From an uncultured Bacteroidales bacterium (GTDB lineage: Bacteria > Bacteroidota > Bacteroidia > Bacteroidales > P3): 64,000 bases of DNA. Made by a program: the position numbers and the translations under genes. Position 1 is the first letter of the stretch. Every line of letters starts with the position of its first letter. The DNA lies in NCBI GenBank assembly GCA_905233895.1, contig CAJOFL010000006.1:1-64000 (forward strand). Reading direction: 5' to 3'. Below, one piece after another: positions 1-64,000 of this stretch. Below the pieces are notes generated by a model, which made no database searches, had not been told where the DNA came from, and saw only the letters and a list, made by a program, of their open reading frames with translations.

Positions 1-1764
1 AGGGGTTGGTGGTGGCGGTGGCGGTAATGGTACCGAGGGTATTGGAGGCACGGATGCCCCAAGCGGTCTCATCGCCGTGGGTGACCCAGCCGATAGTGGC
101 GGTGTTGTAGGTTGTAGCCTGGACAGTGACATTGGTCGGAGTCTGGCAGTCGACCATCACGGTGCTGAAGGTGTCAATATTCCAGTCGGACATCAAGCCG
201 TTGCTGCAATATGCACGAATACCTATAGTGTAAGTGGTGCTGTGGTTGAGGCCGGAGAATTCATAGCCCAGAGCACCGGCATTGCTGACATTGGGCAAAA
301 CAACACCGTTCGGGGTGAACGAGGTGCCAAGAGAAATCTCGACACTGTCAGCATCTGAGGTCCAGTAGAGAACAAGTTCGTTCTCGCCGCTCACCACGCT
401 GTCGATGACAGGAACCGAGCAGGCTCCGGAGCCCGTGATGGTCACATCGTCTATGTAGACATAGTAGGCAAAGTCGCCCCAGTACTGGAAGGCAACATAC
501 TTGGTGCCGTTGGGGATGCTGTCGGTATAGGTCTTCCACTCGGTGCAGCTGAGGCTGTCGCCGAGCCACGGACGCCAGGTGAAGGCGGCGGTGTCGCGGG
601 TGGTGCTGGAATAGCCCACGCGGAGGTTCTCGGTGGTGTTGGTGTTGTACTTGGCATACTGGAAGCTGAGCACCATATCAGTGCCATTGAGCTCACGCGA
701 AATAAGGTACTGCGTGTAGTCGGAAGCGGAAGCCATCGAGCTGAAGCGGAACACGCGTTCGCCGTCGGGAATGCTGTCGGGCAGGTTGTAGCCAAGATCG
801 GTGGCGTGAGTCATCGGGTTGGTCGAGGGATTGCCGTTGGCATAGACCAGAGTCCAGCATCCGGCAGGAGCATCTTCGGTTTCGAAGCTCTCATGGAACG
901 GGAACTCGACAACCGGCTGGCAGTTGTAGACATAAACCACGCCACTGTTGGTGTCGGCACCATACTGGTTGGTGGCGATGAATGTGATAGTGTCGATGCC
1001 CTCGGCGGTATAGACCATGATCATGGTGTCGCTGTTGGCGCCGGTCATTACAGCGTTGCCGGCTGCGGCCATAGTGGAGGTCCACTGGAGAGTCATGCTG
1101 TCGAGCACACCTTCCTGATAAAGGGCGTAGTAGTAACCGGTATCACCCACGAACATAGTGCCTTCGCCTGCGATATAGTAAATCGGGTTGACAGTCTCGC
1201 GAATGCTGATGTCGCCAATGTAGATGGAACCTTCGCGGGTGCTGGTGTTACGGAACGCAATACTAACGGCCTGTCCACCATAGGCGGCCAGCGAGATGCG
1301 GTTGTAACCGAAACTGACACTATAGCCCATCATGGTATTGATGGTAGTGTCGCGATAGATACGGGTGTAAGAGGCTGTGTCGCTGTTCCCTGTGGTGGAA
1401 ACGAAATGTCGAATGCGCCGCTCAGCGGACCGCTCCACACCTGAACAAATGTGGCATTGGTGATAAGACCTGTGAGGGTCGAATCGGGAACCACGGCCAT
1501 TCTTACCACAGCGCTGGGAACACTCCAGCCTCCGGTGATATAGAACTTCAGGCCGGTGATGTTCTGTCCAATCATCGTATCGAGCATACTGGCAGGATAG
1601 ATAATCTGGTTGTGTTGAGGCTCATCGGCATAGTAACCATAGATAGGGATGTTCTCGTTGGTTTCGGTGCCGTCGGCCACGGTCAGGGTATCCGTGGTAG
1701 CCCAGGCGCCCATCGGCACTATCAACAGCGCCAGAAGGGCCAACTTATGTAAAACTTTACGCAT
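1..1764 (-). pseudogene. Surface adhesin (choice-of-anchor J plus Fn3), frameshifted, 3' end outside window
   Basis: Starts at the ATG at 1764 with a signal peptide (MRKVLHKLALLALLIVPMGA) and reads leftward. The first frame stops at 1330, but from about 1400 to base 1 another minus-strand frame stays open for roughly 465 codons and carries the rest of the protein. That part holds an Ig-like stretch, a cleaved-adhesin/choice-of-anchor J domain (FHESFETEDAPAGCW near 860-905, YVYIDDVTI near 440-465), then fibronectin type III units introduced by CQTPTNV. The two frames join at the GGAAACG around 1397-1403, where one base is missing or extra. Proteins of this build in Bacteroidales are usually exported by T9SS and processed at the surface; the C-terminal sorting signal would lie outside the window. 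True inactivation and sequencing error cannot be told apart. Confidence 0.75.
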
Positions 1765-1817
1765 AGTTTTAAGTTTTTGATTAATATTTTGTTTTTTATA
1801 TACTTTCAATCACCGCA

Positions 1818-1930
1818 GTGGCCTCCCAGGGGATGGAACTGAGGCTGCAAGACAGTCCGCCAGGGGAGTATATAACATCCCGAAGGCCTTAAGTTCCAAC
1901 GCTTTATGACCAATGGCCACCTATGGTACT
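1818..1930 (-). ncRNA. Candidate structured leader RNA of the adhesin gene
   Basis: Transcript region between the promoter at 1937-1967 and the adhesin start at 1764. Read on the minus strand, GTGGCC (1920-1915) pairs with GGCCAC (1823-1818). Inside it, TGGAACT (1898-1892) pairs with AGTTCCA (1840-1834), continued by AGGC (1889-1886) with GCCT (1845-1842) after a small asymmetry. The enclosed loop holds a GGGA/TCCC hairpin. The nested helices make a closed multi-stem fold of about 105 nucleotides. No known riboswitch class is recognised. The fold was worked out by eye, without an energy calculation. Confidence 0.5.
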
Positions 1931-1936
1931 AATATG

Positions 1937-1967
1937 CAAATATATATACAAATTTCAATATGGCAAA
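1937..1967 (-). promoter_or_regulatory. Bacteroidota housekeeping promoter of the adhesin gene
   Basis: Minus-strand -7 element TATATTTG (1944-1937) and -33 element TTTG (1967-1964), 19 bases apart. Transcription would start near 1930 and give an unusually long leader of about 165 nucleotides. Confidence 0.7.
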
Positions 1968-2026
1968 ATATATTTTTTTCTCCAAGAGATGGTGCAGGAC
2001 TGGGATGGGGAAAATTATGTTGAGAT

Positions 2027-2061
2027 TTTGGAAATTTCCCCAAATATCGGTCGTACTTTTG
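2027..2061 (+). promoter_or_regulatory. Promoter of the Ser/Arg/Gly-rich secreted protein gene
   Basis: -33 TTTG at 2027-2030 and -7 TACTTTTG at 2054-2061, 23 bases apart, slightly long. It lies back to back with the adhesin promoter. The gene has an AAAGGAG at 2142-2148, seven bases before its ATG, a classical Shine-Dalgarno sequence that is uncommon in this phylum. Confidence 0.6.
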
Positions 2062-2155
2062 CATCAGAAAAAGAGCGCAACGGCACAAACGCCAAGCACC
2101 CTGAAAACCAACAACAAAGCAAAAAACAAACCAACAAAAAGAAAGGAGTAACGAT

Positions 2156-3211
2156 ATGAAAACCTCGAAAGTAATCGTCCTCGTAATGGCCGCCCTGGCC
2201 CTGAGTGCCACCCCGGCCTTGGCCCAACGCGGCGGCGGTGGAAGCCGCGGCGGCGGTGGTGGAAGCCACTCGTCGAGCGTAAGCCACTCCTCGTCAAGTC
2301 ATAGCAGCTCGTCGTCGAGCCGCGGAAGCAGCTACAGCAGTTCCTCGTCGAGCCGCAGCAGCAGTTCGTCGAGCCGTAGCAGCAGTTACAGCTCGCCCTC
2401 GCGCAGCAGTGCCTCTTCCTCGCGCGCCACAACGGCCCCTTCGCGCAGCAGCGCCACCCCGGCCCGTGCCACGGCAGCCCCCTCGCGCAGTGGCGTCAGC
2501 CGCGGTGAGAGCGCAGCCCCCCGCGGAGGTCGCCCCGCCGGTACCGCCGCAGGCCGCGCCTCCAACCCCAGCGGCCGTCCGGCAGGCGTAGGCAGCAGTC
2601 GCTCAGGTGCCCGTCCGGCAGGTGTACGCGGTGGCGGTGCCCCTGCACCCGGCGTTCGCGGTGCCACCGGCTCCAGCAGCACCGGCCGCAGCAGCGGTGT
2701 GCGCACCAACCCCGAAGGCTATGCCCGCCCCGGCCGCCCCGGCGGAGTTATGCCCCCCAGCCATCGACCCATCCATCCCGCTCCCTACTTCCACCACCCC
2801 TGGCACGGCTATGTGGTCCACTGCCACCCCATCTTCTGGGATCCCCTACCCCCACGCCCATGGTACTGGCCCGGATTCTGGCACTACTGCAACAGCTACT
2901 GGTATGACTACCATGTGACCGACGTCGTCGTGGTCCACGACTACGTGCAGCAGACCTACAACGTCGATATGGTCACCTACGGCATCAGCGGCGACATCAT
3001 GTACGCCATAGTGCGCGACGGCGGCGACACCTACCTCCAGGTCTACGACAAGGACGACCACCTGCTCGCCGAACAGAAAATCAACCGCAAATACTGCCAG
3101 ATGGTCATCGACCCCGACAACGGCGGCTGCTGGATCAGCAAGAAAGGCAACAAGGACGCCCTCCTCTTCATCTGGGCCGAAGGCCAGCTCCTCATCTACG
3201 AAGCCGACTGA
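2156..3211 (+). CDS. Secreted low-complexity Ser/Arg/Gly-rich protein
   Basis: 351 residues. A signal peptide (MKTSKVIVLVMAALALSATPALAQ) is followed by Gly-rich and then Ser/His/Arg-rich low complexity to about residue 120 (many SSSS and SRSSS units) and a Pro/Gly/Ala/Arg-rich stretch to about 200. Residues 200-245 are rich in His, Pro, Trp and Tyr (WPGFWHYCNSYWYDYH). The last ~100 residues look like a folded beta-rich domain of unknown type. The order suggests an exported, highly basic, disordered stalk with a C-terminal domain. No enzymatic motif is seen and the function is unknown. An SD sequence precedes the ATG and a strong terminator follows, so it is probably a single-gene transcript. 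Confidence 0.75.
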   Translation: MKTSKVIVLVMAALALSATPALAQRGGGGSRGGGGGSHSSSVSHSSSSHSSSSSSRGSSYSSSSSSRSSSSSSRSSSYSSPSRSSASSSRATTAPSRSSATPARATAAPSRSGVSRGESAAPRGGRPAGTAAGRASNPSGRPAGVGSSRSGARPAGVRGGGAPAPGVRGATGSSSTGRSSGVRTNPEGYARPGRPGGVMPPSHRPIHPAPYFHHPWHGYVVHCHPIFWDPLPPRPWYWPGFWHYCNSYWYDYHVTDVVVVHDYVQQTYNVDMVTYGISGDIMYAIVRDGGDTYLQVYDKDDHLLAEQKINRKYCQMVIDPDNGGCWISKKGNKDALLFIWAEGQLLIYEAD

Positions 3212-3245
3212 TTTTTACACAAACATTCCAAGGTTATACATTGAG

Positions 3246-3281
3246 AATACCGCCCGCAGAAATGCAGGCGGTATTTCTTTA
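3246..3281 (+). terminator. Intrinsic terminator after the Ser/Arg/Gly-rich protein gene
   Basis: AATACCGCC (3246-3254) pairs perfectly with GGCGGTATT (3267-3275), followed by a T-rich tail. Confidence 0.8.
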
Positions 3282-3330
3282 TTTATATTACAATGAGATA
3301 CAGCAAATTACCCACCCACATATAAAAAAA

Positions 3331-3364
3331 TTGGTTTCCAATTCTAAAAAAAATAGTATTTTTG
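3331..3364 (+). promoter_or_regulatory. Promoter of the GLUG-type adhesin gene
   Basis: -7 element TATTTTTG at 3357-3364, with a weaker TTGG at 3331-3334 about 22 bases upstream. The start codon at 3390 follows after about 25 bases. Confidence 0.55.
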
Positions 3365-3389
3365 CATCGTGAATTAGTGTGCACCTACA

Positions 3390-6300
3390 ATGCGTAAATC
3401 GCTCTACATACTACCCTTTGCGCGTACCGCCATAATGCTGCTTCTCATGGTGGCGGCAACACTCACCGCACATTCTCAGACCGAGATAACCACCCTCGAC
3501 GGCCTCAACACCATGACGGCCTCGGACGACTATATCATCAAAGCCGACATCAACGCCTCGGCTGGCGACGGCTACACTGCCGACATAAGCAGTTTCAGCG
3601 GCACCCTCGAAGCCGCCATCAACCCGGCAACCCAAATGCCCTACCGCATCAGCGGCCTGACCCGACCTCTCTTCACCAGCATTAACGGCGGCACTGTCCG
3701 CAACCTGGTGCTCGACGGCGTGGCCATCAGCAATTACTCCGGCAACACCGGTGCAATTGCCAGTTCCGCCACCGGAGCCGCGCGCATCTACAACGTGGGC
3801 ATCCTCAGTGGTTCGGTGGGCGGCACGGGCTACACCGGCGGCCTCGTCGGCTTGCTCGACGGCAACGCCCGCGTGATCAACTGCTACAGCTTCGCCACCA
3901 TCACCGGAGGCTCCACCGTCGGCGGCATCGTGGGGCGCAACAACGTGGCCACCACAGCCTCCACCGTAGCCACCGGCACAATGGTGATGAACTGCATGTT
4001 CTACGGCGACATCACCGGCGGCTCCGCCATCTCGCCTGTCTTTGGCGGACAAAACATTAACAACAAGAATAGCGGCGGCCTGACCACATTCAACTACTAC
4101 GCCTACGACGAGCTGAAAACCAAAAAAAGTCAACAACAGTTACTACTACTGCGCCTTGGCCATTGAGGAACGCTTCCTGAAGCGCTTCGAGTTATATCGC
4201 CTACTGCTCAACAGCAACAAGAAGCTGGCCGCCTGGTATGCCACCGGATCGGTCGACGACGGCGACAAAATGCTCAAATGGGTACTCGAGACGGCCGACC
4301 GCACCATCGCCAACCCCAAGCCCTACCCCATCCTCAAGGCCCAAGGCTATTATCCATCCATCATCAACCCCGACTTCGCCAATGCTCCCGACAGCACCAA
4401 CGTTGGCCGCAACCACGGTGGAAATCTGGGGAAGACACTGATAGTGGCAATTAGCAGCACACAGACCACTGGCGGACAGACACGGCCCTCGGGCGCCAGC
4501 ATAACAACTGACACACTGACGCTCACGCGCACCGACAAAGACTTCGACCGCTTCAACTACAATTACGACAAGGTGCAACTGCCCTACTATAACGACATCG
4601 GCACAGGCAACTACACTGAGGGCCGTGTGGTGACAGGATGGAAGATTACTTCCATCACCGGCGGCACCGAAGGCACATATACCGCAGCCGACCAGTGGAA
4701 CGGCTACAACTTCGCCGACCGCATGTGTACCAAGAAAGACCTCTACAGCGTCAGCAGCAGGGTCTTCTCCCAAGGAGCTTACTTCGACGTGCCCTACGGC
4801 GTCGACACCATCACCATCGAGCCCTACTGGGGCAAGGCGGCTTTCCTGGCCGACCAGTACTACGACGTGGTGTTCAACGACAAATATGAACGACAGAATG
4901 TGGATGCCTTCGGCGAACAGGTAAAGAGCTCTACAGAATTCAACGGCATAAGCGTGAAATACACGGTCAACGACGCCCTCGGCACCATATCAGACCTCGG
5001 CTCGACGGTCTACGACAATGCCATCGTGCTGGTGGGCAACTTCCACCAGACCATCATCAACGGCAAAGCGCCCTTCAACGGCAGCACCCCCTTCACACTG
5101 ATGTCGGTAGACCTCGACAACGACAACGAGCCCGACTACAGTCTGATATATCACGACAACAACCGAAGCAATATTTGCCCCATAAGGTTCGACTTCCTGA
5201 ACATCCCGGGCACTGCCCAGGCACAGAAACCAAACAGTGCCGGAGATGTTCTCAATGCCAGTGTATTCGTTCCACAGGGATGGTTTGAGATTACCAATAC
5301 CTGCTTGATTTTCTTCTCACAGTTTGAGTACGAAAGGAGCGGTAAAAGCGGAAACAAACCCGTTATTTTGCTGGGTGGTGTGTACGACCAGTTTACATCG
5401 ACGAAAGACAAGGAAGTTAAAAACACCGACTATCTACACATAGGAGGCAACGCCTGGTTCAAGGAGTTCAGCAACGGCACCCACAGCGATGGAAACCTAA
5501 AGACAAAACACATACCCATCTCGGTGACCGGTGGCGAATACCAGGGTTTCTACCTCACGGGAACCTACAACTCCAGCGCCGCCGTCAGGAATGACGATGC
5601 CGAGTGCTACATCAGCGGAGGCTATTTCGTTGAGGCGGCAGGTGCCGGCCAGGAGCAGATCGGTGGCAACGTGCAGTGGCAGATTTACAACGCCGACATC
5701 GAGAACTTCTACGGCGGCGGCATCAACTCCGCCAAGCCCATTCAAGGTAACATCACCGTCGATATTATCAATAGCTATGTGGGTACCTACTGCGGCGGCC
5801 CCAAGTTCGGCGACATGCAGTCCGGCAAGACGGTCACCACCACCGCCACGGGATGCACCTTCGGCACCTTCTTCGGTGCCGGATTCGGCGGCACAGCCCT
5901 CTCCAGGGTTAAATACTGGGACGAGCAAACCATGAACTTCCCCAGTTGGCAAACCAGCTATACCACCGACCGTGGATATTATTTCGACGGAGTGACCACC
6001 AAAGCCCAAGAAGGCAAGAACTATGGTTTCAAAGGTCTGGGAGTGGCCACCGACTTCGACTACGAGTTCTTCGTGTGGACTAGCGGCAAGACCGGCGGCC
6101 GATTCTTTGTCAAGTTCGCCTCTTTCTCACTGGCACAATGTAACGATGTGGAGTCCAACCTGACGCGATGCACCATCAACGGTAATTTCTACGGCGGCGG
6201 CAGCCTCGGCAGTGTGGTGGGTTCGGCGACAGCCACCCTCGACAACTGCACGGTCAACGGCGATGTATATGGCGCCGGGTTCTCCGCCTCACTGCCATCC

Positions 6301-6753
6301 CTGCAGGTGAGGGATGCTGGCTTCGCAAGCGATGGAAGCGGCAGCTACAAGGTGCCTTCCTACAACAAGTATTCCGGCATGTTCGAGCCTGGCGAAGAGT
6401 CCGGAACAACAGAATTCACCTGGAAGAACGCCACCGAGGCTGGGGTAATCCTGTCCAACGGAAACTCGGGCAGCGACTTGACGACAGATAATTACATCTA
6501 CACCGACGTCGACCTTAACAACCTCGGCATCGTCAGCGGCAATATCACCCTAACCCTTAAAGGCTCCACCACGGTGACAGGCAGCGTTTACGGCGGCGGC
6601 GAGCAAAGCGAGGTGAGACGGATTAACGAGAACACTCCGGCCTCAATCACAGTCACCCTGCAAGGGCAGACGCGCGTGATGGGCAACGTCTACGGCGGCG
6701 GCAACCAAGGTGACGTCGACGGAAATACACAAGTGATTCTGAAAGACGAATAA
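3390..6753 (+). pseudogene. Large GLUG/VYGGGN-repeat surface protein, frameshifted at an A7 run
   Basis: The first frame encodes a signal peptide (MRKSLYILPFARTAIMLLLMVAATLTAHSQ) and GLUG-type units (GGLVGLLDGNARVINCYSF) but runs out of register after the seven A residues at 4122-4128. Removing one A gives KTKKVNNSYYYCALAIEER and joins it to the frame that continues to 6753, for about 1,120 residues in total. The second part holds beta-rich repeats with recurring YGGG motifs (FYGGGSLGSV, VYGGGEQSEV, VYGGGNQGDV), typical of large Bacteroidales surface adhesins. The protein ends abruptly inside such a repeat (TQVILKDE) and has no T9SS tail, so the 3' end is probably also lost. It lies seven bases from the convergent lptF/G-like gene. 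Confidence 0.7.
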
Positions 6754-6759
6754 CTATCG

Positions 6760-8373
6760 TCAAGATTTCCTTCTGAACAACCGTTGGAAGAATTTCTTCC
6801 AGGTCGACCCGTCGAAGAAAGCCGAGTCGGTGGTGGCCTGCAACGTAAGCACTATGCCTATCGGCAGCATCACCAACGACGAAATCCACATGCCCTCGGG
6901 GCCCATGGCCGACTCGCGCACAGCCTTCTCGCTGATCATTCCCACCACATAGTAGAACACGAAGAACCCGACCGATGCCACCAGCGGCAATCCCAGTCCT
7001 CCCTTGCGCACAATCGAACCAAACGGGGCGCCGATAAGGAACAGCAGCAGGCAGGCAATGGAGAGGGTGAACTTGCGCTGCTTCTCAATCTTGTGGCGGT
7101 TGATATACTCGGTGTCGCCGCGAATCATATCGTTGTAGCTGCGCGCCTCGGACATGGAGGTGACTACGATATTCCTGGTGCGGTTGCGGACACGCTTGGC
7201 GGTACCGTCGTCGAGGTCGGCAAGGAGCGACTTGAGGGTGGCATTGCTATGGACGGGATGTATAAAGACACTGTCGTCCTCAATTGCCTCATTGGTGTCG
7301 GAAACCTCGGGGACTATCCCGGCCACTTCGTCGAGAGCCTTGGCAAGGCTGTCTTGATGGTGGCGGGTGGAGAATATCATATTCTTTACCTTCAGCGGCT
7401 CCTGGGGCTCGGCGGTGGCCTCGGGGGCAGCAATCTCGGACGCCGAAGCGGCTGAAACCCCGCTACGGCCACAATAGCCCGACCATGCACGAAGTGGTAC
7501 GTCGATGCTGCGACGCAACTCGGAATATCGTCCGCCCAAGTTGCTGTCAAGTCGCGCCACAGCGGCATCAAGCTGCAGGATATTCATCATTTGGTAACTG
7601 CCCTTGAAAAGGTCTTCGCCACTGCGGTTGTAGGCAAACGACGAAATATCGAAGGCTATGGTCTGCCTGTCGAACCGCACCGTGGTCAGCGGACGGGACT
7701 GATAATGCTTGCCGGTGGTGTATTCGGAATAGGAATAGCCGTCAGTGAGAGTGAACAGCAGATAACGGTTGTCGAGGGTGGTCTGCATCAGACCACTACG
7801 GGCCACAATAACATTATTCTCCCCCACCCCATGGCTATGGTCGTAGATGATGACATCCTCCAAAGTACAGCCGTCGGGAGCCTTGGAGCCCACACGGATG
7901 ACGTAGCCCTCGATATCCTTGTAGTATTCGCCCGGACGGATATTGACGGCAGGCTTCTTACGGGTGATGTCATAAAGCGTCATACGGTAGTGCAACATGG
8001 CCTGCGGCATGACATCGTTTGAGAAGACAAACGCCACGCCGGTCAGCAGCAGCACCACCAAGGCCATAGGCAGCATCACACGGCTGATGGATACACCGCC
8101 GGCCTTCATGGCTACCAACTCGTACTTCTCGCCGAAATTACCCATGGTCATTATCGAGGCGAAAAGGACCGCTATTGGCAAGGCCATCGGCACAAAGGTG
8201 GCCGAAGCATAGAGAAGCAACTCGGCAATGACACCGAACTCAAGGCCTTTGCCCACCATATCGTCGATATACTTCCACAAGAACTGCATAAGCAGCACGA
8301 ACACACTGATGGCAAATGTCAGCACCAGCGGCCCGACGAACGAGCGGAGTATCAGACGATCAAGTTTCTTCAT
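6760..8373 (-). CDS. LptF/LptG family lipopolysaccharide export permease
   Basis: 537 residues from ATG 8373. This is an inner-membrane permease of the YjgP/YjgQ family, which with LptB extracts LPS from the inner membrane for transport to the surface. Visible are the N-terminal membrane helix (LILRSFVGPLVLTFAISVFV), the conserved stretch around MTMGNFGEKYELVAMKAGG, a periplasmic beta-jellyroll region in the middle and closing C-terminal helices (LLLFLIGAPFGSIVRKGGLG). The start overlaps the rseP stop as TGATG, indicating translational coupling. An upstream ATG at 8391 is less likely. Which of LptF and LptG it represents cannot be decided. Confidence 0.88.
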   Translation of the reverse strand: MKKLDRLILRSFVGPLVLTFAISVFVLLMQFLWKYIDDMVGKGLEFGVIAELLLYASATFVPMALPIAVLFASIMTMGNFGEKYELVAMKAGGVSISRVMLPMALVVLLLTGVAFVFSNDVMPQAMLHYRMTLYDITRKKPAVNIRPGEYYKDIEGYVIRVGSKAPDGCTLEDVIIYDHSHGVGENNVIVARSGLMQTTLDNRYLLFTLTDGYSYSEYTTGKHYQSRPLTTVRFDRQTIAFDISSFAYNRSGEDLFKGSYQMMNILQLDAAVARLDSNLGGRYSELRRSIDVPLRAWSGYCGRSGVSAASASEIAAPEATAEPQEPLKVKNMIFSTRHHQDSLAKALDEVAGIVPEVSDTNEAIEDDSVFIHPVHSNATLKSLLADLDDGTAKRVRNRTRNIVVTSMSEARSYNDMIRGDTEYINRHKIEKQRKFTLSIACLLLFLIGAPFGSIVRKGGLGLPLVASVGFFVFYYVVGMISEKAVRESAMGPEGMWISSLVMLPIGIVLTLQATTDSAFFDGSTWKKFFQRLFRRKS

Positions 8374-9767
8374 CACATTAATCCAAGCCAACGCATGATG
8401 TCGTTACCGTTGGCCAAAATCATCAACGCAAGCAATAGCCACATACCGACGTTCTGCGCCACGGTGAGGAATTTGTCGCTCGGCTTGCGGCCGCTGACAA
8501 TCTCCCAGAGGGTGAACAGGATATGACCGCCGTCGAGGCCAGGTATGGGAATAATATTCATGAAGGCGAGTATCAACGCCAAGAGGGCGGTGATATTCCA
8601 GAAAGACTGCCAATCCCAGTGGTCGGGGAAGATGCTGGCCATCGTACCGAACCCGCCGAGGCTCTGTGCGCCACCGGGGGCGAAGAGCATACGCAGCGAA
8701 CTGACATAGTCCACAAGGGTCTCCCATCCAAAGCTGATACCGGCAGGAATGGCCTGAAGGAAAGTATAGTCCTTATGCACCATCGTGAAGAAACGGTCGG
8801 CTCCTTCGGTGAAAACGCCTATGCGGCCGTTCGATGGCACCTCGACCAAGGTGAACATAAGTTCGCCGTCGCGGTAGTAGGCAAGGGTGGCGGTATCGCC
8901 CGCACGGGCTTTGAGCGCAGCGGTGACCTCATGATAAAACACCGTAGGCTCGCCACCGACACTAACAAGGCTGTCGCCCGCAAGCATACCAGCCCGCTTC
9001 GCAACAGAACCGTCGACGAAGTCCTTGACCACAAAGGGCAGGCGCGGAATCATCATGTTCTTGACCTGTCGCTTGCCGACCTTCTCGGCAAGGTTGCCGG
9101 ATGGATGAAGCTCCACAAGGGAGTCACCGCGCAGGACGGTCACCTGCTGTGGCTTGTCGAGCAAGAGGGTCATAAGAGCATCCGAAGTGCTGGTATATTC
9201 ACACCCGTCAATAGTACGGATAATATCGCCGTCGCAGAAACCATCCTCCTGAAGCACCTCGTGGTATGCATAGCCATAGGTGGCATTGGCCATCGGGAGT
9301 TCGGTGGTGCCCCAGTGGGCAAATATCATACCGTATATGAGCAGGGCAGAGATGAAATTGACCAGCACACCGCCGCTGATGATAAGCAGGCGCTGCCATG
9401 CTGGCTTGGTACGGTATTCCCACGGCTGCGGCACGTCCTCAAGGTCGTCGGCTTTCTTGGTCTCGTCGACCATACCGGCAATGTCACAGTAGCCACCCAG
9501 CGGTATCCAACCGAGACCCCAGAGGGTATTGTTCTGATCCTCGGGGGCAAGGTTCTTGGCATCCCACGAATCGGGAGTATTGGCATTGAAGAAACGGAAA
9601 TGCCACTTGCCGCCGAACTTCTTGGCCTTAAGGATGGAAAACTTCCAATTGAAGAATACATAATATCTGTTCACGCGTGTGCGGAACAATTTGGCAAATA
9701 GCAGATGGCCTAATTCATGCGTTGCAACCAGCAAGGTGAGACTCAGTAGAAGGGCGAGCCATTTCAT
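8373..9767 (-). CDS. rseP: RIP metalloprotease RseP (site-2 protease)
   Basis: 464 residues. Membrane-embedded zinc protease of family M50 that cleaves transmembrane helices, classically those of anti-sigma factors. The HELGH zinc motif is at about residues 17-21, a PDZ region sits around 210-300 (KRAGMLAGDSLVSVGG) and the third metal ligand lies in IIPIPGLDGGH near 420. Its start overlaps the dxr stop by four bases (ATGA) and its stop overlaps lptF/G. The dxr-rseP order is common across bacteria. It is a natural candidate for releasing the membrane-fused sigma factor encoded at 48802-49764, but that link is inference. Confidence 0.93.
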   Translation of the reverse strand: MKWLALLLSLTLLVATHELGHLLFAKLFRTRVNRYYVFFNWKFSILKAKKFGGKWHFRFFNANTPDSWDAKNLAPEDQNNTLWGLGWIPLGGYCDIAGMVDETKKADDLEDVPQPWEYRTKPAWQRLLIISGGVLVNFISALLIYGMIFAHWGTTELPMANATYGYAYHEVLQEDGFCDGDIIRTIDGCEYTSTSDALMTLLLDKPQQVTVLRGDSLVELHPSGNLAEKVGKRQVKNMMIPRLPFVVKDFVDGSVAKRAGMLAGDSLVSVGGEPTVFYHEVTAALKARAGDTATLAYYRDGELMFTLVEVPSNGRIGVFTEGADRFFTMVHKDYTFLQAIPAGISFGWETLVDYVSSLRMLFAPGGAQSLGGFGTMASIFPDHWDWQSFWNITALLALILAFMNIIPIPGLDGGHILFTLWEIVSGRKPSDKFLTVAQNVGMWLLLALMILANGNDIMRWLGLM

Positions 9768-10891
9768 TGATTACGTATTGTTTTATCGGTTTGTAAAAGA
9801 TCTTCGAGCGTGGGATTGGCTATAAAATGAGCCGACTGCATGGCATTCTCCACGTAGTCAGCGATGTCGAGGAAACCAAGTTCCCCTTCGATGAAACGGA
9901 CGACGGCCACCTCATTGGCTGCATTCATCACACACGGCATGTTGCCGCCACGGGCTATGGCACCATAGGCCAGATCGAGACAACGGAACGCCTCACGGTC
10001 GGGTTTCTCGAATGTAAGATTCGGATAATTAGAGAAATCGAGCCGCGGAAGGTGGCTCTCGATACGGTCGGGGAAGGAGAAAGCATACTGGATGGGGGTC
10101 TCCATGGTGGGAATTCCAAGCTGAGCCTTGATGCTGCCATCCTTAAACTGCACCATTGAGTGAACCACCGACTGCGGGTGAACAAGCACTTCGATATCCG
10201 TCGCCTCGACACCGAAAAGCCACTTGGCCTCAATAACCTCCAGACCCTTGTTCATCAAGGTGGCGCTATCAATAGTCACCTTACGGCCCATGCTCCAGTT
10301 GGGGTGATGGAGAGCCTGCTCGAGGGTGACGGATGCCAACTGCTGCCGGCTCATGCCGCGGAAAGGCCCACCGCTGGCGGTAAGCAATATCTTGTCTATA
10401 CCCGAATGTTCGCCGACAAGGCACTGGAAGATAGCCGAATGCTCGCTATCGACCGGCAATATGGGTACACGGTTACGCATAGCGGCTTGGGTGACCAAAG
10501 CACCGGCGACAACCATCGTCTCCTTGTTGGCCAATGCCACGGGGTGGCCGTGCTCAATGGCACGAAGAGTTGGCCTGAGACCCGCAAAACCCACTATGGC
10601 GGCCAACACCATATCGATGCTGTCCATCTCCATTAGATCACACATCGATTGCTCTCCGGCAAACACCTTGACATCGGTGGACAGGAGAGCCTGCTGCACC
10701 TGCTGGTACTTGCTCTCGTCGGCAATAACCACTGCATTGGGAGCAAACTCGAGGGCTTGGCTTATCAAGAGATCGGCATTAGAACCGGCACAAAGTACTT
10801 CAACGGCAAAGAGATCGCGGTGGCGACGGATGACGTTAAGCGCCTGAGTACCTATCGACCCTGTCGATCCAAGTATCGCTATACGTTTCAT
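9764..10891 (-). CDS. dxr: 1-deoxy-D-xylulose 5-phosphate reductoisomerase
   Basis: 375 residues, full length. NADPH-dependent enzyme making 2-C-methyl-D-erythritol 4-phosphate, the first committed step of the MEP isoprenoid pathway. The nucleotide-binding GSTGSIGTQAL is at residues 8-18, ALANKETMVVAG at about 120, the metal and substrate residues in ILPVDSEHSA at about 145, and LLTASGGPFRG after that. The upstream M23-like gene ends with its stop directly adjacent (10892) and rseP overlaps downstream, so all four genes form one operon. Confidence 0.95.
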   Translation of the reverse strand: MKRIAILGSTGSIGTQALNVIRRHRDLFAVEVLCAGSNADLLISQALEFAPNAVVIADESKYQQVQQALLSTDVKVFAGEQSMCDLMEMDSIDMVLAAIVGFAGLRPTLRAIEHGHPVALANKETMVVAGALVTQAAMRNRVPILPVDSEHSAIFQCLVGEHSGIDKILLTASGGPFRGMSRQQLASVTLEQALHHPNWSMGRKVTIDSATLMNKGLEVIEAKWLFGVEATDIEVLVHPQSVVHSMVQFKDGSIKAQLGIPTMETPIQYAFSFPDRIESHLPRLDFSNYPNLTFEKPDREAFRCLDLAYGAIARGGNMPCVMNAANEVAVVRFIEGELGFLDIADYVENAMQSAHFIANPTLEDLLQTDKTIRNQ

Positions 10892-11806
10892 TCAGAATGA
10901 TATGTATTCTTCCGGATTCACGGGGTTGCCCCCCATCCAAAGTTCGAAATGGAGGTATGGCCCTAACTCGGGATGGAGCGACGACACACCTGCATAGGCT
11001 ATCGGTTCACCGACACGCACCACATCGCCCTGCCGCTTGAGGAGCGAACTGCTGTTGCTGTAGACACTAACCACATTGCCAGGATGCTGAAGCATGATGA
11101 CATGACCCGCTTCGGTGGTAAAACCGGCAAACACGACGGTACCGCTATAGGCGGCGTTGACTGTCTGACCGGCAGACGCTGCAACATCGACTCCATTATT
11201 ATGGCCGGAGGGGTTGAATGGGGCGATGATTTTGCCTTTAAGGGGAGCAAAGAAAAGGGTGGCAATGGCAGGAACGGCCTCCGCTGTCGAAGCCACTGTA
11301 GTAGTGGCAACGGCCCTCACCTCATAACTGTTGTCCTCCTCTTCCACTTCACGACGCAAAAGACTGTCCTCGACAGAATGACGGTAGGCACCAGCAAGTT
11401 GCTGCAACGTGGCCGTACTGTCTTTCTTTATCTCGTCAAATTCATCGCCAATCACATCGCCGCGAAGAACGGCCTGCATAGTGGCCAGCAACCACTCCTG
11501 ATTGGCCAGCTGATTCTCGAGGGAGTCTATCTTCTTGGCATTGGAATAAGTCTGCTCCACCATCTTATTGTCGGTGTAGCCGGGTATCCACTCTCTCAAT
11601 GGCGTGAATGCAATGAGGACTGTAGTGAGCAGGATAAGGACGATGACCGTGACACCTACGGTGACAAAAAGATTGATGCCCGACAACTGGAAGGAGAACT
11701 TCTCCTTGAAGGTGTCGGTGTCCATCACGACAAAGCGGTGCTTATGCCGGATGACATCGCTTACAGGCCATGTCTTAACCTTTACCCACCAATCTTTGAG
11801 TCCCAT
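10892..11806 (-). CDS. M23-family (LytM) membrane protein with altered catalytic residues
   Basis: 304 residues. A cytoplasmic N-terminus of about 45 residues is followed by one membrane helix (LFVTVGVTVIVLILLTTVLIAF), a coiled-coil linker and a C-terminal LytM domain (about 190-304). In active M23 peptidases zinc is held by HxxxD and by the second His of HxH, the first His of HxH being catalytic. Here the first motif reads HNNGVD, one residue too long, and the second reads YLH. The domain is therefore probably non-hydrolytic and may act as a scaffold or activator of cell-wall hydrolases, as EnvC and NlpD do. First gene of the M23-dxr-rseP-lptF/G run. Confidence 0.8.
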   Translation of the reverse strand: MGLKDWWVKVKTWPVSDVIRHKHRFVVMDTDTFKEKFSFQLSGINLFVTVGVTVIVLILLTTVLIAFTPLREWIPGYTDNKMVEQTYSNAKKIDSLENQLANQEWLLATMQAVLRGDVIGDEFDEIKKDSTATLQQLAGAYRHSVEDSLLRREVEEEDNSYEVRAVATTTVASTAEAVPAIATLFFAPLKGKIIAPFNPSGHNNGVDVAASAGQTVNAAYSGTVVFAGFTTEAGHVIMLQHPGNVVSVYSNSSSLLKRQGDVVRVGEPIAYAGVSSLHPELGPYLHFELWMGGNPVNPEEYISF

Positions 11807-11820
11807 GGTTCCGTTTTAAG

Positions 11821-11896
11821 TTGGAAGTGGGTAGTTGTTAGTGGATAGCGCTTTATGTCAAATGCTACCGACTATCAACTACCCACCGCCTTCCAA
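11821..11896. repeat. Intergenic inverted repeat between M23-like gene and foldase gene
   Basis: TTGGAAG plus TGGGTAGTTG (11821-11837) is complementary to CAACTACCCA (11876-11885) and CTTCCAA (11890-11896), with a four-base bulge on the right arm. It fills the gap between two same-direction genes. There is no clear T-run, so it may be an mRNA-processing or stability hairpin rather than a terminator. Confidence 0.6.
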
Positions 11897-11904
11897 TCAA
11901 TCTA

Positions 11905-14016
11905 CTAGAAGAACTTGTTGCGCTGGTCCTTGACTTTGGCGTTGTCCTTGAGCACCTGCGAGACGGCGCGCATCTTGTTGCGGTAGCCCTGCTCGAGTTG
12001 CATACGGATGGCATCACCGTCGACTTCGGCCTTCGGAGCACGGCTGTCGACATTGACCACATAAACACCGTTGGCACCCTTGATAGGGCCAACCAAGCCA
12101 TTCTCGGTAACGGCAATGGCGCTCTGCACTTTGGGCTCCATACCGTAACGACCGAAGTAGTAGTCGGTGAATGAGACGCTGTCGATGGTGTCGACTGCGA
12201 CGTCAAGTTTTGTGGCAATGGAGGTGATGTCTTTACCAGCTTTGACGGCCTCTTCGGCACGGGCCATAAGGAGTTCACCCTTCTTCTCAATGCGGACAGG
12301 CTGCTCAATCATGGTGCGGACCTGGTCGAGGGTGGCATAACCCTTCTTGAAGACATCCTTCAGGGCAACGACAACGAACATATTGTCGCACTCGAACACC
12401 TGGTCGGCAACACTGCCAATCTTGGTATCCTCGTTGTAAACCCATTGTACAATGCTACGGGCGTTGTTCAATCCAGGCATCTGGTTGGCCATCATATTGA
12501 GGCGGGCGCTGCGCACCTGCATGTTGCCCTGCTGAGCGGCACTCTCGAAAGCACTGATGGTACGGTTCTGACCGGCAAACTGCGAAGCCTCTGCATAGAT
12601 GGCACGGTTGGTGGCCGACGAGGGCACAATGGCACGGGTAATCATAGCAACACGGTACTTCTTGGCGGCGGGGGTCTTGTCGGCAACCTTCACGAGGAAG
12701 TAACCAACACCCTGAGGATGCTCGAAGAGGAAGGTGCTGCCAACGGGATTCTCGACAAGCTTTTCATTGAGGAAGCCGTAGCCGCCATCAAGCTGCCAAC
12801 CCATATCGCCCTTGGTCTCAGACTTCTGGGGGTCGTCGCTGAACTGCTCGATGGCCTCCTCGAAGGTCATCTTGTTGGTCTTGACAAGGTTCAGCACGCT
12901 ATCAGCCAATATCTTGGCCTGCTCGGCACTACGGGTGATATTGCCACCGGCCTTGCTGTTGAGAATATAGACGACGCTGGCACGGAGGCTGTCGGGGCGC
13001 ATGGCGGTGCTGAGCACTTTGGCCATCACCCATTCGCCGGCGGTAATCTGCGGCTCGAGGAAGGAGCCCGCGGCGGAGTTCTCAACCAACTGGTCGAACG
13101 GGGCGGGGAATGTGGAAGGACGCACGTAAGTGGAATCGTAGGCGCGGTCGCTTTCGGCATTGACGAAGAAGGCCAGCTCGTCGTCGGCAGTGGTCTGGAA
13201 CTCATTCCATACCTTCATCACCTCTTCCTGGATGTCAGCAAGGTCCTGCTGGGTGGGATTGATGGGGAAGGTGATGAACTCGACATCGCGCAGTTCTTCA
13301 CGGACACGGAAGTCGGCACGGTGCTCGTCATAGTAGGCCTTGTAGTCGGCATCGTCGAGGGTCACCTCTTCATCGCTCACATTCTGGAAGGGCAGCGAGA
13401 CAACACGCACATTGGCGGTGGAAGCACCATACTCGGCCACCTTGGCGGCGATAGCCTTGGGCATATAGAAAGCCATACCGATGAGGTTGGTATACTTCTG
13501 CTGCTCGCGATCACGACGGACATACTTTTCAATCTCAAGCCACTGGAGACGCTGGGCGGTGTCGAGCTGGTCAAAGTTCTCAACCCAGTAGTTCACCTGG
13601 CGGGTGTCGTACTGGCCGGTCTGGGGATTGGTGAACATCTGGCGGAGGTACGGGTGAATGAACTGGCCGGTGTACATGTCGCTGACCTCAGCGGGGGTGA
13701 CTTTGAGGCCGAGTTTGGCGGTCTGCTCCTCCATGAGGGTCTCGTCAACGAAGTTCTGCCACACCTGTTCGCGAATCTGCATCTCGGCGTCGGCAGGCAC
13801 CTGGGCCACCTGATACTGGGCCTTGTAGTTGTTTTCCATCTCGGTAACCAACTCGTTGAAACGCTGGTTGGTCAGGGTAGTTCCGTTGACAGCGCCCATG
13901 TCGGGGATACCGCCGCGGTTCTTGGTCAGGTCGCCGAGGATAAACGCCAGAATAGCGATACCCACGATGAGAACGGCAACCCACGAATGTTTTCTGATAG
14001 TTCCAATAATTGCCAT
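11905..14016 (-). CDS. PpiD-like peptidyl-prolyl cis-trans isomerase (periplasmic foldase)
   Basis: 703 residues. A single N-terminal membrane anchor (WVAVLIVGIAILAFILGDL, about 12-30) follows a short cytoplasmic tail. A SurA_N-like chaperone region (NQRFNELVTEMENNYKAQ, then VWQNFVDETLMEEQTAKLGL) covers about 45-250. A parvulin PPIC domain sits at about 345-440, seen as AKILADSVLNLVKTNK, FSDDPQKSETKGDMGW and VKVADKTPAAKKYRVA. A second, degenerate PPIC-like region follows. The family helps outer-membrane and secreted proteins fold in the periplasm, fitting an organism with a large T9SS cargo load. Confidence 0.88.
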   Translation of the reverse strand: MAIIGTIRKHSWVAVLIVGIAILAFILGDLTKNRGGIPDMGAVNGTTLTNQRFNELVTEMENNYKAQYQVAQVPADAEMQIREQVWQNFVDETLMEEQTAKLGLKVTPAEVSDMYTGQFIHPYLRQMFTNPQTGQYDTRQVNYWVENFDQLDTAQRLQWLEIEKYVRRDREQQKYTNLIGMAFYMPKAIAAKVAEYGASTANVRVVSLPFQNVSDEEVTLDDADYKAYYDEHRADFRVREELRDVEFITFPINPTQQDLADIQEEVMKVWNEFQTTADDELAFFVNAESDRAYDSTYVRPSTFPAPFDQLVENSAAGSFLEPQITAGEWVMAKVLSTAMRPDSLRASVVYILNSKAGGNITRSAEQAKILADSVLNLVKTNKMTFEEAIEQFSDDPQKSETKGDMGWQLDGGYGFLNEKLVENPVGSTFLFEHPQGVGYFLVKVADKTPAAKKYRVAMITRAIVPSSATNRAIYAEASQFAGQNRTISAFESAAQQGNMQVRSARLNMMANQMPGLNNARSIVQWVYNEDTKIGSVADQVFECDNMFVVVALKDVFKKGYATLDQVRTMIEQPVRIEKKGELLMARAEEAVKAGKDITSIATKLDVAVDTIDSVSFTDYYFGRYGMEPKVQSAIAVTENGLVGPIKGANGVYVVNVDSRAPKAEVDGDAIRMQLEQGYRNKMRAVSQVLKDNAKVKDQRNKFF

Positions 14017-14116
14017 TTTGTTAATTTTATTTTAAGTTATTTTTATTATCTATATATTTTAATTTCAGTACGATATACGGCACATTGAATGCCGTTTGCA
14101 CCATTTGTTGAAGATG

Positions 14117-14148
14117 CAAAGGTACAAAGTTTTTCGCAACTGGCGAAA
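14117..14148 (-). promoter_or_regulatory. Promoter of the PpiD-like gene
   Basis: Minus-strand -7 element TACCTTTG (14124-14117), with TTTC (14148-14145) at the -33 position 20 bases away. The spacing to the start at 14016 is about 95 bases. Confidence 0.55.
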
Positions 14149-14163
14149 TTTTTTTTCATTGAT

Positions 14164-14634
14164 TCAGAATACGAAGCCGAACGGCAACAGGTCGGCAACG
14201 GAGGCGAACACCCTTACGCGACCCCCCTGCAGCAGGCAGATGACGCGCATCGGATGACCCTGACGGCCCTCATATTCGGCCAGCACCTGACGGCAGGCGC
14301 CGCAGGGCGAAGCCTCGCAAAGGGTACCGTCGGCAGCGCGTCCGGCGACAGCCAGTGCGGCGTAGTCGCGCACATCGGGGTGCTGGGCAGAGGCGGCGAA
14401 TATGGCTGTGCGCTCGGCACAAAGGCCCGACGGGTAGGCGGCGTTCTCCTGGTTGGAGCCGCAAACCACCGTGCCGTCGGTCAACCGCAACGCAGCACCG
14501 ACACTGAAATGCGAATATGGCGAGTAGGCAGTGGCGGTAGCGGCAACGGCCTGCTCCAGCAACTCGCGGTCGGCAACGGGCAACCCGGCGGCCGAGTCGT
14601 ACTCGTGGTAGCTTATTGTCAATGTTTTGTCCAT
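14164..14634 (-). CDS. cdd: Cytidine deaminase
   Basis: 156 residues. Zinc enzyme of pyrimidine salvage converting (deoxy)cytidine to (deoxy)uridine. The substrate region YSPYSHFSVGAAL is at about 37-49, the catalytic CAERTAIF at about 73-80 and the zinc pair PCGACRQVL at about 108-116. Length and motifs match the homotetrameric class. It is transcribed divergently from the Y-family polymerase gene, with both promoters packed into about 70 bases. Confidence 0.95.
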   Translation of the reverse strand: MDKTLTISYHEYDSAAGLPVADRELLEQAVAATATAYSPYSHFSVGAALRLTDGTVVCGSNQENAAYPSGLCAERTAIFAASAQHPDVRDYAALAVAGRAADGTLCEASPCGACRQVLAEYEGRQGHPMRVICLLQGGRVRVFASVADLLPFGFVF

Positions 14635-14659
14635 TTCGGGAGGTTGTTTTTATCCGTTG

Positions 14660-14692
14660 CAAAGATACTAATTATTACCGACATAGTGCAAT
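14660..14692 (-). promoter_or_regulatory. Promoter of cdd
   Basis: Minus-strand -7 element TATCTTTG (14667-14660), with ATTG (14692-14689) in the -33 position 21 bases away, about 25 bases upstream of the cdd start. Confidence 0.65.
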
Positions 14693-14695
14693 TTT

Positions 14696-14727
14696 TTTGC
14701 CGAGAGGGCCTTTTTTTCGTATTTTTG
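14696..14727 (+). promoter_or_regulatory. Promoter of the Y-family polymerase gene
   Basis: -33 TTTG (14696-14699) and -7 TATTTTTG (14720-14727), 20 bases apart, only nine bases before the ATG at 14737. This promoter shows that the reading frame open upstream of 14737 is not translated. Confidence 0.75.
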
Positions 14728-14736
14728 CACCGCATT

Positions 14737-16239
14737 ATGGAACCGGATCGCCACTATATAGCAATCGACCTCAAATCGTTCTACGCCTCGGTGGAATGCG
14801 TCGACCTCGGGCTCAACCCGCTGACCACCAACCTCGTAGTGGCCGACGCCGAGCGCACCGAGAAGACCATCTGCCTGGCGGTCACACCCGCGCTGAAGGC
14901 TTTCGGCATACCGGGGAGGGCCCGCCTGTTCGAGGTGGTGGAGAAAGTGAGGAAGCTGAACATGGAACGGCTCTGCGCATCGCCCGAGGGAACCTTCACC
15001 GGCCGCTCATACGACAGCCGCGAACTGCAGGACAACGCCGCACTCGAGATGGACTTCCGCGTGGTTCCGCCACGTATGGCGCACTATATGCGGGTGTCGG
15101 CCCAAATCTACGGCATCTACCTTCGCTACGTGGCTCCCGAGGACATCCAGATTTATTCCATCGACGAGGTCTTCATCGACGCCACCGAATACCTCCGAAC
15201 CTACCACATGTCGGCACGGGATCTGGCCTCCAAGATGGTGAGCGACGTGTATCGCGACACCGGAATCACGGCGACCGCGGGCACGGGAACCAACATCTAC
15301 CTGGCAAAAGTGGCGATGGACATCGGGGCCAAACACTGCAAACCCGACAGCAACGGAGTGCGCATTGCCGAACTCGACGAGCAGTCCTTCCGACAACAGC
15401 TCTGGGGCCACCGCCCGCTCACCGACTTCTGGCGACTCGGGAAAGGCACCGCCCGCAGGCTCGAAGCCCTCGGTCTCAATACCATGGGCGACATCGCGCG
15501 CTACTCACTCACCCACGAACAGGACCTTTTCCGCCTCTTCGGAGTGGCGGCCGAGTTGATTATCGACCACGCATGGGGCTGGGAACCAACAACTATAGCC
15601 GAGATAAAGAACTACCGCTCCATGTCCAACTCCGTCGGAAACGGGCAAGTCTTCCCCACCCCATACACCGCCGACAAGGCCCGACTGGTGGCGAGGGAGA
15701 TGGCCAACGTGGTGGCCGACGAGCTTGCAGAACGCGGTGCCACCACCGACCAGATGGTCCTCTACGTGGGTTACGACACTGAAAACCTTACAAATCCCGA
15801 CATCGCCAGCCGCTATAAAGGAGAAGTGGGCGTGGACTACTACGGTCGTACTGTGCCCCTCCCCGCCAACGGGAGCGCCAACCTCAACGGGCACACCACC
15901 TCCGCACGGATAATCGGCGACGCAATCGTGGCACTGTTTGACCGCATCGTCAACCCCATCCTCACCATCCGGCGGCTCAACGTGGCAGCCAACAACGTGC
16001 TGCCATTGGGCAAAAAGCAGGCACCCGCACGGCAACTGAACATCTTCGACAACCCCGACGAGGTGGAACGGCAGCAACAAGCCGAGCAAAAAGCTGCCGA
16101 ACGTGAACGCCGCATGCAGCAGGCCGAACTGGCAATCCGCAAACGGTTCGGAAGCAATAGCATCATCCGCGGTACCGACTTCGAAGAGGGGGCCACACGT
16201 AAACAACGCAACGGACAGGTGGGCGGACACAGAATGTAA
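14737..16239 (+). CDS. Y-family (UmuC/DinB-type) translesion DNA polymerase
   Basis: 500 residues. Error-prone polymerase that copies damaged templates. The N-terminal palm motif IAIDLKSFYASVEC holds the first catalytic Asp. YSIDEVFIDAT holds the second acidic pair. DINKED-like lesion-bypass residues lie in between, followed by helix-hairpin-helix (LEALGLNTMGDIARYSL) and little-finger regions. It is longer than DinB (~350) and carries a charged C-terminal tail (about 440-500) whose role is unknown. The start follows the promoter at 14696-14727. No LexA-type operator was recognised. Confidence 0.88.
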   Translation: MEPDRHYIAIDLKSFYASVECVDLGLNPLTTNLVVADAERTEKTICLAVTPALKAFGIPGRARLFEVVEKVRKLNMERLCASPEGTFTGRSYDSRELQDNAALEMDFRVVPPRMAHYMRVSAQIYGIYLRYVAPEDIQIYSIDEVFIDATEYLRTYHMSARDLASKMVSDVYRDTGITATAGTGTNIYLAKVAMDIGAKHCKPDSNGVRIAELDEQSFRQQLWGHRPLTDFWRLGKGTARRLEALGLNTMGDIARYSLTHEQDLFRLFGVAAELIIDHAWGWEPTTIAEIKNYRSMSNSVGNGQVFPTPYTADKARLVAREMANVVADELAERGATTDQMVLYVGYDTENLTNPDIASRYKGEVGVDYYGRTVPLPANGSANLNGHTTSARIIGDAIVALFDRIVNPILTIRRLNVAANNVLPLGKKQAPARQLNIFDNPDEVERQQQAEQKAAERERRMQQAELAIRKRFGSNSIIRGTDFEEGATRKQRNGQVGGHRM

Positions 16240-16327
16240 GTTTTAACACTTCCGAAAAAATTTTTTTACCCATTTTTTCGAGGGCACAAGGGGCTTGATT
16301 GTCAGTATAATGGAGAGATATACTTCT

Positions 16328-16363
16328 TCATTTCTTCTACTGTACTTCTTAATGAAGAAATGA
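16328..16363. repeat. Hairpin upstream of the DUF6266 gene
   Basis: TCATTTCTTC (16328-16337) and GAAGAAATGA (16354-16363) form a perfect 10-base inverted repeat with a 16-base loop, about 65 bases before the DUF6266 start. It has no T-run. Otherwise the 16240-16426 gap shows only AT-rich DNA and no convincing promoter. Confidence 0.5.
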
Positions 16364-16426
16364 TGTCCATACAATAAAATTCACCTAACTCCGTTACTGG
16401 AAATAAAGACAAAAAACAACCGAAAA

Positions 16427-17233
16427 ATGGGCAAACTGGTACAAGGAATCAACGGTCCGTTCGTGGGCAAAGTAGGGCCCGCGGTAGGCTACTTCTGGAA
16501 GCGTATCCCGTGCATCCGCGCCTACCAAAAATTCGTCAACTACCCCAACACAGCAGAGCAGCAGCGCGAGCGTGACTGGTTCATCGCAATGGTACGCTTC
16601 GCCGCACAGGCGCGCCAAGCACTGATACTGGGGGTACACCGTCAGGCGGAAGCAGAGAGCATGACCGAAGGCAACTACTTTGTTAACAGGAACAAACAGC
16701 ATTTCCAACGCGGCCACGGAGGCCTTGTGGTGGACTATGCAAGGCTGCAATTGGCGGCAGGACCGGCGGCCGACGTGGTGTTCCACAGCCCCGTGTTCCG
16801 TGAACATGAGACGGTAAGCATTGATTTCGAAAAGAATACGCTCTTCTCACGCGCCTCTGGCGACGACAAGGTCTACGTCTACGCCTACTCTCCCGACGTA
16901 CACCGCGGCCTGCTCATGCTGCCCGTCGAACGGCGTACGAAGAACATAACTTTCCGGTTGCCAGATAATTGGAGCGGTGCCGAGGTACACCTCTACGGCT
17001 TCGTTGTCGACCGTGAAGGGCGTCCGTCGAACAGCACATACATCGGAGCCGGACGACTGGACCACTACTCCGAAGGAGGCAACTATATCCCGCTGAACAA
17101 GAGCTGGATAGACTTCGTGGAGATGGCCAACATCGCCAACCATGCCAGCCCCGCCGAAGGCGAGACGGCGGATACGCCTGAGGGCATCGAAGCTCCAGCC
17201 CTCCCATCCGAGGCCGCTCCACCGCCCGAATAA
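16427..17233 (+). CDS. DUF6266 family protein
   Basis: 268 residues. The opening MGKLVQGINGPFVGKVGPAVGYFWK, with Gly-rich phage-tail-like beginnings, is the hallmark of the Bacteroidota family DUF6266, whose members are about this size and of unknown function. The middle contains short beta-strand stretches (FEKNTLFSRASGDDKVYVYAYS). The last ~30 residues are Pro/Ala/Glu-rich and probably disordered. No signal peptide is present. It stands alone between the Y-family polymerase and the tRNA-Lys gene. Identification rests on recall of the family pattern. Confidence 0.7.
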   Translation: MGKLVQGINGPFVGKVGPAVGYFWKRIPCIRAYQKFVNYPNTAEQQRERDWFIAMVRFAAQARQALILGVHRQAEAESMTEGNYFVNRNKQHFQRGHGGLVVDYARLQLAAGPAADVVFHSPVFREHETVSIDFEKNTLFSRASGDDKVYVYAYSPDVHRGLLMLPVERRTKNITFRLPDNWSGAEVHLYGFVVDREGRPSNSTYIGAGRLDHYSEGGNYIPLNKSWIDFVEMANIANHASPAEGETADTPEGIEAPALPSEAAPPPE

Positions 17234-17385
17234 GCACTCCCGACAACGGCAAAAACAGCTCCAGCAGTGCCCAAAATGCAGCACCGCAAGGGCTTTCCTT
17301 GTCGTTTGCAGAGCATGTCAACAAAAGCACAACAATCATACAATCAAACGATAAGAAAGGCGCGAAAACAAAATTTCAAAAAAAA

Positions 17386-17417
17386 TTTGGCCAGTTGCTA
17401 AAAAAGTAGTACTTTTG
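17386..17417 (+). promoter_or_regulatory. Promoter of tRNA-Lys
   Basis: -33 TTTG (17386-17389) and -7 TACTTTTG (17410-17417), 20 bases apart, about 36 bases upstream of the tRNA 5' end. It is probably also the promoter for the TPR-rsmA operon, because nothing promoter-like fits between the tRNA terminator and the next gene. Confidence 0.75.
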
Positions 17418-17453
17418 CAACCCAATTTTGATGGCTAAGGCTAGAGAAATGTT

Positions 17454-17526
17454 GACTCAGTAGCTCAGTAGGTAGAGCACAACACTTTTAATGTTGGGGT
17501 CCTGGGTTCGAGCCCCAGCTGGGTCA
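17454..17526 (+). tRNA. tRNA-Lys(UUU)
   Basis: 73 nucleotides. The acceptor stem GACTCAG pairs with CTGGGTC, followed by discriminator A17526. The D arm is GCTCAGTAGGTAGAGC. The anticodon stem CAACA/TGTTG encloses the loop CTTTTAA with anticodon TTT at 17487-17489. The T arm CTGGG/CCCAG encloses TTCGAGC. CCA is not encoded. Confidence 0.97.
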
Positions 17527-17541
17527 CAAAAACAAAAAGGC

Positions 17542-17570
17542 AACCGGACTCACAAGGTCCGGTTTTTTAG
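17542..17570 (+). terminator. Terminator of tRNA-Lys
   Basis: AACCGGAC (17542-17549) pairs with GTCCGGTT (17557-17564) and is followed by a T-run to 17568. The next start codon is only seven bases further. Confidence 0.85.
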
Positions 17571-17575
17571 TACCG

Positions 17576-19387
17576 ATGCGCAAGCGTATACTACTGATAG
17601 CATGGTGTTTGACCCTCATGACGGGGGTTGCGGCCCAGCAGACCAATGAGCAGCTGGCGGCCTACTACTATGACCATGGCGAGTTCGCCCAGGCTTCGCA
17701 GCTCTACGAAAGCCTCTACAAGCAGACCACAAACAAGTACTACTACCAGCGCCTGCTCTCAACATACATGGAATTAGGCGATTACCGCAGCGCCTCACGC
17801 CTCGTCGAGCGCCGCCAAAAAGCCTTCCCGAAAGATCTCACCATCCTGGTCGACGAGGGCACCGTCCTCCTGCGCCAGAAACAGGACAAGAAAGCCCTCA
17901 AGGCATTCGACAAAGCCATAGAATCAGTCACTTCCAATCTCCAACCGGTGCCCGACCTGGCCCAAGCCTTCATCGGCATCGGCCGTTACGACTACGCCGC
18001 CCGTACCTACCTCGCCGCCCGCAACAAAAGCCGCAACCGTAGCCTCTACTTTGCCGAACTGACCGGCGTCTACCAACTGATGGGCGACTACAAGGCCATG
18101 ACCGACGAATACTTCGACCTGCTTGACAACAGCCCGGGCATGATGCGCAACGTACAGGTCTCGATGCAGAAAGCCCTTCAGGAGGCGCCCGACCAGCGCC
18201 TGGCCGACGGTGTGCGACGTGCACTCGTGGCCCGTGTGCAGGAACACCCCGACAACAAGACCTACCTCGAGATGATGATATGGTTCTCGCTGCAGCAGAA
18301 CGATTTCCGCTTCGCGCTGGAGCAGGCCGAGGCCGTCGACATCCGCTTCCCCGACCTGGGCGGCGACCAGGTGATGCGCGTGGCCCAAATCTCACAGAAC
18401 AACGACGCCATCGACGTGGCCGCCGACGCCTACCGCTACCTGCAGGGCAAAGGCACAGAAAGCCCCTACTACTTCGCCGCCCGCGTGGGCGAACTGGAAG
18501 TGGAATTCGCCCGTGTGAACAACAACTATACCCTTGATAGCAAGAGCCTTGCTTCGCTCCGCCAGCGTTACCTCACCGCCTTCGACGAGCTTGGAAAGAA
18601 CGAGAGGACCATCCCCCTGCTGCGCCATTTCGCCGCCCTCATGGCCTACCACGGCGGCGATGCCCAGGAGGCAGTCGACGCCCTCGACGACGTGCTCGAG
18701 ATGCCGCGCCTCAAACCACAGGTGCGCGACGAGGTGAAACTCGAACTGGCCGACCTCCTCCTCTTCGCCGGCCAGACCTGGGATGCCTCGCTCCTCTACA
18801 TGCAGGTCGAGAAAGCCAACAAGAACGACATCCTCGGCGCACAGGCCAAGTTCCGCAACGCCCGCCTCTCCTACTACAACCACGACTTCGAGTGGGCCAA
18901 CTCGCAGCTCAAGGTGCTGCGCTCATCAACCTCCAAGCTGGTGGCCAACGACGCCATGGAACTTTCTCTCCTAATATCTGATAACATGGAAGATGACAGT
19001 ACCTACGGCATGCTCGAACTCTTCGCCGACGCCGACCTGCTGCTCTACCGCAACATGCTCGACTCGGCCTGGGCCGGCTACGATGCCATCCAGCGCGCCG
19101 TCCTCTCCCATCCCCTCTTCGACGAAATCCTCATGCGCAAGGCGCAGATCCGCATGAAACAAGCCCGCTATGCCGAGGCCGACAGCCTGCTGGAACGGCT
19201 TGTGTCATTCTACCCCTACGACATCACTGCCGACGACGCCCTCATCCTCCGCGCCGAACTCAACGAGGAGAAACTGGACAACCCCGACGTGGCACGTGAA
19301 TGCTACGAAAAACTCCTGCTCGACTACCCCACCAGCCTCTACACCGACCGCGCCCGCAAACGCTATAACGCCCTCAAAGCAAGATGA
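17576..19387 (+). CDS. Exported tetratricopeptide-repeat protein
   Basis: 603 residues. The signal peptide MRKRILLIAWCLTLMTGVAAQ is followed by helical TPR-like repeats over most of the length (AAYYYDHGEFAQASQLYESL, then YYQRLLSTYMELGDYRSAS, then EILMRKAQIRMKQARYAEAD). It is probably a periplasmic scaffold for protein-protein contacts; the partner is unknown. The start directly follows the tRNA-Lys terminator, leaving no room for a separate promoter, so expression may depend on read-through. The gene overlaps rsmA by four bases. Its coding DNA is markedly GC-rich. Confidence 0.85.
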   Translation: MRKRILLIAWCLTLMTGVAAQQTNEQLAAYYYDHGEFAQASQLYESLYKQTTNKYYYQRLLSTYMELGDYRSASRLVERRQKAFPKDLTILVDEGTVLLRQKQDKKALKAFDKAIESVTSNLQPVPDLAQAFIGIGRYDYAARTYLAARNKSRNRSLYFAELTGVYQLMGDYKAMTDEYFDLLDNSPGMMRNVQVSMQKALQEAPDQRLADGVRRALVARVQEHPDNKTYLEMMIWFSLQQNDFRFALEQAEAVDIRFPDLGGDQVMRVAQISQNNDAIDVAADAYRYLQGKGTESPYYFAARVGELEVEFARVNNNYTLDSKSLASLRQRYLTAFDELGKNERTIPLLRHFAALMAYHGGDAQEAVDALDDVLEMPRLKPQVRDEVKLELADLLLFAGQTWDASLLYMQVEKANKNDILGAQAKFRNARLSYYNHDFEWANSQLKVLRSSTSKLVANDAMELSLLISDNMEDDSTYGMLELFADADLLLYRNMLDSAWAGYDAIQRAVLSHPLFDEILMRKAQIRMKQARYAEADSLLERLVSFYPYDITADDALILRAELNEEKLDNPDVARECYEKLLLDYPTSLYTDRARKRYNALKAR

Positions 19388-20151
19388 ATGAAGTAAAAGC
19401 CAAGAAGTTCCTCGGACAGCATTTCCTGACCGACGAGACGATAGCCCGCCGCATCGTCGACAGCCTCTCGCCCGACTCGCACCGCGTGTTGGAGATAGGT
19501 CCCGGCATGGGAGTGCTGACCAAATACCTCATCGAGCGACCGGATACCGACTTCCACGTGGTGGAGATCGACCGCGAGAGCGTGGCCTGGCTCCACGACC
19601 ACTACCCCACCCTCCACGTCATCGAGGGCGATTTCCTAAAGTTAGACCTAAGCGCCTTATTCCATGACCATTACGCCATCATCGGAAACTTCCCCTATAA
19701 CATCTCGTCTCAGATTTTGTTCCGCGTCTTCGAATGCCGCAACGAGGTGAGCGAGGTGGTGGGAATGTTCCAGAAAGAGGTGGCCGAGCGGGTGGCCGAA
19801 GGGCCTGGAAGCAAGACTTATGGCATCCTCTCCGTGCTGCTTGGAGCCTTCTTCGACGTGGAATACCTTTTCACCGTCCACGAGCACGTCTTCAACCCGC
19901 CGCCCAAAGTCAAAAGCGCCGTCATCCGGCTGAAGCGCAACGATGTAACACACTTGGATTGCGATGAGCAACTCTTCGTGCAGGTAGTAAAGGCGGGCTT
20001 CAATCAGCGGCGCAAGACGCTCCGCAACGCCCTGCGGTCGGCCGGTCTCGCAATCGATGCAGTACCCGAAGAGACCCTTGCCAAACGGGCCGAACAACTC
20101 TCCGTCGACGAATTTATAACCCTTACAAAAACCATAGAATCATGCATATAG
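19384..20151 (+). CDS. rsmA: 16S rRNA dimethyladenosine transferase RsmA (KsgA)
   Basis: 255 residues. SAM-dependent dimethylation of A1518 and A1519 in helix 45 of 16S rRNA, a late step of small-subunit assembly. KKFLGQHFL is at the N-terminus, the SAM motif VLEIGPGMGVLTKYL at about 36-50, the catalytic NFPYNIS at about 101 and the C-terminal FNQRRKTLRNAL at about 205. It overlaps the TPR gene by ATGA and the membrane-protein gene by ten bases, indicating co-transcription. Confidence 0.95.
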   Translation: MNEVKAKKFLGQHFLTDETIARRIVDSLSPDSHRVLEIGPGMGVLTKYLIERPDTDFHVVEIDRESVAWLHDHYPTLHVIEGDFLKLDLSALFHDHYAIIGNFPYNISSQILFRVFECRNEVSEVVGMFQKEVAERVAEGPGSKTYGILSVLLGAFFDVEYLFTVHEHVFNPPPKVKSAVIRLKRNDVTHLDCDEQLFVQVVKAGFNQRRKTLRNALRSAGLAIDAVPEETLAKRAEQLSVDEFITLTKTIESCI

Positions 20152-20720
20152 CCGCCTATATCGTATTGTCACTGGCCTTTGCCATCAGCAACATGCTCCT
20201 CTTCCGCCGCTGTGCGGAGCATGCCCCCATACGACTAACCAGGGGCCTCTGGCTGTCGTTCTTCGTGGCCGCGGTACAGGCCGCCCTCTTCATGGGCAGT
20301 ATGGCCATCGGCAACCTGCTGCGTTTCGAACTGCCCGACAACCCCGATGCTTTCCGCCAAGCCAACGCACTCATCTTCTTTGGCCTCGCCATCTTCGTCA
20401 TGTTGCGCATGCTCCTGCCCTACCTGCGCCGCGAACCCAAATTGCCTCTCTTCGACCTCACCAACGACAAGATACACATAGCAATGGCCATCACCGCCGC
20501 CGTCAACCCGCTGCTGGTGGGCCTCGGTGCCGGCTTCGTGGCCACCTCGGCCCAGTTCAGCATCGTCCTCCCGCTGGTGATGCTGGTGCTTATGTGGCTC
20601 TTCGGCTACTGGGGCGTGATGCTCGGCCGCCGCAAAGTGGAGATGCGCCCCCGCCGCTGGATGGTTATCGCCGCCGTCCTCCTGCTCGGCACCGCCATCG
20701 CCGCCCTGGTCAACGCCTGA
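20142..20720 (+). CDS. Six-helix integral membrane protein, MntP-like
   Basis: 192 residues, nearly all hydrophobic, with about six membrane spans (IVLSLAFAISNMLLF, LSFFVAAVQAALFMGSMAIG, LIFFGLAIFVMLRMLL, AMAITAAVNPLLVGLGAGFV, IVLPLVMLVLMWLFGYWGVM, WMVIAAVLLLGTAIAALV). Size and helix pattern resemble the MntP/DUF204 manganese exporters, but the acidic residue expected in the first helix is not evident, so substrate and even family are uncertain. It is translationally coupled to rsmA. Confidence 0.55.
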   Translation: MHIAAYIVLSLAFAISNMLLFRRCAEHAPIRLTRGLWLSFFVAAVQAALFMGSMAIGNLLRFELPDNPDAFRQANALIFFGLAIFVMLRMLLPYLRREPKLPLFDLTNDKIHIAMAITAAVNPLLVGLGAGFVATSAQFSIVLPLVMLVLMWLFGYWGVMLGRRKVEMRPRRWMVIAAVLLLGTAIAALVNA

Positions 20721-20733
20721 GCGGGAAGAAAAT

Positions 20734-20764
20734 TTTGCCGGTTCGGAAAAAGTTCGTATCTTTG
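20734..20764 (+). promoter_or_regulatory. Promoter of the MNT/HEPN toxin-antitoxin pair
   Basis: -33 TTTG (20734-20737) and -7 TATCTTTG (20757-20764) with a 19-base spacer; the start follows at 20783. Confidence 0.75.
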
Positions 20765-20782
20765 CAAAAAATTCAATGATGT

Positions 20783-21079
20783 ATGGACGCATCGACAAAC
20801 AAGATAATTAGTGATTACTTTGCCACACAACCGGTATTGCGGGCATGGGTGTTCGGTTCTTATGCCCGTGGGGAGGAACGTGAAGACAGTGACATCGACT
20901 TACTAGTTGAATTGGATGAGAGCCAACGCATTGGACTTAAATTCTTTGGCATGTATGTAGACTTAAAAGAACTACTTGGCAGAGAAGTCGATCTGGTCGC
21001 CGACGGATGCCTGAAACCATTCGCTGTAAAAACCGCCAACCGAGATAAAATACTAATCTATGAGAGAGGCCGCGCGTGA
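20783..21079 (+). CDS. mntA: MntA-type nucleotidyltransferase antitoxin
   Basis: 98 residues. Minimal nucleotidyltransferase with GSYARGEEREDSDIDLLVEL at about 25-44, that is, GSxxR(G)x9-12DxD, plus a third acidic residue in REVDLVAD. In known MntA/HepT modules this protein AMPylates a Tyr of the HEPN toxin and so blocks it. It overlaps the toxin gene by 20 bases, the usual arrangement for the pair, and has its own promoter. Confidence 0.88.
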   Translation: MDASTNKIISDYFATQPVLRAWVFGSYARGEEREDSDIDLLVELDESQRIGLKFFGMYVDLKELLGREVDLVADGCLKPFAVKTANRDKILIYERGRA

Positions 21080-21401
21080 CAGAGAAAGGTTGCTTCATAT
21101 CAAAGAAGCCATCGAAAGGATAAATCGCTATATTGAAGGTATCCAACTTGATACCCTTCGGAACGATGACATGCGATACTATGCCGTGGTGAAAAATATC
21201 GAAATCATCGGAGAAGCGGCGAATATGCTGACTGTAGAGTTCCGCAATGCACATCCAAAAACGCAATGGAAAATGATAATCGGTATGCGTAATTATATTA
21301 CACACGAATATTTCCAAGTAAAATTTGGAGTAGTCAAAGAGGTGCTTACGCTAGACCTGCCAGAACTCAAGGAACAAATTGACGCTTACTTGTCAGAGTA
21401 A
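21060..21401 (+). CDS. hepT: HEPN-domain ribonuclease toxin (HepT)
   Basis: 113 residues, all-helical DUF86/HEPN domain. The catalytic Rx4H motif is RNYITH at about 80-85, followed by EY, whose Tyr is the AMPylation site known in this family. The KNIEIIGEAANML segment is also typical. It acts as an RNase toxin neutralised by the MntA gene that overlaps it. The pair ends at the terminator at 21423-21463. Confidence 0.88.
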   Translation: MREAARDRERLLHIKEAIERINRYIEGIQLDTLRNDDMRYYAVVKNIEIIGEAANMLTVEFRNAHPKTQWKMIIGMRNYITHEYFQVKFGVVKEVLTLDLPELKEQIDAYLSE

Positions 21402-21422
21402 GAACTCCTCATCCCACCCATA

Positions 21423-21463
21423 GCCGCGGGCCGCAAAAATGCTCCCCGCGGCATTATTTTTTT
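21423..21463 (+). terminator. Terminator of the toxin-antitoxin pair
   Basis: GCCGCGGG (21423-21430) pairs with CCCGCGGC (21445-21452), followed by a T-rich tail. The tail also supplies the TTTG of the next promoter. Confidence 0.8.
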
Positions 21464-21491
21464 GTCATTTAAGAAAATAGTCGTATCTTTG
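21461..21491 (+). promoter_or_regulatory. Promoter of the lipoprotein operon with long leader
   Basis: -33 TTTG (21461-21464) and -7 TATCTTTG (21484-21491), spacer 19. The next convincing gene starts at 21828, so the leader is about 330 bases. It holds two start-stop pairs (ATGTAA and ATGTAG near 21508-21522) and a possible 54-codon frame at 21543-21707. Confidence 0.7.
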
Positions 21492-21542
21492 CACCGACAA
21501 AAACATTATGTAAAATATGTAGAAAAAGGTAAAACAACAATA

Positions 21543-21707
21543 ATGAGCCTGAAGCTCTTGTTTCCTCTGGTAAACGGTCTGGAAAACTTATATCACGATA
21601 CGGAAATAAGATTGCGGATTGCTTCACGCATTGGCGTGGATTCTTTCCCCACTTATTTGTATCAAGGTATTCCAGACCACCATCCAGAAAATAAGCGGTA
21701 CCATTGA
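21543..21707 (+). CDS. Possible 54-residue leader ORF, unrecognised
   Basis: Begins MSLKLLFPLVNGLENLYHDT and ends at 21707. No family is recognised and there is no signal peptide or known motif. It follows the promoter at 21461-21491 by about 50 bases and precedes the lipoprotein gene by 120 bases. Base composition is lower in GC than that of the well-supported neighbours. It could be a small protein, a leader peptide or chance. Confidence 0.25.
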   Translation: MSLKLLFPLVNGLENLYHDTEIRLRIASRIGVDSFPTYLYQGIPDHHPENKRYH

Positions 21708-21827
21708 AAGGATTTACGCCTTTCTTTATTCCCCTCTATTTAACCATTGGCTTCCGGCATATTGTCAGGAGATTATTTTTTATTATCAACTTAAAACTGA
21801 TGAGCCAACAGGATAAAACGGCACTTT

Positions 21828-22247
21828 ATGATGAAAAAGAATGTGTGTAGAATCACGATAGTCCTGACTATCTGCATCGCTGCTTTGTCATTGACATCAT
21901 GTCTAAAAGAGACTTGGGATTTCAATTATCCTAAAGAACAACTTTGTGCTGGTTGGTGGGGGGCAACCTATTATTCCCCTAACGGCAGTTCCTGGACGAG
22001 TTTGGCAGACCTTGGAGAATACAACGAATTAAGATTCTGGGAGGATGGAGACTTTTCCTCTATTGGAATGTTTGAGGCAAGTGCAAAAACCCATACATGG
22101 GAGGCCCACGGCAACCAAATAATCATCTATATGAATAATGATAAACCATTACAAACTTATACTGTTCAGTCCTGGGATGGAAGAAACATCGAATTGAAGA
22201 TGGACGTTGGCAGTTCAACGGCTTACTTTAAATATACACTTAAATAA
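21828..22247 (+). CDS. Small lipoprotein with lipocalin-like build
   Basis: 139 residues. A lipoprotein signal (ITIVLTICIAALSLTSC) with Cys at about 25-26 suggests lipid anchoring. The rest is predicted as short beta strands with many Trp (LCAGWWGATYYSPNG, LRFWEDGDFSSIGMF, IIIYMNNDKPLQTYTV), like the lipocalin-type lipoproteins common in Bacteroidales. No function can be assigned. It is followed at 20 bases by the next exported protein and shares the lower GC of that pair. Confidence 0.65.
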   Translation: MMKKNVCRITIVLTICIAALSLTSCLKETWDFNYPKEQLCAGWWGATYYSPNGSSWTSLADLGEYNELRFWEDGDFSSIGMFEASAKTHTWEAHGNQIIIYMNNDKPLQTYTVQSWDGRNIELKMDVGSSTAYFKYTLK

Positions 22248-22266
22248 ACACGAATTAAAACGCATC

Positions 22267-23016
22267 ATGAAAAGAAAAATATCATTAACCATTCTTTTGC
22301 TCTTTTGTATCGCAGCCACGGCGCAGGATGTTATTACGACAAAAGATGGCGAGGACATTCAGGCAAAAGTACTTGAAATAACTCAAACGGATATCAAGTA
22401 CAAAAAATATAGTAATCCTGATGGGCCGATATACTCCATAAGTAAAAGCGAGGTTCTAATTGTTCGTTATGAGAACGGGGAAAAGGAAGTCTTCAAAGAC
22501 ATCACCAAAAACTACAAGCCTAACACCACATATAATGTCAAGGAAGGTATGAGCTATTCCGAGTATAAGGATTTCTATGATAAAAAAATGTACGTTCACC
22601 AACCAGGAGACCCTTATAATCCAAGCGGCGCTGGAGTTGCATCTTTTTTTATACCTGGACTTGGTCAGGGAATCGCTGACGAATGGGGGCGTGGAGCATT
22701 ATTCTTTCTTGCGAATCTTGGATTAGGCATCGGTTCTGGCATAACATATTATGGCATGCTCAACTACCGTGAACCATACAAAACCAATAACACATACTAT
22801 TTCTTGATTATCACTGCAACTCGATTGGCCATTGACATTTGGAGCATTACTGATGCAGTTAAAATTGCGAAAGTAAAGAACATGTATAATCAAGACATAC
22901 GTGGGAAAAGAACAGCTCAACTTGACTGTACCCTCACGCCATTTATTACCACAACCCCCACACTGAGAAATGACAATACAGCAATAACCGGACTCTCCCT
23001 TAATTTCTCTTTTTAA
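22267..23016 (+). CDS. Exported protein with DUF5683-like membrane region
   Basis: 249 residues from ATG 22267, chosen because it begins a clear signal peptide (MKRKISLTILLLFCIAATAQ). Residues 21-75 form the common Bacteroidota stretch DVITTKDGEDIQAKVLEI followed by IKYKKYSNPDGPIYSI and IVRYENGEKEVF. Residues about 115-195 hold two hydrophobic segments with the FIPGLGQGIADEWGRGALF pattern seen in DUF5683-type proteins. Probably envelope-located; role unknown. Longer upstream starts would destroy the signal peptide. Confidence 0.65.
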   Translation: MKRKISLTILLLFCIAATAQDVITTKDGEDIQAKVLEITQTDIKYKKYSNPDGPIYSISKSEVLIVRYENGEKEVFKDITKNYKPNTTYNVKEGMSYSEYKDFYDKKMYVHQPGDPYNPSGAGVASFFIPGLGQGIADEWGRGALFFLANLGLGIGSGITYYGMLNYREPYKTNNTYYFLIITATRLAIDIWSITDAVKIAKVKNMYNQDIRGKRTAQLDCTLTPFITTTPTLRNDNTAITGLSLNFSF

Positions 23017-23107
23017 TTTAGAGAGTATCATCAAGCATTTGCTGCAATCCAATCCCTTAAATGGGTAAATAGGTTCACTTATTTGAGTGAACCTATTTTA
23101 TTATAGG

Positions 23108-23143
23108 CCAAAGGGGCTAAAAGGACTAAAGAGGCTAAAAGCA
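23108..23143. repeat. Short CTAAAAG-type tandem repeats before the four-helix-bundle gene
   Basis: Three imperfect 9-10-base units: GGGGCTAAAAG, GACTAAAGAG and GCTAAAAG. The same words recur on the far side of the gene at 23785-23836. Confidence 0.6.
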
Positions 23144-23159
23144 TCTTTTACTGAACTTT

Positions 23160-23193
23160 TTTGGTACTATTTTGGAAAAAAGTTGTACTTTTG
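23160..23193 (+). promoter_or_regulatory. Promoter of the four-helix-bundle gene
   Basis: -7 TACTTTTG at 23186-23193 and TTTG at 23160-23163, spacer 22, lying between the repeat tract and the ATG at 23213. Confidence 0.6.
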
Positions 23194-23212
23194 CATCGAG
23201 AAACAATGTTTT

Positions 23213-23782
23213 ATGGCAGAAGAAACAACTTCGTTCATTGCACAGAAAGGTGACTATAAAAACCTGATTGCTTTCCAAAAGTCGGAGTGCATCTACGATA
23301 TAACTTTCTATTTTGCAAACAAGTACCTCGCCAAGGGTGACCGCACCATCGACCAAATGGTACAAGCGGCCCGTAGTGGCAAGCAAAACATTGCAGAAGG
23401 AGCGGCTGCCGGTACCACATCAAGTGAGACGGAACTGAAACTGATAAATGTCGCAAAAGCCAGCCTTCAAGAACTTAAACTCGACTATGAAGACTATCTC
23501 CGCGTAAGGAATATTCCTCAATGGAAACTGGGAGAACCCAAGTTTGAGCAGACCCGCAAGGTCTGCGCCAGCCATAACGACTCAGCATACTACCGACAAG
23601 CTATTGAAACAAGGTCGGACGAAGTGATTGCCAATACCGCCATTATACTCATCAACCAGACCGACTACATGCTCAAGCACCTGTTCGACCGGCTGAAACA
23701 GGAATTCCTGGAGCATGGTGGAATTAAAGAAGAAATGACAAGAGGAAGGCTGGAGTATCGGAAGAAACAGAAAGGGTATTGA
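23213..23782 (+). CDS. Four-helix-bundle protein with suffix domain (S23/IVS-type)
   Basis: 189 residues from ATG 23213. Helices 1-4 match the four-helix-bundle family first known from 23S rRNA intervening sequences (LIAFQKSECIYDITFYFANK, DQMVQAARSGKQNIAEGAAA, SETELKLINVAKASLQELKL). A C-terminal extension (about 120-189) matches the separate suffix domain seen in Bacteroidota. The bundle fold is shared with the Avd accessory protein of diversity-generating retroelements, but no reverse transcriptase or template repeat is nearby. The biological role of free-standing members is unknown. Confidence 0.8.
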   Translation: MAEETTSFIAQKGDYKNLIAFQKSECIYDITFYFANKYLAKGDRTIDQMVQAARSGKQNIAEGAAAGTTSSETELKLINVAKASLQELKLDYEDYLRVRNIPQWKLGEPKFEQTRKVCASHNDSAYYRQAIETRSDEVIANTAIILINQTDYMLKHLFDRLKQEFLEHGGIKEEMTRGRLEYRKKQKGY

Positions 23783-23784
23783 GA

Positions 23785-23887
23785 TTTTAAAAGACTAAAA
23801 AGGCTAAAAGGGCAAAAGGGGCTTAAAAGACTAAAGAGAATTTTAAGGGTTTATGCCTTTTAGTCTTTTTAGACCTTTTAGACCTTA
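23785..23887. terminator. Repeat tract forming a bidirectional terminator
   Basis: Tandem RRCTAAAAG units (23785-23836) are followed by inverted copies (CCTTTTAGTCTTTTTAGACC, 23856-23875). AAAAGACTAAA (23825-23835) pairs with TTTAGTCTTTT (23859-23869). The tract lies between two convergent genes and has A-rich and T-rich flanks suited to termination from both sides. Confidence 0.65.
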
Positions 23888-25714
23888 CTTAAGAGCAATA
23901 ATTCTCATCAAGCACTCGTGGCAGTCGAACTCCAACTGGAAGCGGCGGGTGTTGTTGACCAACACCAACTTATCGGTGGGCTGCAGGGGAACCTGCGGGC
24001 CGCCGTTGCTTTTACCTTGTAGGCAGCAACCCAACTCGTAACGCAAACAATACTTGGTGGTCATCAGGGCTTTACCGTCGTAGTCGGCTGTCAGCTCCAC
24101 ACCACGCTCTATCTTGTTTATTCCATGATGATTATAGAACTCTTCAGCTTTGCTGTTGACCACATTGGCACGGTAGTCAAGATCCGTGGACGGATAGGGC
24201 TCACAGCGGTCGATACGCTGGCAGTCGGCAGGATGGAAGTAGCTTATTCTATGTTCTATAAGCCGCTCTACTGCCTCGCGTCGCAACTCGTTCAGCACCG
24301 ATGCGGGAAGGAAATATTGCCCTTCGGTGGTATCCTCCATCTTAACGGCAACAAACGGCGAGTCACCCAACTTGGATAACTGCTTTACTATCAAAGCTGA
24401 AGCCTTCTCCAACGAACCAGTTACCGGCTGATGTTCGGCGGCAATCGACCGCGTGACCGTCAGGCCATCTTCGTCTTCCACCTCCAAGGTAAACCCGTCA
24501 TCAGCGGACGAGAAGCGCAACCGTACACCAATCTTACGCTCGGCTGAGCGGCCGGCGAGTTGTTTCTCAAATCGTTGGTCATTGTTGCGCCAGATTGGCG
24601 TACCGACCTTGATATCAGGCATTACATTTGGAATCACGGTACGCCCTTGCACCCCGTTGACCATAAACCCTTGCAAGCGCCCGTCGGAATCGAAAAAACA
24701 GAGTCCGTCGCCATTGGCGAATGGCTCTACCCCACTGATAGTAAGCGACGTGCGCCCAACTGAGGTCACCTCGCCTATCCGCTTGCCGAGTGACTTCTGG
24801 GTAGCAAACGAGGCCATCGGCTGACGCTGACGGAGGAAATAGTCGGTATATCCGCGGTTGAAGGTACGATCGGGGTCGGGGGTGAAAAAGAATTTGCAGG
24901 TTCCTGACGAAGCACGTTCATGGCCATCCATCATGGAATCAAGCAACTGGCGATAGTAGGCGGTGATATTTTTCACGTACGAGATATCCTTCAGGCGACC
25001 CTCTATCTTGAACGACGTGATGCCGGCATCTATCATAGATGCAAGTTGTTGGCTGGCGTTGAAGTCGCGCAGCGAGAGCAGATGGCGGTCTTTGATGAGC
25101 AGGCGTCCGTCGGAGGTATAGAGGTCGTAGGTGGAGCGGCAGGGCTGCGAGCAGCATCCGCGGTTGCCGCTGCGACCATTAAGGTACTGGCTCATATAGC
25201 ATTGTCCGCTGTAGCTGACGCAGAGTGCTCCATGCACGAACGCTTCGAGATCGACGCTGGTGGCAGCACGTATGGCCCGAACCTGCTCAAGGGAAGTCTC
25301 GCGGGCAAGGATGATTCGACGGAAGCCTGCTGATTCCATGAACTTTATCCGCTCTATGGAGGCGTTGTGACACTGGGTGCTGGCATGCAGCTCGATAGGG
25401 GGTAAGTCGCACTCGAGCAAGCCAAGATCCTGAATGATAAGGGCGTCGACACCCATATTGTAGAGCTGGCGGATCATGCCAACGGCAGGCTCCAGTTCGT
25501 CGTCAAAAAGGATAGTATTGACGGTGGCAAACACCTTGGAACCATAGAGATGGGCATATTTGACAAGTGCCTCGATGTCGTTGAGGGTATTTGTGGCGGC
25601 AGCCCGGGCGCCGAAAGCGGGGGCGCCTACATAGAGGGCGTCGGCACCGTGGTTGACGGCCTCACGGCCGAACTCCAGGTTCTTGGCAGGTGAAAGCAGT
25701 TCAAGTTTGCTCAT
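23885..25714 (-). CDS. U32 family peptidase / RNA hydroxylation protein
   Basis: 609 residues from ATG 25714 (MSKLELLSPAKNLEFG). The N-terminal TIM-barrel domain shows HGADALYVG, FATVNTILFDDEL and the Cys-rich HGALCVSYSGQCYMS...GCCSQPC cluster of about 165-200. In E. coli homologues (RlhA, TrhP) this cluster supports hydroxylation of rRNA or tRNA. The extended C-terminal half (about 320-609) is the long form common in Bacteroidales. The name peptidase is historical; an RNA-modification role is more likely. Divergent from the phosphohexomutase gene. Confidence 0.88.
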   Translation of the reverse strand: MSKLELLSPAKNLEFGREAVNHGADALYVGAPAFGARAAATNTLNDIEALVKYAHLYGSKVFATVNTILFDDELEPAVGMIRQLYNMGVDALIIQDLGLLECDLPPIELHASTQCHNASIERIKFMESAGFRRIILARETSLEQVRAIRAATSVDLEAFVHGALCVSYSGQCYMSQYLNGRSGNRGCCSQPCRSTYDLYTSDGRLLIKDRHLLSLRDFNASQQLASMIDAGITSFKIEGRLKDISYVKNITAYYRQLLDSMMDGHERASSGTCKFFFTPDPDRTFNRGYTDYFLRQRQPMASFATQKSLGKRIGEVTSVGRTSLTISGVEPFANGDGLCFFDSDGRLQGFMVNGVQGRTVIPNVMPDIKVGTPIWRNNDQRFEKQLAGRSAERKIGVRLRFSSADDGFTLEVEDEDGLTVTRSIAAEHQPVTGSLEKASALIVKQLSKLGDSPFVAVKMEDTTEGQYFLPASVLNELRREAVERLIEHRISYFHPADCQRIDRCEPYPSTDLDYRANVVNSKAEEFYNHHGINKIERGVELTADYDGKALMTTKYCLRYELGCCLQGKSNGGPQVPLQPTDKLVLVNNTRRFQLEFDCHECLMRIIALK

Positions 25715-25829
25715 TACCCCATAGTAACGGCATGGATAGTGATTTATTGCGCGCACGCCACTTTATTTGAACAGATACACAATAAAAAAGCCTTTTTGGA
25801 GTTATCCATTTATCAAATACATTAAAACT

Positions 25830-27590
25830 ATGGATATCAACACTCTCAACATCGACGCATCGGCCAAGGAGAACGTGCGCTCCTGGCTGGAAGGAGAATA
25901 CGACGAAGCCACGAAACAGGCCATCCGCGATATGGCAGCCAACCCCACCGAGCTCAACGAAAGCTTCTACCGCCATCTGGAATTCGGCACCGGCGGCTTG
26001 CGCGGCATCATGGGCGTGGGTACCAACCGCATGAACAAATACACGGTGGCTATGGCCACCCAAGGTCTGGCCAACTACGTTAAGAACGTCAACAAGGCAA
26101 CGAGTCAACAAGGCAACGAGTTGAGAGCGGCCGTCTCGCACGATAGCCGCAACCACAGCCGCGAATTCGCCGAAATCACCGCCAAGGTACTGGCTGCCAA
26201 CGGCTTCCATGTCTACCTCTTCGACGGCATGCGCCCAACTCCAGAGTTGAGTTTCGCCGTGCGCCACTACAAATGCCACACTGGCGTGATGGTCACCGCC
26301 AGCCACAACCCAAAGGAATACAACGGCTACAAGGCTTACTGGAGCGACGGCTGCCAGCTGACTGCCCCGCACGATACCGCGGTGATTGATGAAGTATTGA
26401 AAATCAAGAGTGTCGGCGACGTGAACATGAACGCCCCCGAAGGCGCCATTGAGATAATTGGCGAGGAGTTGGACAAGATTTACCTGGCCCGTATCGAGAA
26501 GAACTCGCTGAACCCCGAAGTGATAAAGAAACACCACGACGTCAAGATAGTCTACACCCCGCTGCACGGCACCGGCATCACACTGATACCAAGAATGTTG
26601 AAGCAACTAGGATTCACCAACGTCAACGTCGTGGAGGCACAGGCAGTGCCCGACGGCAACTTCCCCACCACACCGAGCCCCAATCCCGAGGAGAAGGCCG
26701 CCATGAAGATGGCTGTCGACCTGGCCAAGGATATCGATGCCGACATCGTCTTCGCCAGCGACCCTGACGCCGACCGAGTGGGTGTGGCAGTGAAGCGCCC
26801 CGACGGCGAATGGATGCTGCTCAACGGAAACCAGACCATGAGCGTTCTGCTCTACTACATCATACGCCAATGGCAGGAAAAACAGCTGCTTACAGGCAAT
26901 GAATATATCGTCAAGACCATCGTTACCAGCGAGTTGCCGGCCGATATCGCGGTACAGGCAGGTGTGAAGGTATACGACGTGCTTACCGGATTCAAGTTCA
27001 TCGGAGCCAAGATTAAAGAGTTGGAAGGCCTCGAGACCTTTATCGCCGGCGGCGAAGAGAGCTACGGCTATATGATTGGAGACTTCGTGCGTGACAAGGA
27101 TGCTGTGGCGGCCTGCTCGATGATTGCAGAGATTGCAGCCTGGGCCCGCGAGAACGGAAAAACCTTCTTCGATGTGCTGGTGGACATCTACAAACGTTAC
27201 GGCTTCTACAAGGAAGGCCTCGTAAGCGTGGTGCGCAAAGGCAAGAGCGGTGCAGAAGAGATACAGCAGATGATGAAAGACTACCGCAGCAATCCGCCTC
27301 AGGAAATCGATGGCGAGAAGGTGGTGTGCATCAAGGACTACCAGACGCATGAGAGCAAGGACCTCGTCAGCGGAGCCGTTACAAAAATCGACCTGCCGAA
27401 GAGCAACGTGTTGCAGTTCTTCACCGACAAAGGCAACAAGGTGACCGTCCGCCCCAGCGGTACCGAACCCAAGATCAAGTTCTACTTCGGAGTGAAAGGC
27501 GAACTTTACTGCAAAGACTGCTTCGACAAGACCAACGACGCCCTCGACGCCAAGATTGAGAGCATTAAAAAGAGCATGAACTTAATTTGA
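25830..27590 (+). CDS. Phospho-sugar mutase (phosphoglucomutase/phosphomannomutase)
   Basis: 586 residues from ATG 25830, the longer alpha-D-phosphohexomutase type. Catalytic Ser in VMVTASHNPKEYNGYK (about 155), metal-binding DPDADRVGVAV (about 310), sugar-recognition GGEESYGYMIGD (about 410) and phosphate-binding RPSGTEPKIKFYF (about 545). Interconverts hexose 1- and 6-phosphates for nucleotide-sugar and glycogen metabolism. First gene of a compact ten-gene run to 34456; the next gene starts eight bases after its stop. Confidence 0.92.
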   Translation: MDINTLNIDASAKENVRSWLEGEYDEATKQAIRDMAANPTELNESFYRHLEFGTGGLRGIMGVGTNRMNKYTVAMATQGLANYVKNVNKATSQQGNELRAAVSHDSRNHSREFAEITAKVLAANGFHVYLFDGMRPTPELSFAVRHYKCHTGVMVTASHNPKEYNGYKAYWSDGCQLTAPHDTAVIDEVLKIKSVGDVNMNAPEGAIEIIGEELDKIYLARIEKNSLNPEVIKKHHDVKIVYTPLHGTGITLIPRMLKQLGFTNVNVVEAQAVPDGNFPTTPSPNPEEKAAMKMAVDLAKDIDADIVFASDPDADRVGVAVKRPDGEWMLLNGNQTMSVLLYYIIRQWQEKQLLTGNEYIVKTIVTSELPADIAVQAGVKVYDVLTGFKFIGAKIKELEGLETFIAGGEESYGYMIGDFVRDKDAVAACSMIAEIAAWARENGKTFFDVLVDIYKRYGFYKEGLVSVVRKGKSGAEEIQQMMKDYRSNPPQEIDGEKVVCIKDYQTHESKDLVSGAVTKIDLPKSNVLQFFTDKGNKVTVRPSGTEPKIKFYFGVKGELYCKDCFDKTNDALDAKIESIKKSMNLI

Positions 27591-27597
27591 CATTGAT

Positions 27598-27879
27598 ATG
27601 AAGAACCTTGGATGGCAAATGTTTTTCGCGCTACTTATTGCCGACCTGATAGCGCTGGTGATGCTTGCACTGAAAGTAAAGCAACTCAAAATCGTGTTGA
27701 TTGTCGGTGTCATTGTCTTCGTGGTGTTGGCGGCGGTGCTGTTCTTCAACAACCGCTCCCGTGAGAAAAGCAAGAAGCGCGAAGCCCAGGCAGCAGCCAA
27801 AATCGCCGACCTGCAAGATCAGGTAGAAGTGGCACTCAACAGCAAGAACACCCCAACGAACGTCACCTCCGTGCACTAA
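27598..27879 (+). CDS. Small two-helix membrane protein
   Basis: 93 residues. Two adjacent membrane helices (MFFALLIADLIALVMLAL and IVLIVGVIVFVVLAAVLFF) are followed by a basic, then helical cytoplasmic tail (REKSKKREAQAAAKIADLQD). Not recognised as a known family. It is directly followed by recR with no gap, so it is part of the operon, but the context does not reveal its job. Confidence 0.7.
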   Translation: MKNLGWQMFFALLIADLIALVMLALKVKQLKIVLIVGVIVFVVLAAVLFFNNRSREKSKKREAQAAAKIADLQDQVEVALNSKNTPTNVTSVH

Positions 27880-28494
27880 ATGATGGAGTTGCCATCGAAG
27901 ATACTGCAGGAGGCTGTTGACCAGTTGGCCATACTGCCAGGCGTTGGCAAACGGTCGGCATTGCGTTATGCACTGCACCTGCTACATGAGGACGAAGCCA
28001 CCGTGCGCGACCTCAGTGAAGCACTGGTAAGGCTCAAGACAGGCCTTTTCCACTGCCGCCACTGCCATAACATCAGCGACACCGAGATATGCCCCATCTG
28101 TGCCAGCCCGAAGCGCCAGAGGGGCATTATTTGCGTCGTAGAAAACATCCAAGACGTAATGGCGGTGGAGAACACGCAGCAGTACCGCGGACTCTACCAC
28201 GTGCTGGGCGGCGTCATCTCGCCCATAGACGGAATCGGCCCCAGCGACCTGGAGATAACGTCGCTCGTGGAGCGAGTGCGCACCGGAGTGCCCGACCCTG
28301 TGGAAGAGGTTATACTGGCCCTGCCCACCACCATGGAGGGCGACACGACAAACTATTACATAAACAAGCTGTTGCAGCCGCTAGGAGTGAAGGTAACCAC
28401 GCTGGCGCGCGGTGTCGCCGTCGGCGACAGCCTCGAATATGCCGACGAGATAACCCTCGGCCGCAGTATAGCACACCGAATACCGTTTGAATGA
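27880..28494 (+). CDS. recR: Recombination protein RecR
   Basis: 204 residues. RecFOR-pathway protein that loads RecA at gaps. Helix-hairpin-helix LAILPGVGKRSALRYA near residues 18-33, the C4 zinc finger CRHCHNISDTEICPIC at about 57-72, then a Toprim domain beginning GIICVVENIQDVMAVE and including YHVLGGVISPIDGIGP. Full length. Overlaps the GH3 gene by four bases (ATGA). Confidence 0.96.
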   Translation: MMELPSKILQEAVDQLAILPGVGKRSALRYALHLLHEDEATVRDLSEALVRLKTGLFHCRHCHNISDTEICPICASPKRQRGIICVVENIQDVMAVENTQQYRGLYHVLGGVISPIDGIGPSDLEITSLVERVRTGVPDPVEEVILALPTTMEGDTTNYYINKLLQPLGVKVTTLARGVAVGDSLEYADEITLGRSIAHRIPFE

Positions 28495-29654
28495 TGAAAA
28501 CACCGATAATCATACTGGCCCTTCTGGCCTTTTTAGGCTGTGGCAATCGGAATACTCAGAATATTCCGAATACTCAGGATACTCAGAATGATCCCGAGCC
28601 CGAATACACCCTCGAGGAAAACATAGGAATGATGCTCCTCGTAGGTTTCCGTGGTACAGAACTGGATTACGACAAAAACATCGAGATTATCAGCGCCTTA
28701 CGCGACTATCATGTGGGCTCGGTTATTCTGTTCGACTACGACGTGCCGACCGGCACACGTGGCCGCAATATACAGAGTGCCGAGCAGTTGAAGCGCCTCT
28801 GCAAGCAACTGCGAGCGTTCAACGACGAGCTGATTATCGGCATCGACCAAGAGGGGGGCTACGTCAGTCGCTTGAGTACACGCTATGGCTTCCCGGCAAT
28901 ACCGTCGGCACAGAAATGCGCCGTCATGGGTGCCGACAGCGTACGTTTTTATGCCAACCTGACAGGCCAGATGCTCGAAGAACTGGGAATCAATCTCGAC
29001 TTCGCACCGGTGGCCGACGTGAATGTCAACCCAAAGTGTCCAGTAATCGGTGGCATCGAGCGCAGCTTTTCGGCCGACCCCAAGGTGGTGCGCCAGTACT
29101 GCCTGATATGGAGCCAAGAGCTGGCTAACCATCATGTTATCAGCTGCTGGAAGCACTTTCCGGGACACGGTAGTGCTACGGGCGACACCCATAAGGGCTT
29201 GGTCGACGTCAGCGCCACATGGCAACCCAAAGAACTTGAGCCCTACCGCATTGATGGAGAGAACCTCCACGTCAGCCCACCACTCGGCTGGAATGTTCCG
29301 GGCATGGTGATGACGGCCCATGTCATCAACCGCCAGCTCGACCCATCGGGTCTACCGGCATCCCTCTCGCCGAAGATAACATCCTATCTGCGTGATACCT
29401 TGGGATTTGAGGGTGTGATTATTACCGACGACCTCGCTATGGGCGCCATAGTGAGCCAGTACAGCTTCGAGAAAGCAATCCGCATGGCCGTCCTGGCTGG
29501 TGCCGACCTGCTCTGTTTGAGCAACAACGGCGGCACATACGACGTGAATATGGTGCCACGTGCCGTCAAAGTGATAAAGCAGATGGTTGAGAATGGGGAG
29601 GTTACAGAGGAGCGCATACGTCAGTCGGCCGAGCGTGTCAGACATTGTCAATAA
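28491..29654 (+). CDS. Glycoside hydrolase family 3 lipoprotein (beta-N-acetylhexosaminidase, NagZ-like)
   Basis: 387 residues. The lipobox LAFLGC places the enzyme in the envelope rather than the cytosol, where classical NagZ works. GH3 signatures: IGIDQEGGYVSRL at about 115, KHFPGHGSATGDTHKGL at about 220 with the His/Asp dyad typical of NagZ, and the nucleophile region IITDDLAMGAI at about 310. Probably removes beta-linked GlcNAc from peptidoglycan or glycan fragments. Fits with the BadF-type sugar kinase three genes downstream. Confidence 0.88.
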   Translation: MMKTPIIILALLAFLGCGNRNTQNIPNTQDTQNDPEPEYTLEENIGMMLLVGFRGTELDYDKNIEIISALRDYHVGSVILFDYDVPTGTRGRNIQSAEQLKRLCKQLRAFNDELIIGIDQEGGYVSRLSTRYGFPAIPSAQKCAVMGADSVRFYANLTGQMLEELGINLDFAPVADVNVNPKCPVIGGIERSFSADPKVVRQYCLIWSQELANHHVISCWKHFPGHGSATGDTHKGLVDVSATWQPKELEPYRIDGENLHVSPPLGWNVPGMVMTAHVINRQLDPSGLPASLSPKITSYLRDTLGFEGVIITDDLAMGAIVSQYSFEKAIRMAVLAGADLLCLSNNGGTYDVNMVPRAVKVIKQMVENGEVTEERIRQSAERVRHCQ

Positions 29655-29664
29655 ACCACATACT

Positions 29665-30441
29665 ATGAAAGAGATACACGACTTTACAATCATCCGCCGC
29701 GAACAACTGGGGCAGCATTATTTCCGCCTCGTGCTACAGCATAACGGAAAGATGCAGCCTGTAGCCCCCGGACAGTTTGTCGAGGTGCAGGTGGAGGGCT
29801 GCCGCGAGGTGATGCTGCGTCGCCCCATATCGGTGCATGATGTGGACCAAACGGCTGGTACTATGAGCCTTCTGATTCAGATTGTAGGCAATGGAACCCG
29901 CCGATTGGCCGAACTGAAAGTGGGCGACAAACTCAATATGGTATACCCATTGGGCCATGGTTTCAGCACCGATATCCCTGCCGGGAGCCGCGCCTTGCTG
30001 GTCGGCGGCGGCGCCGGTATCGCCCCCCTGCTCCACTTAGCTAAAGAGCTTGGAGCAAGAGGAATAAAGCCTACCATACTGCTCGGCGGCCGCACCGCAG
30101 AATTGATCCCTGTACGCGATGACTTCAAACCATACGGCGAACTTTGCATAGCCACCGACGATGGCTCGCTTGGACATAAAGGTCTTGTTATCAGCCATCC
30201 TGCCTTTGCAGAACAGTATGACATGATTTACACCTGCGGCCCCACGCCGATGATGAAAGCTGTGGCCCGATCGGCCGCAGAACGCGGCATCCGCTGCGAG
30301 GTGAGCCTGGAGAACATGATGGCCTGCGGTGTGGGCGCCTGCCTGTGCTGCGTTACCGATACCGACCAGGGCCACCGTTGCGTGTGCAAGGACGGCCCCG
30401 TATTCGACATCACAACAATGAAAAAATGGTACCAATGCTAG
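29665..30441 (+). CDS. pyrK: Dihydroorotate dehydrogenase B, electron-transfer subunit
   Basis: 258 residues from ATG 29665. FAD domain with [11 protein letters not shown] at about 50, NAD-binding [19 protein letters not shown] at about 110, and a 2Fe-2S cluster in [16 protein letters not shown]...CVCKDGP at about 215-245. It passes electrons from dihydroorotate oxidation to NAD+. It overlaps pyrD by seven bases, as expected for subunits made in equal amounts. Earlier in-frame starts would overlap the GH3 gene. Confidence 0.95.
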
Positions 30442-31334
30442 ACGTTAAAGTACATAATCTCAAGCTGAAGAACCCGGTGATGACCGCCAGCGGCACCTTC
30501 GGCTACGGCGAAGAGTTCGCTGATTTCGTAGACCTTAACCGCTTAGGTGGCTTCATCGTGAAAGGAACTACCGGCGAACACCGTGAGGGCAATCCCTATC
30601 CACGTATGGCCGAGACCCCTTCCGGGATGCTCAACGCCGTGGGTCTGCAGAACGGCGGCGTGGACAAGTTCTGCAAGGAAGTCTATCATAGAATCAAAGA
30701 CTTAGACACCAATATCATCGTCAACGTCAGCGGCTCGTCGATAGAGGAATACTGCACCGTTGCGTCGAAGATTGACGCACTGGAAAAAATACCAGCCATC
30801 GAGCTGAATATCAGCTGTCCGAATGTAAAGAAAGGCGGTATGGGCTTCGGTACCAACCCCGACATGGCAGCGCAGGTAGTTTCGGAGGTGCGTAAAGTGT
30901 ACCATAAGACACTGATAGTAAAGCTCACACCCAATGTTACAAGCATTGTCGACATCGCAAAAGCGGTTGAGGCTGCAGGGGCCGACAGTGTTAGCCTTAT
31001 CAATACCATGCTCGGTATGGCTATCGACGTAGAGAAACGCCGACCCTACCTGAGCACCATAACTGGCGGACTTAGTGGCCCCGCAGTGAAGCCCGTGGCC
31101 GTAAGAATGGTCTGGCAGGTGGCCCACGCTGTACAGATTCCTGTAATCGGTCTTGGCGGCATTGCTTCTGCGGCAGATGCTCTTGAATTCCTTATGGCCG
31201 GTGCCAAGGCCATACAGGTGGGTACCGCCAACTTCATCGACCCCGCCGTCACAATGAAGATAATCGACGGACTGGAAGACTATTGCAACCGTCATGGAAT
31301 AAAGGACATAAATGAAATAATCGGCATAATATGA
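30435..31334 (+). CDS. pyrD: Dihydroorotate dehydrogenase B, catalytic subunit
   Basis: 299 residues. FMN TIM-barrel enzyme of pyrimidine synthesis. [18 protein letters not shown] near the N-terminus, catalytic Cys in [13 protein letters not shown] at about 132, and the FMN phosphate site [19 protein letters not shown]...IQVGTANF at about 235-265. Class 1B, requiring PyrK from the overlapping gene. Starts at 30426 and 30435 are both possible; the second gives the usual family N-terminus. Its stop overlaps the next start as ATGA. Confidence 0.95.
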
Positions 31335-32176
31335 CGATTATCGCCGACAGCGGGAGCACCAAGACCACATGGATGGAAGTAGAATCTGGTAACAAGATAG
31401 TTACTGAGGGTTTGAATCCATATTTCAGCACCGACGAGGCCTTCCTCGCCGCCTGCACAACTGTCCGCCAACAATTCTCAATTCTCAATTCTCAATTCTC
31501 ATTTTTTTTCTACGGTGCCGGCTGTGGTAATACAAAGCAACAAAAGAGGGTTACAGCGCTTATCACAAAAGCTTTTGGAAGCAACAACGTATCTGTAGAA
31601 ACCGACATGCTAGGGGCCTGTCGTGCCGTGAGTGGCGATGAGGCAAGCCTGGTCGGCATCCTCGGCACCGGTAGCAACGCCTGCTACTACAATGGGCAAA
31701 AGATTGAATACCAACCATTAAGCACTGGCTACATTTTGGGCGACCATGGCTCAGCCAACCATATTGGGCGACGACTCCTACAGGACTATTTGTCTGGTTC
31801 CATGCCAAATAACTTAATCGAAAAGTTTCAAAAGGCATACCCCATGACATACCCTGAATTCATGGATGCCGTTTACCACCAGCCCAACCCCAACCGCTTC
31901 CTGGCGTCACTGGCACGCTTTGCCGTGGAAAACATCAACGACGACTACTGCTCGTCAGAGATACTCATCAACTTATATGAATGGTACAACTACCAGATTG
32001 ACAGCTTGCGTAAAGTGTCGCACTGCGACGTGCTTAACGTTGTAGGTGGTTTCGCGGCACAAATCAGACACCTGCTCGACATTGTCGCCAAAGACAAAGG
32101 CCTGACGATAAAGAACGTCGCGGCCGACCCAATTGATGGTCTACGAGAATATCATCTAAAACATATTACGCTATGA
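31331..32176 (+). CDS. BadF/BadG-family sugar kinase (N-acetylglucosamine kinase-like)
   Basis: 281 residues. ASKHA-fold ATPase. N-terminal phosphate loop [22 protein letters not shown] at about 60, the second phosphate motif [15 protein letters not shown] at about 108 and [18 protein letters not shown] at about 135. The family phosphorylates GlcNAc-type sugars in many Bacteroidota, and the GH3 enzyme upstream could supply the substrate. Codons 48-57 are encoded by four tandem ATTCTCA heptamers followed by eight T, a slip-prone tract inside the gene. Confidence 0.8.
31474..31509 (+). repeat. Tandem ATTCTCA heptamers and T8 inside the kinase gene
   Basis: Four perfect copies of ATTCTCA (31474-31501) are followed by T8 (31502-31509). 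Seven is not a multiple of three, so gain or loss of one unit would shift the frame. Confidence 0.85.
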
Positions 32177-32586
32177 ATCTTGAAATCAGAATAAAAGAAG
32201 GCCTAGGCGACCTGCATTTTCACATGCCGGTCGAAGAGATTGTTCAGTTGCTCGGCAATGCCGACGAGGTGGAGAATATCGACAACGCAGCCGACGAACC
32301 CACTACGGTACTGCACTATAACGACCTTGGAATCACACTCTTCTGCGAAGGAGAAAATCCAACATTGGCTTGTATCGACACTGCCAATGAAGAATGTAAA
32401 ATATTCGGGAAAGATGTGTTTGATATGGAGGAGCGAGACATCGTTAAGCTCATGGTATCAAACCTCTACACCGAACAAGATGCCGATGAGGAGGATTGGG
32501 GAGAACGCCGAATATCATTCCCAGAAGCCAATATCGACTTCTACTTTGACAAGGGTGAACTGGTATCAATCATTCTGGGAGAATGA
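32173..32586 (+). CDS. Conserved acidic protein of unknown function
   Basis: 137 residues, rich in Asp and Glu, without signal peptide or membrane helix. The beta/alpha pattern [20 protein letters not shown]...ISFPEANIDFYFDKGELVSI suggests a compact cytosolic domain. No family is recognised. It overlaps both neighbours by four bases (ATGA), so it is a real, translationally coupled operon member between the sugar kinase and the WbqC-like protein. Confidence 0.7.
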   Translation: MNLEIRIKEGLGDLHFHMPVEEIVQLLGNADEVENIDNAADEPTTVLHYNDLGITLFCEGENPTLACIDTANEECKIFGKDVFDMEERDIVKLMVSNLYTEQDADEEDWGERRISFPEANIDFYFDKGELVSIILGE

Positions 32587-33194
32587 CCCCCTTGTTCAGC
32601 ACAGCTTACTTTCCTCCGGTAGCCTATATGGCCGAGCTGGCAAAACATTCCTCGGTAACCATCGAGATTAAAGAGACTTTCCCTAAGCAGACATACCGCA
32701 ACCGAATGGAAATCATGACTGCCAATGGCAAAAGGACTCTGACGGTGCCAGTGACACGTAACAATCACAGCCGCACAGAGGAAGTACGTATCGACTACAG
32801 GGAACGCTGGAACATTACACACCTGAGAACCATCGAGGCCGCCTATAGCGCCTCACCTTTTTTCCAATACTACAAAGACGAGCTTGAAGCCATTCTGACG
32901 CGACATTACGACAACATTGTGGAATTGAATACGACGACATTGAAATGGCTCTTAAAACGCCTTAAAATCACCACCACAGTCACACAGACAACCGACTACT
33001 TGCCACAATCAGACATTCCATTTGATTTCCGTAATGCTTTTTCACCCAAAAGTCCATTACCAGATAGTCTGTTCAAATCATACTATCAAGTATTTAGCGA
33101 CCGGCAACCTTTTATCCCCAACCTTAGCACACTGGATTTGCTAATGAATTTAGGGCCCGAGGCACGTGATTATCTGATAACATTATCGTTATGA
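32583..33194 (+). CDS. WbqC-like family protein
   Basis: 203 residues. Start MTPLFSTAYFPPVAYMAEL, then IEIKETFPKQTYRNRMEIM and LTVPVTRNN...RIDYRERWNITHLRTIEAAYS are hallmarks of the WbqC family, found in O-antigen and glycan gene clusters and presumed to act in sugar or aminoacyl transfer. The mechanism is not established. No signal peptide. Four-base overlaps with both neighbours. Confidence 0.85.
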   Translation: MTPLFSTAYFPPVAYMAELAKHSSVTIEIKETFPKQTYRNRMEIMTANGKRTLTVPVTRNNHSRTEEVRIDYRERWNITHLRTIEAAYSASPFFQYYKDELEAILTRHYDNIVELNTTTLKWLLKRLKITTTVTQTTDYLPQSDIPFDFRNAFSPKSPLPDSLFKSYYQVFSDRQPFIPNLSTLDLLMNLGPEARDYLITLSL

Positions 33195-34456
33195 AATACA
33201 TAATAGCCATATTCCCCTTTTTGGCATTTATGCTGAAAATAGCCGCACAAGAACCCAACGTACTCTTCATAGGCAACAGCTACACAGAAGTCAACGACCT
33301 ACCGCAAATGGTATACAATATTGCCAGAAGCATGGGAGACAACATGAGATATGCCAGCAATACACCTGGAGGCTGTACATTTATGCAACATTGCAGCAAC
33401 CACTCAATGGAAATGATTTGTCAAGGGGGATGGGATATTGTAGTGTTACAAGAACAAAGCCAATACCCGTCGTTCCCTCAAAACCAGGTGGAAAACGAAG
33501 TGTTCCCATACGCAGAACGGCTAATCGATTCAATATATGCACATAGTCCTTGTGCAGAGCCCATGTTTTACATGACTTGGGGGCGGCGTGACGGTGACCA
33601 GATTAATGGACAATACTTCCCCGTACTGGGTACATATGAGGGTATGGATAGCATGCTCTGCGAACGGTACACATATATGGCAGAAACCAACGATGCCTCG
33701 CTGTGCCCTGTTGGACGTGTATGGAGATACATTAGAACCAATCACCCAGAGATAGAACTATACCAATCTGACGGAAGCCATCCATCTACAGCCGGAACCT
33801 ATGCCGCCGCATGTGCATTTTACACAATGTTTTTTCATCGAGATCCAGACCAGATAGGCTACAATCCCGGCCTCGACAGGAACATCTCTTTGATCATCCG
33901 CAATGCAGTACGCAGCGTGGTTTACGAGAACCTCACCCAATGGCAACGCCCAAATCCAACTGTAGAAGTGGACACACTATATACAAATAGCGACAATACC
34001 GTATGGTTTTCCCACGAATGCACACATACTGACACTCTAATTTGGAATTTCGGAGACGGTAGCGATACTACAACACTGCCGGAAGAGGGCCAATACATTT
34101 ATCACACCTACGACGACACCGGACGCTACACCGTAACGCTCACGGCTCGACGCCACTGCCTTACAGCAATCGACAGCATGTCGATAACAATAAACAACTA
34201 TACAGATTTGGGAATCAATCACAATACTAACAATGAAATAAGAATATTTCCTAATCCAGTATCTGAGCACGTAACAATGATATCGAAAACTCAAGCAAAA
34301 GCAATAATTGTTAACGCCTTAGGCCAAACCATTCAGCAAGTCAGGATAAAACCGGGAGAGAATACCATAGAGTTAAGAAAGATTCCATGTGGAGTATACA
34401 CTCTTGTCGTCACAAATCAAAACAACACATATTGTCACAATATTATAAAAAAGTAA
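33191..34456 (+). CDS. T9SS-exported SGNH-hydrolase-like protein with PKD domain
   Basis: 421 residues. Signal peptide (MKYIIAIFPFLAFMLKIAAQ). SGNH/GDSL-like domain with VLFIGNSYTEVNDLP holding the nucleophile Ser and DGSHPSTAGTYAAACAFY holding the Asp-x-x-His pair near residues 195-215. PKD-type domain (LIWNFGDGSDTTTLPEEGQY, about 280-335). The last ~75 residues form a T9SS sorting domain (IRIFPNPVSEHVTM...VNALGQTIQQ...IPCGVYTLVV). Probably a cell-surface esterase; substrate unknown. Last gene of the operon, before a strong hairpin. Confidence 0.85.
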   Translation: MKYIIAIFPFLAFMLKIAAQEPNVLFIGNSYTEVNDLPQMVYNIARSMGDNMRYASNTPGGCTFMQHCSNHSMEMICQGGWDIVVLQEQSQYPSFPQNQVENEVFPYAERLIDSIYAHSPCAEPMFYMTWGRRDGDQINGQYFPVLGTYEGMDSMLCERYTYMAETNDASLCPVGRVWRYIRTNHPEIELYQSDGSHPSTAGTYAAACAFYTMFFHRDPDQIGYNPGLDRNISLIIRNAVRSVVYENLTQWQRPNPTVEVDTLYTNSDNTVWFSHECTHTDTLIWNFGDGSDTTTLPEEGQYIYHTYDDTGRYTVTLTARRHCLTAIDSMSITINNYTDLGINHNTNNEIRIFPNPVSEHVTMISKTQAKAIIVNALGQTIQQVRIKPGENTIELRKIPCGVYTLVVTNQNNTYCHNIIKK

Positions 34457-34472
34457 ACCAAACAATATCAGT

Positions 34473-34514
34473 ATTATACCCCCGTTGTTTCGCATGAAAC
34501 AACGGGGGTATAAT
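34473..34514. terminator. Bidirectional terminator between the operon and mnmG
   Basis: A 19-base perfect stem (34473-34491 with 34496-34514) and GCAT loop between convergent genes. The inner part TGTTTCGCATGAAACA resembles a parS site with two mismatches. Confidence 0.85.
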
Positions 34515-34522
34515 CTTGTATG

Positions 34523-36400
34523 CTAGCGAGCAAAGGTAAGTAATAAAACTGAAATATCTGCAGGTGAGACACCACTGATGCGTGAAGCCTGACCAATAGA
34601 GACCGGATGATACCGATTGAGTTTTTCACGGCACTCATAACTCAAGGCCGATAAAGTGAAATAGTCAAAGTCGGGAGGCAAGACCACATTTTCGAACTTC
34701 ATGATACGACTAGCCACCTCCTGCTCTTTTTCGATATACCGTTGATACTTAATGGTTGTCTCCACCTCTTGGTGCACCTCCTGTCGCAGGTCTAAAGGCA
34801 ACGCCGCAACCGCTGAAGAAAGTTCAGGAGACAATCCCTCAAGATCAGCAAGCGATAGTTCAGGACGCAACAACAGCGATGAAAGCCGGACTTTATGACT
34901 CAAAGGAGCGGAACAATGTTTTTCAAGCCAACCATTAGCTTGTGATGGCACAACCGGAAGATCTTCCACGACACGTATCAATTCACCAATCAGCTTCTGC
35001 TTCTCCTCGACGCGATGCATACGATAGTCGTCAGCCAAGCCAATAGCATGCGCTAACGGAGTAAGTCTCTGGTCAGCATTATCCTGTCGAAGCAAGATAC
35101 GATATTCGGCACGCGAAGTAAACATACGATAAGGCTCGTCAACCCCCTTGCTCACAAGATCGTCTATCAACACGCCAATATATGCCTGTGAACGATTAAG
35201 CACAAAAGCCCCTTTACCACTCAACTTGAGGGCCGCATTAATACCTGCCATTAACCCTTGACACGCCGCTTCCTCATAACCAGTAGTGCCATTAATCTGG
35301 CCCGCAAAAAACAGATTCTCCACAAGTTCGGTCTCAAGAGTGTAACCCAACTGTGTAGGCGGGAAAAAATCATACTCGATAGCATAACCAGGCTTAAAGA
35401 TTCTCGCATTCTCAAAACCCTCAATAGTGCGAAGAGCAACCAACTGAACATCCAACGGAAGCGATGAAGAGAATCCATTCAGATACCAACTCTGCGAATA
35501 CCACCCCTCCGGTTCAACAAACAACTGATGATGATCCTTGTCAGAAAAGCGATCTATCTTATCCTCTATTGAAGGACAGTAACGAGGTCCACGCCCCTGA
35601 ATACGACCTGTAAACATCGGCGAGCGAGAAAATCCCGTGCGTAAAATTTCGTGAGTTGCCAGATTTGTATTTGCCAGAAAACATGACCGTTGGTGAGTAA
35701 GTGGGATAGTATCGGAAAACGAGAATTTGGCAGGATTGAAGTCGCCAGGCTGCTCCACAAGCTTAGAGAAATCAATAGTACGACCATCGACACGAACAGG
35801 TGTACCTGTCTTCAAGCGCTGAACTTCAAAACCCATATTGCGCAACTGATCCGAAAGTCCGACCGCAGGAGCCTCCCCCACCCTACCTCCTTGCCATGAA
35901 TCCTCACCTACATATATAGTACCATTAAGGAAAGTGCCATTGGTGAGAACAACCGCACAAGCAGGGATAGTATGCCCCATTCGTGTAACAACACCCGATA
36001 CAGCATTACCACTAAAAACAAGCGAAACAACCTCGTCCTGCCACATTGAAAGACCAGGAATGGACTCAAGAACCCGACGCCAATTGGCAGAGAAGAGCAT
36101 CCTATCGCATTGCGCCCGAGGACTCCACATGGCCGGTCCTTTTGAACGATTCAACATCCGGAATTGGATTGCTGACCTATCGGTGACAATACCAGACCAG
36201 CCTCCCAACGCATCAATTTCACGAACTATTTGCCCCTTAGCGACACCACCCATCGCAGGATTACAGGACATCTGACAGATATTATCGAGCACCTGTGTAA
36301 TAAGAAGCACCTTGGCACCCATTTTGGCAGCGGCAGCGGCAGCCTCTGCTCCAGCATGCCCAGCTCCAACAACAATAATATCGTATGGCTCAAATATCAT
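34523..36400 (-). CDS. mnmG: tRNA uridine-5-carboxymethylaminomethyl modification enzyme MnmG
   Basis: 625 residues, full length. With MnmE it installs the cmnm5 group on U34 of tRNAs reading NNA/NNG codons, including the tRNA-Lys(UUU) encoded here at 17454. FAD motif IIVVGAGHAGAEAAAAAAKMG at the N-terminus, SCNPAMGGVAKGQIVREIDALGG at about 46-68, GTFLNGTIYVG in the middle and the second FAD motif FAGQINGTTGYEEAACQGL at about 370. The C-terminal helical domain is intact. It follows ybeY by 12 bases. Confidence 0.97.
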   Translation of the reverse strand: MIFEPYDIIVVGAGHAGAEAAAAAAKMGAKVLLITQVLDNICQMSCNPAMGGVAKGQIVREIDALGGWSGIVTDRSAIQFRMLNRSKGPAMWSPRAQCDRMLFSANWRRVLESIPGLSMWQDEVVSLVFSGNAVSGVVTRMGHTIPACAVVLTNGTFLNGTIYVGEDSWQGGRVGEAPAVGLSDQLRNMGFEVQRLKTGTPVRVDGRTIDFSKLVEQPGDFNPAKFSFSDTIPLTHQRSCFLANTNLATHEILRTGFSRSPMFTGRIQGRGPRYCPSIEDKIDRFSDKDHHQLFVEPEGWYSQSWYLNGFSSSLPLDVQLVALRTIEGFENARIFKPGYAIEYDFFPPTQLGYTLETELVENLFFAGQINGTTGYEEAACQGLMAGINAALKLSGKGAFVLNRSQAYIGVLIDDLVSKGVDEPYRMFTSRAEYRILLRQDNADQRLTPLAHAIGLADDYRMHRVEEKQKLIGELIRVVEDLPVVPSQANGWLEKHCSAPLSHKVRLSSLLLRPELSLADLEGLSPELSSAVAALPLDLRQEVHQEVETTIKYQRYIEKEQEVASRIMKFENVVLPPDFDYFTLSALSYECREKLNRYHPVSIGQASRISGVSPADISVLLLTFAR

Positions 36401-36412
36401 GTTTTATGCAAC

Positions 36413-36844
36413 TTATACTATCTGTTCCTCGCGAAACAACGATAATGCACCATCCTCCAATCGACGCATCTCGCGAGCCTCCTCATCAGTTTTATCACCC
36501 TGACCAAGGAGATGAAGCACACCGTGGACAATCACTCTACGAAGTTCCTGCTCAAAGGGAACAGCAAATTTAGAGGCATTCTCCCCCACCCTATCTACAC
36601 TGATGAAGATATCTCCAGAGATAAGTCCACCAGCCACATAATCGAAAGTAATAATATCAGTATACGTGTCATGATTGAGGTACTGCTGATTTACTTTGAG
36701 AAGGTATTCGTCGTCACAAAAGAGATAGTTAATATTACCAACCGACTTGCCACGAAGACTAATAACTTTTGAGAGCCATTTAACAACTTTTTGTGGTTCG
36801 TCAAGTTCAAAATTCACAGATTGGACAGAAAAACGAATGGACAT
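36413..36844 (-). CDS. ybeY: Endoribonuclease YbeY
   Basis: 143 residues. Zinc-dependent RNase for 16S rRNA 3'-end maturation and ribosome quality control. HTDIITFDY-like segment (DTYTDIITFDYVAGG at about 59) and the zinc motif HGVLHLLGQGDKTDEEA at about 110-126, where three residues normally chelate zinc (H3xH5xH pattern). Here the third position reads as Asp/Gly-Asp, as in many Bacteroidota. Co-transcribed with mnmG. A palindrome lies upstream at 36858-36874. Confidence 0.9.
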   Translation of the reverse strand: MSIRFSVQSVNFELDEPQKVVKWLSKVISLRGKSVGNINYLFCDDEYLLKVNQQYLNHDTYTDIITFDYVAGGLISGDIFISVDRVGENASKFAVPFEQELRRVIVHGVLHLLGQGDKTDEEAREMRRLEDGALSLFREEQIV

Positions 36845-36857
36845 GTTTATATATAAT

Positions 36858-36874
36858 ATACTGAATTACAGTAT
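36858..36874. promoter_or_regulatory. Small palindrome upstream of ybeY
   Basis: ATACTG-aatta-CAGTAT, 14 bases before the ybeY start. TGAATTA (36862-36868) and TAATTCA (36877-36883) form a second overlapping dyad. Possible operator of the ybeY-mnmG unit. Nothing else is seen in 36845-36976. Confidence 0.35.
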
Positions 36875-36976
36875 TATAATTCATATTATAGACCTTTTCT
36901 TCCTCAAAATAAAGCCCCTTCAAATCGTAGAACAAGTAATTGGTACAACCATAAGCGACGCAAAACGAGGAATCGT

Positions 36977-37432
36977 TCAAGCCGCAACAACGGCAAAATG
37001 CTGCCGAAGTACTGACACTCGCTCAAGGGCATCGGCTGGATCAATACCTTCGACGACAAATTCGAGCCTCACCTGTCGACCGCCTTCGGAATATGACATA
37101 TTGTCGGCAAGTGACCGCATGACAAAAATACCCTCACCAGAGATCTGCTCATCATCTGGGAGATTACCATATTGATAGAAGTCGAAACCTATCCCCTGAT
37201 CGGCAACCTCAGTGAAAATACCGCCGCGGCAAGTACCAAAAGCCAGAGAAACCGTCTTGGTAACATCATTGTGATTGCCATGTACAATAGCATTTTCAAC
37301 AGCATGCAAGGTGGCGACGCTTACGGCAGAGTAGTAGCGACCAACATTGCATTCACGACAAAAATGAAACAAACGTTCCTCAACTATAGGAAGGTTAGCC
37401 TTATCCGACTGGATTTCAAACGATTCTATCAT
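36977..37432 (-). CDS. RsbW-type ATP-binding regulatory kinase
   Basis: 151 residues, HATPase_c_2 fold. N-box AVENAIVHGN at about 44-53, G1 box EVADQGIGFDFYQ at about 77 and G2-like GEGIFVMRSLADNMSY at about 99. Such small histidine-kinase-like proteins act as anti-sigma factors or partner-switching kinases toward STAS antagonists. No STAS gene or sigma gene is adjacent; the nearest sigma gene is 3 kb upstream on the same strand, beyond the BspA gene. Confidence 0.85.
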   Translation of the reverse strand: MIESFEIQSDKANLPIVEERLFHFCRECNVGRYYSAVSVATLHAVENAIVHGNHNDVTKTVSLAFGTCRGGIFTEVADQGIGFDFYQYGNLPDDEQISGEGIFVMRSLADNMSYSEGGRQVRLEFVVEGIDPADALERVSVLRQHFAVVAA

Positions 37433-37532
37433 AATGAACTCGGAATATTTCGGCTACAAATTTACTGAAAAATGCCGAAACAATGCTAACCCCCACGAAA
37501 ATATTTTCAACAAATTATTGTTAAACAACAGG

Positions 37533-39314
37533 CTACAACAACACAACCTTGCTGGTTGTAATTCCATCGGCAGTGTGAATGCGGAGGTAATATGCACCGC
37601 GTTCAAGGCAACTGACATCTAATTCTACGCGGTTGCTAAAAATAGCCTGACGAATAATAGATTGACCAAGAAAGTTGACAAGTTCAATACAACTGCCATC
37701 TTGTATGCCATGTATTATCACGCGTTCTGTTGCAGGATTAGGATATACGATTATATCACCCCCCGAGGCAATATCTATACCATTACAGTTCTCATAGTAT
37801 ATACCCTCAAAAAGCCCCCAATAAGTGTCGGCGAGAAATGCATCGATGCTACAGCAAGGTATAATTATACTATCTACCGTAGCATCGACCAGGCAACCAT
37901 AATCGGCTCCATATTCCAGCGTGGTAAGGGAAACAGGAGGTTCGCTGTTCATCAATCGCAGCGATTCAAGATGATGACCCGTGAAAGCCTCCGGCTCTAT
38001 AGTGTCGACTGGGGCTGAGAAGGCAACCCGACGCAACGTTCCGTCATAATAGCCATTGAAAGCGCCGGCCCTAACTGACCGCAGCGTGGCTGGCAGATAA
38101 AGTTCCTCAAACGAGCATCCACCAAATGCAAACGAATCTATTACAGCCACGTTATTGCCCCACGTAATATGCGACAAGGCGGTGCTGCCAAAGAATGCAG
38201 AATTGGGGATGGTATGCAAGCCATCCGGTATCTCAATATATGTCAAGTTGGTGCAATATTCAAAGCAACCATGCCCCATAGTATCCAAAGAAGCTGGCAT
38301 ACCGACCCGAATCAGCGACTCACAGTCAACAAATGCGTATTCGTCTATAAATGACACACTATTCGGCAGGTCAATGTACATCAGAGAACTGTTCTCAAAA
38401 GCATTCTCGTTAATAACAGTCACACCATCGGGAACGTGAACATATCTAATGTTGTTGTTGCCACCAAATCCACCCACAACTCTGAGTGACGCAGGCAGGA
38501 ATATGGAATCTACACTCTTGTGGCACGATACAAGCGTGTCGCCGCCCGAAGAGTAGATCATCATCCCATCCATATAGTAATGGCTGTTCCCACTAGCGAT
38601 AGAAAGAGTGTTGAGGGCGGTGCAACCCTCAAAAAGATTTGAGCCAACAAACGACACCGTCGAGGGAATAGTAATATTGCTTAGGGTGCTAGCGAACATA
38701 AAAGCACCGTAACCAATGCTTGAAACACCCTCGTGTATAGTCACGCTCGAAAGCGAGTGGCTGTAGGCAAAAGAAAAACGTCCGATATGCTGCGTGGACG
38801 GCGGCAGGACGACCGAGCCACTTTTACCAGCTGGATACTGCACAAGCGTAGTGGTGTCTTTGCTAAACAGAAGCCCATCAACCGTACAGTAGTTAGAGTT
38901 ATCCTCCGACACAATGATGTAGGTCAAATTCAATGCCGATAGCGCCATCTCATCGATTTCCGTTACCGAGGCGGGAATATAAATGGCCGTCGGCCCAGTG
39001 GCAAGAAGGAAACATTGCGTTTTTATTCTTGTGATAGAGGTAGGGATAGACACACTGGAGAGATTGGCCCTGTAAAACGCCAGTTCACCCAATGCCACTA
39101 CATCATACGTGACGCCGCCATACGTTACCGTAGACGGCACAGTGAAATTGCCACCATAAGGACTTCCCGACCACCGCATGGTTAATTCCACAGTGTGGTC
39201 TGCTTCCGAAAGCACATTATATGCCCTGCCGCCAGTCTCGAAATGCTGCGCCACAAGGGCGGAAGGAAGGCATAGTACCGCCAGAGCGGCGAAAAAGCGA
39301 AATGTTTTTTTCAT
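37533..39314 (-). CDS. BspA-type leucine-rich-repeat surface protein with T9SS tail
   Basis: 593 residues. Signal peptide (MKKTFRFFAALAVLCLPSALVAQ), then about 12 LRR_5 (BspA/Treponema-type) repeats of about 23 residues with cores such as LSSVSIPTSITRI, LTYIEIPDGLHTIPNSAFFG and LSNITIPSTVSFVG. The last ~80 residues are a T9SS sorting domain (IIVYPNPATERVIIHG...NFLGQSIIR...ERGAYYLRI). Family members bind host proteins or co-aggregate. It starts 29 bases after the sensor gene of the sigma locus, so it is probably a member, and possibly the target, of that locus. Confidence 0.9.
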   Translation of the reverse strand: MKKTFRFFAALAVLCLPSALVAQHFETGGRAYNVLSEADHTVELTMRWSGSPYGGNFTVPSTVTYGGVTYDVVALGELAFYRANLSSVSIPTSITRIKTQCFLLATGPTAIYIPASVTEIDEMALSALNLTYIIVSEDNSNYCTVDGLLFSKDTTTLVQYPAGKSGSVVLPPSTQHIGRFSFAYSHSLSSVTIHEGVSSIGYGAFMFASTLSNITIPSTVSFVGSNLFEGCTALNTLSIASGNSHYYMDGMMIYSSGGDTLVSCHKSVDSIFLPASLRVVGGFGGNNNIRYVHVPDGVTVINENAFENSSLMYIDLPNSVSFIDEYAFVDCESLIRVGMPASLDTMGHGCFEYCTNLTYIEIPDGLHTIPNSAFFGSTALSHITWGNNVAVIDSFAFGGCSFEELYLPATLRSVRAGAFNGYYDGTLRRVAFSAPVDTIEPEAFTGHHLESLRLMNSEPPVSLTTLEYGADYGCLVDATVDSIIIPCCSIDAFLADTYWGLFEGIYYENCNGIDIASGGDIIVYPNPATERVIIHGIQDGSCIELVNFLGQSIIRQAIFSNRVELDVSCLERGAYYLRIHTADGITTSKVVLL

Positions 39315-39343
39315 ATCTTACAATTATTTTGTTGTACGTTCAA

Positions 39344-40468
39344 TCAAAACCCGTTACCCCAATAATGATAAGAGCCGCCTACAGGGGCGCTGTTGCGCAG
39401 AGGTGCAGACACCTTGATGGCCGGACTATCACCAACCTGAACCAGGAAAGCACTGGTATGGTGAAAACTCATGCCATTGCCAATACTGATACGGCACTGT
39501 CCGTTGCATAGTTCGGAAGTTATCAGGCGACCCTCGAAGTCGTAGACACGCACAACCTCGCCGTAAACGCCCTCCACAATAAGGTAATTACCATTGAACT
39601 TGATGGTAGCATGTGATGATATGGGCAAAAGCGGTGCCTCGCAGGTGTCGACTATGGTATCAAACCAATCCCAGCAGTGGGCAATACGGTAAGCGGTACC
39701 ACTGCGACAGGGAACCGCAAGAACGGCCTCCTGTGGAACCTCCCAGAAACACCACTCACCAATAATCTTCGGCGGAGTTTCCGGCAGTGCAATAAGGCTG
39801 TCGAGACGCGAGCAGCCGCAAAATGCATCAAGCCCAATGGTTGTCAGGGTAGGGGGAAGTGTGACAGAACGGAGTTCACGGCAATCGGCTAACGCACTGT
39901 CGGCCAATGCGGTGACAGAATAACGGAGTCCGTCATGCTCCACCGAAGCGGGCAGCACCAAGGCCCCTTCGGGGTGCGCGGAGGAACCTTGGACGCTGAC
40001 GCTCACGGATTTTGCAACCATAAGGACCTTGCAGAAGAGGGAGTCGCCCGACGACAACTGCACGACAAAATCCCACCGCGGCAAGGGCTCCATGGCGGCC
40101 ATTTTTGGCCCCTCTGCAAGCTCGACATGATCGATCGGTAGAACTGACAGGGCCACGGCGGAATCGACCTCCAGGGGTTTTATTTCCTTTTCGCGCTGTG
40201 CAGAGGGCGGGGTAGGGGATACGGGCTCGGAAACAGGGGTCCCCTTGGAGTGAAACACGGCATGACGAAGGTCCGGAACCGTAGTCATGGCCACGGCGGA
40301 AAGTGTCACTAGCAGCAACAGCGAGGCCAACGCCCGCTTTGCAAAGCGTGCATACCCCACACGACACTGGCACCATTGCTCGAGGCCGTCGGTCATTTCG
40401 CGCTGCAAATCGTCGGCATCGAAGTCATGTAGGCGGTTGATCAGGTTATTAATATCATTGTCATTCAT
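39344..40468 (-). CDS. Single-pass membrane sensor/anti-sigma-like protein with BspA-like repeat region
   Basis: 374 residues. Cytoplasmic N-terminus of about 45 residues (DINNLINRLHDFDADDLQRE), one membrane helix (about 46-63, LASLLLLVTLSAVAMTTV), a Pro/Glu-rich spacer, an LRR_5-like region (about 166-280, SVTLPPTLTTIGLDAFCGC) and a C-terminal module (about 291-353, VRVYDFEGRLITSELCNGQ) resembling a T9SS sorting fold. The helix and C-terminal module match the membrane-fused sigma factor at 48802-49764 (ICNGICTF, VVPQWRKALFG versus TVPDLRHAVFH). It overlaps the sigma gene by eight bases. Anti-sigma activity is inferred, not shown. Confidence 0.75.
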   Translation of the reverse strand: MNDNDINNLINRLHDFDADDLQREMTDGLEQWCQCRVGYARFAKRALASLLLLVTLSAVAMTTVPDLRHAVFHSKGTPVSEPVSPTPPSAQREKEIKPLEVDSAVALSVLPIDHVELAEGPKMAAMEPLPRWDFVVQLSSGDSLFCKVLMVAKSVSVSVQGSSAHPEGALVLPASVEHDGLRYSVTALADSALADCRELRSVTLPPTLTTIGLDAFCGCSRLDSLIALPETPPKIIGEWCFWEVPQEAVLAVPCRSGTAYRIAHCWDWFDTIVDTCEAPLLPISSHATIKFNGNYLIVEGVYGEVVRVYDFEGRLITSELCNGQCRISIGNGMSFHHTSAFLVQVGDSPAIKVSAPLRNSAPVGGSYHYWGNGF

Positions 40469-40946
40469 GTCTATTCAAGTCACGTAAACGTTTAATCACA
40501 CGGTGTAGACGCTGGTAGACGGCATCGCGACCGATCCCGATATGGGCAGCGATTTCGGCGGCAGAGTAGCCTTCGAGGCGGAGCCTGACTATGGTGGAGT
40601 CGGGTTCGGCGAGGGAAGCCACAAGATCGGCGACAACCTCGGCCTCGGAACTGCCGGAATCGGCTATGGTTTCGGCCATATCGGGCGTCAACGGCTGGTA
40701 GGCGGGCTGCCGGCCACGGTGCAGGTGGTTAAGGGTACGACGGGTGTTGAGTGTCACCCAGGAACGTTCCTCGCGCTGGCTGGCGCCTGGCCGCAAGCTC
40801 CCAAAATGTTCCCAAAGGTCGGAGACAACCTCCTGAACCAGATCGCGGCAACGCTCCCAGTCGCCGCCGGCATAGCGCCAACAGAGCGCCCACACACGGC
40901 TGCGGTGACGCATCAGGAGGTCGGAGTATGCACTATGACGGTCCAT
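40461..40946 (-). CDS. ECF-type RNA polymerase sigma factor
   Basis: 161 residues. Sigma-2 region (HRSRVWALCWRYAGGDWERC, RDLVQEVVSDLWEHF) at about 13-50 and sigma-4 helix-turn-helix (LEGYSAAEIAAHIGIGRDAV, then YQRLHRVIKRLR) at about 115-155, the normal ECF length. It is a clear paralogue of the first 157 residues of the fused protein at 48802-49764 (both MDR, RHR..VW..CW, LRLEGY, RDAVYQRLHR). The upstream 32-base element at 40957-40988 is shared with that gene and is probably an autoregulated promoter. Confidence 0.9.
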   Translation of the reverse strand: MDRHSAYSDLLMRHRSRVWALCWRYAGGDWERCRDLVQEVVSDLWEHFGSLRPGASQREERSWVTLNTRRTLNHLHRGRQPAYQPLTPDMAETIADSGSSEAEVVADLVASLAEPDSTIVRLRLEGYSAAEIAAHIGIGRDAVYQRLHRVIKRLRDLNRHE

Positions 40947-40956
40947 CTATAACAAT

Positions 40957-40988
40957 ATAATACCCACTTTTTTGCCGAAATCTGACAT
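40957..40988 (-). promoter_or_regulatory. Shared ECF sigma-locus promoter element, copy 1
   Basis: Minus-strand block reading ATGTCAGATTT (40988-40978), then CGGC plus six A, then GTGGGTATTAT (40967-40957), ending 10 bases before the sigma start. It matches the block at 49785-49816 at 27 of 32 positions with no gap. The layout, a conserved upstream box and a conserved downstream box around an A-run, fits an ECF -35/-10 promoter. Confidence 0.7.
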
Positions 40989-41138
40989 CACAGGTACAAA
41001 ATTACGAAAAAAATTACGCCGAAAACAACCACCCAATGCAATAAAATGGCAGAACCAGCGTTATTTCACTGATTCTAAATCCATTCCAACAACAGAAAAC
41101 AATCTCTAGGTTTTACTCAACCAACCTTTACTCAACCT

Positions 41139-41318
41139 CTATACATCGCCCTGTTTTCGCCTTGTATGTGCTTTGTGTTCATCACACGAACCGGCATAAG
41201 GGCAGTTGCCACAGCCACAACCGCAGCCGCCTTTCCCCTTGCCAAGGTACACTATCCGACGCACCAAAAAGAAGGCTGCGACGGCAACGGCAAGTATCAC
41301 TATGATTTTCTCCAGCAT
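41139..41318 (-). CDS. FeoB-associated Cys-rich membrane protein
   Basis: 59 residues from ATG 41318. One membrane helix (IIVILAVAVAAFFLVRRIVY) followed by a Cys-rich tail (GGCGCGCGNCPYAGSC). Small proteins of this build regularly follow feoB in Bacteroidota and are presumed to bind or shuttle Fe2+ at the transporter. It starts two bases after the feoB stop. The stretch 40989-41138 upstream of the neighbouring sigma locus holds only an 11-base direct repeat (TTTACTCAACC at 41112 and 41127). Confidence 0.85.
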   Translation of the reverse strand: MLEKIIVILAVAVAAFFLVRRIVYLGKGKGGCGCGCGNCPYAGSCDEHKAHTRRKQGDV

Positions 41319-41320
41319 AA

Positions 41321-43756
41321 TCAAATCAATAGGCTGCCGATTTGGAAGAACAATGTGCTGACTATCCAGGCCAAGCCTATGGTGTAGGCCACCGTGAATA
41401 GCGCCCATTTCCACTTGCCACTCTCGTTCTTGATGGCAACAATGGTCGAGACGCAAGGCATGTAGAGCAGTATGAAGAGCAGCATCGAGGCGGCGCTCAG
41501 GGGAGTCATGTTGTCGCGTATGAGTTGCGAGATGCGGCTCTCATTCTCAGTGTCCTCAAAGTCTTCCTCCAGCATCTCGGCCTCGTCGGCAGTGGTGGCA
41601 TAGAGTACAGCCATGGTGCTGGCAACAACCTCCTTGGCGCCGGCGCCGGCCAGCAACGACACGCTTTGGCGCCAGTCGAAGCCACAGGGGCGCATGGCCG
41701 GCTCTATAGTCTTGCCAATCCTAGCCATATACGAGTTCTCAGCCTGCACAATACGGTCCTCGTGGGTGGGGTAGTAGCTCAACGCCCATACAATTATCGA
41801 GGCCCCGAGGATGATGGTACCCATCTTCTTGAGATATTCTTTGCCTTTCTCCCATGTGTGACGCAGTACGGCTTTGGCAGTCGGCATGCGATAGGGCGGT
41901 AGTTCCATGACGAAAGGCAGGCTATCGCCCTTGACGAAGAAGCGGCTGAAGAGCTTGGCCATCAGCACTGCCATAATCATGCCCAGTAGGTAGAGACCCA
42001 TCAGCACGAAGGCGGCCCACTTGCTGAAGAAGGCACTCACAAGTATCACATACACGGGTATCCTCGCCGAGCAGCTCATCATCGGGATGACCAGCATGGT
42101 GAGCAACCTCGACTTGCGGTCTTCGATGGTGCGCGTGGCCATGATGGCGGGCACGTTGCAGCCGAAGCCCATAATCATCGGTATGAAGCTCTTGCCATGC
42201 AACCCCATCTTGTGCATCAGTTTGTCCATGATGAAGGCGGCGCGAGCCATATAGCCGCTGTCTTCCATAAAGGATATGAAGAGATAGAGTATCAAGATAT
42301 TGGGCAGGAACACCAGCACCGACCCCACGCCTGCGATGATGCCGTCGCAGACGAGGCTCTTCAGCGGCCCGTCGCTCATGGCGCTTCCCACCAATTCGCC
42401 CAGCCAGCCGAACAGCGCCTCGAGCCAATCCATGGGGTACTGTCCTATGGCGAAGGTGCAGAAGAAGGTAATGAACATCACCACCAGAAACACGGGATAA
42501 CCCAGCCAGCGGTGGGTCACAATAGCGTCAATCTTGTCGGTCTTCGCGTGCAGGGTGCTCTTCTCGTTCTTCTCATAGCATTCGGCCAATGCTCCGCGCA
42601 CAAAGGCATATTTGGCGTCGGTAATAGCGCTCTCGATGTCCTGATGAGGGTGCGGGTCGTTGGCGTGGGCCTCACGCACATGCTCGGCATCGTCCACCGT
42701 GTGGCGGTTGCTTTTCAGGTACTCCTCGGCAATCTCGTCGCGCATCTTCAGTACACTGCCGTCGGGGTCGCGCTCGGCGGTGTATTTCTCCAGCTGCGTG
42801 TCGTTCTCCAACAACTTGATGGCCAAGAAACGTGTCGAGAGCGTGTCGCTGAAGCCATGCCCATAGAGCTCGGTACGCAGCCTCTTGATGCTGTCCTCCA
42901 ATACCTTGCCGTGGTTCACATGTATATGGCGGGTCACTTCGTCACGACCTTCGAACACCTCGATTATCTTGTCGAAAAGCTTGCCTATTCCATCGCCGTT
43001 GCGGCCGGTGGTGGGCACGATGGGCATACCTAGCAGGGTGCTCAGCTGCCCTATGTCCAGCTTGTCGCCGCTGCGCTGCAGTTCGTCGTACATGTTCAGC
43101 GCCATCACCATAGTGATGTCCATGTCGATGAGCTGCGAGGTGAGGTATAGGTTGCGCTCCAGATTGCTACTGTCGACCACGTTGAGGATAATGTCGGGGT
43201 TTTTCTCGATGATGTGTTTGCGCACGTAAAGCTCTTCGGGCGAATAGGCCGAGAGCGAGTAGGTGCCCGGCAGGTCGACCAGGTTGAAGGTGTAGCCGCC
43301 ATGCTGGAAGGTGCCTACCTTCTCGTCGACGGTCACGCCGCTGTAGTTGCCCACTCGCTCGTGCGCATGGGCCGCGATATTAAAGATACTCGTCTTGCCG
43401 CAGTTAGGATTGCCCACAAGGGCAACATTGATGGTCTTAGCCCTTTCCTCAGCGATATGGTGCATGGCGTCGCACTCGGATGCATCCAGCGGCTTGTAGT
43501 CGTCGTGGTTGACTATCTCCTGCTCGGCCTCTTTCTCACTCACTATCTCCACCTTCTGCGCATCGCTGCGCCGCAGCGACACCTCGAAGTTCATGATATG
43601 GTATTTTATCGGGTCATTCAATGGGGCGTTGAGGACAGCCTCGACCGTCACACCTTTGATGAAACCCATCTCAATTATACGCTTGCGGAAAGCGCCGTGG
43701 CCCGCCACTCGGACTACAACTCCTTGCTCACCTGTCTGTAATTCAGATAGTAACAT
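41321..43756 (-). CDS. feoB: FeoA-FeoB fusion ferrous iron transporter
   Basis: 811 residues. Residues 1-75 are a FeoA SH3-like domain (MLLSELQTGEQGVVVRVAGH, IEMGFIKGVTVEAV). A GTPase domain follows with G1 NVALVGNPNCGKTSIFN, G2 region YSGVTVDEK and G3 LVDLPGTYSLSAYSPEE. The NFeoB helical region leads into the membrane domain with two Gate motifs (FLPNILILYLFISFMEDSGY, IPMIMGFGCNVPAIMATRTI). Takes up Fe2+, mainly under low oxygen. FeoA-FeoB fusions are usual in Bacteroidota. A good promoter lies at 43783-43813. Confidence 0.96.
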   Translation of the reverse strand: MLLSELQTGEQGVVVRVAGHGAFRKRIIEMGFIKGVTVEAVLNAPLNDPIKYHIMNFEVSLRRSDAQKVEIVSEKEAEQEIVNHDDYKPLDASECDAMHHIAEERAKTINVALVGNPNCGKTSIFNIAAHAHERVGNYSGVTVDEKVGTFQHGGYTFNLVDLPGTYSLSAYSPEELYVRKHIIEKNPDIILNVVDSSNLERNLYLTSQLIDMDITMVMALNMYDELQRSGDKLDIGQLSTLLGMPIVPTTGRNGDGIGKLFDKIIEVFEGRDEVTRHIHVNHGKVLEDSIKRLRTELYGHGFSDTLSTRFLAIKLLENDTQLEKYTAERDPDGSVLKMRDEIAEEYLKSNRHTVDDAEHVREAHANDPHPHQDIESAITDAKYAFVRGALAECYEKNEKSTLHAKTDKIDAIVTHRWLGYPVFLVVMFITFFCTFAIGQYPMDWLEALFGWLGELVGSAMSDGPLKSLVCDGIIAGVGSVLVFLPNILILYLFISFMEDSGYMARAAFIMDKLMHKMGLHGKSFIPMIMGFGCNVPAIMATRTIEDRKSRLLTMLVIPMMSCSARIPVYVILVSAFFSKWAAFVLMGLYLLGMIMAVLMAKLFSRFFVKGDSLPFVMELPPYRMPTAKAVLRHTWEKGKEYLKKMGTIILGASIIVWALSYYPTHEDRIVQAENSYMARIGKTIEPAMRPCGFDWRQSVSLLAGAGAKEVVASTMAVLYATTADEAEMLEEDFEDTENESRISQLIRDNMTPLSAASMLLFILLYMPCVSTIVAIKNESGKWKWALFTVAYTIGLAWIVSTLFFQIGSLLI

Positions 43757-43782
43757 GGTTTGCTGTATTAGTTTTCAATCTG

Positions 43783-43813
43783 CAAAGATACAACTAATCA
43801 GGGATTTGGCAAA
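43783..43813 (-). promoter_or_regulatory. Promoter of feoB
   Basis: Minus-strand -7 TATCTTTG (43790-43783) and -33 TTTG (43813-43810), spacer 19, about 27 bases upstream of the feoB start. No clear Fur box was recognised. Confidence 0.75.
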
Positions 43814-43831
43814 TAACCTAAAATGGTGATT

Positions 43832-46800
43832 TTAGCGATAGAAGTAGTCATTCACCTTATCGCGGTAGAATGGCTGCAGTGACGGAGGCAACGTGTGCAG
43901 TTGGCCTTCGCCCGAATGAAACTGCCGTTTATACTTCTCCAGCTCGGCCGGCGACGGCTGGCTGTAGATGTCGCCCGCCTCGTGGCTCTCGCGGTGTTCC
44001 TCTTTCTCGCGCTCCATTTCGGCCTTTTCGTGCTCCAGTAGTCGGGTCATAATCTGCTGCTGTCGCTGTATGGTCTGCCGCGTGATGGTGCGGTTCACTA
44101 GGTCGGTCTCTGTCTGCTCCATCTGGCGCATGAGCTGGTCAATCTCCTTGGCCAGCTTGCTGTTGCCTGCATCCCCCTCCTTCAACTCCTGACCGTACTG
44201 CTGCATCATGCGGCGTATCAATTCCTGCTGGGCGGCCATCTTAGCAAACTCCTCGCTTATCTGCTGCCCCCGCCCCAACTGATGCCGCCCGCCGGGCTTG
44301 TTGCCCTGCTTGTCGAGTTGCTTCTTGAGGGCCTCCATCTGCTTGTTCAACTCTTCCTGCATCTGGCGCATCGACTTTGGCGACGGCTTCCCGTTTCCAG
44401 GATTGCTGCACTGGTTGTTGCTCCTGCCGGGGTTCTTGCACTGTCCGTTCTTTTTTTTCTGCGCATTCTGGCGCATCTGGTTCTGCATCTGGTCAAGGCT
44501 CTCGGCCAGCACCAGCGCCAGATTGTTGAGCGACGTCATCGAATACTGCATCGATCGGGCGGCATTGTTATTCTTGTAGCTGCCATAAAAACTCTGGTTC
44601 ATGTCCAGCAGGCTAGAGAGCGACTTGGCCACGTTCGAGTTCACATCACCAAGTTCCTTGGTGATGGCCGTGGCCACGTTGAGCTGGCGGCGGGCCATGG
44701 CGCGCAACGAATCCTCCACTATACGGAAGTCATCCTTCACGCGATTCTGACGTGCAATGATGGTCTGGTACTTCGGATCCTGGATATATATGGAATTGAC
44801 ATCGGTGATGAGCGACTCCTGGTTGAACGAGAGCTGCACCAAATTCTTAAGCAACTGGCGTATCAGTTCGGCATCCTCGGCCAAGTCCTGCAGTTCGGCA
44901 TCCACCTGCGCCTCTGCCAGCGCCTCGCTCATTTGCTCCATATCGTCGGCAGCCTCCTGCTGCTGCTTATATGCATCCTTGTTCTTGCCCTTCTGCAGGC
45001 TCTGCTGAGCCTCTTTCTGGTGCTGTTCTATCTGCTTTTCAAGGTCCTCAGGCACCTTAAAGTCGGTACTCGGGTCGAGGTCCTTATAGTCCTGTTTAAT
45101 CTGATCCACATCTTGCTTCAACAACTGGAAGCGGTCATTCAGTTCCTGCTGCTTCTGTATCAGTTCATCCTTGTCCTTTCCTTTGGCCTGCTCTGTTTCA
45201 CGCGAAACATCGCGTTGCTCCTGGGCCAGCTTATCCATCTTCTCAATTGTCTGCTCCACCTTCTTCTCAATTTCCAAACGCTTCATGAGTTCTATGTTTT
45301 GATACAACTGCTTTTCCAACTCCGCATTGTCAATTTTCAACTGCTCCAACTGCTCTTGTACCTTCTTCTTGTCCAGCTCCTGTATCATACGGTCTATCTC
45401 CGCCATCGTCTCTTTCATCTTTTCGTCCATCACTTCGTTCATCAGGCGGTCCAACTCGCGCTGCTTTTCCATCAACTGCTCGCTCTGCTCACGGTAGCGC
45501 TGCTCCATGCGGTTGTTCTCCTTTATCTGGTGCTGCATCTGCTGCATCATGGCCTTCACTTGCTTCTGCTTCTCGGCAATTTGCTCCAAATCCTTGCGGT
45601 CTTGCCAATTAAGCTCCTTCTTGTCCACCAAGCGTCGCATCATCTCGTTTATCTCCTCCTGCAGCCGCTGCAACTCACTCATCTGGACGTCGGCGCTCTG
45701 TCGCACCTCTGTGTTGCTCTGCTCCAATATACGGTCAAACTCTTCTTCTGTGGGTATCTTTATCTCGAAGACTTGCGATTTGGCACTCTTCGGCCCATGG
45801 ATGGCATCATTGTCACTCACCTCGAAATAATAAGTCAACTCGTCACCTGGTAGAATGTACTGTATCTCGGCCGTGTTGAAATAGAAGTAAAACTCCTGCG
45901 AGGTATTGTTCTTCTCAATCGCAAGTTCAACCTCTACGACTTTGTTTCTCGTCGTGTCCTTGGGATTTACCGTCTTATGTAGAAAAACAAGCTTAGAGAA
46001 GCCATAATCGTCCTTTATGCGGCCGCGAAACAGCCGGCGGTCTGGGAGCAGTGAGTCAATCGTCTCTTCGACCGCTATCATCGGCACCGCATCCTTTATG
46101 GCTGAAAGGGTGTAACTGAGCGTGTCTGAGGTGCTGTACCGGCTGCTGACACAGAATGAGTAGGGGAGGTCTTCCGTCACTCGGCGACTCACCTCTGTGC
46201 GCCCGTTGGAGCCAACAGCACACCCCATCATACGCTCAACGTTGCCCACTTCAAAGTGAAGTGTATCGGCATCCTGTGTTTGGAATATCCAACGCACCAT
46301 TGTACCCTCGGGTATCGCCGCATCGCCCAAATCCACCATCGTTTCGGTTTCGCGGCCGGTATAGGCAGGGTAGGAAAGGACCATCAAGAACGAAACTACA
46401 GCGGGATTGGGCAGCACCTCAAGGCGATACTGCGCCGAGGTCACTCCACCTCCCTCTATCAAGAACTCCTGCGTACGCTGCAGGTTGCGGAAAGCATACA
46501 CAAAAGTTCCCTTGCGACCGTCGGCGGAACGCATACGGTAGCGATGCCCGTCAACCACTATATAGGCTTCGGCGGGTATAGCCTCGCCCTCGGTGGTGAT
46601 CCGCAGGTCATAGTCCTCACCCTGCATCACCTCAAGACTTTTGTTCTCCACCACAAAGCGGAACGGTGCCGGCCGTTCATAAACGGTATTGTAGTTAGCA
46701 ATCCGGTGGGTGGGGCCGGTCACCGCGGCGGGGGCTGCCACAAGCAATGCCACCAGTACCACCAGCGGCGGCATCGAATATTTCAAATACTTCCTGTTAC

Positions 46801-47242
46801 CCTTGAGGTCAATAGCACTGAGCATAGGCACCGGACGCAACTGCGCCGTTTTCTGTTCAATGGCCGCCAGCAGCAACTCCGACTCCGAACTCTCTTCCAT
46901 CAGCTGCAGCAAATTGAGAAGCTTGTCGCTCACCTCCGGAAAATGCTTCCCCACGATGCGGGCAGCATCAACATGGCTTATGCGCTTGCCAAAGCCCTGC
47001 ATCTTCAACAAAGGGCGCACAACCAGCCATGCAACCACGGCCGTAACGGCCGTCAGGCCACCCCAGAACAATATACCGCGCCACAGGCTCGATAACCACC
47101 CGAAATGCTCCAGAAGTACCGCCATAAGGAAGATAGTAATCACAATACCAATAGTATACAAGATTCCACGAATTAGGATATTCTTGTAGTACTTCCTGAT
47201 GAACGCGTCAAGCGCCTGCAATATGTCTGAAGGTCTTTTCAT
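43832..47242 (-). CDS. DUF4175 family membrane-anchored coiled-coil protein
   Basis: 1,136 residues from ATG 47242 (MKRPSDILQALDAFIRK). Two membrane helices near the N-terminus (about 23-45 and 48-68) and a third at about 155 (MPPLVVLVALLVAAPAAV). Then beta-rich extracytoplasmic domains to about 530, and a very long Gln/Glu/Lys-rich coiled coil (about 540-830) with LEQLKIDNAELEKQLYQNIE-type heptads. A Met/Gln-rich tail follows. DUF4175 is a large Bacteroidota family of unknown function. Its coding sequence contains a near-perfect parS at 45194-45209. Confidence 0.85.
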   Translation of the reverse strand: MKRPSDILQALDAFIRKYYKNILIRGILYTIGIVITIFLMAVLLEHFGWLSSLWRGILFWGGLTAVTAVVAWLVVRPLLKMQGFGKRISHVDAARIVGKHFPEVSDKLLNLLQLMEESSESELLLAAIEQKTAQLRPVPMLSAIDLKGNRKYLKYSMPPLVVLVALLVAAPAAVTGPTHRIANYNTVYERPAPFRFVVENKSLEVMQGEDYDLRITTEGEAIPAEAYIVVDGHRYRMRSADGRKGTFVYAFRNLQRTQEFLIEGGGVTSAQYRLEVLPNPAVVSFLMVLSYPAYTGRETETMVDLGDAAIPEGTMVRWIFQTQDADTLHFEVGNVERMMGCAVGSNGRTEVSRRVTEDLPYSFCVSSRYSTSDTLSYTLSAIKDAVPMIAVEETIDSLLPDRRLFRGRIKDDYGFSKLVFLHKTVNPKDTTRNKVVEVELAIEKNNTSQEFYFYFNTAEIQYILPGDELTYYFEVSDNDAIHGPKSAKSQVFEIKIPTEEEFDRILEQSNTEVRQSADVQMSELQRLQEEINEMMRRLVDKKELNWQDRKDLEQIAEKQKQVKAMMQQMQHQIKENNRMEQRYREQSEQLMEKQRELDRLMNEVMDEKMKETMAEIDRMIQELDKKKVQEQLEQLKIDNAELEKQLYQNIELMKRLEIEKKVEQTIEKMDKLAQEQRDVSRETEQAKGKDKDELIQKQQELNDRFQLLKQDVDQIKQDYKDLDPSTDFKVPEDLEKQIEQHQKEAQQSLQKGKNKDAYKQQQEAADDMEQMSEALAEAQVDAELQDLAEDAELIRQLLKNLVQLSFNQESLITDVNSIYIQDPKYQTIIARQNRVKDDFRIVEDSLRAMARRQLNVATAITKELGDVNSNVAKSLSSLLDMNQSFYGSYKNNNAARSMQYSMTSLNNLALVLAESLDQMQNQMRQNAQKKKNGQCKNPGRSNNQCSNPGNGKPSPKSMRQMQEELNKQMEALKKQLDKQGNKPGGRHQLGRGQQISEEFAKMAAQQELIRRMMQQYGQELKEGDAGNSKLAKEIDQLMRQMEQTETDLVNRTITRQTIQRQQQIMTRLLEHEKAEMEREKEEHRESHEAGDIYSQPSPAELEKYKRQFHSGEGQLHTLPPSLQPFYRDKVNDYFYR
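45194..45209. other. parS-like site (one mismatch) inside the DUF4175 gene
   Basis: TGTTTCACGCGAAACA differs from the palindromic parS core TGTTTCACGTGAAACA at one position. On the coding strand it encodes Val-Ser-Arg-Glu-Thr. Confidence 0.5.
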
Positions 47243-47257
47243 TACCAAAAGGATTTG

Positions 47258-47265
47258 CAAAAATA
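47258..47265 (-). promoter_or_regulatory. Putative -7 element for the DUF4175 gene
   Basis: Minus-strand TATTTTTG (47265-47258), 15 bases before the start. No good -33 element at standard spacing was found. Confidence 0.4.
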
Positions 47266-47296
47266 CAAAATATTTTACAACCTCTAAAATAATTCG

Positions 47297-47304
47297 TATC
47301 TTTG
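47297..47304 (+). promoter_or_regulatory. -7 element of the SDR gene promoter
   Basis: TATCTTTG at 47297-47304 with a T-rich tract about 20 bases upstream; start codon at 47324. Confidence 0.6.
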
Positions 47305-47323
47305 CAAAAATTTTGAAGTCATT

Positions 47324-48127
47324 ATGGAACAAAAGGTAATCGTCATCACCGGAGCCTCGTCGGGTTTCGGAAAAGCCACGGCCGCCATGCTGGCCGACAA
47401 GGGCCACTGCGTCTACGGTCTCTGCCGCCGCGAGATGCAGGACACACAGATACGCTACCGCCAGTGCGATGTGCGCGACCGCGAGCAGGTTACCGCTGTT
47501 GTAGCCGCAATAATAGCAGCCGAGGGCCATATCGATGTACTAATAAATAACGCAGGTATGGGCATCGGTGGCGCGCTTGAGCTGGCCACCGCCGAGGAGA
47601 TTGACCTCCAGATGGGTACCAACTTCATGGGCTGCGTCAACCTTTGCCAGGCCGTTTTGCCCTATATGCGCCTTCAATGCTCAGGCAAAATCATCAACCT
47701 GAGCTCTATCGGTGGCCTTATGGGCCTGCCCTATCAGGGCTTCTACTCGGCATCGAAATTTGCCATTGAGGGCTTCACCGAGGCTCTTGCCGCCGAGGTG
47801 ACACGCTTCGGCATCCGCGTCTGCATGGTCGAACCTGGCGACTTCGCCACCGGCTTCACCGGCAGCCGCAAGAACAGTCAGGCCACCATGGACGACCCCG
47901 ACTACGGCCCTATATTCCGCAATTCACTTGCCATCATTGAGAAGGAAGAGAACGGCGGCCTGCAGCCCGAGGTGCTGGCCCGCCGCATAGTGAAGCTGGT
48001 GGAGATGAAGAACCCGCCGCTGCGCAACGTGGTGGCCAACCTCGAGCAGTGGCTCTCCACTGTCATCAAGCGCATCCTGACAGGCAATCAGATGGTCTCG
48101 ATACTGCGAGATTACTATAAGAGCTAA
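47324..48127 (+). CDS. Short-chain dehydrogenase/reductase
   Basis: 267 residues, classical SDR. NAD(P)-binding TGASSGFGKATA at 9-20, INNAGMGIGG at about 75, catalytic Ser in NLSSIGG (about 127) and YSASK (about 141-145). The C-terminal portion includes PGDFATGFT. The substrate cannot be read from sequence. It is the only plus-strand gene between 34.5 and 54 kb. One possibility is 3-ketosphinganine reduction, given the serine palmitoyltransferase 4 kb away, but this is speculative. Its stop nearly meets the convergent gene at 48129. Confidence 0.85.
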   Translation: MEQKVIVITGASSGFGKATAAMLADKGHCVYGLCRREMQDTQIRYRQCDVRDREQVTAVVAAIIAAEGHIDVLINNAGMGIGGALELATAEEIDLQMGTNFMGCVNLCQAVLPYMRLQCSGKIINLSSIGGLMGLPYQGFYSASKFAIEGFTEALAAEVTRFGIRVCMVEPGDFATGFTGSRKNSQATMDDPDYGPIFRNSLAIIEKEENGGLQPEVLARRIVKLVEMKNPPLRNVVANLEQWLSTVIKRILTGNQMVSILRDYYKS

Positions 48128-48128
48128 A

Positions 48129-48788
48129 TTACTTTATTTTAATACCCAATATCCATATCTTGTAATCGACAGCATTGCTGTCGGATGCGGGATGGTATAC
48201 TTCGGGATATATCAACTCGAAGGGGGAAGTGATTTTGTAACCCATCGCCCTGAGCTTAAAGAAGAGCTTGTAATATTTCCAACTGAAACTAATATCGGGA
48301 TTCCCTACTGGATCCATCTCCCCACTGAAGTTCCACAAGCGCGGGTCGTTAGGGTCATTGATGAGCAGACCCATGTAGGCCAGCAAGTTACCTGCCGGCA
48401 CCCGTAACGTTACCGGCCTCAATAGTTTTATCCCAAGACTATAGTCGATGGTAGGTTCAGGCATCTCGCCCATGGGCGGCTGTACATAATGACGTATCAG
48501 CGTATGTCTTGATAGAGACAGGCCCTTGTAGTGGCACAGCGTGTCGCCAAACTGCACCACCAGTATATCGTAGGTTCCCTCTGGCACCGGAGGCAATGAG
48601 TATCTTCCCGAATAGTCGCTCACAGCCTTGGCCATGCTCTTACCATCGGCCAAAAGCTGCACCACGCATAGCGGCAATCCGTTACCGTCGACGCTGTTGA
48701 TAACGAAGCCCTCGACCGACAGACTTTGCGCGGCGGCGTGGAACTGCAGGAAAAGTAGCATCAACAGTAGTGACATTAAGCGTCTCAT
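48129..48788 (-). CDS. Exported CarboxypepD_reg-like domain protein
   Basis: 219 residues. Signal peptide (MRRLMSLLLMLLFLQFHAAAQ), then a carboxypeptidase-regulatory-like beta-sandwich (about 22-95, VEGFVINSVDGNGLPLCVVQ, YSGRYSLPPVPEGTYDILV). The C-terminal ~120 residues are unrecognised (PVTLRVPAGNLLAYMGLLIN, FSWKYYKLFFKLRAMGYKI). The first domain is the usual N-terminal extension of TonB-dependent receptors, but no receptor follows here. It starts 13 bases after the fused sigma gene's stop and is almost certainly co-transcribed with it. Confidence 0.75.
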   Translation of the reverse strand: MRRLMSLLLMLLFLQFHAAAQSLSVEGFVINSVDGNGLPLCVVQLLADGKSMAKAVSDYSGRYSLPPVPEGTYDILVVQFGDTLCHYKGLSLSRHTLIRHYVQPPMGEMPEPTIDYSLGIKLLRPVTLRVPAGNLLAYMGLLINDPNDPRLWNFSGEMDPVGNPDISFSWKYYKLFFKLRAMGYKITSPFELIYPEVYHPASDSNAVDYKIWILGIKIK

Positions 48789-48801
48789 GGCGGCTCTCTT
48801 T

Positions 48802-49764
48802 TTATTGTATCACCTCTATCATGGGGCGACTTCCAATCTTAACCTTGTAGCAGTAACGTCTGCCGACAGAGATATAATCATCGTCGGGGAAGAGGGTGAA
48901 GGTGCATATTCCGTTGCATATCTGCGATGCCAGCATATTGCCGTTCATGCTGTACACCGTCACACGCTCGTCATAGACGCCGCTCACCGTCAGATGGCAA
49001 CCGTCGACTGCCACCGTGGGTGCCTCAAGGCTTGACGGCAGCGGCTCGACAGCATCGATAGCAGGCTCCGCAAATTCTATATATTCCATTGGTTCCTGGC
49101 GCTCACGGGGTGCAGGCTTGAGGCGTACAAAAGTTGCCACAGTGTCAACAGTATCGATAGGAATGTGTTTCACCAGTTCCGAAACTACCGGCTCTTGCTC
49201 GGTAGAGCCGAAAAGTGCCTTGCGCCATTGCGGCACTACAGCTATGGCTACCGTGGTAGTTGCAAGAAGCAACAGCAACATAACCACCAGGACACGCCTG
49301 GCCTTGACAATAGCGCGGTGCAAACGTTGGTAGACGGCATCACGGTTCAACCCCATAATGACTGCAATCTCATCGGGGCGATAACCTTCCAAGCGTAGCG
49401 ACAGCAGGCGCTGCTCGTCAGGGTTAAGGGTGGCCATAACTTCAGCAATATCCTCTTCGACACGCTTTTCGTCATCGCCGGCAAGACTGTCGACCATTGA
49501 CGCCGTGATAGGCACGGTGATTGGCTGCTTGCGTCTTCCCATATGTTCGAACAACGATTGCACCTGCAATCGCACCCAAGCACACTCCTCGCCGGGTGTG
49601 GCGTCTGGGCGCAACTTGTCAAAGTTGAGCCATAATGCTATAGAAACCTCCTGCAGCAGGTCGCAACAACGGTCCCAATTGCCACGGGCACGTAGCCAAC
49701 ACATGCGCCACACCTGGGTGCGGTGGCGCAGCAACAGTGCTGTATAAGTGTCGTAGCGATCCAT
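48802..49764 (-). CDS. Membrane-fused ECF sigma factor with extracytoplasmic domain
   Basis: 320 residues in one uninterrupted frame. Sigma-2 (RHRTQVWRMCWLRARGNWDR, DLLQEVSIALWLNF) at about 13-50 and sigma-4 helix-turn-helix (LEGYRPDEIAVIMGLNRDAV, then YQRLHRAIVKARR) at about 115-157. A membrane helix follows at once (158-176, VLVVMLLLLLATTTVAIAV), then a Pro/Glu-rich spacer and a C-terminal module (253-320, VTVYSMNGNMLASQICNGIC) homologous to the end of the separate sensor at 39344-40468. With the HTH next to the bilayer, the factor probably has to be released by proteolysis. Upstream lie the shared promoter element (49785-49816) and a terminator; a secreted-protein gene follows. Confidence 0.88.
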   Translation of the reverse strand: MDRYDTYTALLLRHRTQVWRMCWLRARGNWDRCCDLLQEVSIALWLNFDKLRPDATPGEECAWVRLQVQSLFEHMGRRKQPITVPITASMVDSLAGDDEKRVEEDIAEVMATLNPDEQRLLSLRLEGYRPDEIAVIMGLNRDAVYQRLHRAIVKARRVLVVMLLLLLATTTVAIAVVPQWRKALFGSTEQEPVVSELVKHIPIDTVDTVATFVRLKPAPRERQEPMEYIEFAEPAIDAVEPLPSSLEAPTVAVDGCHLTVSGVYDERVTVYSMNGNMLASQICNGICTFTLFPDDDYISVGRRYCYKVKIGSRPMIEVIQ

Positions 49765-49784
49765 GTTTACCCTTTTCTATAAAT

Positions 49785-49816
49785 ATAATAACCCTTTTTT
49801 TACCAAAATCTGACAT
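49785..49816 (-). promoter_or_regulatory. Shared ECF sigma-locus promoter element, copy 2
   Basis: Minus-strand block ATGTCAGATTT (49816-49806), then TGGT plus seven A, then GGGTTATTAT (49794-49785), ending 20 bases before the fused-sigma start. It aligns without gaps to 40957-40988 (27 of 32 identical) and is bounded upstream by the terminator at 49825-49855. Confidence 0.7.
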
Positions 49817-49824
49817 AGGGGCAC

Positions 49825-49855
49825 AAAAAAAGCGGAACACGTATTTGTGCTCCGC
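49825..49855 (-). terminator. Terminator of the lipocalin-like lipoprotein gene
   Basis: On the minus strand GCGGAGCAC (49855-49847) pairs with GTGTTCCGC (49840-49832), with one G-U pair, followed by seven T (49831-49825). Confidence 0.8.
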
Positions 49856-49874
49856 CTTTTTGTTTTAAGAAAAC

Positions 49875-50246
49875 TTAGATTTTCTCAAACTCGGCAATGT
49901 CCTTGGGGCTGTCGGGGTCGGAGAGAATCATCTTGCTCTTGGTAATCTTGTCAATGTTGAACTTCTGAGCTTCACCAAAGATGGACAGCGAGAGCACATC
50001 GTTCTCAATGGAGTAAGTGGCGGCGGGGGCGGAGAAGCCCTGCATCTCGACAATGACAGTGTTGTCGGCCTTGAACTCCCAGGTCATACCAATCTCACCG
50101 CCTTCGGTGTAGGTCTCACCGTTGTCAACGATTTTGACGCATTTCCACTTGCCGATAATCAGGTCTTCGGCCTTCTGGCAGGAGGTCATGGCGAAACTGA
50201 AGGCTACGAATGCCATCAGCATTGCTGCTACTTTGAACTTTTTCAT
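49875..50246 (-). CDS. Lipocalin-like lipoprotein
   Basis: 123 residues. Lipoprotein signal MKKFKVAAMLMAFVAFSFAMTSC, then a single small beta-barrel-like domain (IIGKWKCVKIVDNGETYTEG, MTWEFKADNTVIVEM, YSIENDVLSLSIFG) of the lipocalin-like type widespread in Bacteroidales lipoproteins. The ligand is unknown. It is transcribed alone, ending in the hairpin at 49825-49855. Confidence 0.8.
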   Translation of the reverse strand: MKKFKVAAMLMAFVAFSFAMTSCQKAEDLIIGKWKCVKIVDNGETYTEGGEIGMTWEFKADNTVIVEMQGFSAPAATYSIENDVLSLSIFGEAQKFNIDKITKSKMILSDPDSPKDIAEFEKI

Positions 50247-50292
50247 GATTGTGATGTTTTTGGTTAATAAATTGGGTTTTAATGGTGTCTGA

Positions 50293-51414
50293 TTAAATAT
50301 TCTTTCCGAACACGGCGCGCTGCATCAGCGGCTTGGTATGATACTGCGTCTCCCATATTTTCACTGCCTCGTTACCCATTATCTGTGGGTTGGTATAGGC
50401 CGTGTGGACGCCGGAACGGATTGCTGCTTCGTTCATGTCACTGTAGTAGATGCTGTGTACCCCACGCTTCTGCCATTCGGGCAGCACTCCGTTGAGCAGC
50501 AGGTCGATGGTGTCGAAATGCTTCAAGTCATGCAGGATATGGTACCATCCGAAGGGTAAGAGCTTGCCGTTGGCCTTCTTGTAAGCCTTGGTGAGGTCGG
50601 GGATGGAGAGGCCAAAAGCCACCAGCTTGTCGTTCTCGTCGACCACAAACTGCACAAAATTGAGGTTCACGAAGGGGAAATACTCGTCGATATAGACCTT
50701 GATTTCCTTCTCGGTCATTGGCACGAAGTCGTAAAGATCTTTGAACGAGTCGTTGATGGCATGGAAGAACTGCCAGGCGTAGGGGATAAGCTCCTTGCGG
50801 TGCTTCACCTTGACCAGTTTGAGGTGGTATTTCTCCATGATAAGCTTGTTCAGACGGGCCACCTTGTCGGGCACCGGCTGGTTGGCCTGCATGGAGTATT
50901 GCTGCCACTTGCACTTTATCTCATAGCCAGCACGTTCGATGAATCGTACGTAATATTCGGGGTTGTAGAGGGTGGAGGTGTTCTGGCGGGCGTCGAAATT
51001 GTCGATTGCCCAGCATTCCTTGTCCATGTCGGTGAAGCCGAACGGACCCTCGATTTCGTCCATTCCGTTGGCCTTGCCGTACTCCACCACCTTCTCCAAC
51101 AGAGCGGTGAAGACGTCATAGTCCTCAATAAAGTCAAACCATCCGAAGCGTACGGCTTTCTTGTTCCAGTGCTCGTTGACACTATGGTTGATGATAGCGG
51201 CCACACGGCCCACCACCTTTCCGTCACGATAGGCCAGGAACAGCTCACGCTGGGCATGCTCCAACGAGGGGTTTTTCTTGGTCAGAAGGTTCACCTCGTC
51301 GAAGTCCAATGCCGGGATATAACTCGGCACATCCTTGAAGAGCTTGTTGGGGAAAGCGATGAACTTACGCAGTTCCCGCCTGTTTTCTACGGTTTTGACA
51401 GTAATCATAATCAA
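50293..51414 (-). CDS. GNAT-fold N-acyltransferase-like protein linked to sphingolipid synthesis
   Basis: 373 residues with two GNAT-like halves. The first contains AYRDGKVVGRVAAIINHSVN and GPFGFTDMDKECWAIDNFDA; the second contains FVQFVVDENDKLVAFGLSIP and the C-terminal EWQKRGVHSIYYSDMNEAAI. The gene overlaps the serine palmitoyltransferase stop by four bases (ATGA), so the proteins very likely work together. A role as the N-acyltransferase that makes dihydroceramide, or in a related step, is plausible but unproven. Confidence 0.7.
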   Translation of the reverse strand: MIMITVKTVENRRELRKFIAFPNKLFKDVPSYIPALDFDEVNLLTKKNPSLEHAQRELFLAYRDGKVVGRVAAIINHSVNEHWNKKAVRFGWFDFIEDYDVFTALLEKVVEYGKANGMDEIEGPFGFTDMDKECWAIDNFDARQNTSTLYNPEYYVRFIERAGYEIKCKWQQYSMQANQPVPDKVARLNKLIMEKYHLKLVKVKHRKELIPYAWQFFHAINDSFKDLYDFVPMTEKEIKVYIDEYFPFVNLNFVQFVVDENDKLVAFGLSIPDLTKAYKKANGKLLPFGWYHILHDLKHFDTIDLLLNGVLPEWQKRGVHSIYYSDMNEAAIRSGVHTAYTNPQIMGNEAVKIWETQYHTKPLMQRAVFGKNI

Positions 51415-52601
51415 AGTACCCCTTGTTTTTTGAAGGCCTTGTATATCTTTTCCACTCCGATGTCAATCTGCTCATGGGTATGTGTGGCCATGAGAGCGAA
51501 GCGGATGAGGGTCTCGTCGCTCGGTACAGCGGGCGAGATAACGGGGGTTACGAACACACCGTCGACCAGCAGGTCGTGGGTGATGGTGAAGGTCTTCACG
51601 TTGTCGCGTATGAAGAGCGGGATAATGGGGGTGGAGGTGTTGCCAATCTCGAAGCCCAAATCCTTGAAAGCCTTGAAGGCATAACGCTGGTTATCCCAGA
51701 GGGCGGCGTTGCGTTCGGGCTCGCTGCGCATGATATGCAGTGCCTCGAGCACCGAGGCGGTACTGGCGGGAGTGATAGATGCGGTGAAAATATAGGGGCG
51801 CACCGAGTGTTTCATCCAGTTGATAGTATCGGCATCGGCGGCGATGAAACCACCCACCGAGGCCAGGCTCTTGCTGAAAGTGCCCATCACCAGATCTACT
51901 TTGGGCAGCATATTGTAATGGTCACAGGTACCGCGGCCTTCGCGACCGAATACACCCAGACCATGGGCCTCGTCCACCATCAGGGTGGCTCCGTAGCGGT
52001 CGCATATCTCAACCATCTTGTCTACATACGCAACATCGCCTTCCATCGAGAAGACACCGTCGGTCACCACCAGCTTCGACGCCTCAACCGGCACCTTCTG
52101 CAGCACTCGCTCGAGGTCGGCCATATCGTTATGTTTGTACTTCTGGGTACTGGCATTGGTGATGAGGCGGCCCTCCATAATGCTGGCATGGACGCGCTCA
52201 TCGTAGAACAGGTAGTCGCCACGGCCGCAGATGTTGGGGATAACGCCGCTGTTGGCCAGGAATCCGGCCGAAAACAGCATCACACCGTCTTTGCCCATAA
52301 ACTCGGCCAACTCGTCCTGCAACTGGATATGGATATCCAATGTGCCGTTGAGGAACGGCGAACCGGCACATCCGGTACCGTATTTGTCGATGGCCCGCTT
52401 GGCGGCCTCCTTCAGGCGCGGGTCGTTGGTCAGGCCAAGGTAACTGTTACTTCCGAACATCAAGATCGGATGATCGTGGCCAGTGACGTACACTTCGGTG
52501 TTCTGCTCGCTGCAGATGGGGGTGAAGTAAGGATAAATACCCAGGGCTCTCATCTCCTGGGGATAGGTGTATTGAGCTAACTTTTGTCGCAGTGGTTTCA
52601 T
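51411..52601 (-). CDS. spt: Serine palmitoyltransferase
   Basis: 396 residues from ATG 52601 (MKPLRQKLAQYTYPQEMRAL). PLP-dependent alpha-oxoamine synthase that condenses serine with an acyl-CoA to a 3-ketosphinganine, the entry to sphingolipids. LMFGSNSYLGLTNDPRLKEA at about 48, YGTGCAGSPFLNGTLDIHIQ at about 75, MVDEAHGLGVFG at about 210 and the Lys-containing GTFSKSLASVGGF at about 245. The N-terminal IYPYFTPI pattern is that of the Bacteroidota enzyme rather than KBL or BioF. A weak TTACTTTG -7 element lies at 52633-52626. Confidence 0.88.
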   Translation of the reverse strand: MKPLRQKLAQYTYPQEMRALGIYPYFTPICSEQNTEVYVTGHDHPILMFGSNSYLGLTNDPRLKEAAKRAIDKYGTGCAGSPFLNGTLDIHIQLQDELAEFMGKDGVMLFSAGFLANSGVIPNICGRGDYLFYDERVHASIMEGRLITNASTQKYKHNDMADLERVLQKVPVEASKLVVTDGVFSMEGDVAYVDKMVEICDRYGATLMVDEAHGLGVFGREGRGTCDHYNMLPKVDLVMGTFSKSLASVGGFIAADADTINWMKHSVRPYIFTASITPASTASVLEALHIMRSEPERNAALWDNQRYAFKAFKDLGFEIGNTSTPIIPLFIRDNVKTFTITHDLLVDGVFVTPVISPAVPSDETLIRFALMATHTHEQIDIGVEKIYKAFKKQGVL

Positions 52602-52659
52602 AATTTTAACAATTAAACCAAAGTGCAAAGTAACAAAAAATTTCTGAAACTACGGTAAA

Positions 52660-53415
52660 TTAAAATGTTAAAAGTGAGTACAAACCTTCGGTCAAACTGC
52701 TGGCACCAATCCTAAACGTCTGGTTATTAACATATTCATCACCCATAATTTTTTGGGCCAACTGGGCGTAGGCAAGGGCTTCCTCGGGTTTTCGGATACC
52801 TCCAGCGGCCTTGAAGCCGACTGTTTTTTTGTTAGTTTTAACGTTTTCGAAAACGACACCTAGCATCACTTCGGCCGCCTCGAGGGTGGCTCCGGCGGCA
52901 ATCTTGCCCGTCGAAGTCTTGATAAAATCGGCACCTCCCGCAATAGCCAGCTCTGCAGCCCGGTGGATAAGGGTGGGGGAGGGGAGTTCTCCGGTCTCGA
53001 GTATCACCTTCAACGTGCGGCCACAGCAGGCCTCTTTCATGGCCGCAACTTCGTCGCGCACCGCATTTTCCTCGCCTGCAAGCAGCAATCCGCGATTGAT
53101 AACAATGTCAACCTCGTCGGCACCGTCGCCAACAGCGCGCCTCACCTCCTCTACACGGAGGGCAATCGGCAACTGCCCGTGGGGGAACGCGCCGGCCACC
53201 GACGCCACACGGATACCGCTTCCGGCAAGGGTTCGGGCAGCCACGCCAACCAATTCCGGATAGACACAAACGGCCGCAACCGTGGCACCGTCGGCCATCC
53301 GCATCTCCATCGTGCGGCGACAGAAAGCCTCCACCGACACGCAGTTGTCGGTGGCATTGAGGGTTGTATTGTCAATACAGGTGAAAACCCTCCGCGCAAG
53401 CGGCATATCCATCAC
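52660..53415 (-). CDS. deoC: Deoxyribose-phosphate aldolase
   Basis: 251 residues. Cleaves 2-deoxyribose 5-phosphate to acetaldehyde and glyceraldehyde 3-phosphate in nucleoside catabolism. TIM barrel with DNTTLNATDNCVSVEAFC near the N-terminus, DEVDIVINRGLLLAG at about 100, LKVILETGELP at about 135 and the Schiff-base Lys in ADFIKTSTGKIAAGAT (about 165), plus VGFKAAGGIRKPEEAL. Overlaps rpiB by four bases; the two feed pentoses into central metabolism. Confidence 0.94.
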   Translation of the reverse strand: MMDMPLARRVFTCIDNTTLNATDNCVSVEAFCRRTMEMRMADGATVAAVCVYPELVGVAARTLAGSGIRVASVAGAFPHGQLPIALRVEEVRRAVGDGADEVDIVINRGLLLAGEENAVRDEVAAMKEACCGRTLKVILETGELPSPTLIHRAAELAIAGGADFIKTSTGKIAAGATLEAAEVMLGVVFENVKTNKKTVGFKAAGGIRKPEEALAYAQLAQKIMGDEYVNNQTFRIGASSLTEGLYSLLTF

Positions 53416-53852
53416 AGCAACTGGCTGATTTTCTCCACACGGCGCTGGTGACGCCCCCCCTCAAACGGGGTATCCAGATACTCGTCTACAATCTGAAGGG
53501 CAGTCTCTTCCGGGATAAACCGCGCCGGCATCGAGAGGCAGTTGCAGTCGTTGTGCTGACGACCGAGGTGGGCAATCTCCGGCGTCCAGCACAAAGCGCA
53601 GCGCACATGGGGGTACTTGTTCACCGTCATCTGCACTCCATTGCCACTTCCGCAGATAACAATGCCGCGACGATAGTCGCCCCTCTCAAGGGCGGCGCCC
53701 ACCTGATGGGCATAGTCGGGATAGTCACAACTGTCGGTCGAGTGGGTTCCAAAGTCCTTAACCTCCAGCCCACGCTGGCGAAGATGCTCTATAACCTTCA
53801 GTTTCAGTTCGTAGCCGGCATGGTCGCAGGCTATAGGTATTATCTCGTTCAT
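53412..53852 (-). CDS. rpiB: Ribose 5-phosphate isomerase B
   Basis: 146 residues. Isomerises ribose 5-phosphate and ribulose 5-phosphate. IPIACDHAGYELK at the N-terminus, DFGTHSTDSCDYPDYAHQVG at about 33-52, IVICGSGNGVQMTVNKYP at about 65 with the catalytic Cys, and RQHNDCNCLSMPARFI. First gene to the left of the candidate origin; its promoter -7 element TACCTTTG is at 53888-53881. Confidence 0.94.
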   Translation of the reverse strand: MNEIIPIACDHAGYELKLKVIEHLRQRGLEVKDFGTHSTDSCDYPDYAHQVGAALERGDYRRGIVICGSGNGVQMTVNKYPHVRCALCWTPEIAHLGRQHNDCNCLSMPARFIPEETALQIVDEYLDTPFEGGRHQRRVEKISQLL

Positions 53853-53857
53853 AGCTT

Positions 53858-54620
53858 TGTTGATAACATTAATACGGTTGCAAAGGTACTACAAAAAGAC
53901 AAACCGCTCATTGCCAGCAACTGAAAATTATCAACATCTTATCACATCTGTACCATAACCATCGTAAAACCAACGAAATATATTCATGTCAACAACGGCT
54001 GTCAATAGATTTTGCAACATCGGTTGATAAAAAATACAGGGTTGAAAACCGACATATTTTTCAGCACCTTTGTCAACAAAATAACAATTTCCTAACTGCC
54101 GTTTCGGCAAAATCAACAACACCCTGTCAGCACAAAAATCAACACAATGTTGAAAAAAACGGAACCCCTTGAGCACCAACGGTGGTCCTCTGTGGATAAC
54201 ATTGTTATAATCTGTTGACAGAAACCATCCGCCGCCACTTACCAACCCGCTTTTTCAACACAATTAACAGCCAAAGAAAAAAGAAAAAATCATTTGAAAA
54301 TTTATATTTTCATTTTTTTATTCTTTCAAATAACATTGATTATGTTAAAAACATTCAAAACACTGTAAATCAATGTTATATAATGTTAAAATTCGCATAA
54401 CTTGCAGATTATCAACGGCTAGTACCCACCTTCGCCTGATCAACGCCTGACCAACGCCTGACCAACGCCTGCCTTCCAAAAAGCCACTTTTTTATTAAAA
54501 ATTCATAAATAATGTTAATTTTTGGGAAATTTAGGTGCCCACATCGTCATATAGGTGTAAAAGGTAAAAAATGCCCTCAAAAACCCACGCTTAATGTTAA
54601 ACAATGTTAAAATTTTAGAA
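53858..54620. other. Candidate chromosomal replication origin (oriC)
   Basis: Gene-free DNA with five DnaA-box-like 9-mers: TGTTGATAA (53858-53866), TTATCAACA (53928-53936), GGTTGATAA (54022-54030), a perfect TGTGGATAA (54191-54199) and TTATCAACG (54409-54417). A strongly AT-rich stretch (54265-54400) could serve as unwinding element. AATGTTAAA-type words recur near 54340, 54383, 54511, 54592 and 54602. Gene direction switches here: leftward genes from 53852 down to 43.8 kb are minus with one exception, and rightward genes to 59.6 kb are plus. Confidence 0.65.
54433..54472. repeat. Tandem 11-base repeats next to the candidate origin
   Basis: CGCCTGATCAA, CGCCTGACCAA, CGCCTGACCAA and a partial CGCCTG follow one another at 54433-54471, a GC-richer island directly after the last DnaA-like box and before a second AT-rich block. 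Confidence 0.75.
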
Positions 54621-54730
54621 CCGAAGGTACTTTTCGACATTTTTGGGTACTAATGACAGAAAAGCCCTTAACGGGCCGCACAACGCAATAAAACCAAAAC
54701 GTTGGATGTTATTTATAAAACAATAAAAAT

Positions 54731-56144
54731 ATGAAAACAAAAGTCATAATAGCAATAACGGCGGTGCTTCTGGCCTGCGGCGGCCTGAAGGCACAGTATT
54801 ACAACGACTACTACCATCGCACGGGCGACACCATCGACTATAAGTCGGAGATTGGCTTGGGGGATGCGCGACCTGTTGCAACAGAGACATGCCATTTTCG
54901 GTGGAACCCAAAGTTCCAGGGGTGTGACCCTGATGCCGTATTTTACTGCAACTCCAATTAAAGTGCTTGGCATTGCCGGCGTAAAACCGTATTCCATACT
55001 GGGAGCGAACCCCGATCATTACCAGACACCGATATTGCCGGAATATTACTACCTCTTTGACGACGGCACAGGATATGGGCAGTCCACACCCTATTTCCTG
55101 AAACGCATCCAGTGGGATTACGAATCACCGCATCGATGCCTGAAAATGCCAATGAATAGCGCGGGCATACACTTTATACAGCAGGATTCCTGCTGTGTTT
55201 TCTCCACAGAAGATCTATTTTTGGAATTGTATGAATTCTACTTCGACAGTTCAATAACGCTAACCGATACATTCTATGTCGGATGGAGTTTCCACAATAA
55301 CGATGTAACCAGAAGGACTATTGAGGACATGTTTATACTTACAGAAACCAGATATCCTAGCATTACCACTAGATATCATACACCCTGTTTCGAAGATGAC
55401 ACCTCATATAATGGTGGGACAGCCTGTTACTTCCCTATATTCTATTATCTTAGCTGCATGGACTCGTCCATAGCCGAAGACCCTTCAAACCCCAGTCTTC
55501 AGTGGACTCCACTCCGCACTCAGGAATTCATCTTGATCTACCCCATAATCGAAATCGACACCACAATACCGCCAGCCTATATGTGCGACCCTGTGCAGAA
55601 CGTGCAGGCCACGGCCGACGGCGACAGCTGCGCAATTGTAACATGGGATGACTTCTACCACTACACCTACTGCGACGTCCAGTACTACGCCGTCGAGGAC
55701 AGCGGCTCCACGGTGCAGACCCAGACTGTCAGCGGCACCAACCTCCTGCGCATCTGCGGCCTTGACAGCACGAAGACCTACGCCGTCCGCGTCCGCGCCT
55801 ACTGCGACACCTCCAAGACCCAGACCGACTGGTCGCCGTGGGTCACTTTCACGCTCCCGCACACCGAGGAGCCGCCTGTCGAAGGCATCGCCGACGGCGA
55901 GTCGATGCTCTCGTTCTACACCCACCTCATGCCCAACCCGGCGGCCGACCGCGTGACGGTCACCTCCAGCTTCGGCCTCACGCGTATAGAGGTCTACAAC
56001 CTGCAGGGACTCCTCGTCTACAGCGAGCCGGCGGGCTTCACCTCCACCACCGTCGACCTCCGCGGCTGGGCCTCTGGCCAGTACATCATGATGGTCCACA
56101 CCCCCCGCGGTGTCACCGCCAAGAAACTCACCGTCCGCCGGTAA
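54731..56144 (+). pseudogene. T9SS-exported Fn3 protein, frameshifted at a G4 run
   Basis: Starts with the signal peptide MKTKVIIAITAVLLACGGLK but its frame stops at 54961. Deleting one G from the four at 54919-54922 gives FQGVTLMPYFTATPIKVLG and joins it to the frame that runs to 56144, for about 470 residues in total. That part has an unrecognised beta-rich domain, a fibronectin type III domain (about 55590-55850, VQNVQATADGDSCAIVTWDD, TYAVRVRAYCDTSKTQTDW) and a T9SS sorting domain at the end (MPNPAADRVTVTSS, VYNLQGLLVYS, ASGQYIMMV). It would be a secreted surface protein. Whether the shift is real cannot be decided. Confidence 0.75.
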
Positions 56145-56183
56145 AAGCTGTCCATAGAAAACCTATGGTGAATTAGCCAGTGT

Positions 56184-56230
56184 TTCTCCCGTTCCGCCGC
56201 GAACCCGACGGGGCGGGAGAAAGTTTTTTG
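56184..56230 (+). terminator. Terminator between the T9SS protein gene and nadA
   Basis: TTTCTCCCG (56184-56192) pairs with CGGGAGAAA (56215-56223), followed by a T-run, which also supplies the TTTG of the nadA promoter. Confidence 0.75.
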
Positions 56231-56260
56231 TCGAGGGATTGTTTTTTTTAGTATTTTTGC
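56228..56260 (+). promoter_or_regulatory. Promoter of nadA
   Basis: -33 TTTG (56228-56231) and -7 TATTTTTG (56253-56260), spacer 21; nadA starts at 56296. Confidence 0.7.
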
Positions 56261-56295
56261 AGTTTCAAATATAACCGCATAAAAACCACAACACC

Positions 56296-57243
56296 ATGAG
56301 CGACGAAGAACTGAAACAAGAGATACTGCGCCTCAAGCGCGAACGGAATGCCGTCATCCTTGGCCACTACTACCAGCGTCACGAGATACAGGAACTCTCC
56401 GACTATGTGGGCGACAGCCTCGCGCTTGCGCAGGAAGCCCAGCGGACGGAAGCCGACACGATTGTCTTCTGCGGTGTCCATTTCATGGCCGAGACGGCGA
56501 AAATCCTCAACCCCGGCCGTACCGTGCTGCTGCCCGACATGGAAGCTTCCTGCTCGCTCGCCGAGAGCTGCAAGGCCGAGGAGTTCGCCGCTTTCAAGGC
56601 AGAACATCCCGACCACATGGTCATCTCGTATATCAACTGCTCGGCCGAGATCAAGGCTCTCAGCGACCTTATCTGCACCTCGGGCAACGCCGAGAAGCTG
56701 GTGCGTTCGCTCCCCGAGGAGCAGAAGATTATCTTCGCCCCCGACCGCAACCTGGGTGGATATATCAACCAGGTGACCGGCCGGAAGATGCTGCTTTGGA
56801 ACGGTGTCTGCACGGTGCACGACGCGATGCAGGCCGAGTCGGTGCTGCAGCTCAAGGCCGACCATCCCGACGCGCCGGTGGTGGCGCATCCCGAGTGCAA
56901 CCCCGCCCTGCTGAAGGTGGCCGACTTCGTGGGTTCCACCAAAGCGATGCTGAACTACATTAAGGCCAGCGAGGCGAAGCGTTTTATTGTCGCCACCGAG
57001 ACGGGCATCCTCTACGAGATGCAGCGCGAGAACCCCGACAAGGAGTTCATCACCCTGCGCGACAACAAGCATTGCGCCTGCGACGACTGTGCCTATATGA
57101 AGCTCAACACTCTCGAGAAACTCTACCGCTGCCTGCGTGACGGGCAGCCGGAGATTGTGATGAGCGCCGAGATGATTGAAGCCGCCCGCCGGCCCATCGT
57201 GCGTATGCTCGAGATGAGCCGCCAGCTGGGCATCATAAAGTGA
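56296..57243 (+). CDS. nadA: Quinolinate synthase A
   Basis: 315 residues. [4Fe-4S] enzyme that condenses iminoaspartate and dihydroxyacetone phosphate to quinolinate in NAD synthesis. VILGHYYQRHEIQELSDYVG at about 20-39, FCGVHFMAETAKIL, LPDMEASCSLAESC (about 83-96), APDRNLGGYI, AHPECNPAL and the last cluster Cys in CACDDCAYMKLNTLE at about 260. Partner nadB and nadC are not in the window. First gene of a plus-strand group; its stop touches the start of the next gene. Confidence 0.95.
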   Translation: MSDEELKQEILRLKRERNAVILGHYYQRHEIQELSDYVGDSLALAQEAQRTEADTIVFCGVHFMAETAKILNPGRTVLLPDMEASCSLAESCKAEEFAAFKAEHPDHMVISYINCSAEIKALSDLICTSGNAEKLVRSLPEEQKIIFAPDRNLGGYINQVTGRKMLLWNGVCTVHDAMQAESVLQLKADHPDAPVVAHPECNPALLKVADFVGSTKAMLNYIKASEAKRFIVATETGILYEMQRENPDKEFITLRDNKHCACDDCAYMKLNTLEKLYRCLRDGQPEIVMSAEMIEAARRPIVRMLEMSRQLGIIK

Positions 57244-57248
57244 AAGTC

Positions 57249-57752
57249 ATGATTGGCCAACCGCAAGTGTATGAAACCCTCGAGCGGATGGGTATTCCGT
57301 TCGACTACTACGAGCACCCCGAAGCGCCCACCATCGAGATTGCCGCCCAGTTCTATCGCGGCGAGGGAACGACCCTTTGTAAAAACCTCTTCTTCCGCAA
57401 CCACAAGGGCAACCGGCACTACCTTGTCATCATGGATAGCCGCTTCCCGATGGACATCCACGATATGGAACACCGCCTCCATCAGGGTAAGCTCTCCTTC
57501 GCCAGTGAGGAAAGGATGATGCGCTATCTCGGCGTGAGACCCGGAAGCGTGTCGCTGTTTACACTTGTAAACGATGCGAACCACGAGGTTACCCTCTTCG
57601 TTGACAGGGGTTTGATGAACGCCGAGAAGGTAAGTTTCCATCCCAACGACAACCGCGCCTCGCTGGTGATAACCCGCGACGATATGTTGAAATTCATCCA
57701 CGAAATCGGCAACCCCTGGGAGGTTGTTGATTTGTACACCCCGAATTGTTGA
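57249..57752 (+). CDS. YbaK/ProX-family aminoacyl-tRNA deacylase
   Basis: 167 residues from ATG 57249; a GTG at 57240 that overlaps the nadA stop is an alternative start. Matches the YbaK/EbsC fold of proteins that hydrolyse mischarged tRNA, such as Ala-tRNA-Pro: FDYYEHPEAPTIEIAA, GTTLCKNLFFRNHKG with the conserved Lys, YLGVRPGSVSLFTLVND and VSFHPNDNRASLVI. It acts in trans as a translation quality-control enzyme. Confidence 0.85.
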   Translation: MIGQPQVYETLERMGIPFDYYEHPEAPTIEIAAQFYRGEGTTLCKNLFFRNHKGNRHYLVIMDSRFPMDIHDMEHRLHQGKLSFASEERMMRYLGVRPGSVSLFTLVNDANHEVTLFVDRGLMNAEKVSFHPNDNRASLVITRDDMLKFIHEIGNPWEVVDLYTPNC

Positions 57753-57770
57753 AAACCTAGTAAAATCCAA

Positions 57771-57786
57771 TGTTTCACGTGAAACA
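57771..57786. other. Perfect parS site
   Basis: TGTTTCACGTGAAACA, an exact 16-base palindrome matching the chromosomal ParB-binding site known across bacteria. It ends one base before the ATG at 57787 and lies about 3.5 kb from the candidate oriC. Confidence 0.85.
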
Positions 57787-58656
57787 ATGAACAAAATAGA
57801 ACATACCGTAACCGAACCGAAGGAACTGCTCGAATTTCTCCTCGAAAAGATGCCCGAAACGAGCCGCACTCGCGTGAAGGAACTGCTCGCCCACAACGTC
57901 TATGTCGACGGACGGCGCACGTCGCAGTTCAACTTCCCCCTGCAACGCGGCATGAAGGTATCGATTGAGAAGGCATCCGGGAAAGACCGCCTGCGGCCGC
58001 GCGACCTCGATATCGTCTACGAGGACCAGCACCTTTTCGTGGTCAACAAGCACGAGGGGCTCCTCAGCTACTCGAAGTTCCCCAACGACAAGACCGTCAT
58101 CACCATCCTCAACCAATACCTCGAAGCCAGCCACCAGCGCTGTCACGCGCATATCGTCCATCGGCTCGACCGCGACACCTCTGGCCTGATGGTCGTCTCG
58201 AAGAGCAAAGAGGTTTCTCAAAAATTCGAGGAGGACTGGAAAGGAATGGTGTTCGACCGCCGCTATGTGGCAGTCGCGTGGGGTCAGTTGGAGCCGAGTA
58301 GGGGAGAGGTGCGCTCGTGGTTCACTGACGGCGAATACTGTGTCCTCTCGTCGCCCACCGACAACGGCGGCAAGTTGGCCGTCACGCACTACGAAGTGCG
58401 GCAGACTTCGCGCCGCTACAGCCTTGTAGAACTCAAGCTCGACACCGGCCGGAGGAACCAGATCCGCGTCCACCTGCGCGACCTGAAGCATCCCGTGGTG
58501 CACGACCCGATGTACGGCTACAAGGACGATATCTCGCCCGTCAACCGCCTCTGCCTCCATGCCTACCGCCTCTGCTTCAAGCACCCCGTCACCGGCCGCC
58601 GCCTGCAGTTTGAAACCCCCGTTCCCGCCAGCTTCCTCAAGCTGATGGATCTCTGA
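57787..58656 (+). CDS. RluA-family pseudouridine synthase
   Basis: 289 residues from ATG 57787. N-terminal S4-like RNA-binding region (SRTRVKELLAHNVYVDGRRT, about 25-44) and catalytic domain with HIVHRLDRDTSGLMVVSKS at about 120, whose Asp attacks the uracil ring. Later LKLDTGRRNQIRVHLRDLKHPVV at about 215 is also diagnostic. Isomerises uridine in rRNA or tRNA; the exact target is unknown. An upstream in-frame start is unlikely because it would translate through the parS. Confidence 0.93.
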   Translation: MNKIEHTVTEPKELLEFLLEKMPETSRTRVKELLAHNVYVDGRRTSQFNFPLQRGMKVSIEKASGKDRLRPRDLDIVYEDQHLFVVNKHEGLLSYSKFPNDKTVITILNQYLEASHQRCHAHIVHRLDRDTSGLMVVSKSKEVSQKFEEDWKGMVFDRRYVAVAWGQLEPSRGEVRSWFTDGEYCVLSSPTDNGGKLAVTHYEVRQTSRRYSLVELKLDTGRRNQIRVHLRDLKHPVVHDPMYGYKDDISPVNRLCLHAYRLCFKHPVTGRRLQFETPVPASFLKLMDL

Positions 58657-58667
58657 CCCTCGAAACA

Positions 58668-59246
58668 GTGATTCCCGTCGAACGCCACCCATTAGAACCC
58701 TTCCTGCCGCAGAGCGCGCGGCTGCTGATGCTTGGAAGTTTCCCGCCGCCGAGGAAAAGATGGGCGATGGACTTTTTCTACCCCAATTTCTCGAATCAGA
58801 TGTGGCAGGTGTTCGGATTGGTCTTCTTCGGCGACTCGCAGCGGCTGGTGGATGCAGAGCATAAGACCTTCCGGCTGGAAGACATCAAGGCATTGCTCGA
58901 AGAACGCGGCATCGCCATCTACGACACCGCCTGCGCCGTCCGCCGACTCTCCGGCAACGCCTCCGACAAAGACCTCGAGATAGTCGAGAAGACCGATATA
59001 CCGGCCCTTTTAGCGCAAATACCATCGTGCCACGATATCGTCTGTACCGGCCAGAAGAGCTTCTCCGTCCTCACTGAGGATTATGGCGTTCCAGTTCCCC
59101 AGATGGGCACCTACAACGACTTCACCCTCGCCGCCCGCCCGATGCGCCTCTGGCGGATGCCCTCCTCTTCCCGCGCCTACCCCATGAAGCTGGAAGAAAA
59201 AGCCGCCTACTACCGCGAAATGATGAAACAAATCGGAATAATATAG
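58668..59246 (+). CDS. Uracil-DNA glycosylase superfamily protein
   Basis: 192 residues from GTG 58668, the only start giving the full N-terminal strand. LLMLGSFPPPRKRWAMDFFYPN at about 19-40 matches motif 1 of the superfamily (GxxPG/S-type water-activating loop). GIAIYDTACAVRR and IVCTGQKSFSVL follow, and PSSSRAYPMKLEEKAAYY near the C-terminus supplies the second motif. It resembles the DNA-deoxyinosine or G/U-mismatch type common in Bacteroidales. Probably removes deaminated bases from DNA. Confidence 0.8.
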   Translation: MIPVERHPLEPFLPQSARLLMLGSFPPPRKRWAMDFFYPNFSNQMWQVFGLVFFGDSQRLVDAEHKTFRLEDIKALLEERGIAIYDTACAVRRLSGNASDKDLEIVEKTDIPALLAQIPSCHDIVCTGQKSFSVLTEDYGVPVPQMGTYNDFTLAARPMRLWRMPSSSRAYPMKLEEKAAYYREMMKQIGII

Positions 59247-59297
59247 TAAATAGGACCCATTAAAAAGTTGCACCCGACACGAAATAGGGTTTGTATT

Positions 59298-59642
59298 ATG
59301 AAAAATCTTTTCAAGAAATGGTTTGGTAGTAGTAAGGAAATTCCCGAACAAATAGAGGATACAGGGCATGTGCAACCTACAGATTGCCATGATGACGGAG
59401 TTGTGAAGAAAAAGGATGAAAAATTAGAGCAGCTTTCTAAGATGATGGATGAGATGGAAAAGGGAAACAAGGAGAAGTTTTTTAAGGAGGGGGACCGGCA
59501 GGCTGGACAGAGGTTGGCAGACTTGGCATATTTCAGAGAGAAAATGGAATCCAGCTGCAAGCATGAATGGGTTTCTGATGGATGTGGTAGGCTTTACTGT
59601 TCTAAGTGTGGTGAAGATGGTGGTAGTCCATGGGATTGTTAA
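59298..59642 (+). CDS. Hypothetical protein with C-terminal zinc-ribbon-like Cys motif
   Basis: 114 residues from ATG 59298. Lys/Glu-rich helical region (about 45-75, EQLSKMMDEMEKGNKEKFFK) followed by a Cys-rich end (CKHEW, LYCSKCGEDGG, WDC) that could bind zinc. No family recognised. The DNA is clearly lower in GC than the preceding genes, suggesting recent acquisition; it marks the start of the accessory region. The next 60 bases hold nothing recognisable. Confidence 0.55.
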   Translation: MKNLFKKWFGSSKEIPEQIEDTGHVQPTDCHDDGVVKKKDEKLEQLSKMMDEMEKGNKEKFFKEGDRQAGQRLADLAYFREKMESSCKHEWVSDGCGRLYCSKCGEDGGSPWDC

Positions 59643-59703
59643 AAAGATATGTCACACATAATCACATATACAGAGGAAATTGTCTCCCAGGACCCACCTG
59701 CTG

Positions 59704-60120
59704 CTATACTACCTTCACTTCTCCAATCGGCACCTCCTTGCGGTAACCCATGCCGGTGAGGTGGCATATCAGTTTCCCTTCTTGATTGGTAACCCGCACC
59801 TCTACGGAGGGTAGCTTATGGTGGTCGGCCACGGGAATGGCCTCCGCCCGCAGGCGGTCGCCCTCAACGGCGCTTGAGAGGAACATAACATTGCTGCTTA
59901 TGCCGAAGGTGAGGTTCCCTTGGTGATTCATGAGCGCCGCCATTGCCAGGTCGGCCAGCGTGAACAACGCCCCACCCTGACACACGCCACCGGCGTTCAG
60001 GTGCTCCTTCGTTACAATCATCTCCGCAACGGCGTGGTGTTCATCCACTTCCGTTACCCTGCATCCCGCCCCCGCCGCGAAACGGTCGCAACGGTTCAGT
60101 ATCTCTTGAATATCTGTCAT
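59704..60120 (-). CDS. PaaI-family hotdog thioesterase
   Basis: 138 residues from ATG 60120. Single hotdog fold with HLNAGGVCQGGALFTLADLA at about 40-59, the PaaI signature with the catalytic Asn/Asp region, and GNLTFGISSNVMFLSSAVEG after it. Hydrolyses acyl-CoA thioesters, often phenylacetyl or short-chain ones; substrate unknown. Preceded by a good promoter, and transcribed against its plus-strand neighbours. Confidence 0.88.
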   Translation of the reverse strand: MTDIQEILNRCDRFAAGAGCRVTEVDEHHAVAEMIVTKEHLNAGGVCQGGALFTLADLAMAALMNHQGNLTFGISSNVMFLSSAVEGDRLRAEAIPVADHHKLPSVEVRVTNQEGKLICHLTGMGYRKEVPIGEVKVV

Positions 60121-60141
60121 AATCAATCGTTGTTTCGGCTG

Positions 60142-60172
60142 CAAAGTTACGAAGCTTTTGGGGAACGGCAAA
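60142..60172 (-). promoter_or_regulatory. Promoter of the thioesterase gene
   Basis: Minus-strand -7 TAACTTTG (60149-60142) and -33 TTTG (60172-60169), spacer 19. Confidence 0.7.
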
Positions 60173-60197
60173 ATTAAAAATAGTGCGGAAAGTTTTT

Positions 60198-60228
60198 TTT
60201 GTCGCGTCAGCCTTTTTTCGTATATTTG
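60198..60228 (+). promoter_or_regulatory. Promoter of the ORF6N gene
   Basis: -33 TTTG (60198-60201) and -7 TATATTTG (60221-60228), spacer 19. The palindrome at 60238-60258 lies at the expected transcription start. Confidence 0.7.
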
Positions 60229-60237
60229 TACCCTCGC

Positions 60238-60258
60238 GCGCTATATAAAATATAGCGC
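60238..60258. promoter_or_regulatory. Palindrome at the ORF6N transcription start
   Basis: GCGCTATAT (60238-60246) and ATATAGCGC (60250-60258) with a three-base centre, about ten bases after the -7 element. It could be an operator bound by the ORF6N protein itself or a 5' mRNA hairpin. Confidence 0.5.
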
Positions 60259-60303
60259 AGTGGTTTGATTGTCAATTAGAAGAAGCACAACCGACTGGAA
60301 CAA

Positions 60304-60903
60304 ATGGGCAACGAAGTTGTCATAAAAGGGGTAAACGACATTGATGTCATCAAGAACCGCATCTATGAGGTTCGGGGGCAGCGTGTGATGCTCGACCGCG
60401 ACTTGGCAGAGTTGTACGAAGTCGAGGTGAAATATCTTAAACGCCAGGTTAATCGTAATATAGAGAGATTCCCTGCTGACTTTATGTTTGAGATTAGCCA
60501 CGAAGAGTATAACTCTTTAAGGTGCCAAAATGGCACCTTAAAGAGTGGACGAGGTCAACATGCAAAATATATGCCTTATGCCTTTACCGAGGAAGGTGTA
60601 GCAATGCTTTCTGGTATTTTGCGCAGCCCGATGGCAATACAGGTCAACATCAACATTATGCGGGCGTTTGTGATGATACGGCAGGCGGTAGCGACTTGGC
60701 AGGACACCAACCTGAAAGTGGAACAGCTGTCACATAAGGTCGATTCTCTCAATGCCCGAGTGGACGAGATTCTCCACGAGCAGAATGAGAACAACATGGA
60801 GATGGCCGTTCAGATAGGTGCCCTCAATGATGCCCTCGACCAACTGCGCGAGAAACCAACAACGCCACGGAAACGGATAGGGTTTAAACAAGATAGCAAA
60901 TGA
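60304..60903 (+). CDS. ORF6N domain DNA-binding protein
   Basis: 199 residues. ORF6N domain at about 12-105 (IYEVRGQRVMLDRDLAELYE, YLKRQVNRNIERFPADFMFE, YMPYAFTEEGVAMLSGIL), then coiled coil (about 130-185, VEQLSHKVDSLNARVDEIL). The domain comes from phage antirepressors and binds DNA; in Bacteroidota such genes are abundant on mobile elements. Codons around residues 70-81 are encoded by a 15-base perfect inverted repeat (60513-60545). Own promoter with a palindromic start region. Confidence 0.85.
   Translation: MGNEVVIKGVNDIDVIKNRIYEVRGQRVMLDRDLAELYEVEVKYLKRQVNRNIERFPADFMFEISHEEYNSLRCQNGTLKSGRGQHAKYMPYAFTEEGVAMLSGILRSPMAIQVNINIMRAFVMIRQAVATWQDTNLKVEQLSHKVDSLNARVDEILHEQNENNMEMAVQIGALNDALDQLREKPTTPRKRIGFKQDSK
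60513..60545. repeat. Perfect inverted repeat inside the ORF6N gene
   Basis: CTCTTTAAGGTGCCA (60513-60527), centre AAA, TGGCACCTTAAAGAG (60531-60545). The stem is long enough to form a stable mRNA hairpin in the middle of the coding region. Confidence 0.9.
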
Positions 60904-60954
60904 CCGTGCTTGAAGAAGTGGGAAATAGGAAACTGCTGAAATAAAAATTATCAA

Positions 60955-61182
60955 ATGATAGACCAGTATCTCAATAAAATAATACACGCTGATTGTATGG
61001 AAGTCTTAAAGGAAATGCCAGACAAAAGCATTGACCTTGTAGTAACTTCTCCACCATATAATCTAAAGAACTCAACCGGAAACGGTATGAAGGACGGGCG
61101 CGGTGGCAAATGGGCAAACGCCGCCCTTATCAAAGGCTATGAGAACTACGACGATTGTATGCCGGTCGCTAAATGTGCGTAA
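60955..61182 (+). pseudogene. 5' fragment of a DNA adenine/cytosine-N4 methyltransferase
   Basis: 75 residues. It begins like a typical N4/N6 methyltransferase (NKIIHADCMEVLKEMPDKSI) and holds the catalytic TSPPYNL at about 31-37, then NGMKDGRGGKWANAALIKGY. After DDCMP, near 61163, the similarity ends and the frame stops at 61182. Intact enzymes of this family run to 230 residues or more and need a downstream SAM-binding motif, so this one must be inactive. Remnant of a restriction-modification system. Confidence 0.75.
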
Positions 61183-61187
61183 ACGAT

Positions 61188-61391
61188 ATGGAACTTACAG
61201 ATGAACAAATAAAGCGCCAGGATTACGTTGACAATGCAATTTTCAACCTTATCAACGATGTAATCCCGTCGGATGATGAGTTGGATTGGAATATTGAAAT
61301 CATTGGTAATGTCCGTGATGTTATACAAGACGAACTGGTGAAGAGAGGAATATGCACGGCACAAGAGTTCTATCCCGAAATTGACGAATAG
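61188..61391 (+). CDS. Small acidic hypothetical protein
   Basis: 67 residues from ATG 61188; an earlier ATG at 61173 overlaps the methyltransferase fragment. Acidic and helical (DEQIKRQDYVDNAIFNLIND, GNVRDVIQDELVKRGICTAQ). No family recognised. It sits five bases before the endonuclease-like gene and is probably co-transcribed with it. It could be an accessory subunit or a small regulator. Confidence 0.5.
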   Translation: MELTDEQIKRQDYVDNAIFNLINDVIPSDDELDWNIEIIGNVRDVIQDELVKRGICTAQEFYPEIDE

Positions 61392-61395
61392 CAAA

Positions 61396-62430
61396 ATGGA
61401 AATACGTGAAAAGCAAATAGAAGACATTCTGGTCAGTTCCCCGTCGCTTGTCCAAAAAACCTTTGGCCTTGATGAGGAACCTCGGCTTATCGGCAGACAA
61501 ATAGCTGTTCCGTCGGGCAGGCTTGATATGCTTTACACGTATCAGAAAGACCTATTCCTCATTGAACTGAAGGTCGCCACATTCCAAAAGAAATTCATCC
61601 AGCAGGTGCTTGACTACAAGAAAGACTTGCAGAAATTTCAAGTGCAGGGCAAACTCGTTGGCGGTGACATTGTGCCATTCCTGCTTATGCCTCGCACAAG
61701 CAACAACAATCGCAACGAGATTGAGTCGCATGGAGTGATATTGCAGGAATACAACCCCGAGGACATTTTAAGTTTCTTCTACAGCGAGCGGCTACGACCT
61801 ATCACTACGTTCTCTGAATTGAAGCCTGTGGATGTCGGCATTTGGAATATCCACCTAGTCAACAAGTTTATCTACGAACTCAAACAGACCAATTCTATCG
61901 AGGAACTTCGTCAAATCGTTGGCGGCTCGTCCAAGACGCTTTACAACAAGATACGCTTTGCTAACGAACTCGGCCTGCTCAACTGGACAAAGAGCGGCGA
62001 CTACATTTCCCTAACGAGATTGGGCGAGCAATACGTTGAAGCAAAAGACAAGTATCTGGTCGACACATTGAGCGAAGACCAGGCAAAACTGCTCAAGGAT
62101 TACGTCATGCAAAACCCCTACGACTCGTGCATCAACCTCGGCATTGCATCGATGGTGGAGTGCGTGTTCACGCTTGCAAAGACAACCTACCCCGTTCCGT
62201 TGGAGCAGTTGGAACAATACTTTGCAACCTACTCTGGCAAGTCGCTTGACTGGCAAACCCCACGGGCCAGAATGTACGGAGCAAAAATGTACTCGAACTA
62301 CGCTATCGACCTCGGTTTGCTTGCGAAGAACGACAACAGTGTGTACCTCACTCCCGAGGGCTTCAAGTTCGTTATCCAAATGCAACTGCACAAGAGTTTG
62401 AAACTGATGAATTATTTGAACATTAACTAA
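61396..62430 (+). CDS. PD-(D/E)XK nuclease-like protein (NucS/DUF91 type)
   Basis: 344 residues from ATG 61396. RQIAVPSGRLDMLYTYQKDL then FLIELKV gives a PD-(D/E)XK active site with D44, E57 and K59, as in the NucS/DUF91 group. The C-terminal two thirds contain winged-helix-like stretches (SSKTLYNKIRFANELGLLNW, ISLTRLGEQYVEAKDKYLVD, GLLAKNDNSVYLTPEGF). It is likely a DNA-cleaving or defence protein left in the restriction-modification island. The gene is intact, unlike both flanking fragments. Confidence 0.7.
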   Translation: MEIREKQIEDILVSSPSLVQKTFGLDEEPRLIGRQIAVPSGRLDMLYTYQKDLFLIELKVATFQKKFIQQVLDYKKDLQKFQVQGKLVGGDIVPFLLMPRTSNNNRNEIESHGVILQEYNPEDILSFFYSERLRPITTFSELKPVDVGIWNIHLVNKFIYELKQTNSIEELRQIVGGSSKTLYNKIRFANELGLLNWTKSGDYISLTRLGEQYVEAKDKYLVDTLSEDQAKLLKDYVMQNPYDSCINLGIASMVECVFTLAKTTYPVPLEQLEQYFATYSGKSLDWQTPRARMYGAKMYSNYAIDLGLLAKNDNSVYLTPEGFKFVIQMQLHKSLKLMNYLNIN

Positions 62431-62436
62431 AGGAAA

Positions 62437-62844
62437 ATGGAAGATAGCAAGCACACCGACACCCGCCATTCGGATTGGCTTAAAAGTGTCAAGAAACGTG
62501 TCGGACACCTCAACAACTTCGAAATCGTACCATATTGGGGGTTTGACGACCTGTTTCACAAGGCTGGCACCAAGTTGAAAAACTGCTTTTATGTTCGCGC
62601 TGATGTGAAAACCGAAACTATAGAGCGCAAACGTAAAGAGTATTTCCTCTACAACTATGTGCTCAAACTCTCCAACTTCGACCAAGATAAATTCATCCAA
62701 GCGATACGCGATGGGAAGATATACATCGACTTCGATGCCCGTAGCGGCCATAATCATGGCACGAAGTTCCGTATCAAGTACAACGACATACCGTCGCTAT
62801 ACAAAAATTCTGAAGTTGTAATAGACAAACGAAATGATCAATAA
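62437..62844 (+). pseudogene. C-terminal part of an MvaI/BcnI-type restriction endonuclease
   Basis: 135 residues. SVKKRVGHLNNFEIVPYWG, FHKAGTKLKNCFYVRADVK and YIDFDARSGHNHGTKFRIKY match the C-terminal half of MvaI/BcnI restriction enzymes. The N-terminal half, which carries the catalytic acidic-x-Lys motif, is absent, so the frame is probably a 3' remnant or one half of a rearranged enzyme. It follows the nuclease-like gene by six bases. Together with the methyltransferase fragment it marks a decayed type II system. Confidence 0.65.
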
Positions 62845-62890
62845 ACAATTCACCAAAAAAAATAATTAATCCTTAAACGTTTAAGCAATT

Positions 62891-62947
62891 ATGGCAAAAG
62901 AAAAAAAGTTCATGACATGTAAGCCTCGCGCCATGATGCTGAAATAG
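62891..62947 (+). pseudogene. 18-codon ORF starting like pyruvate:ferredoxin oxidoreductase
   Basis: MAKEKKFMTCKPRAMMLK then stop. From memory, the first ten residues match the N-terminus of Bacteroidales pyruvate:ferredoxin oxidoreductase (MAKEKKFITC), after which the sequence departs. AT-rich DNA upstream would suit the start of a metabolic gene. It may be a relic left where accessory DNA broke the gene, or chance. Confidence 0.3.
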
Positions 62948-62966
62948 ACGGAAAAGGGAAGGGGCG

Positions 62967-63227
62967 GGGCGGCGCCAGCCGCCCACGAGAGCGCGGGGGA
63001 GAGTGAGGCGGCGCAGTCGCCGAAGAAGCGAGGAGAAGAGGAAGAGAAGAGGAAGGGAGCGGGCGGCGCAGCCGCCCGAAAGAAGCGCGAGAGGAGAAGC
63101 AAAGAGGAGGGGCGGCGCAGCCGCCCACAAGAGGAGAGAGAAGCGCGGAGAGGGCAAGAAAAGGAGGCTGCGCTGCCGCCGAAGGAAGAGAGAAAAGAAG
63201 CGAGAGAGGAGGGCGGCGCAGCCGCCC
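62967..63227. repeat. Array of GC-rich palindromes with purine-only spacers
   Basis: Six copies of a GGCGGCGCAGCCGCC-type palindrome at 62967-62984, 63007-63021, 63061-63077, 63110-63126, 63166-63180 (inverted, imperfect) and 63211-63227. They are separated by 22-39 bases composed almost only of G and A with a few C. No gene is credible here. Confidence 0.8.
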
Positions 63228-63269
63228 GTAAGCAAGCGGAGCCGCAAGCAGCGGTTTCTCTTTTTTTTG

Positions 63270-63387
63270 TTGGGGGCTTTTTTCATAAATCAATCATCGC
63301 CATAGGCGATACCTTATTGGGGGCTTTTTCTTTTTTAATATCATCGCTGCAAGCGATACCGCTTTTAAGGCTGCAATGATATTGCAG
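63270..63387. repeat. Tandem 47-base hairpin units plus a third hairpin
   Basis: TTGGGGGCTTTTT occurs at 63270 and 63317. Each copy is followed by a hairpin: ATCGCC-ata-GGCGAT (63296-63310) and ATCGCT-gca-AGCGAT (63343-63357), both ending in ACC. The closing pair differs (C-G versus T-A) yet pairing is kept. CTGCAAT-gat-ATTGCAG (63371-63387) follows. Confidence 0.75.
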
Positions 63388-63402
63388 CATACAGAACCGA
63401 AG

Positions 63403-63846
63403 CTAACATTTGAGGCGACGGATGAGTTTGATTAGGGGAAAGAGAAGGAGGCCGAGGAGGAAGGAGATTAGGAGGGGTTTGAGGGAGAGTGTGGGTTTGA
63501 TGGGGCTAATGGGTTTAATGGGCGAGGTGGTGGTTTCTTTGGTGGTGCTGTCGGTTTCGGATTGGGTGAGGTGGTGGGTGTGGTCGGAAGTGCGGTCGCG
63601 AGAGATTATCTTCTCGCGGTCGCGGTTGGTGGTGAGGCGCGTGGTGTCGCCGGTTTCGTTGGTTTGGATGGTGATTGTGGTAGTTTCACGAATGGTGTCG
63701 TGGAGGGTGAGGGTGACGGTCTCAATCACGGTGTCGTGGACGGCTTCACTGTTGGTCTGCTGCGTGACGGTCCTGCTGCTTCTGCAACTCACTGTAAACA
63801 GGGCAAGCGTCGCTATGAGGGCAGTCGTTAATCCTTTGTATTGCAT
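63403..63846 (-). CDS. Prophage-type lipoprotein with C-terminal membrane helix (spanin-like)
   Basis: 147 residues. Lipoprotein signal (LIATLALFTVSC, Cys at 21), a Thr/Arg/Glu-rich polar rod (about 25-105, VIETVTLTLHDTIRETTTIT) and a C-terminal membrane helix (LLISFLLGLLLFPLIKLI). It would therefore bridge two membranes. Its first 101 bases overlap the upstream gene in another frame, recalling the overlapping Rz/Rz1 spanin genes of phages. Bacteroidales prophages carry comparable gene pairs. Function is inferred from architecture only. Confidence 0.6.
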   Translation of the reverse strand: MQYKGLTTALIATLALFTVSCRSSRTVTQQTNSEAVHDTVIETVTLTLHDTIRETTTITIQTNETGDTTRLTTNRDREKIISRDRTSDHTHHLTQSETDSTTKETTTSPIKPISPIKPTLSLKPLLISFLLGLLLFPLIKLIRRLKC

Positions 63847-64000
63847 TTCTCAAATGGTTTACTTCAGTGCGTAATTCCCTGACTTCACGTCGCAGGGGAT
63901 CGGCAATGTTTTCCTTGAACTCCTCGACGTACATTTTCGACAAGTTCATGTCTTTTTGGCGGTTGTCGGCCTTCAGGCTTTCGACCTCCTGACGATGGCG
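63746..64000 (-). CDS. Prophage-type coiled-coil protein, 5' end outside window
   Basis: Open from the right window edge to the stop at 63746, at least 84 residues. Sequence such as RHRQEVESLKADNRQKDMNL, YVEEFKENIADPLRREVREL and a Cys pair (NDCPHSDACPVYSELQ) is a pattern I recall from Bacteroides prophage genes. Helical and hydrophilic in the visible part; any membrane helix would be in the missing N-terminus. It overlaps the lipoprotein gene by 101 bases. Confidence 0.6.
   Translation of the reverse strand, partial: RHRQEVESLKADNRQKDMNLSKMYVEEFKENIADPLRREVRELRTEVNHLRNAIQRINDCPHSDACPVYSELQKQQDRHAADQQ

Follow-up and report, generated by a model that had tools for sequence, protein, structure and literature searches.

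A putative self-tethered sigma factor: an ECF sigma factor in one chain with a membrane helix and a T9SS-CTD-like domain in an uncultured Bacteroidales bacterium

How might an ECF sigma factor be controlled when its own chain runs from the sigma-4 domain straight into the membrane? The question is raised by a gene of a gut bacterium of the order Bacteroidales, located in the 64,000 nucleotides of contig CAJOFL010000006.1 that were analysed here (the window; Table 1). In Bacteroidetes, 6% of the ECF sigma factors are reported to adjoin a class I anti-sigma factor, versus 32% on average, and the control of the rest is described as open (PMC7406223). The window contains two candidates for such control, namely a membrane partner whose short cytoplasmic segment is of an unrecognised kind, and a fusion that does without this segment.

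Table 1. Features of the window discussed in the text, with their positions in the 64,000-nucleotide stretch.
Feature	Position	Strand	Remarks
RseP-type site-2 protease	8373..9767	-	Peptidase_M50 E 1.1e-41, plus PDZ
LRR protein with T9SS sorting tail, adjoining the split pair	37533..39314	-	LRR_5 2.2e-65, Por_Secre_tail 6.2e-10
Membrane partner of the split sigma factor	39344..40468	-	374 aa; cytoplasmic segment (putative anti-sigma), TM, LRR, CTD-like domain with CNGQC
Split paralogue, sigma only	40461..40946	-	161 aa; pairwise score 362 versus shuffled mean 30
Promoter-like element of the split sigma gene	40956..40987	-	upstream; same element as that of the fused gene
Convergent SDR-type gene, syntenic marker	47324..48127	+	downstream of the fused gene
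Secreted carboxypeptidase-regulatory-like protein	48129..48788	-	219 aa; 13 bp downstream of the fused gene; PF13620 E 7.6e-7, below cut-off
Fused gene (ECF sigma + membrane helix + T9SS-CTD-like domain)	48802..49764	-	320 aa, one frame
T9SS sorting-domain-like beta domain of the fused protein	48805..49026	-	residues 247-320
C-N-G-I-C of the fused protein	48904..48918	-	residues 283-287
Low-confidence linker of the fused protein	49027..49224	-	residues 181-246; pLDDT <50 at 186-215 and 226-244
Juxtamembrane motif A-x-A-V-V-P-x-W	49225..49248	-	residues 173-180
Membrane helix of the fused protein	49237..49293	-	residues 158-176
Sigma-4 domain of the fused protein	49294..49464	-	residues 101-157; Pfam match
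Sigma-2 domain of the fused protein	49516..49764	-	residues 1-83; fold matches 4lup_A, 5uxx_A
Promoter-like element of the fused gene	49784..49815	-	upstream; one otherwise fixed position differs
Lipocalin-like lipoprotein	49875..50246	-	upstream of the fused gene; PF13648 E 1.1e-7

The preliminary description of the window had read the fused gene as one frame joining sigma-2 and sigma-4 of an ECF factor to a single membrane helix, with the sigma factor held at the membrane by its own chain; the first point is confirmed and the second is supported by the architecture. Beyond that description, the analysis brought out the split pair, the sorting-domain fold of the outer part, the conserved AxA and the promoter-like element. 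The protein has sigma-2 and sigma-4 and neither sigma-1.1 nor sigma-3, as is proper to an ECF factor. The TIGR02937 model scores above its cut-off over residues 8-157, the Pfam sigma-2 model alone scores below its own, and both folds are recovered by structure comparison. The hydrophobic segment, which lies at the same residues in relative L019, is preceded by the positively charged stretch KARR and is followed by what is predicted to be an extracytoplasmic domain, a single-pass arrangement of the IutY type. There is no N-terminal Sec signal peptide, the N-terminus being sigma-2 itself and the hydrophobic segment internal, and a ZAS domain is neither matched by Pfam in the fused protein at E<=1 nor given any room between sigma-4 and the membrane helix. 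In the AlphaFold model (28-row alignment, mean pLDDT 75.6, pTM 0.32) residues 141-175 form one helix, made up of the last helix of sigma-4 and the membrane segment, with a pLDDT of about 80-85 for residues 141-170 and of 59 for residues 171-180.

A protein search with the fused protein returned 232 relatives at E<=0.001, and among the best 120 of these, 119 cover at least 86% of the query and one covers 49%. These 120 proteins were pooled with 49 frames from loci and with the window protein, giving 170 rows (168 distinct sequences). The junction between the helix-turn-helix and the membrane helix is kept throughout this pool, since A-x-x-P-x-W follows directly after the membrane helix in all 170 rows. 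The distance from the YQR motif of sigma-4 to the A of the junction is 29 in 166 rows, 28 in two and 30 in two, these last being the window protein and its identical database copy. Positions -3 and -1 read A-x-A in 165 of the 170 rows, the first residue being S, T or V in the other five. Such a fixed register, together with the unbroken helix of the model, suggests that sigma-4 stays near the membrane, and the conserved AxA at the outer face suggests a site-1 cut.

A scan of one genome per species retained 78 loci, with record titles that are mostly Bacteroidales or Bacteroidetes, many of them from the rumen. Some match was found in 156 of 190 genomes of the window's family, and, among the matches listed, those reaching past profile position 300 come from at least 45 genomes, all of the window's own genus. 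Eight of the fused frames are about 800 residues long (L047, L056, L057, L059, L064, L069, L070 and L088). Three of these (L056, L059 and L069) were scanned and carry, in one chain, the sigma factor, leucine-rich repeats of the BspA type and an end that weakly resembles DUF6383; LRR_5 is strong in them, and DUF6383 (7.7e-5 to 0.01) is below cut-off in all three. Another fused relative, G094:C14:33868-34932, has one in-frame TAG and is possibly a decayed copy.

The window itself suggests where the fused architecture may have come from, as it also holds a split pair, in which the sigma gene and that of the membrane partner overlap by 8 nt. In 25 loci the relative is a sigma factor only, stopping where the membrane helix would start, and a second gene, which overlaps its stop codon, encodes a cytoplasmic segment, a membrane helix and a periplasmic part. 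A further candidate pair of the short-partner kind occurs in the same genome (L133 1834-2552, C8), with a 151-aa sigma frame and an overlapping frame of 88 residues that has a hydrophobic stretch. When fused and split proteins are compared, the sigma parts, the membrane helices and the C-terminal domains each align above all 300 shuffles. Leucine-rich repeats are present in the window's split partner as well as in the fused forms of about 800 residues. The AxA is found by text pattern at the end of the membrane helix in 17 of 20 long partners, of which two others have T-x-A and one falls outside the pattern window.

The cytoplasmic segment of the long partners reads NLIDRLQGFDxxELxxxMTDGLxEWC. 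In a model of the partner (16-row alignment, mean pLDDT 68.3) the cytoplasmic part consists of a helix at residues 3-14 and a second one, at residues 18-63, that continues through the membrane. No Pfam family, anti-sigma families included, matches this segment in 16 partners; its position and its pairing with the sigma gene point to a putative anti-sigma element of some 40 residues. Profiles of the segment, built from the 20 long partners, from the 19 short partners or from both, recover all 39 split partners. The long-partner profile recovers all 19 short ones and the short-partner profile all 20 long ones, which argues that the profiles do not merely recognise themselves, with the caveat that P0133 is a long partner bearing a short-type segment. 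Among the 170 fused rows, the same profiles give no match at E<=0.01, the best value being 0.35, which supports the earlier claim that no anti-sigma segment lies within the fused chain. A profile of the partner's membrane helix, on the other hand, matches 169 of the 170 fused rows at E<=1e-3, versus none of 170 when the letters of the helix are shuffled and none of 35 promoter-linked frames that are not sigma factors. Together, the two profile results imply that the short fused protein corresponds to a sigma factor plus the membrane helix of the partner and the CTD, minus the cytoplasmic segment.

In a tree of the sigma part (83 rows; L054, L093 and L094, of less than 140 aa as extracted, as well as L095 and L096, were omitted from both tree and synteny counts, and the outgroup L002 was not among the rows extracted) 17 short split pairs branch outside the remainder, and 40 fused rows group together with a support of 88/87. 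The base of the tree is weak: there may have been one fusion or two, and the proposed derivation of fused forms from split ones has weak ancestral-state support. L061 and L081 are labelled as sigma-only in these counts, and the partners of both carry QWC instead of EWC.

The neighbourhood places the two versions at one site. Within 3 kb, a relative of the carboxypeptidase-regulatory-like gene occurs at 16 of 37 short fused loci and at three of four split-LRR loci, but at none of the 12 LRR-fused or the 18 short-split loci. Likewise, a relative of the SDR gene follows downstream at 18 of the 37 and at all four, respectively, and again at 0/12 LRR-fused and 0/18 short-split loci. The neighbours common to short fused and split-LRR loci indicate a syntenic site that holds either version. 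A relative of the lipocalin-like gene adjoins the fused L019 and L020 and lies further upstream of the split L063, L067, L072 and L081. In the window, the SDR gene is also adjoined by a gene (43832-47530) for a 1232-residue protein that matches DUF4175 and whose composition, by eye, is like that of a coiled coil.

Both sigma genes of the window, as well as 58 of the 73 relatives examined, are preceded by a common promoter-like element, composed of a TGTCAGATTT-type box and a GTATTATA-type box; the rows among the 73 that gave no match are nine in the large fused clade (39 rows), five of the seven split-LRR rows, and L062. A loose pattern of the element occurs six times in the window's own genome, versus none for the reversed pattern: before both sigma genes, before the genes of a secreted LRR protein of 491 residues, whose end is of the DUF6383 type, and of a 249-residue putative lipoprotein, and at two places elsewhere. 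Of 109 genomes of the genus, 34 contain a stricter pattern, versus none for the reversed control. The pieces fetched contain 68 distinct sites. A single spacing, counted as N16, is common to 62 of them, in the form TGTCAGATTT-N12-GNGTATTATA, and two positions that the pattern leaves unconstrained are G in 62/62 and 61/62 of these common-spacing sites. The sole exception to the second G (position 25) is the site of the window's own fused gene. With start codons assigned by the longest-frame rule, the start lies 6-9 nt after the box in 18 of 29 common-spacing sigma frames, 11 of which have exactly 7 nt, a distance that would suit an mRNA with a very short leader or none; in the window's fused gene it lies 19 nt after the box.

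The frames behind the 68 sites are 31 of this sigma family, 35 others and two sites with none. The Pfam and NCBIfam scans covered 35 other frames from a first pass over the sites, among which L186 was not yet included; in these frames Pfam gave LRR_5 in 14, PF13715 (carboxypeptidase-regulatory-like) in nine and DUF6383 in nine. Secreted-looking proteins of 429-447 residues recur behind the element (L167, L172, L177, L183, L200, L204, L227 and L231), and these are probably the members that match carboxypeptidase-regulatory-like domains. The form of the element varies with the clade of the sigma factor: it is GTMAGATTT, together with a box [AG]CGT[CT]TT, in all 17 short split rows and GGGTAWTGTA in all nine rows of the LRR-fused clade, whereas in the large fused clade 30 of the 39 rows have an element, 24 of them with TATTATA. 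Such variants could follow the sigma clades by shared descent alone, and linked descent may explain part of the pattern; the unlinked sites before LRR genes are the better argument for recognition of the element by these sigma factors. Just upstream of L026, L029, L032, L034 and L043, reverse copies of the TGTCAGAT box can be seen by eye, which suggests divergent promoters of the same kind.

Taken together, these observations favour, with a probability of roughly two in three, a self-tethered ECF sigma factor that would be freed by two-step proteolysis and would then drive the promoters bearing the element. Sigma-4 would be joined directly to a partner-type membrane helix and C-terminal domain, the cytoplasmic segment of about 40 residues having been lost, and the single helix from sigma-4 through the inner membrane would keep the sigma factor at the membrane and inactive, the tether taking the place of an anti-sigma factor. 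The input would likely be the CTD-like periplasmic domain meeting its signal. A signal-peptidase-like cut at site 1 would then fall near AxA/AVVPQW at the outer face of the membrane, followed by an intramembrane cut that would release the sigma factor, for which the RseP homologue is the natural site-2 candidate. Once released, the sigma factor would drive its own promoter as well as the promoters of lipoprotein genes and of genes for two kinds of secreted protein, LRR/CTD and carboxypeptidase-regulatory-like. This reading draws on the conserved junction, the split pair, the segment and membrane-helix profiles, the common locus, the element, the presence in the same genome of a signal peptidase and of the RseP homologue (real, as the preliminary description had supposed, by its peptidase and PDZ matches), and the reported release of IutY. 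Against it weigh the possible shared descent of the element, the rows in which it is not matched and the departure of the window's site at position 25, as well as the possibility that the sigma factor acts while tethered, the lack of a Pfam anti-sigma match in the 16 partners and the weak ancestral-state support.

The nature of the signal is the subject of a more tentative proposal, against which the odds lean: the CTD-like domain would be read as mock cargo by PorM/GldM, PorV or the translocon, which would license the cuts and so tie the expression of LRR/CTD surface proteins to the capacity for secretion, the fused protein being in effect a sensor of the state of the T9SS. By structure comparison the C-terminus of the fused protein has the T9SS CTD fold, with other beta sandwiches scoring not far below, and neither Por_Secre_tail nor DUF6383 has a Pfam match to the window protein at E<=1. 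The relationship with DUF6383-type tails rests on this fold and on the family profile, which matches four of eight DUF6383 loci of the own genome but none of the six Por_Secre_tail loci fetched from it, a result that counts against the proposal. The genome has matches to SprA, PorV, PorP and GldM and 53 sorting-tail matches, and secreted LRR proteins whose tails are DUF6383-type or CTD-like occur among the promoter-linked frames, all of which speaks for it; however, the exact element does not adjoin the sprA, porV, porP or gldM matches of that genome. The terminus also argues the other way: the GxRPxxK-type lysine is present in 10 of 11 tails of promoter-linked cargo but in only six of 157 short fused rows and four of eight LRR-fused rows, and it is missing from the window protein. 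These counts cover 165 of the 170 fused rows, the truncated or incomplete L048, L060, L066, L068 and L071 being omitted. The loss of the terminal lysine in most rows suggests that the CTD-like domain may no longer be treated as cargo. CxxxC, conversely, is found in 88 of the 157 short fused rows, in seven of eight LRR-type fused rows and in all 16 split partners, versus none of the 11 cargo tails. A putative lipoprotein of 249 residues (L130 3089-3838, C16 of the own genome), with CCGYC and no Pfam match, lies behind a variant of the element and is a possible redox partner of the CNGxC pair.

Precedents for the mock-cargo proposal come from Porphyromonas gingivalis, in which PorA, a CTD protein, acts upstream of PorXY and SigP (PMC7712824), and from the model of a review, in which substrates bind the inner-membrane T9SS component PorM through their CTDs (PMC7463736). 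The two precedents lead to a secretion-coupled reading of the sigma factor, tempered by the altered terminus: a sigma factor carrying its own mock-cargo tag would be freed when the T9SS engages the tag, or fails to engage it, and surface-protein genes would be matched to secretion capacity. Stated in this way it is a shade more doubtful still. Secretion-coupled control is exemplified by FlgM; the present case would be a T9SS counterpart, with the difference that the sigma factor itself would be the sensor, without an anti-sigma factor.

The self-tethered reading must also be set against two improbable ones in which release plays no part or regulates little. In the first, the sigma factor would be active while held at the membrane, recruiting RNA polymerase there in the manner of ToxR, and the signal would alter its conformation without cleavage. 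The very constant register and the continuous helix would suit conformational signalling, but the AxA at the outer face in 165/170 rows suggests a cut, and the split relatives retain a separate membrane partner instead. In the second, of similarly low probability, the chain would be a polyprotein in which signal peptidase always cuts at AxA, yielding a periplasmic or secreted domain and a sigma stub that RseP clears at once. The AxA and the positively charged KARR before the helix are in keeping with this idea, as are the forms of about 800 aa, which resemble a sigma factor joined to a secreted LRR-CTD protein. However, the hydrophobic stretch has about 18-19 residues, exceeding that of usual signal peptides, and the strong conservation of VVPxW beyond the cut site, like that of the register, would be left unexplained. 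Finally, an artefactual frameshift or assembly fusion of two genes, which the existence of split versions might bring to mind, is refuted by conservation: across many assemblies the same fusion recurs in register, in every one of the 170 rows (168 distinct sequences).

The presence of the segment in one version and its absence from the other constitute a natural experiment, with which one could test whether a tether by itself is enough to silence a sigma factor. Through the T9SS-type domain, a connection of secretion to transcription could be tested directly in laboratory Bacteroidota. If the T9SS link is true, this would be a new kind of wiring. No sigma factor fused to a T9SS-type domain is described in the literature searched, mostly at the level of titles and abstracts; a group number in the 2021 ECF classification is possible.

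The fused architecture is unusual, and the nearest among the known kinds compared are the sigma/anti-sigma fusions, whose defining domain is absent here. IutY of Pseudomonas putida (ECF243) is such a fusion, and its release by Prc and RseP has been reported (PMC8999054). The fused protein resembles it in being a sigma factor with a membrane C-terminal extension; IutY, however, has an anti-sigma domain between sigma and membrane, which is lacking here, and the outer domain of the fused protein has instead the T9SS-CTD fold. The same source lists ECF48, ECF52 (SCO4117) and ECF53 of Actinobacteria, also with a C-terminal membrane extension and proposed proteolytic activation (PMC8999054). In those proteins a zinc-binding anti-sigma domain is described, along with one or two membrane helices, in contrast to the present protein, in which sigma-4 runs straight into a single helix. 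With the PorA/PorXY/SigP system the fused protein has in common the association of a T9SS CTD protein with an ECF sigma factor, but PorA is a separate surface protein that acts via a two-component system (PMC7712824), whereas here the CTD-like domain and the sigma factor are one chain. Compared with the T9SS type A sorting domain and DUF6383 of secreted cargo, to which it is related in fold and, for DUF6383-type tails, in family profile, the domain differs in being tethered to the inner membrane, in having mostly lost the terminal lysine and, in the window protein, in giving no direct Pfam match; its CNGxC pair is lacking in the 11 promoter-linked cargo tails. Lastly, the motifs AXA of RsiV and VQS of RsiP lie near the membrane helix, where a site-1 cut by signal peptidase is followed by the site-2 cut in the accounts consulted (PMC4183432, PMC8844934). 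In those systems it is the anti-sigma factor that is cut, whereas in the fused protein the cut would fall on the sigma factor itself.
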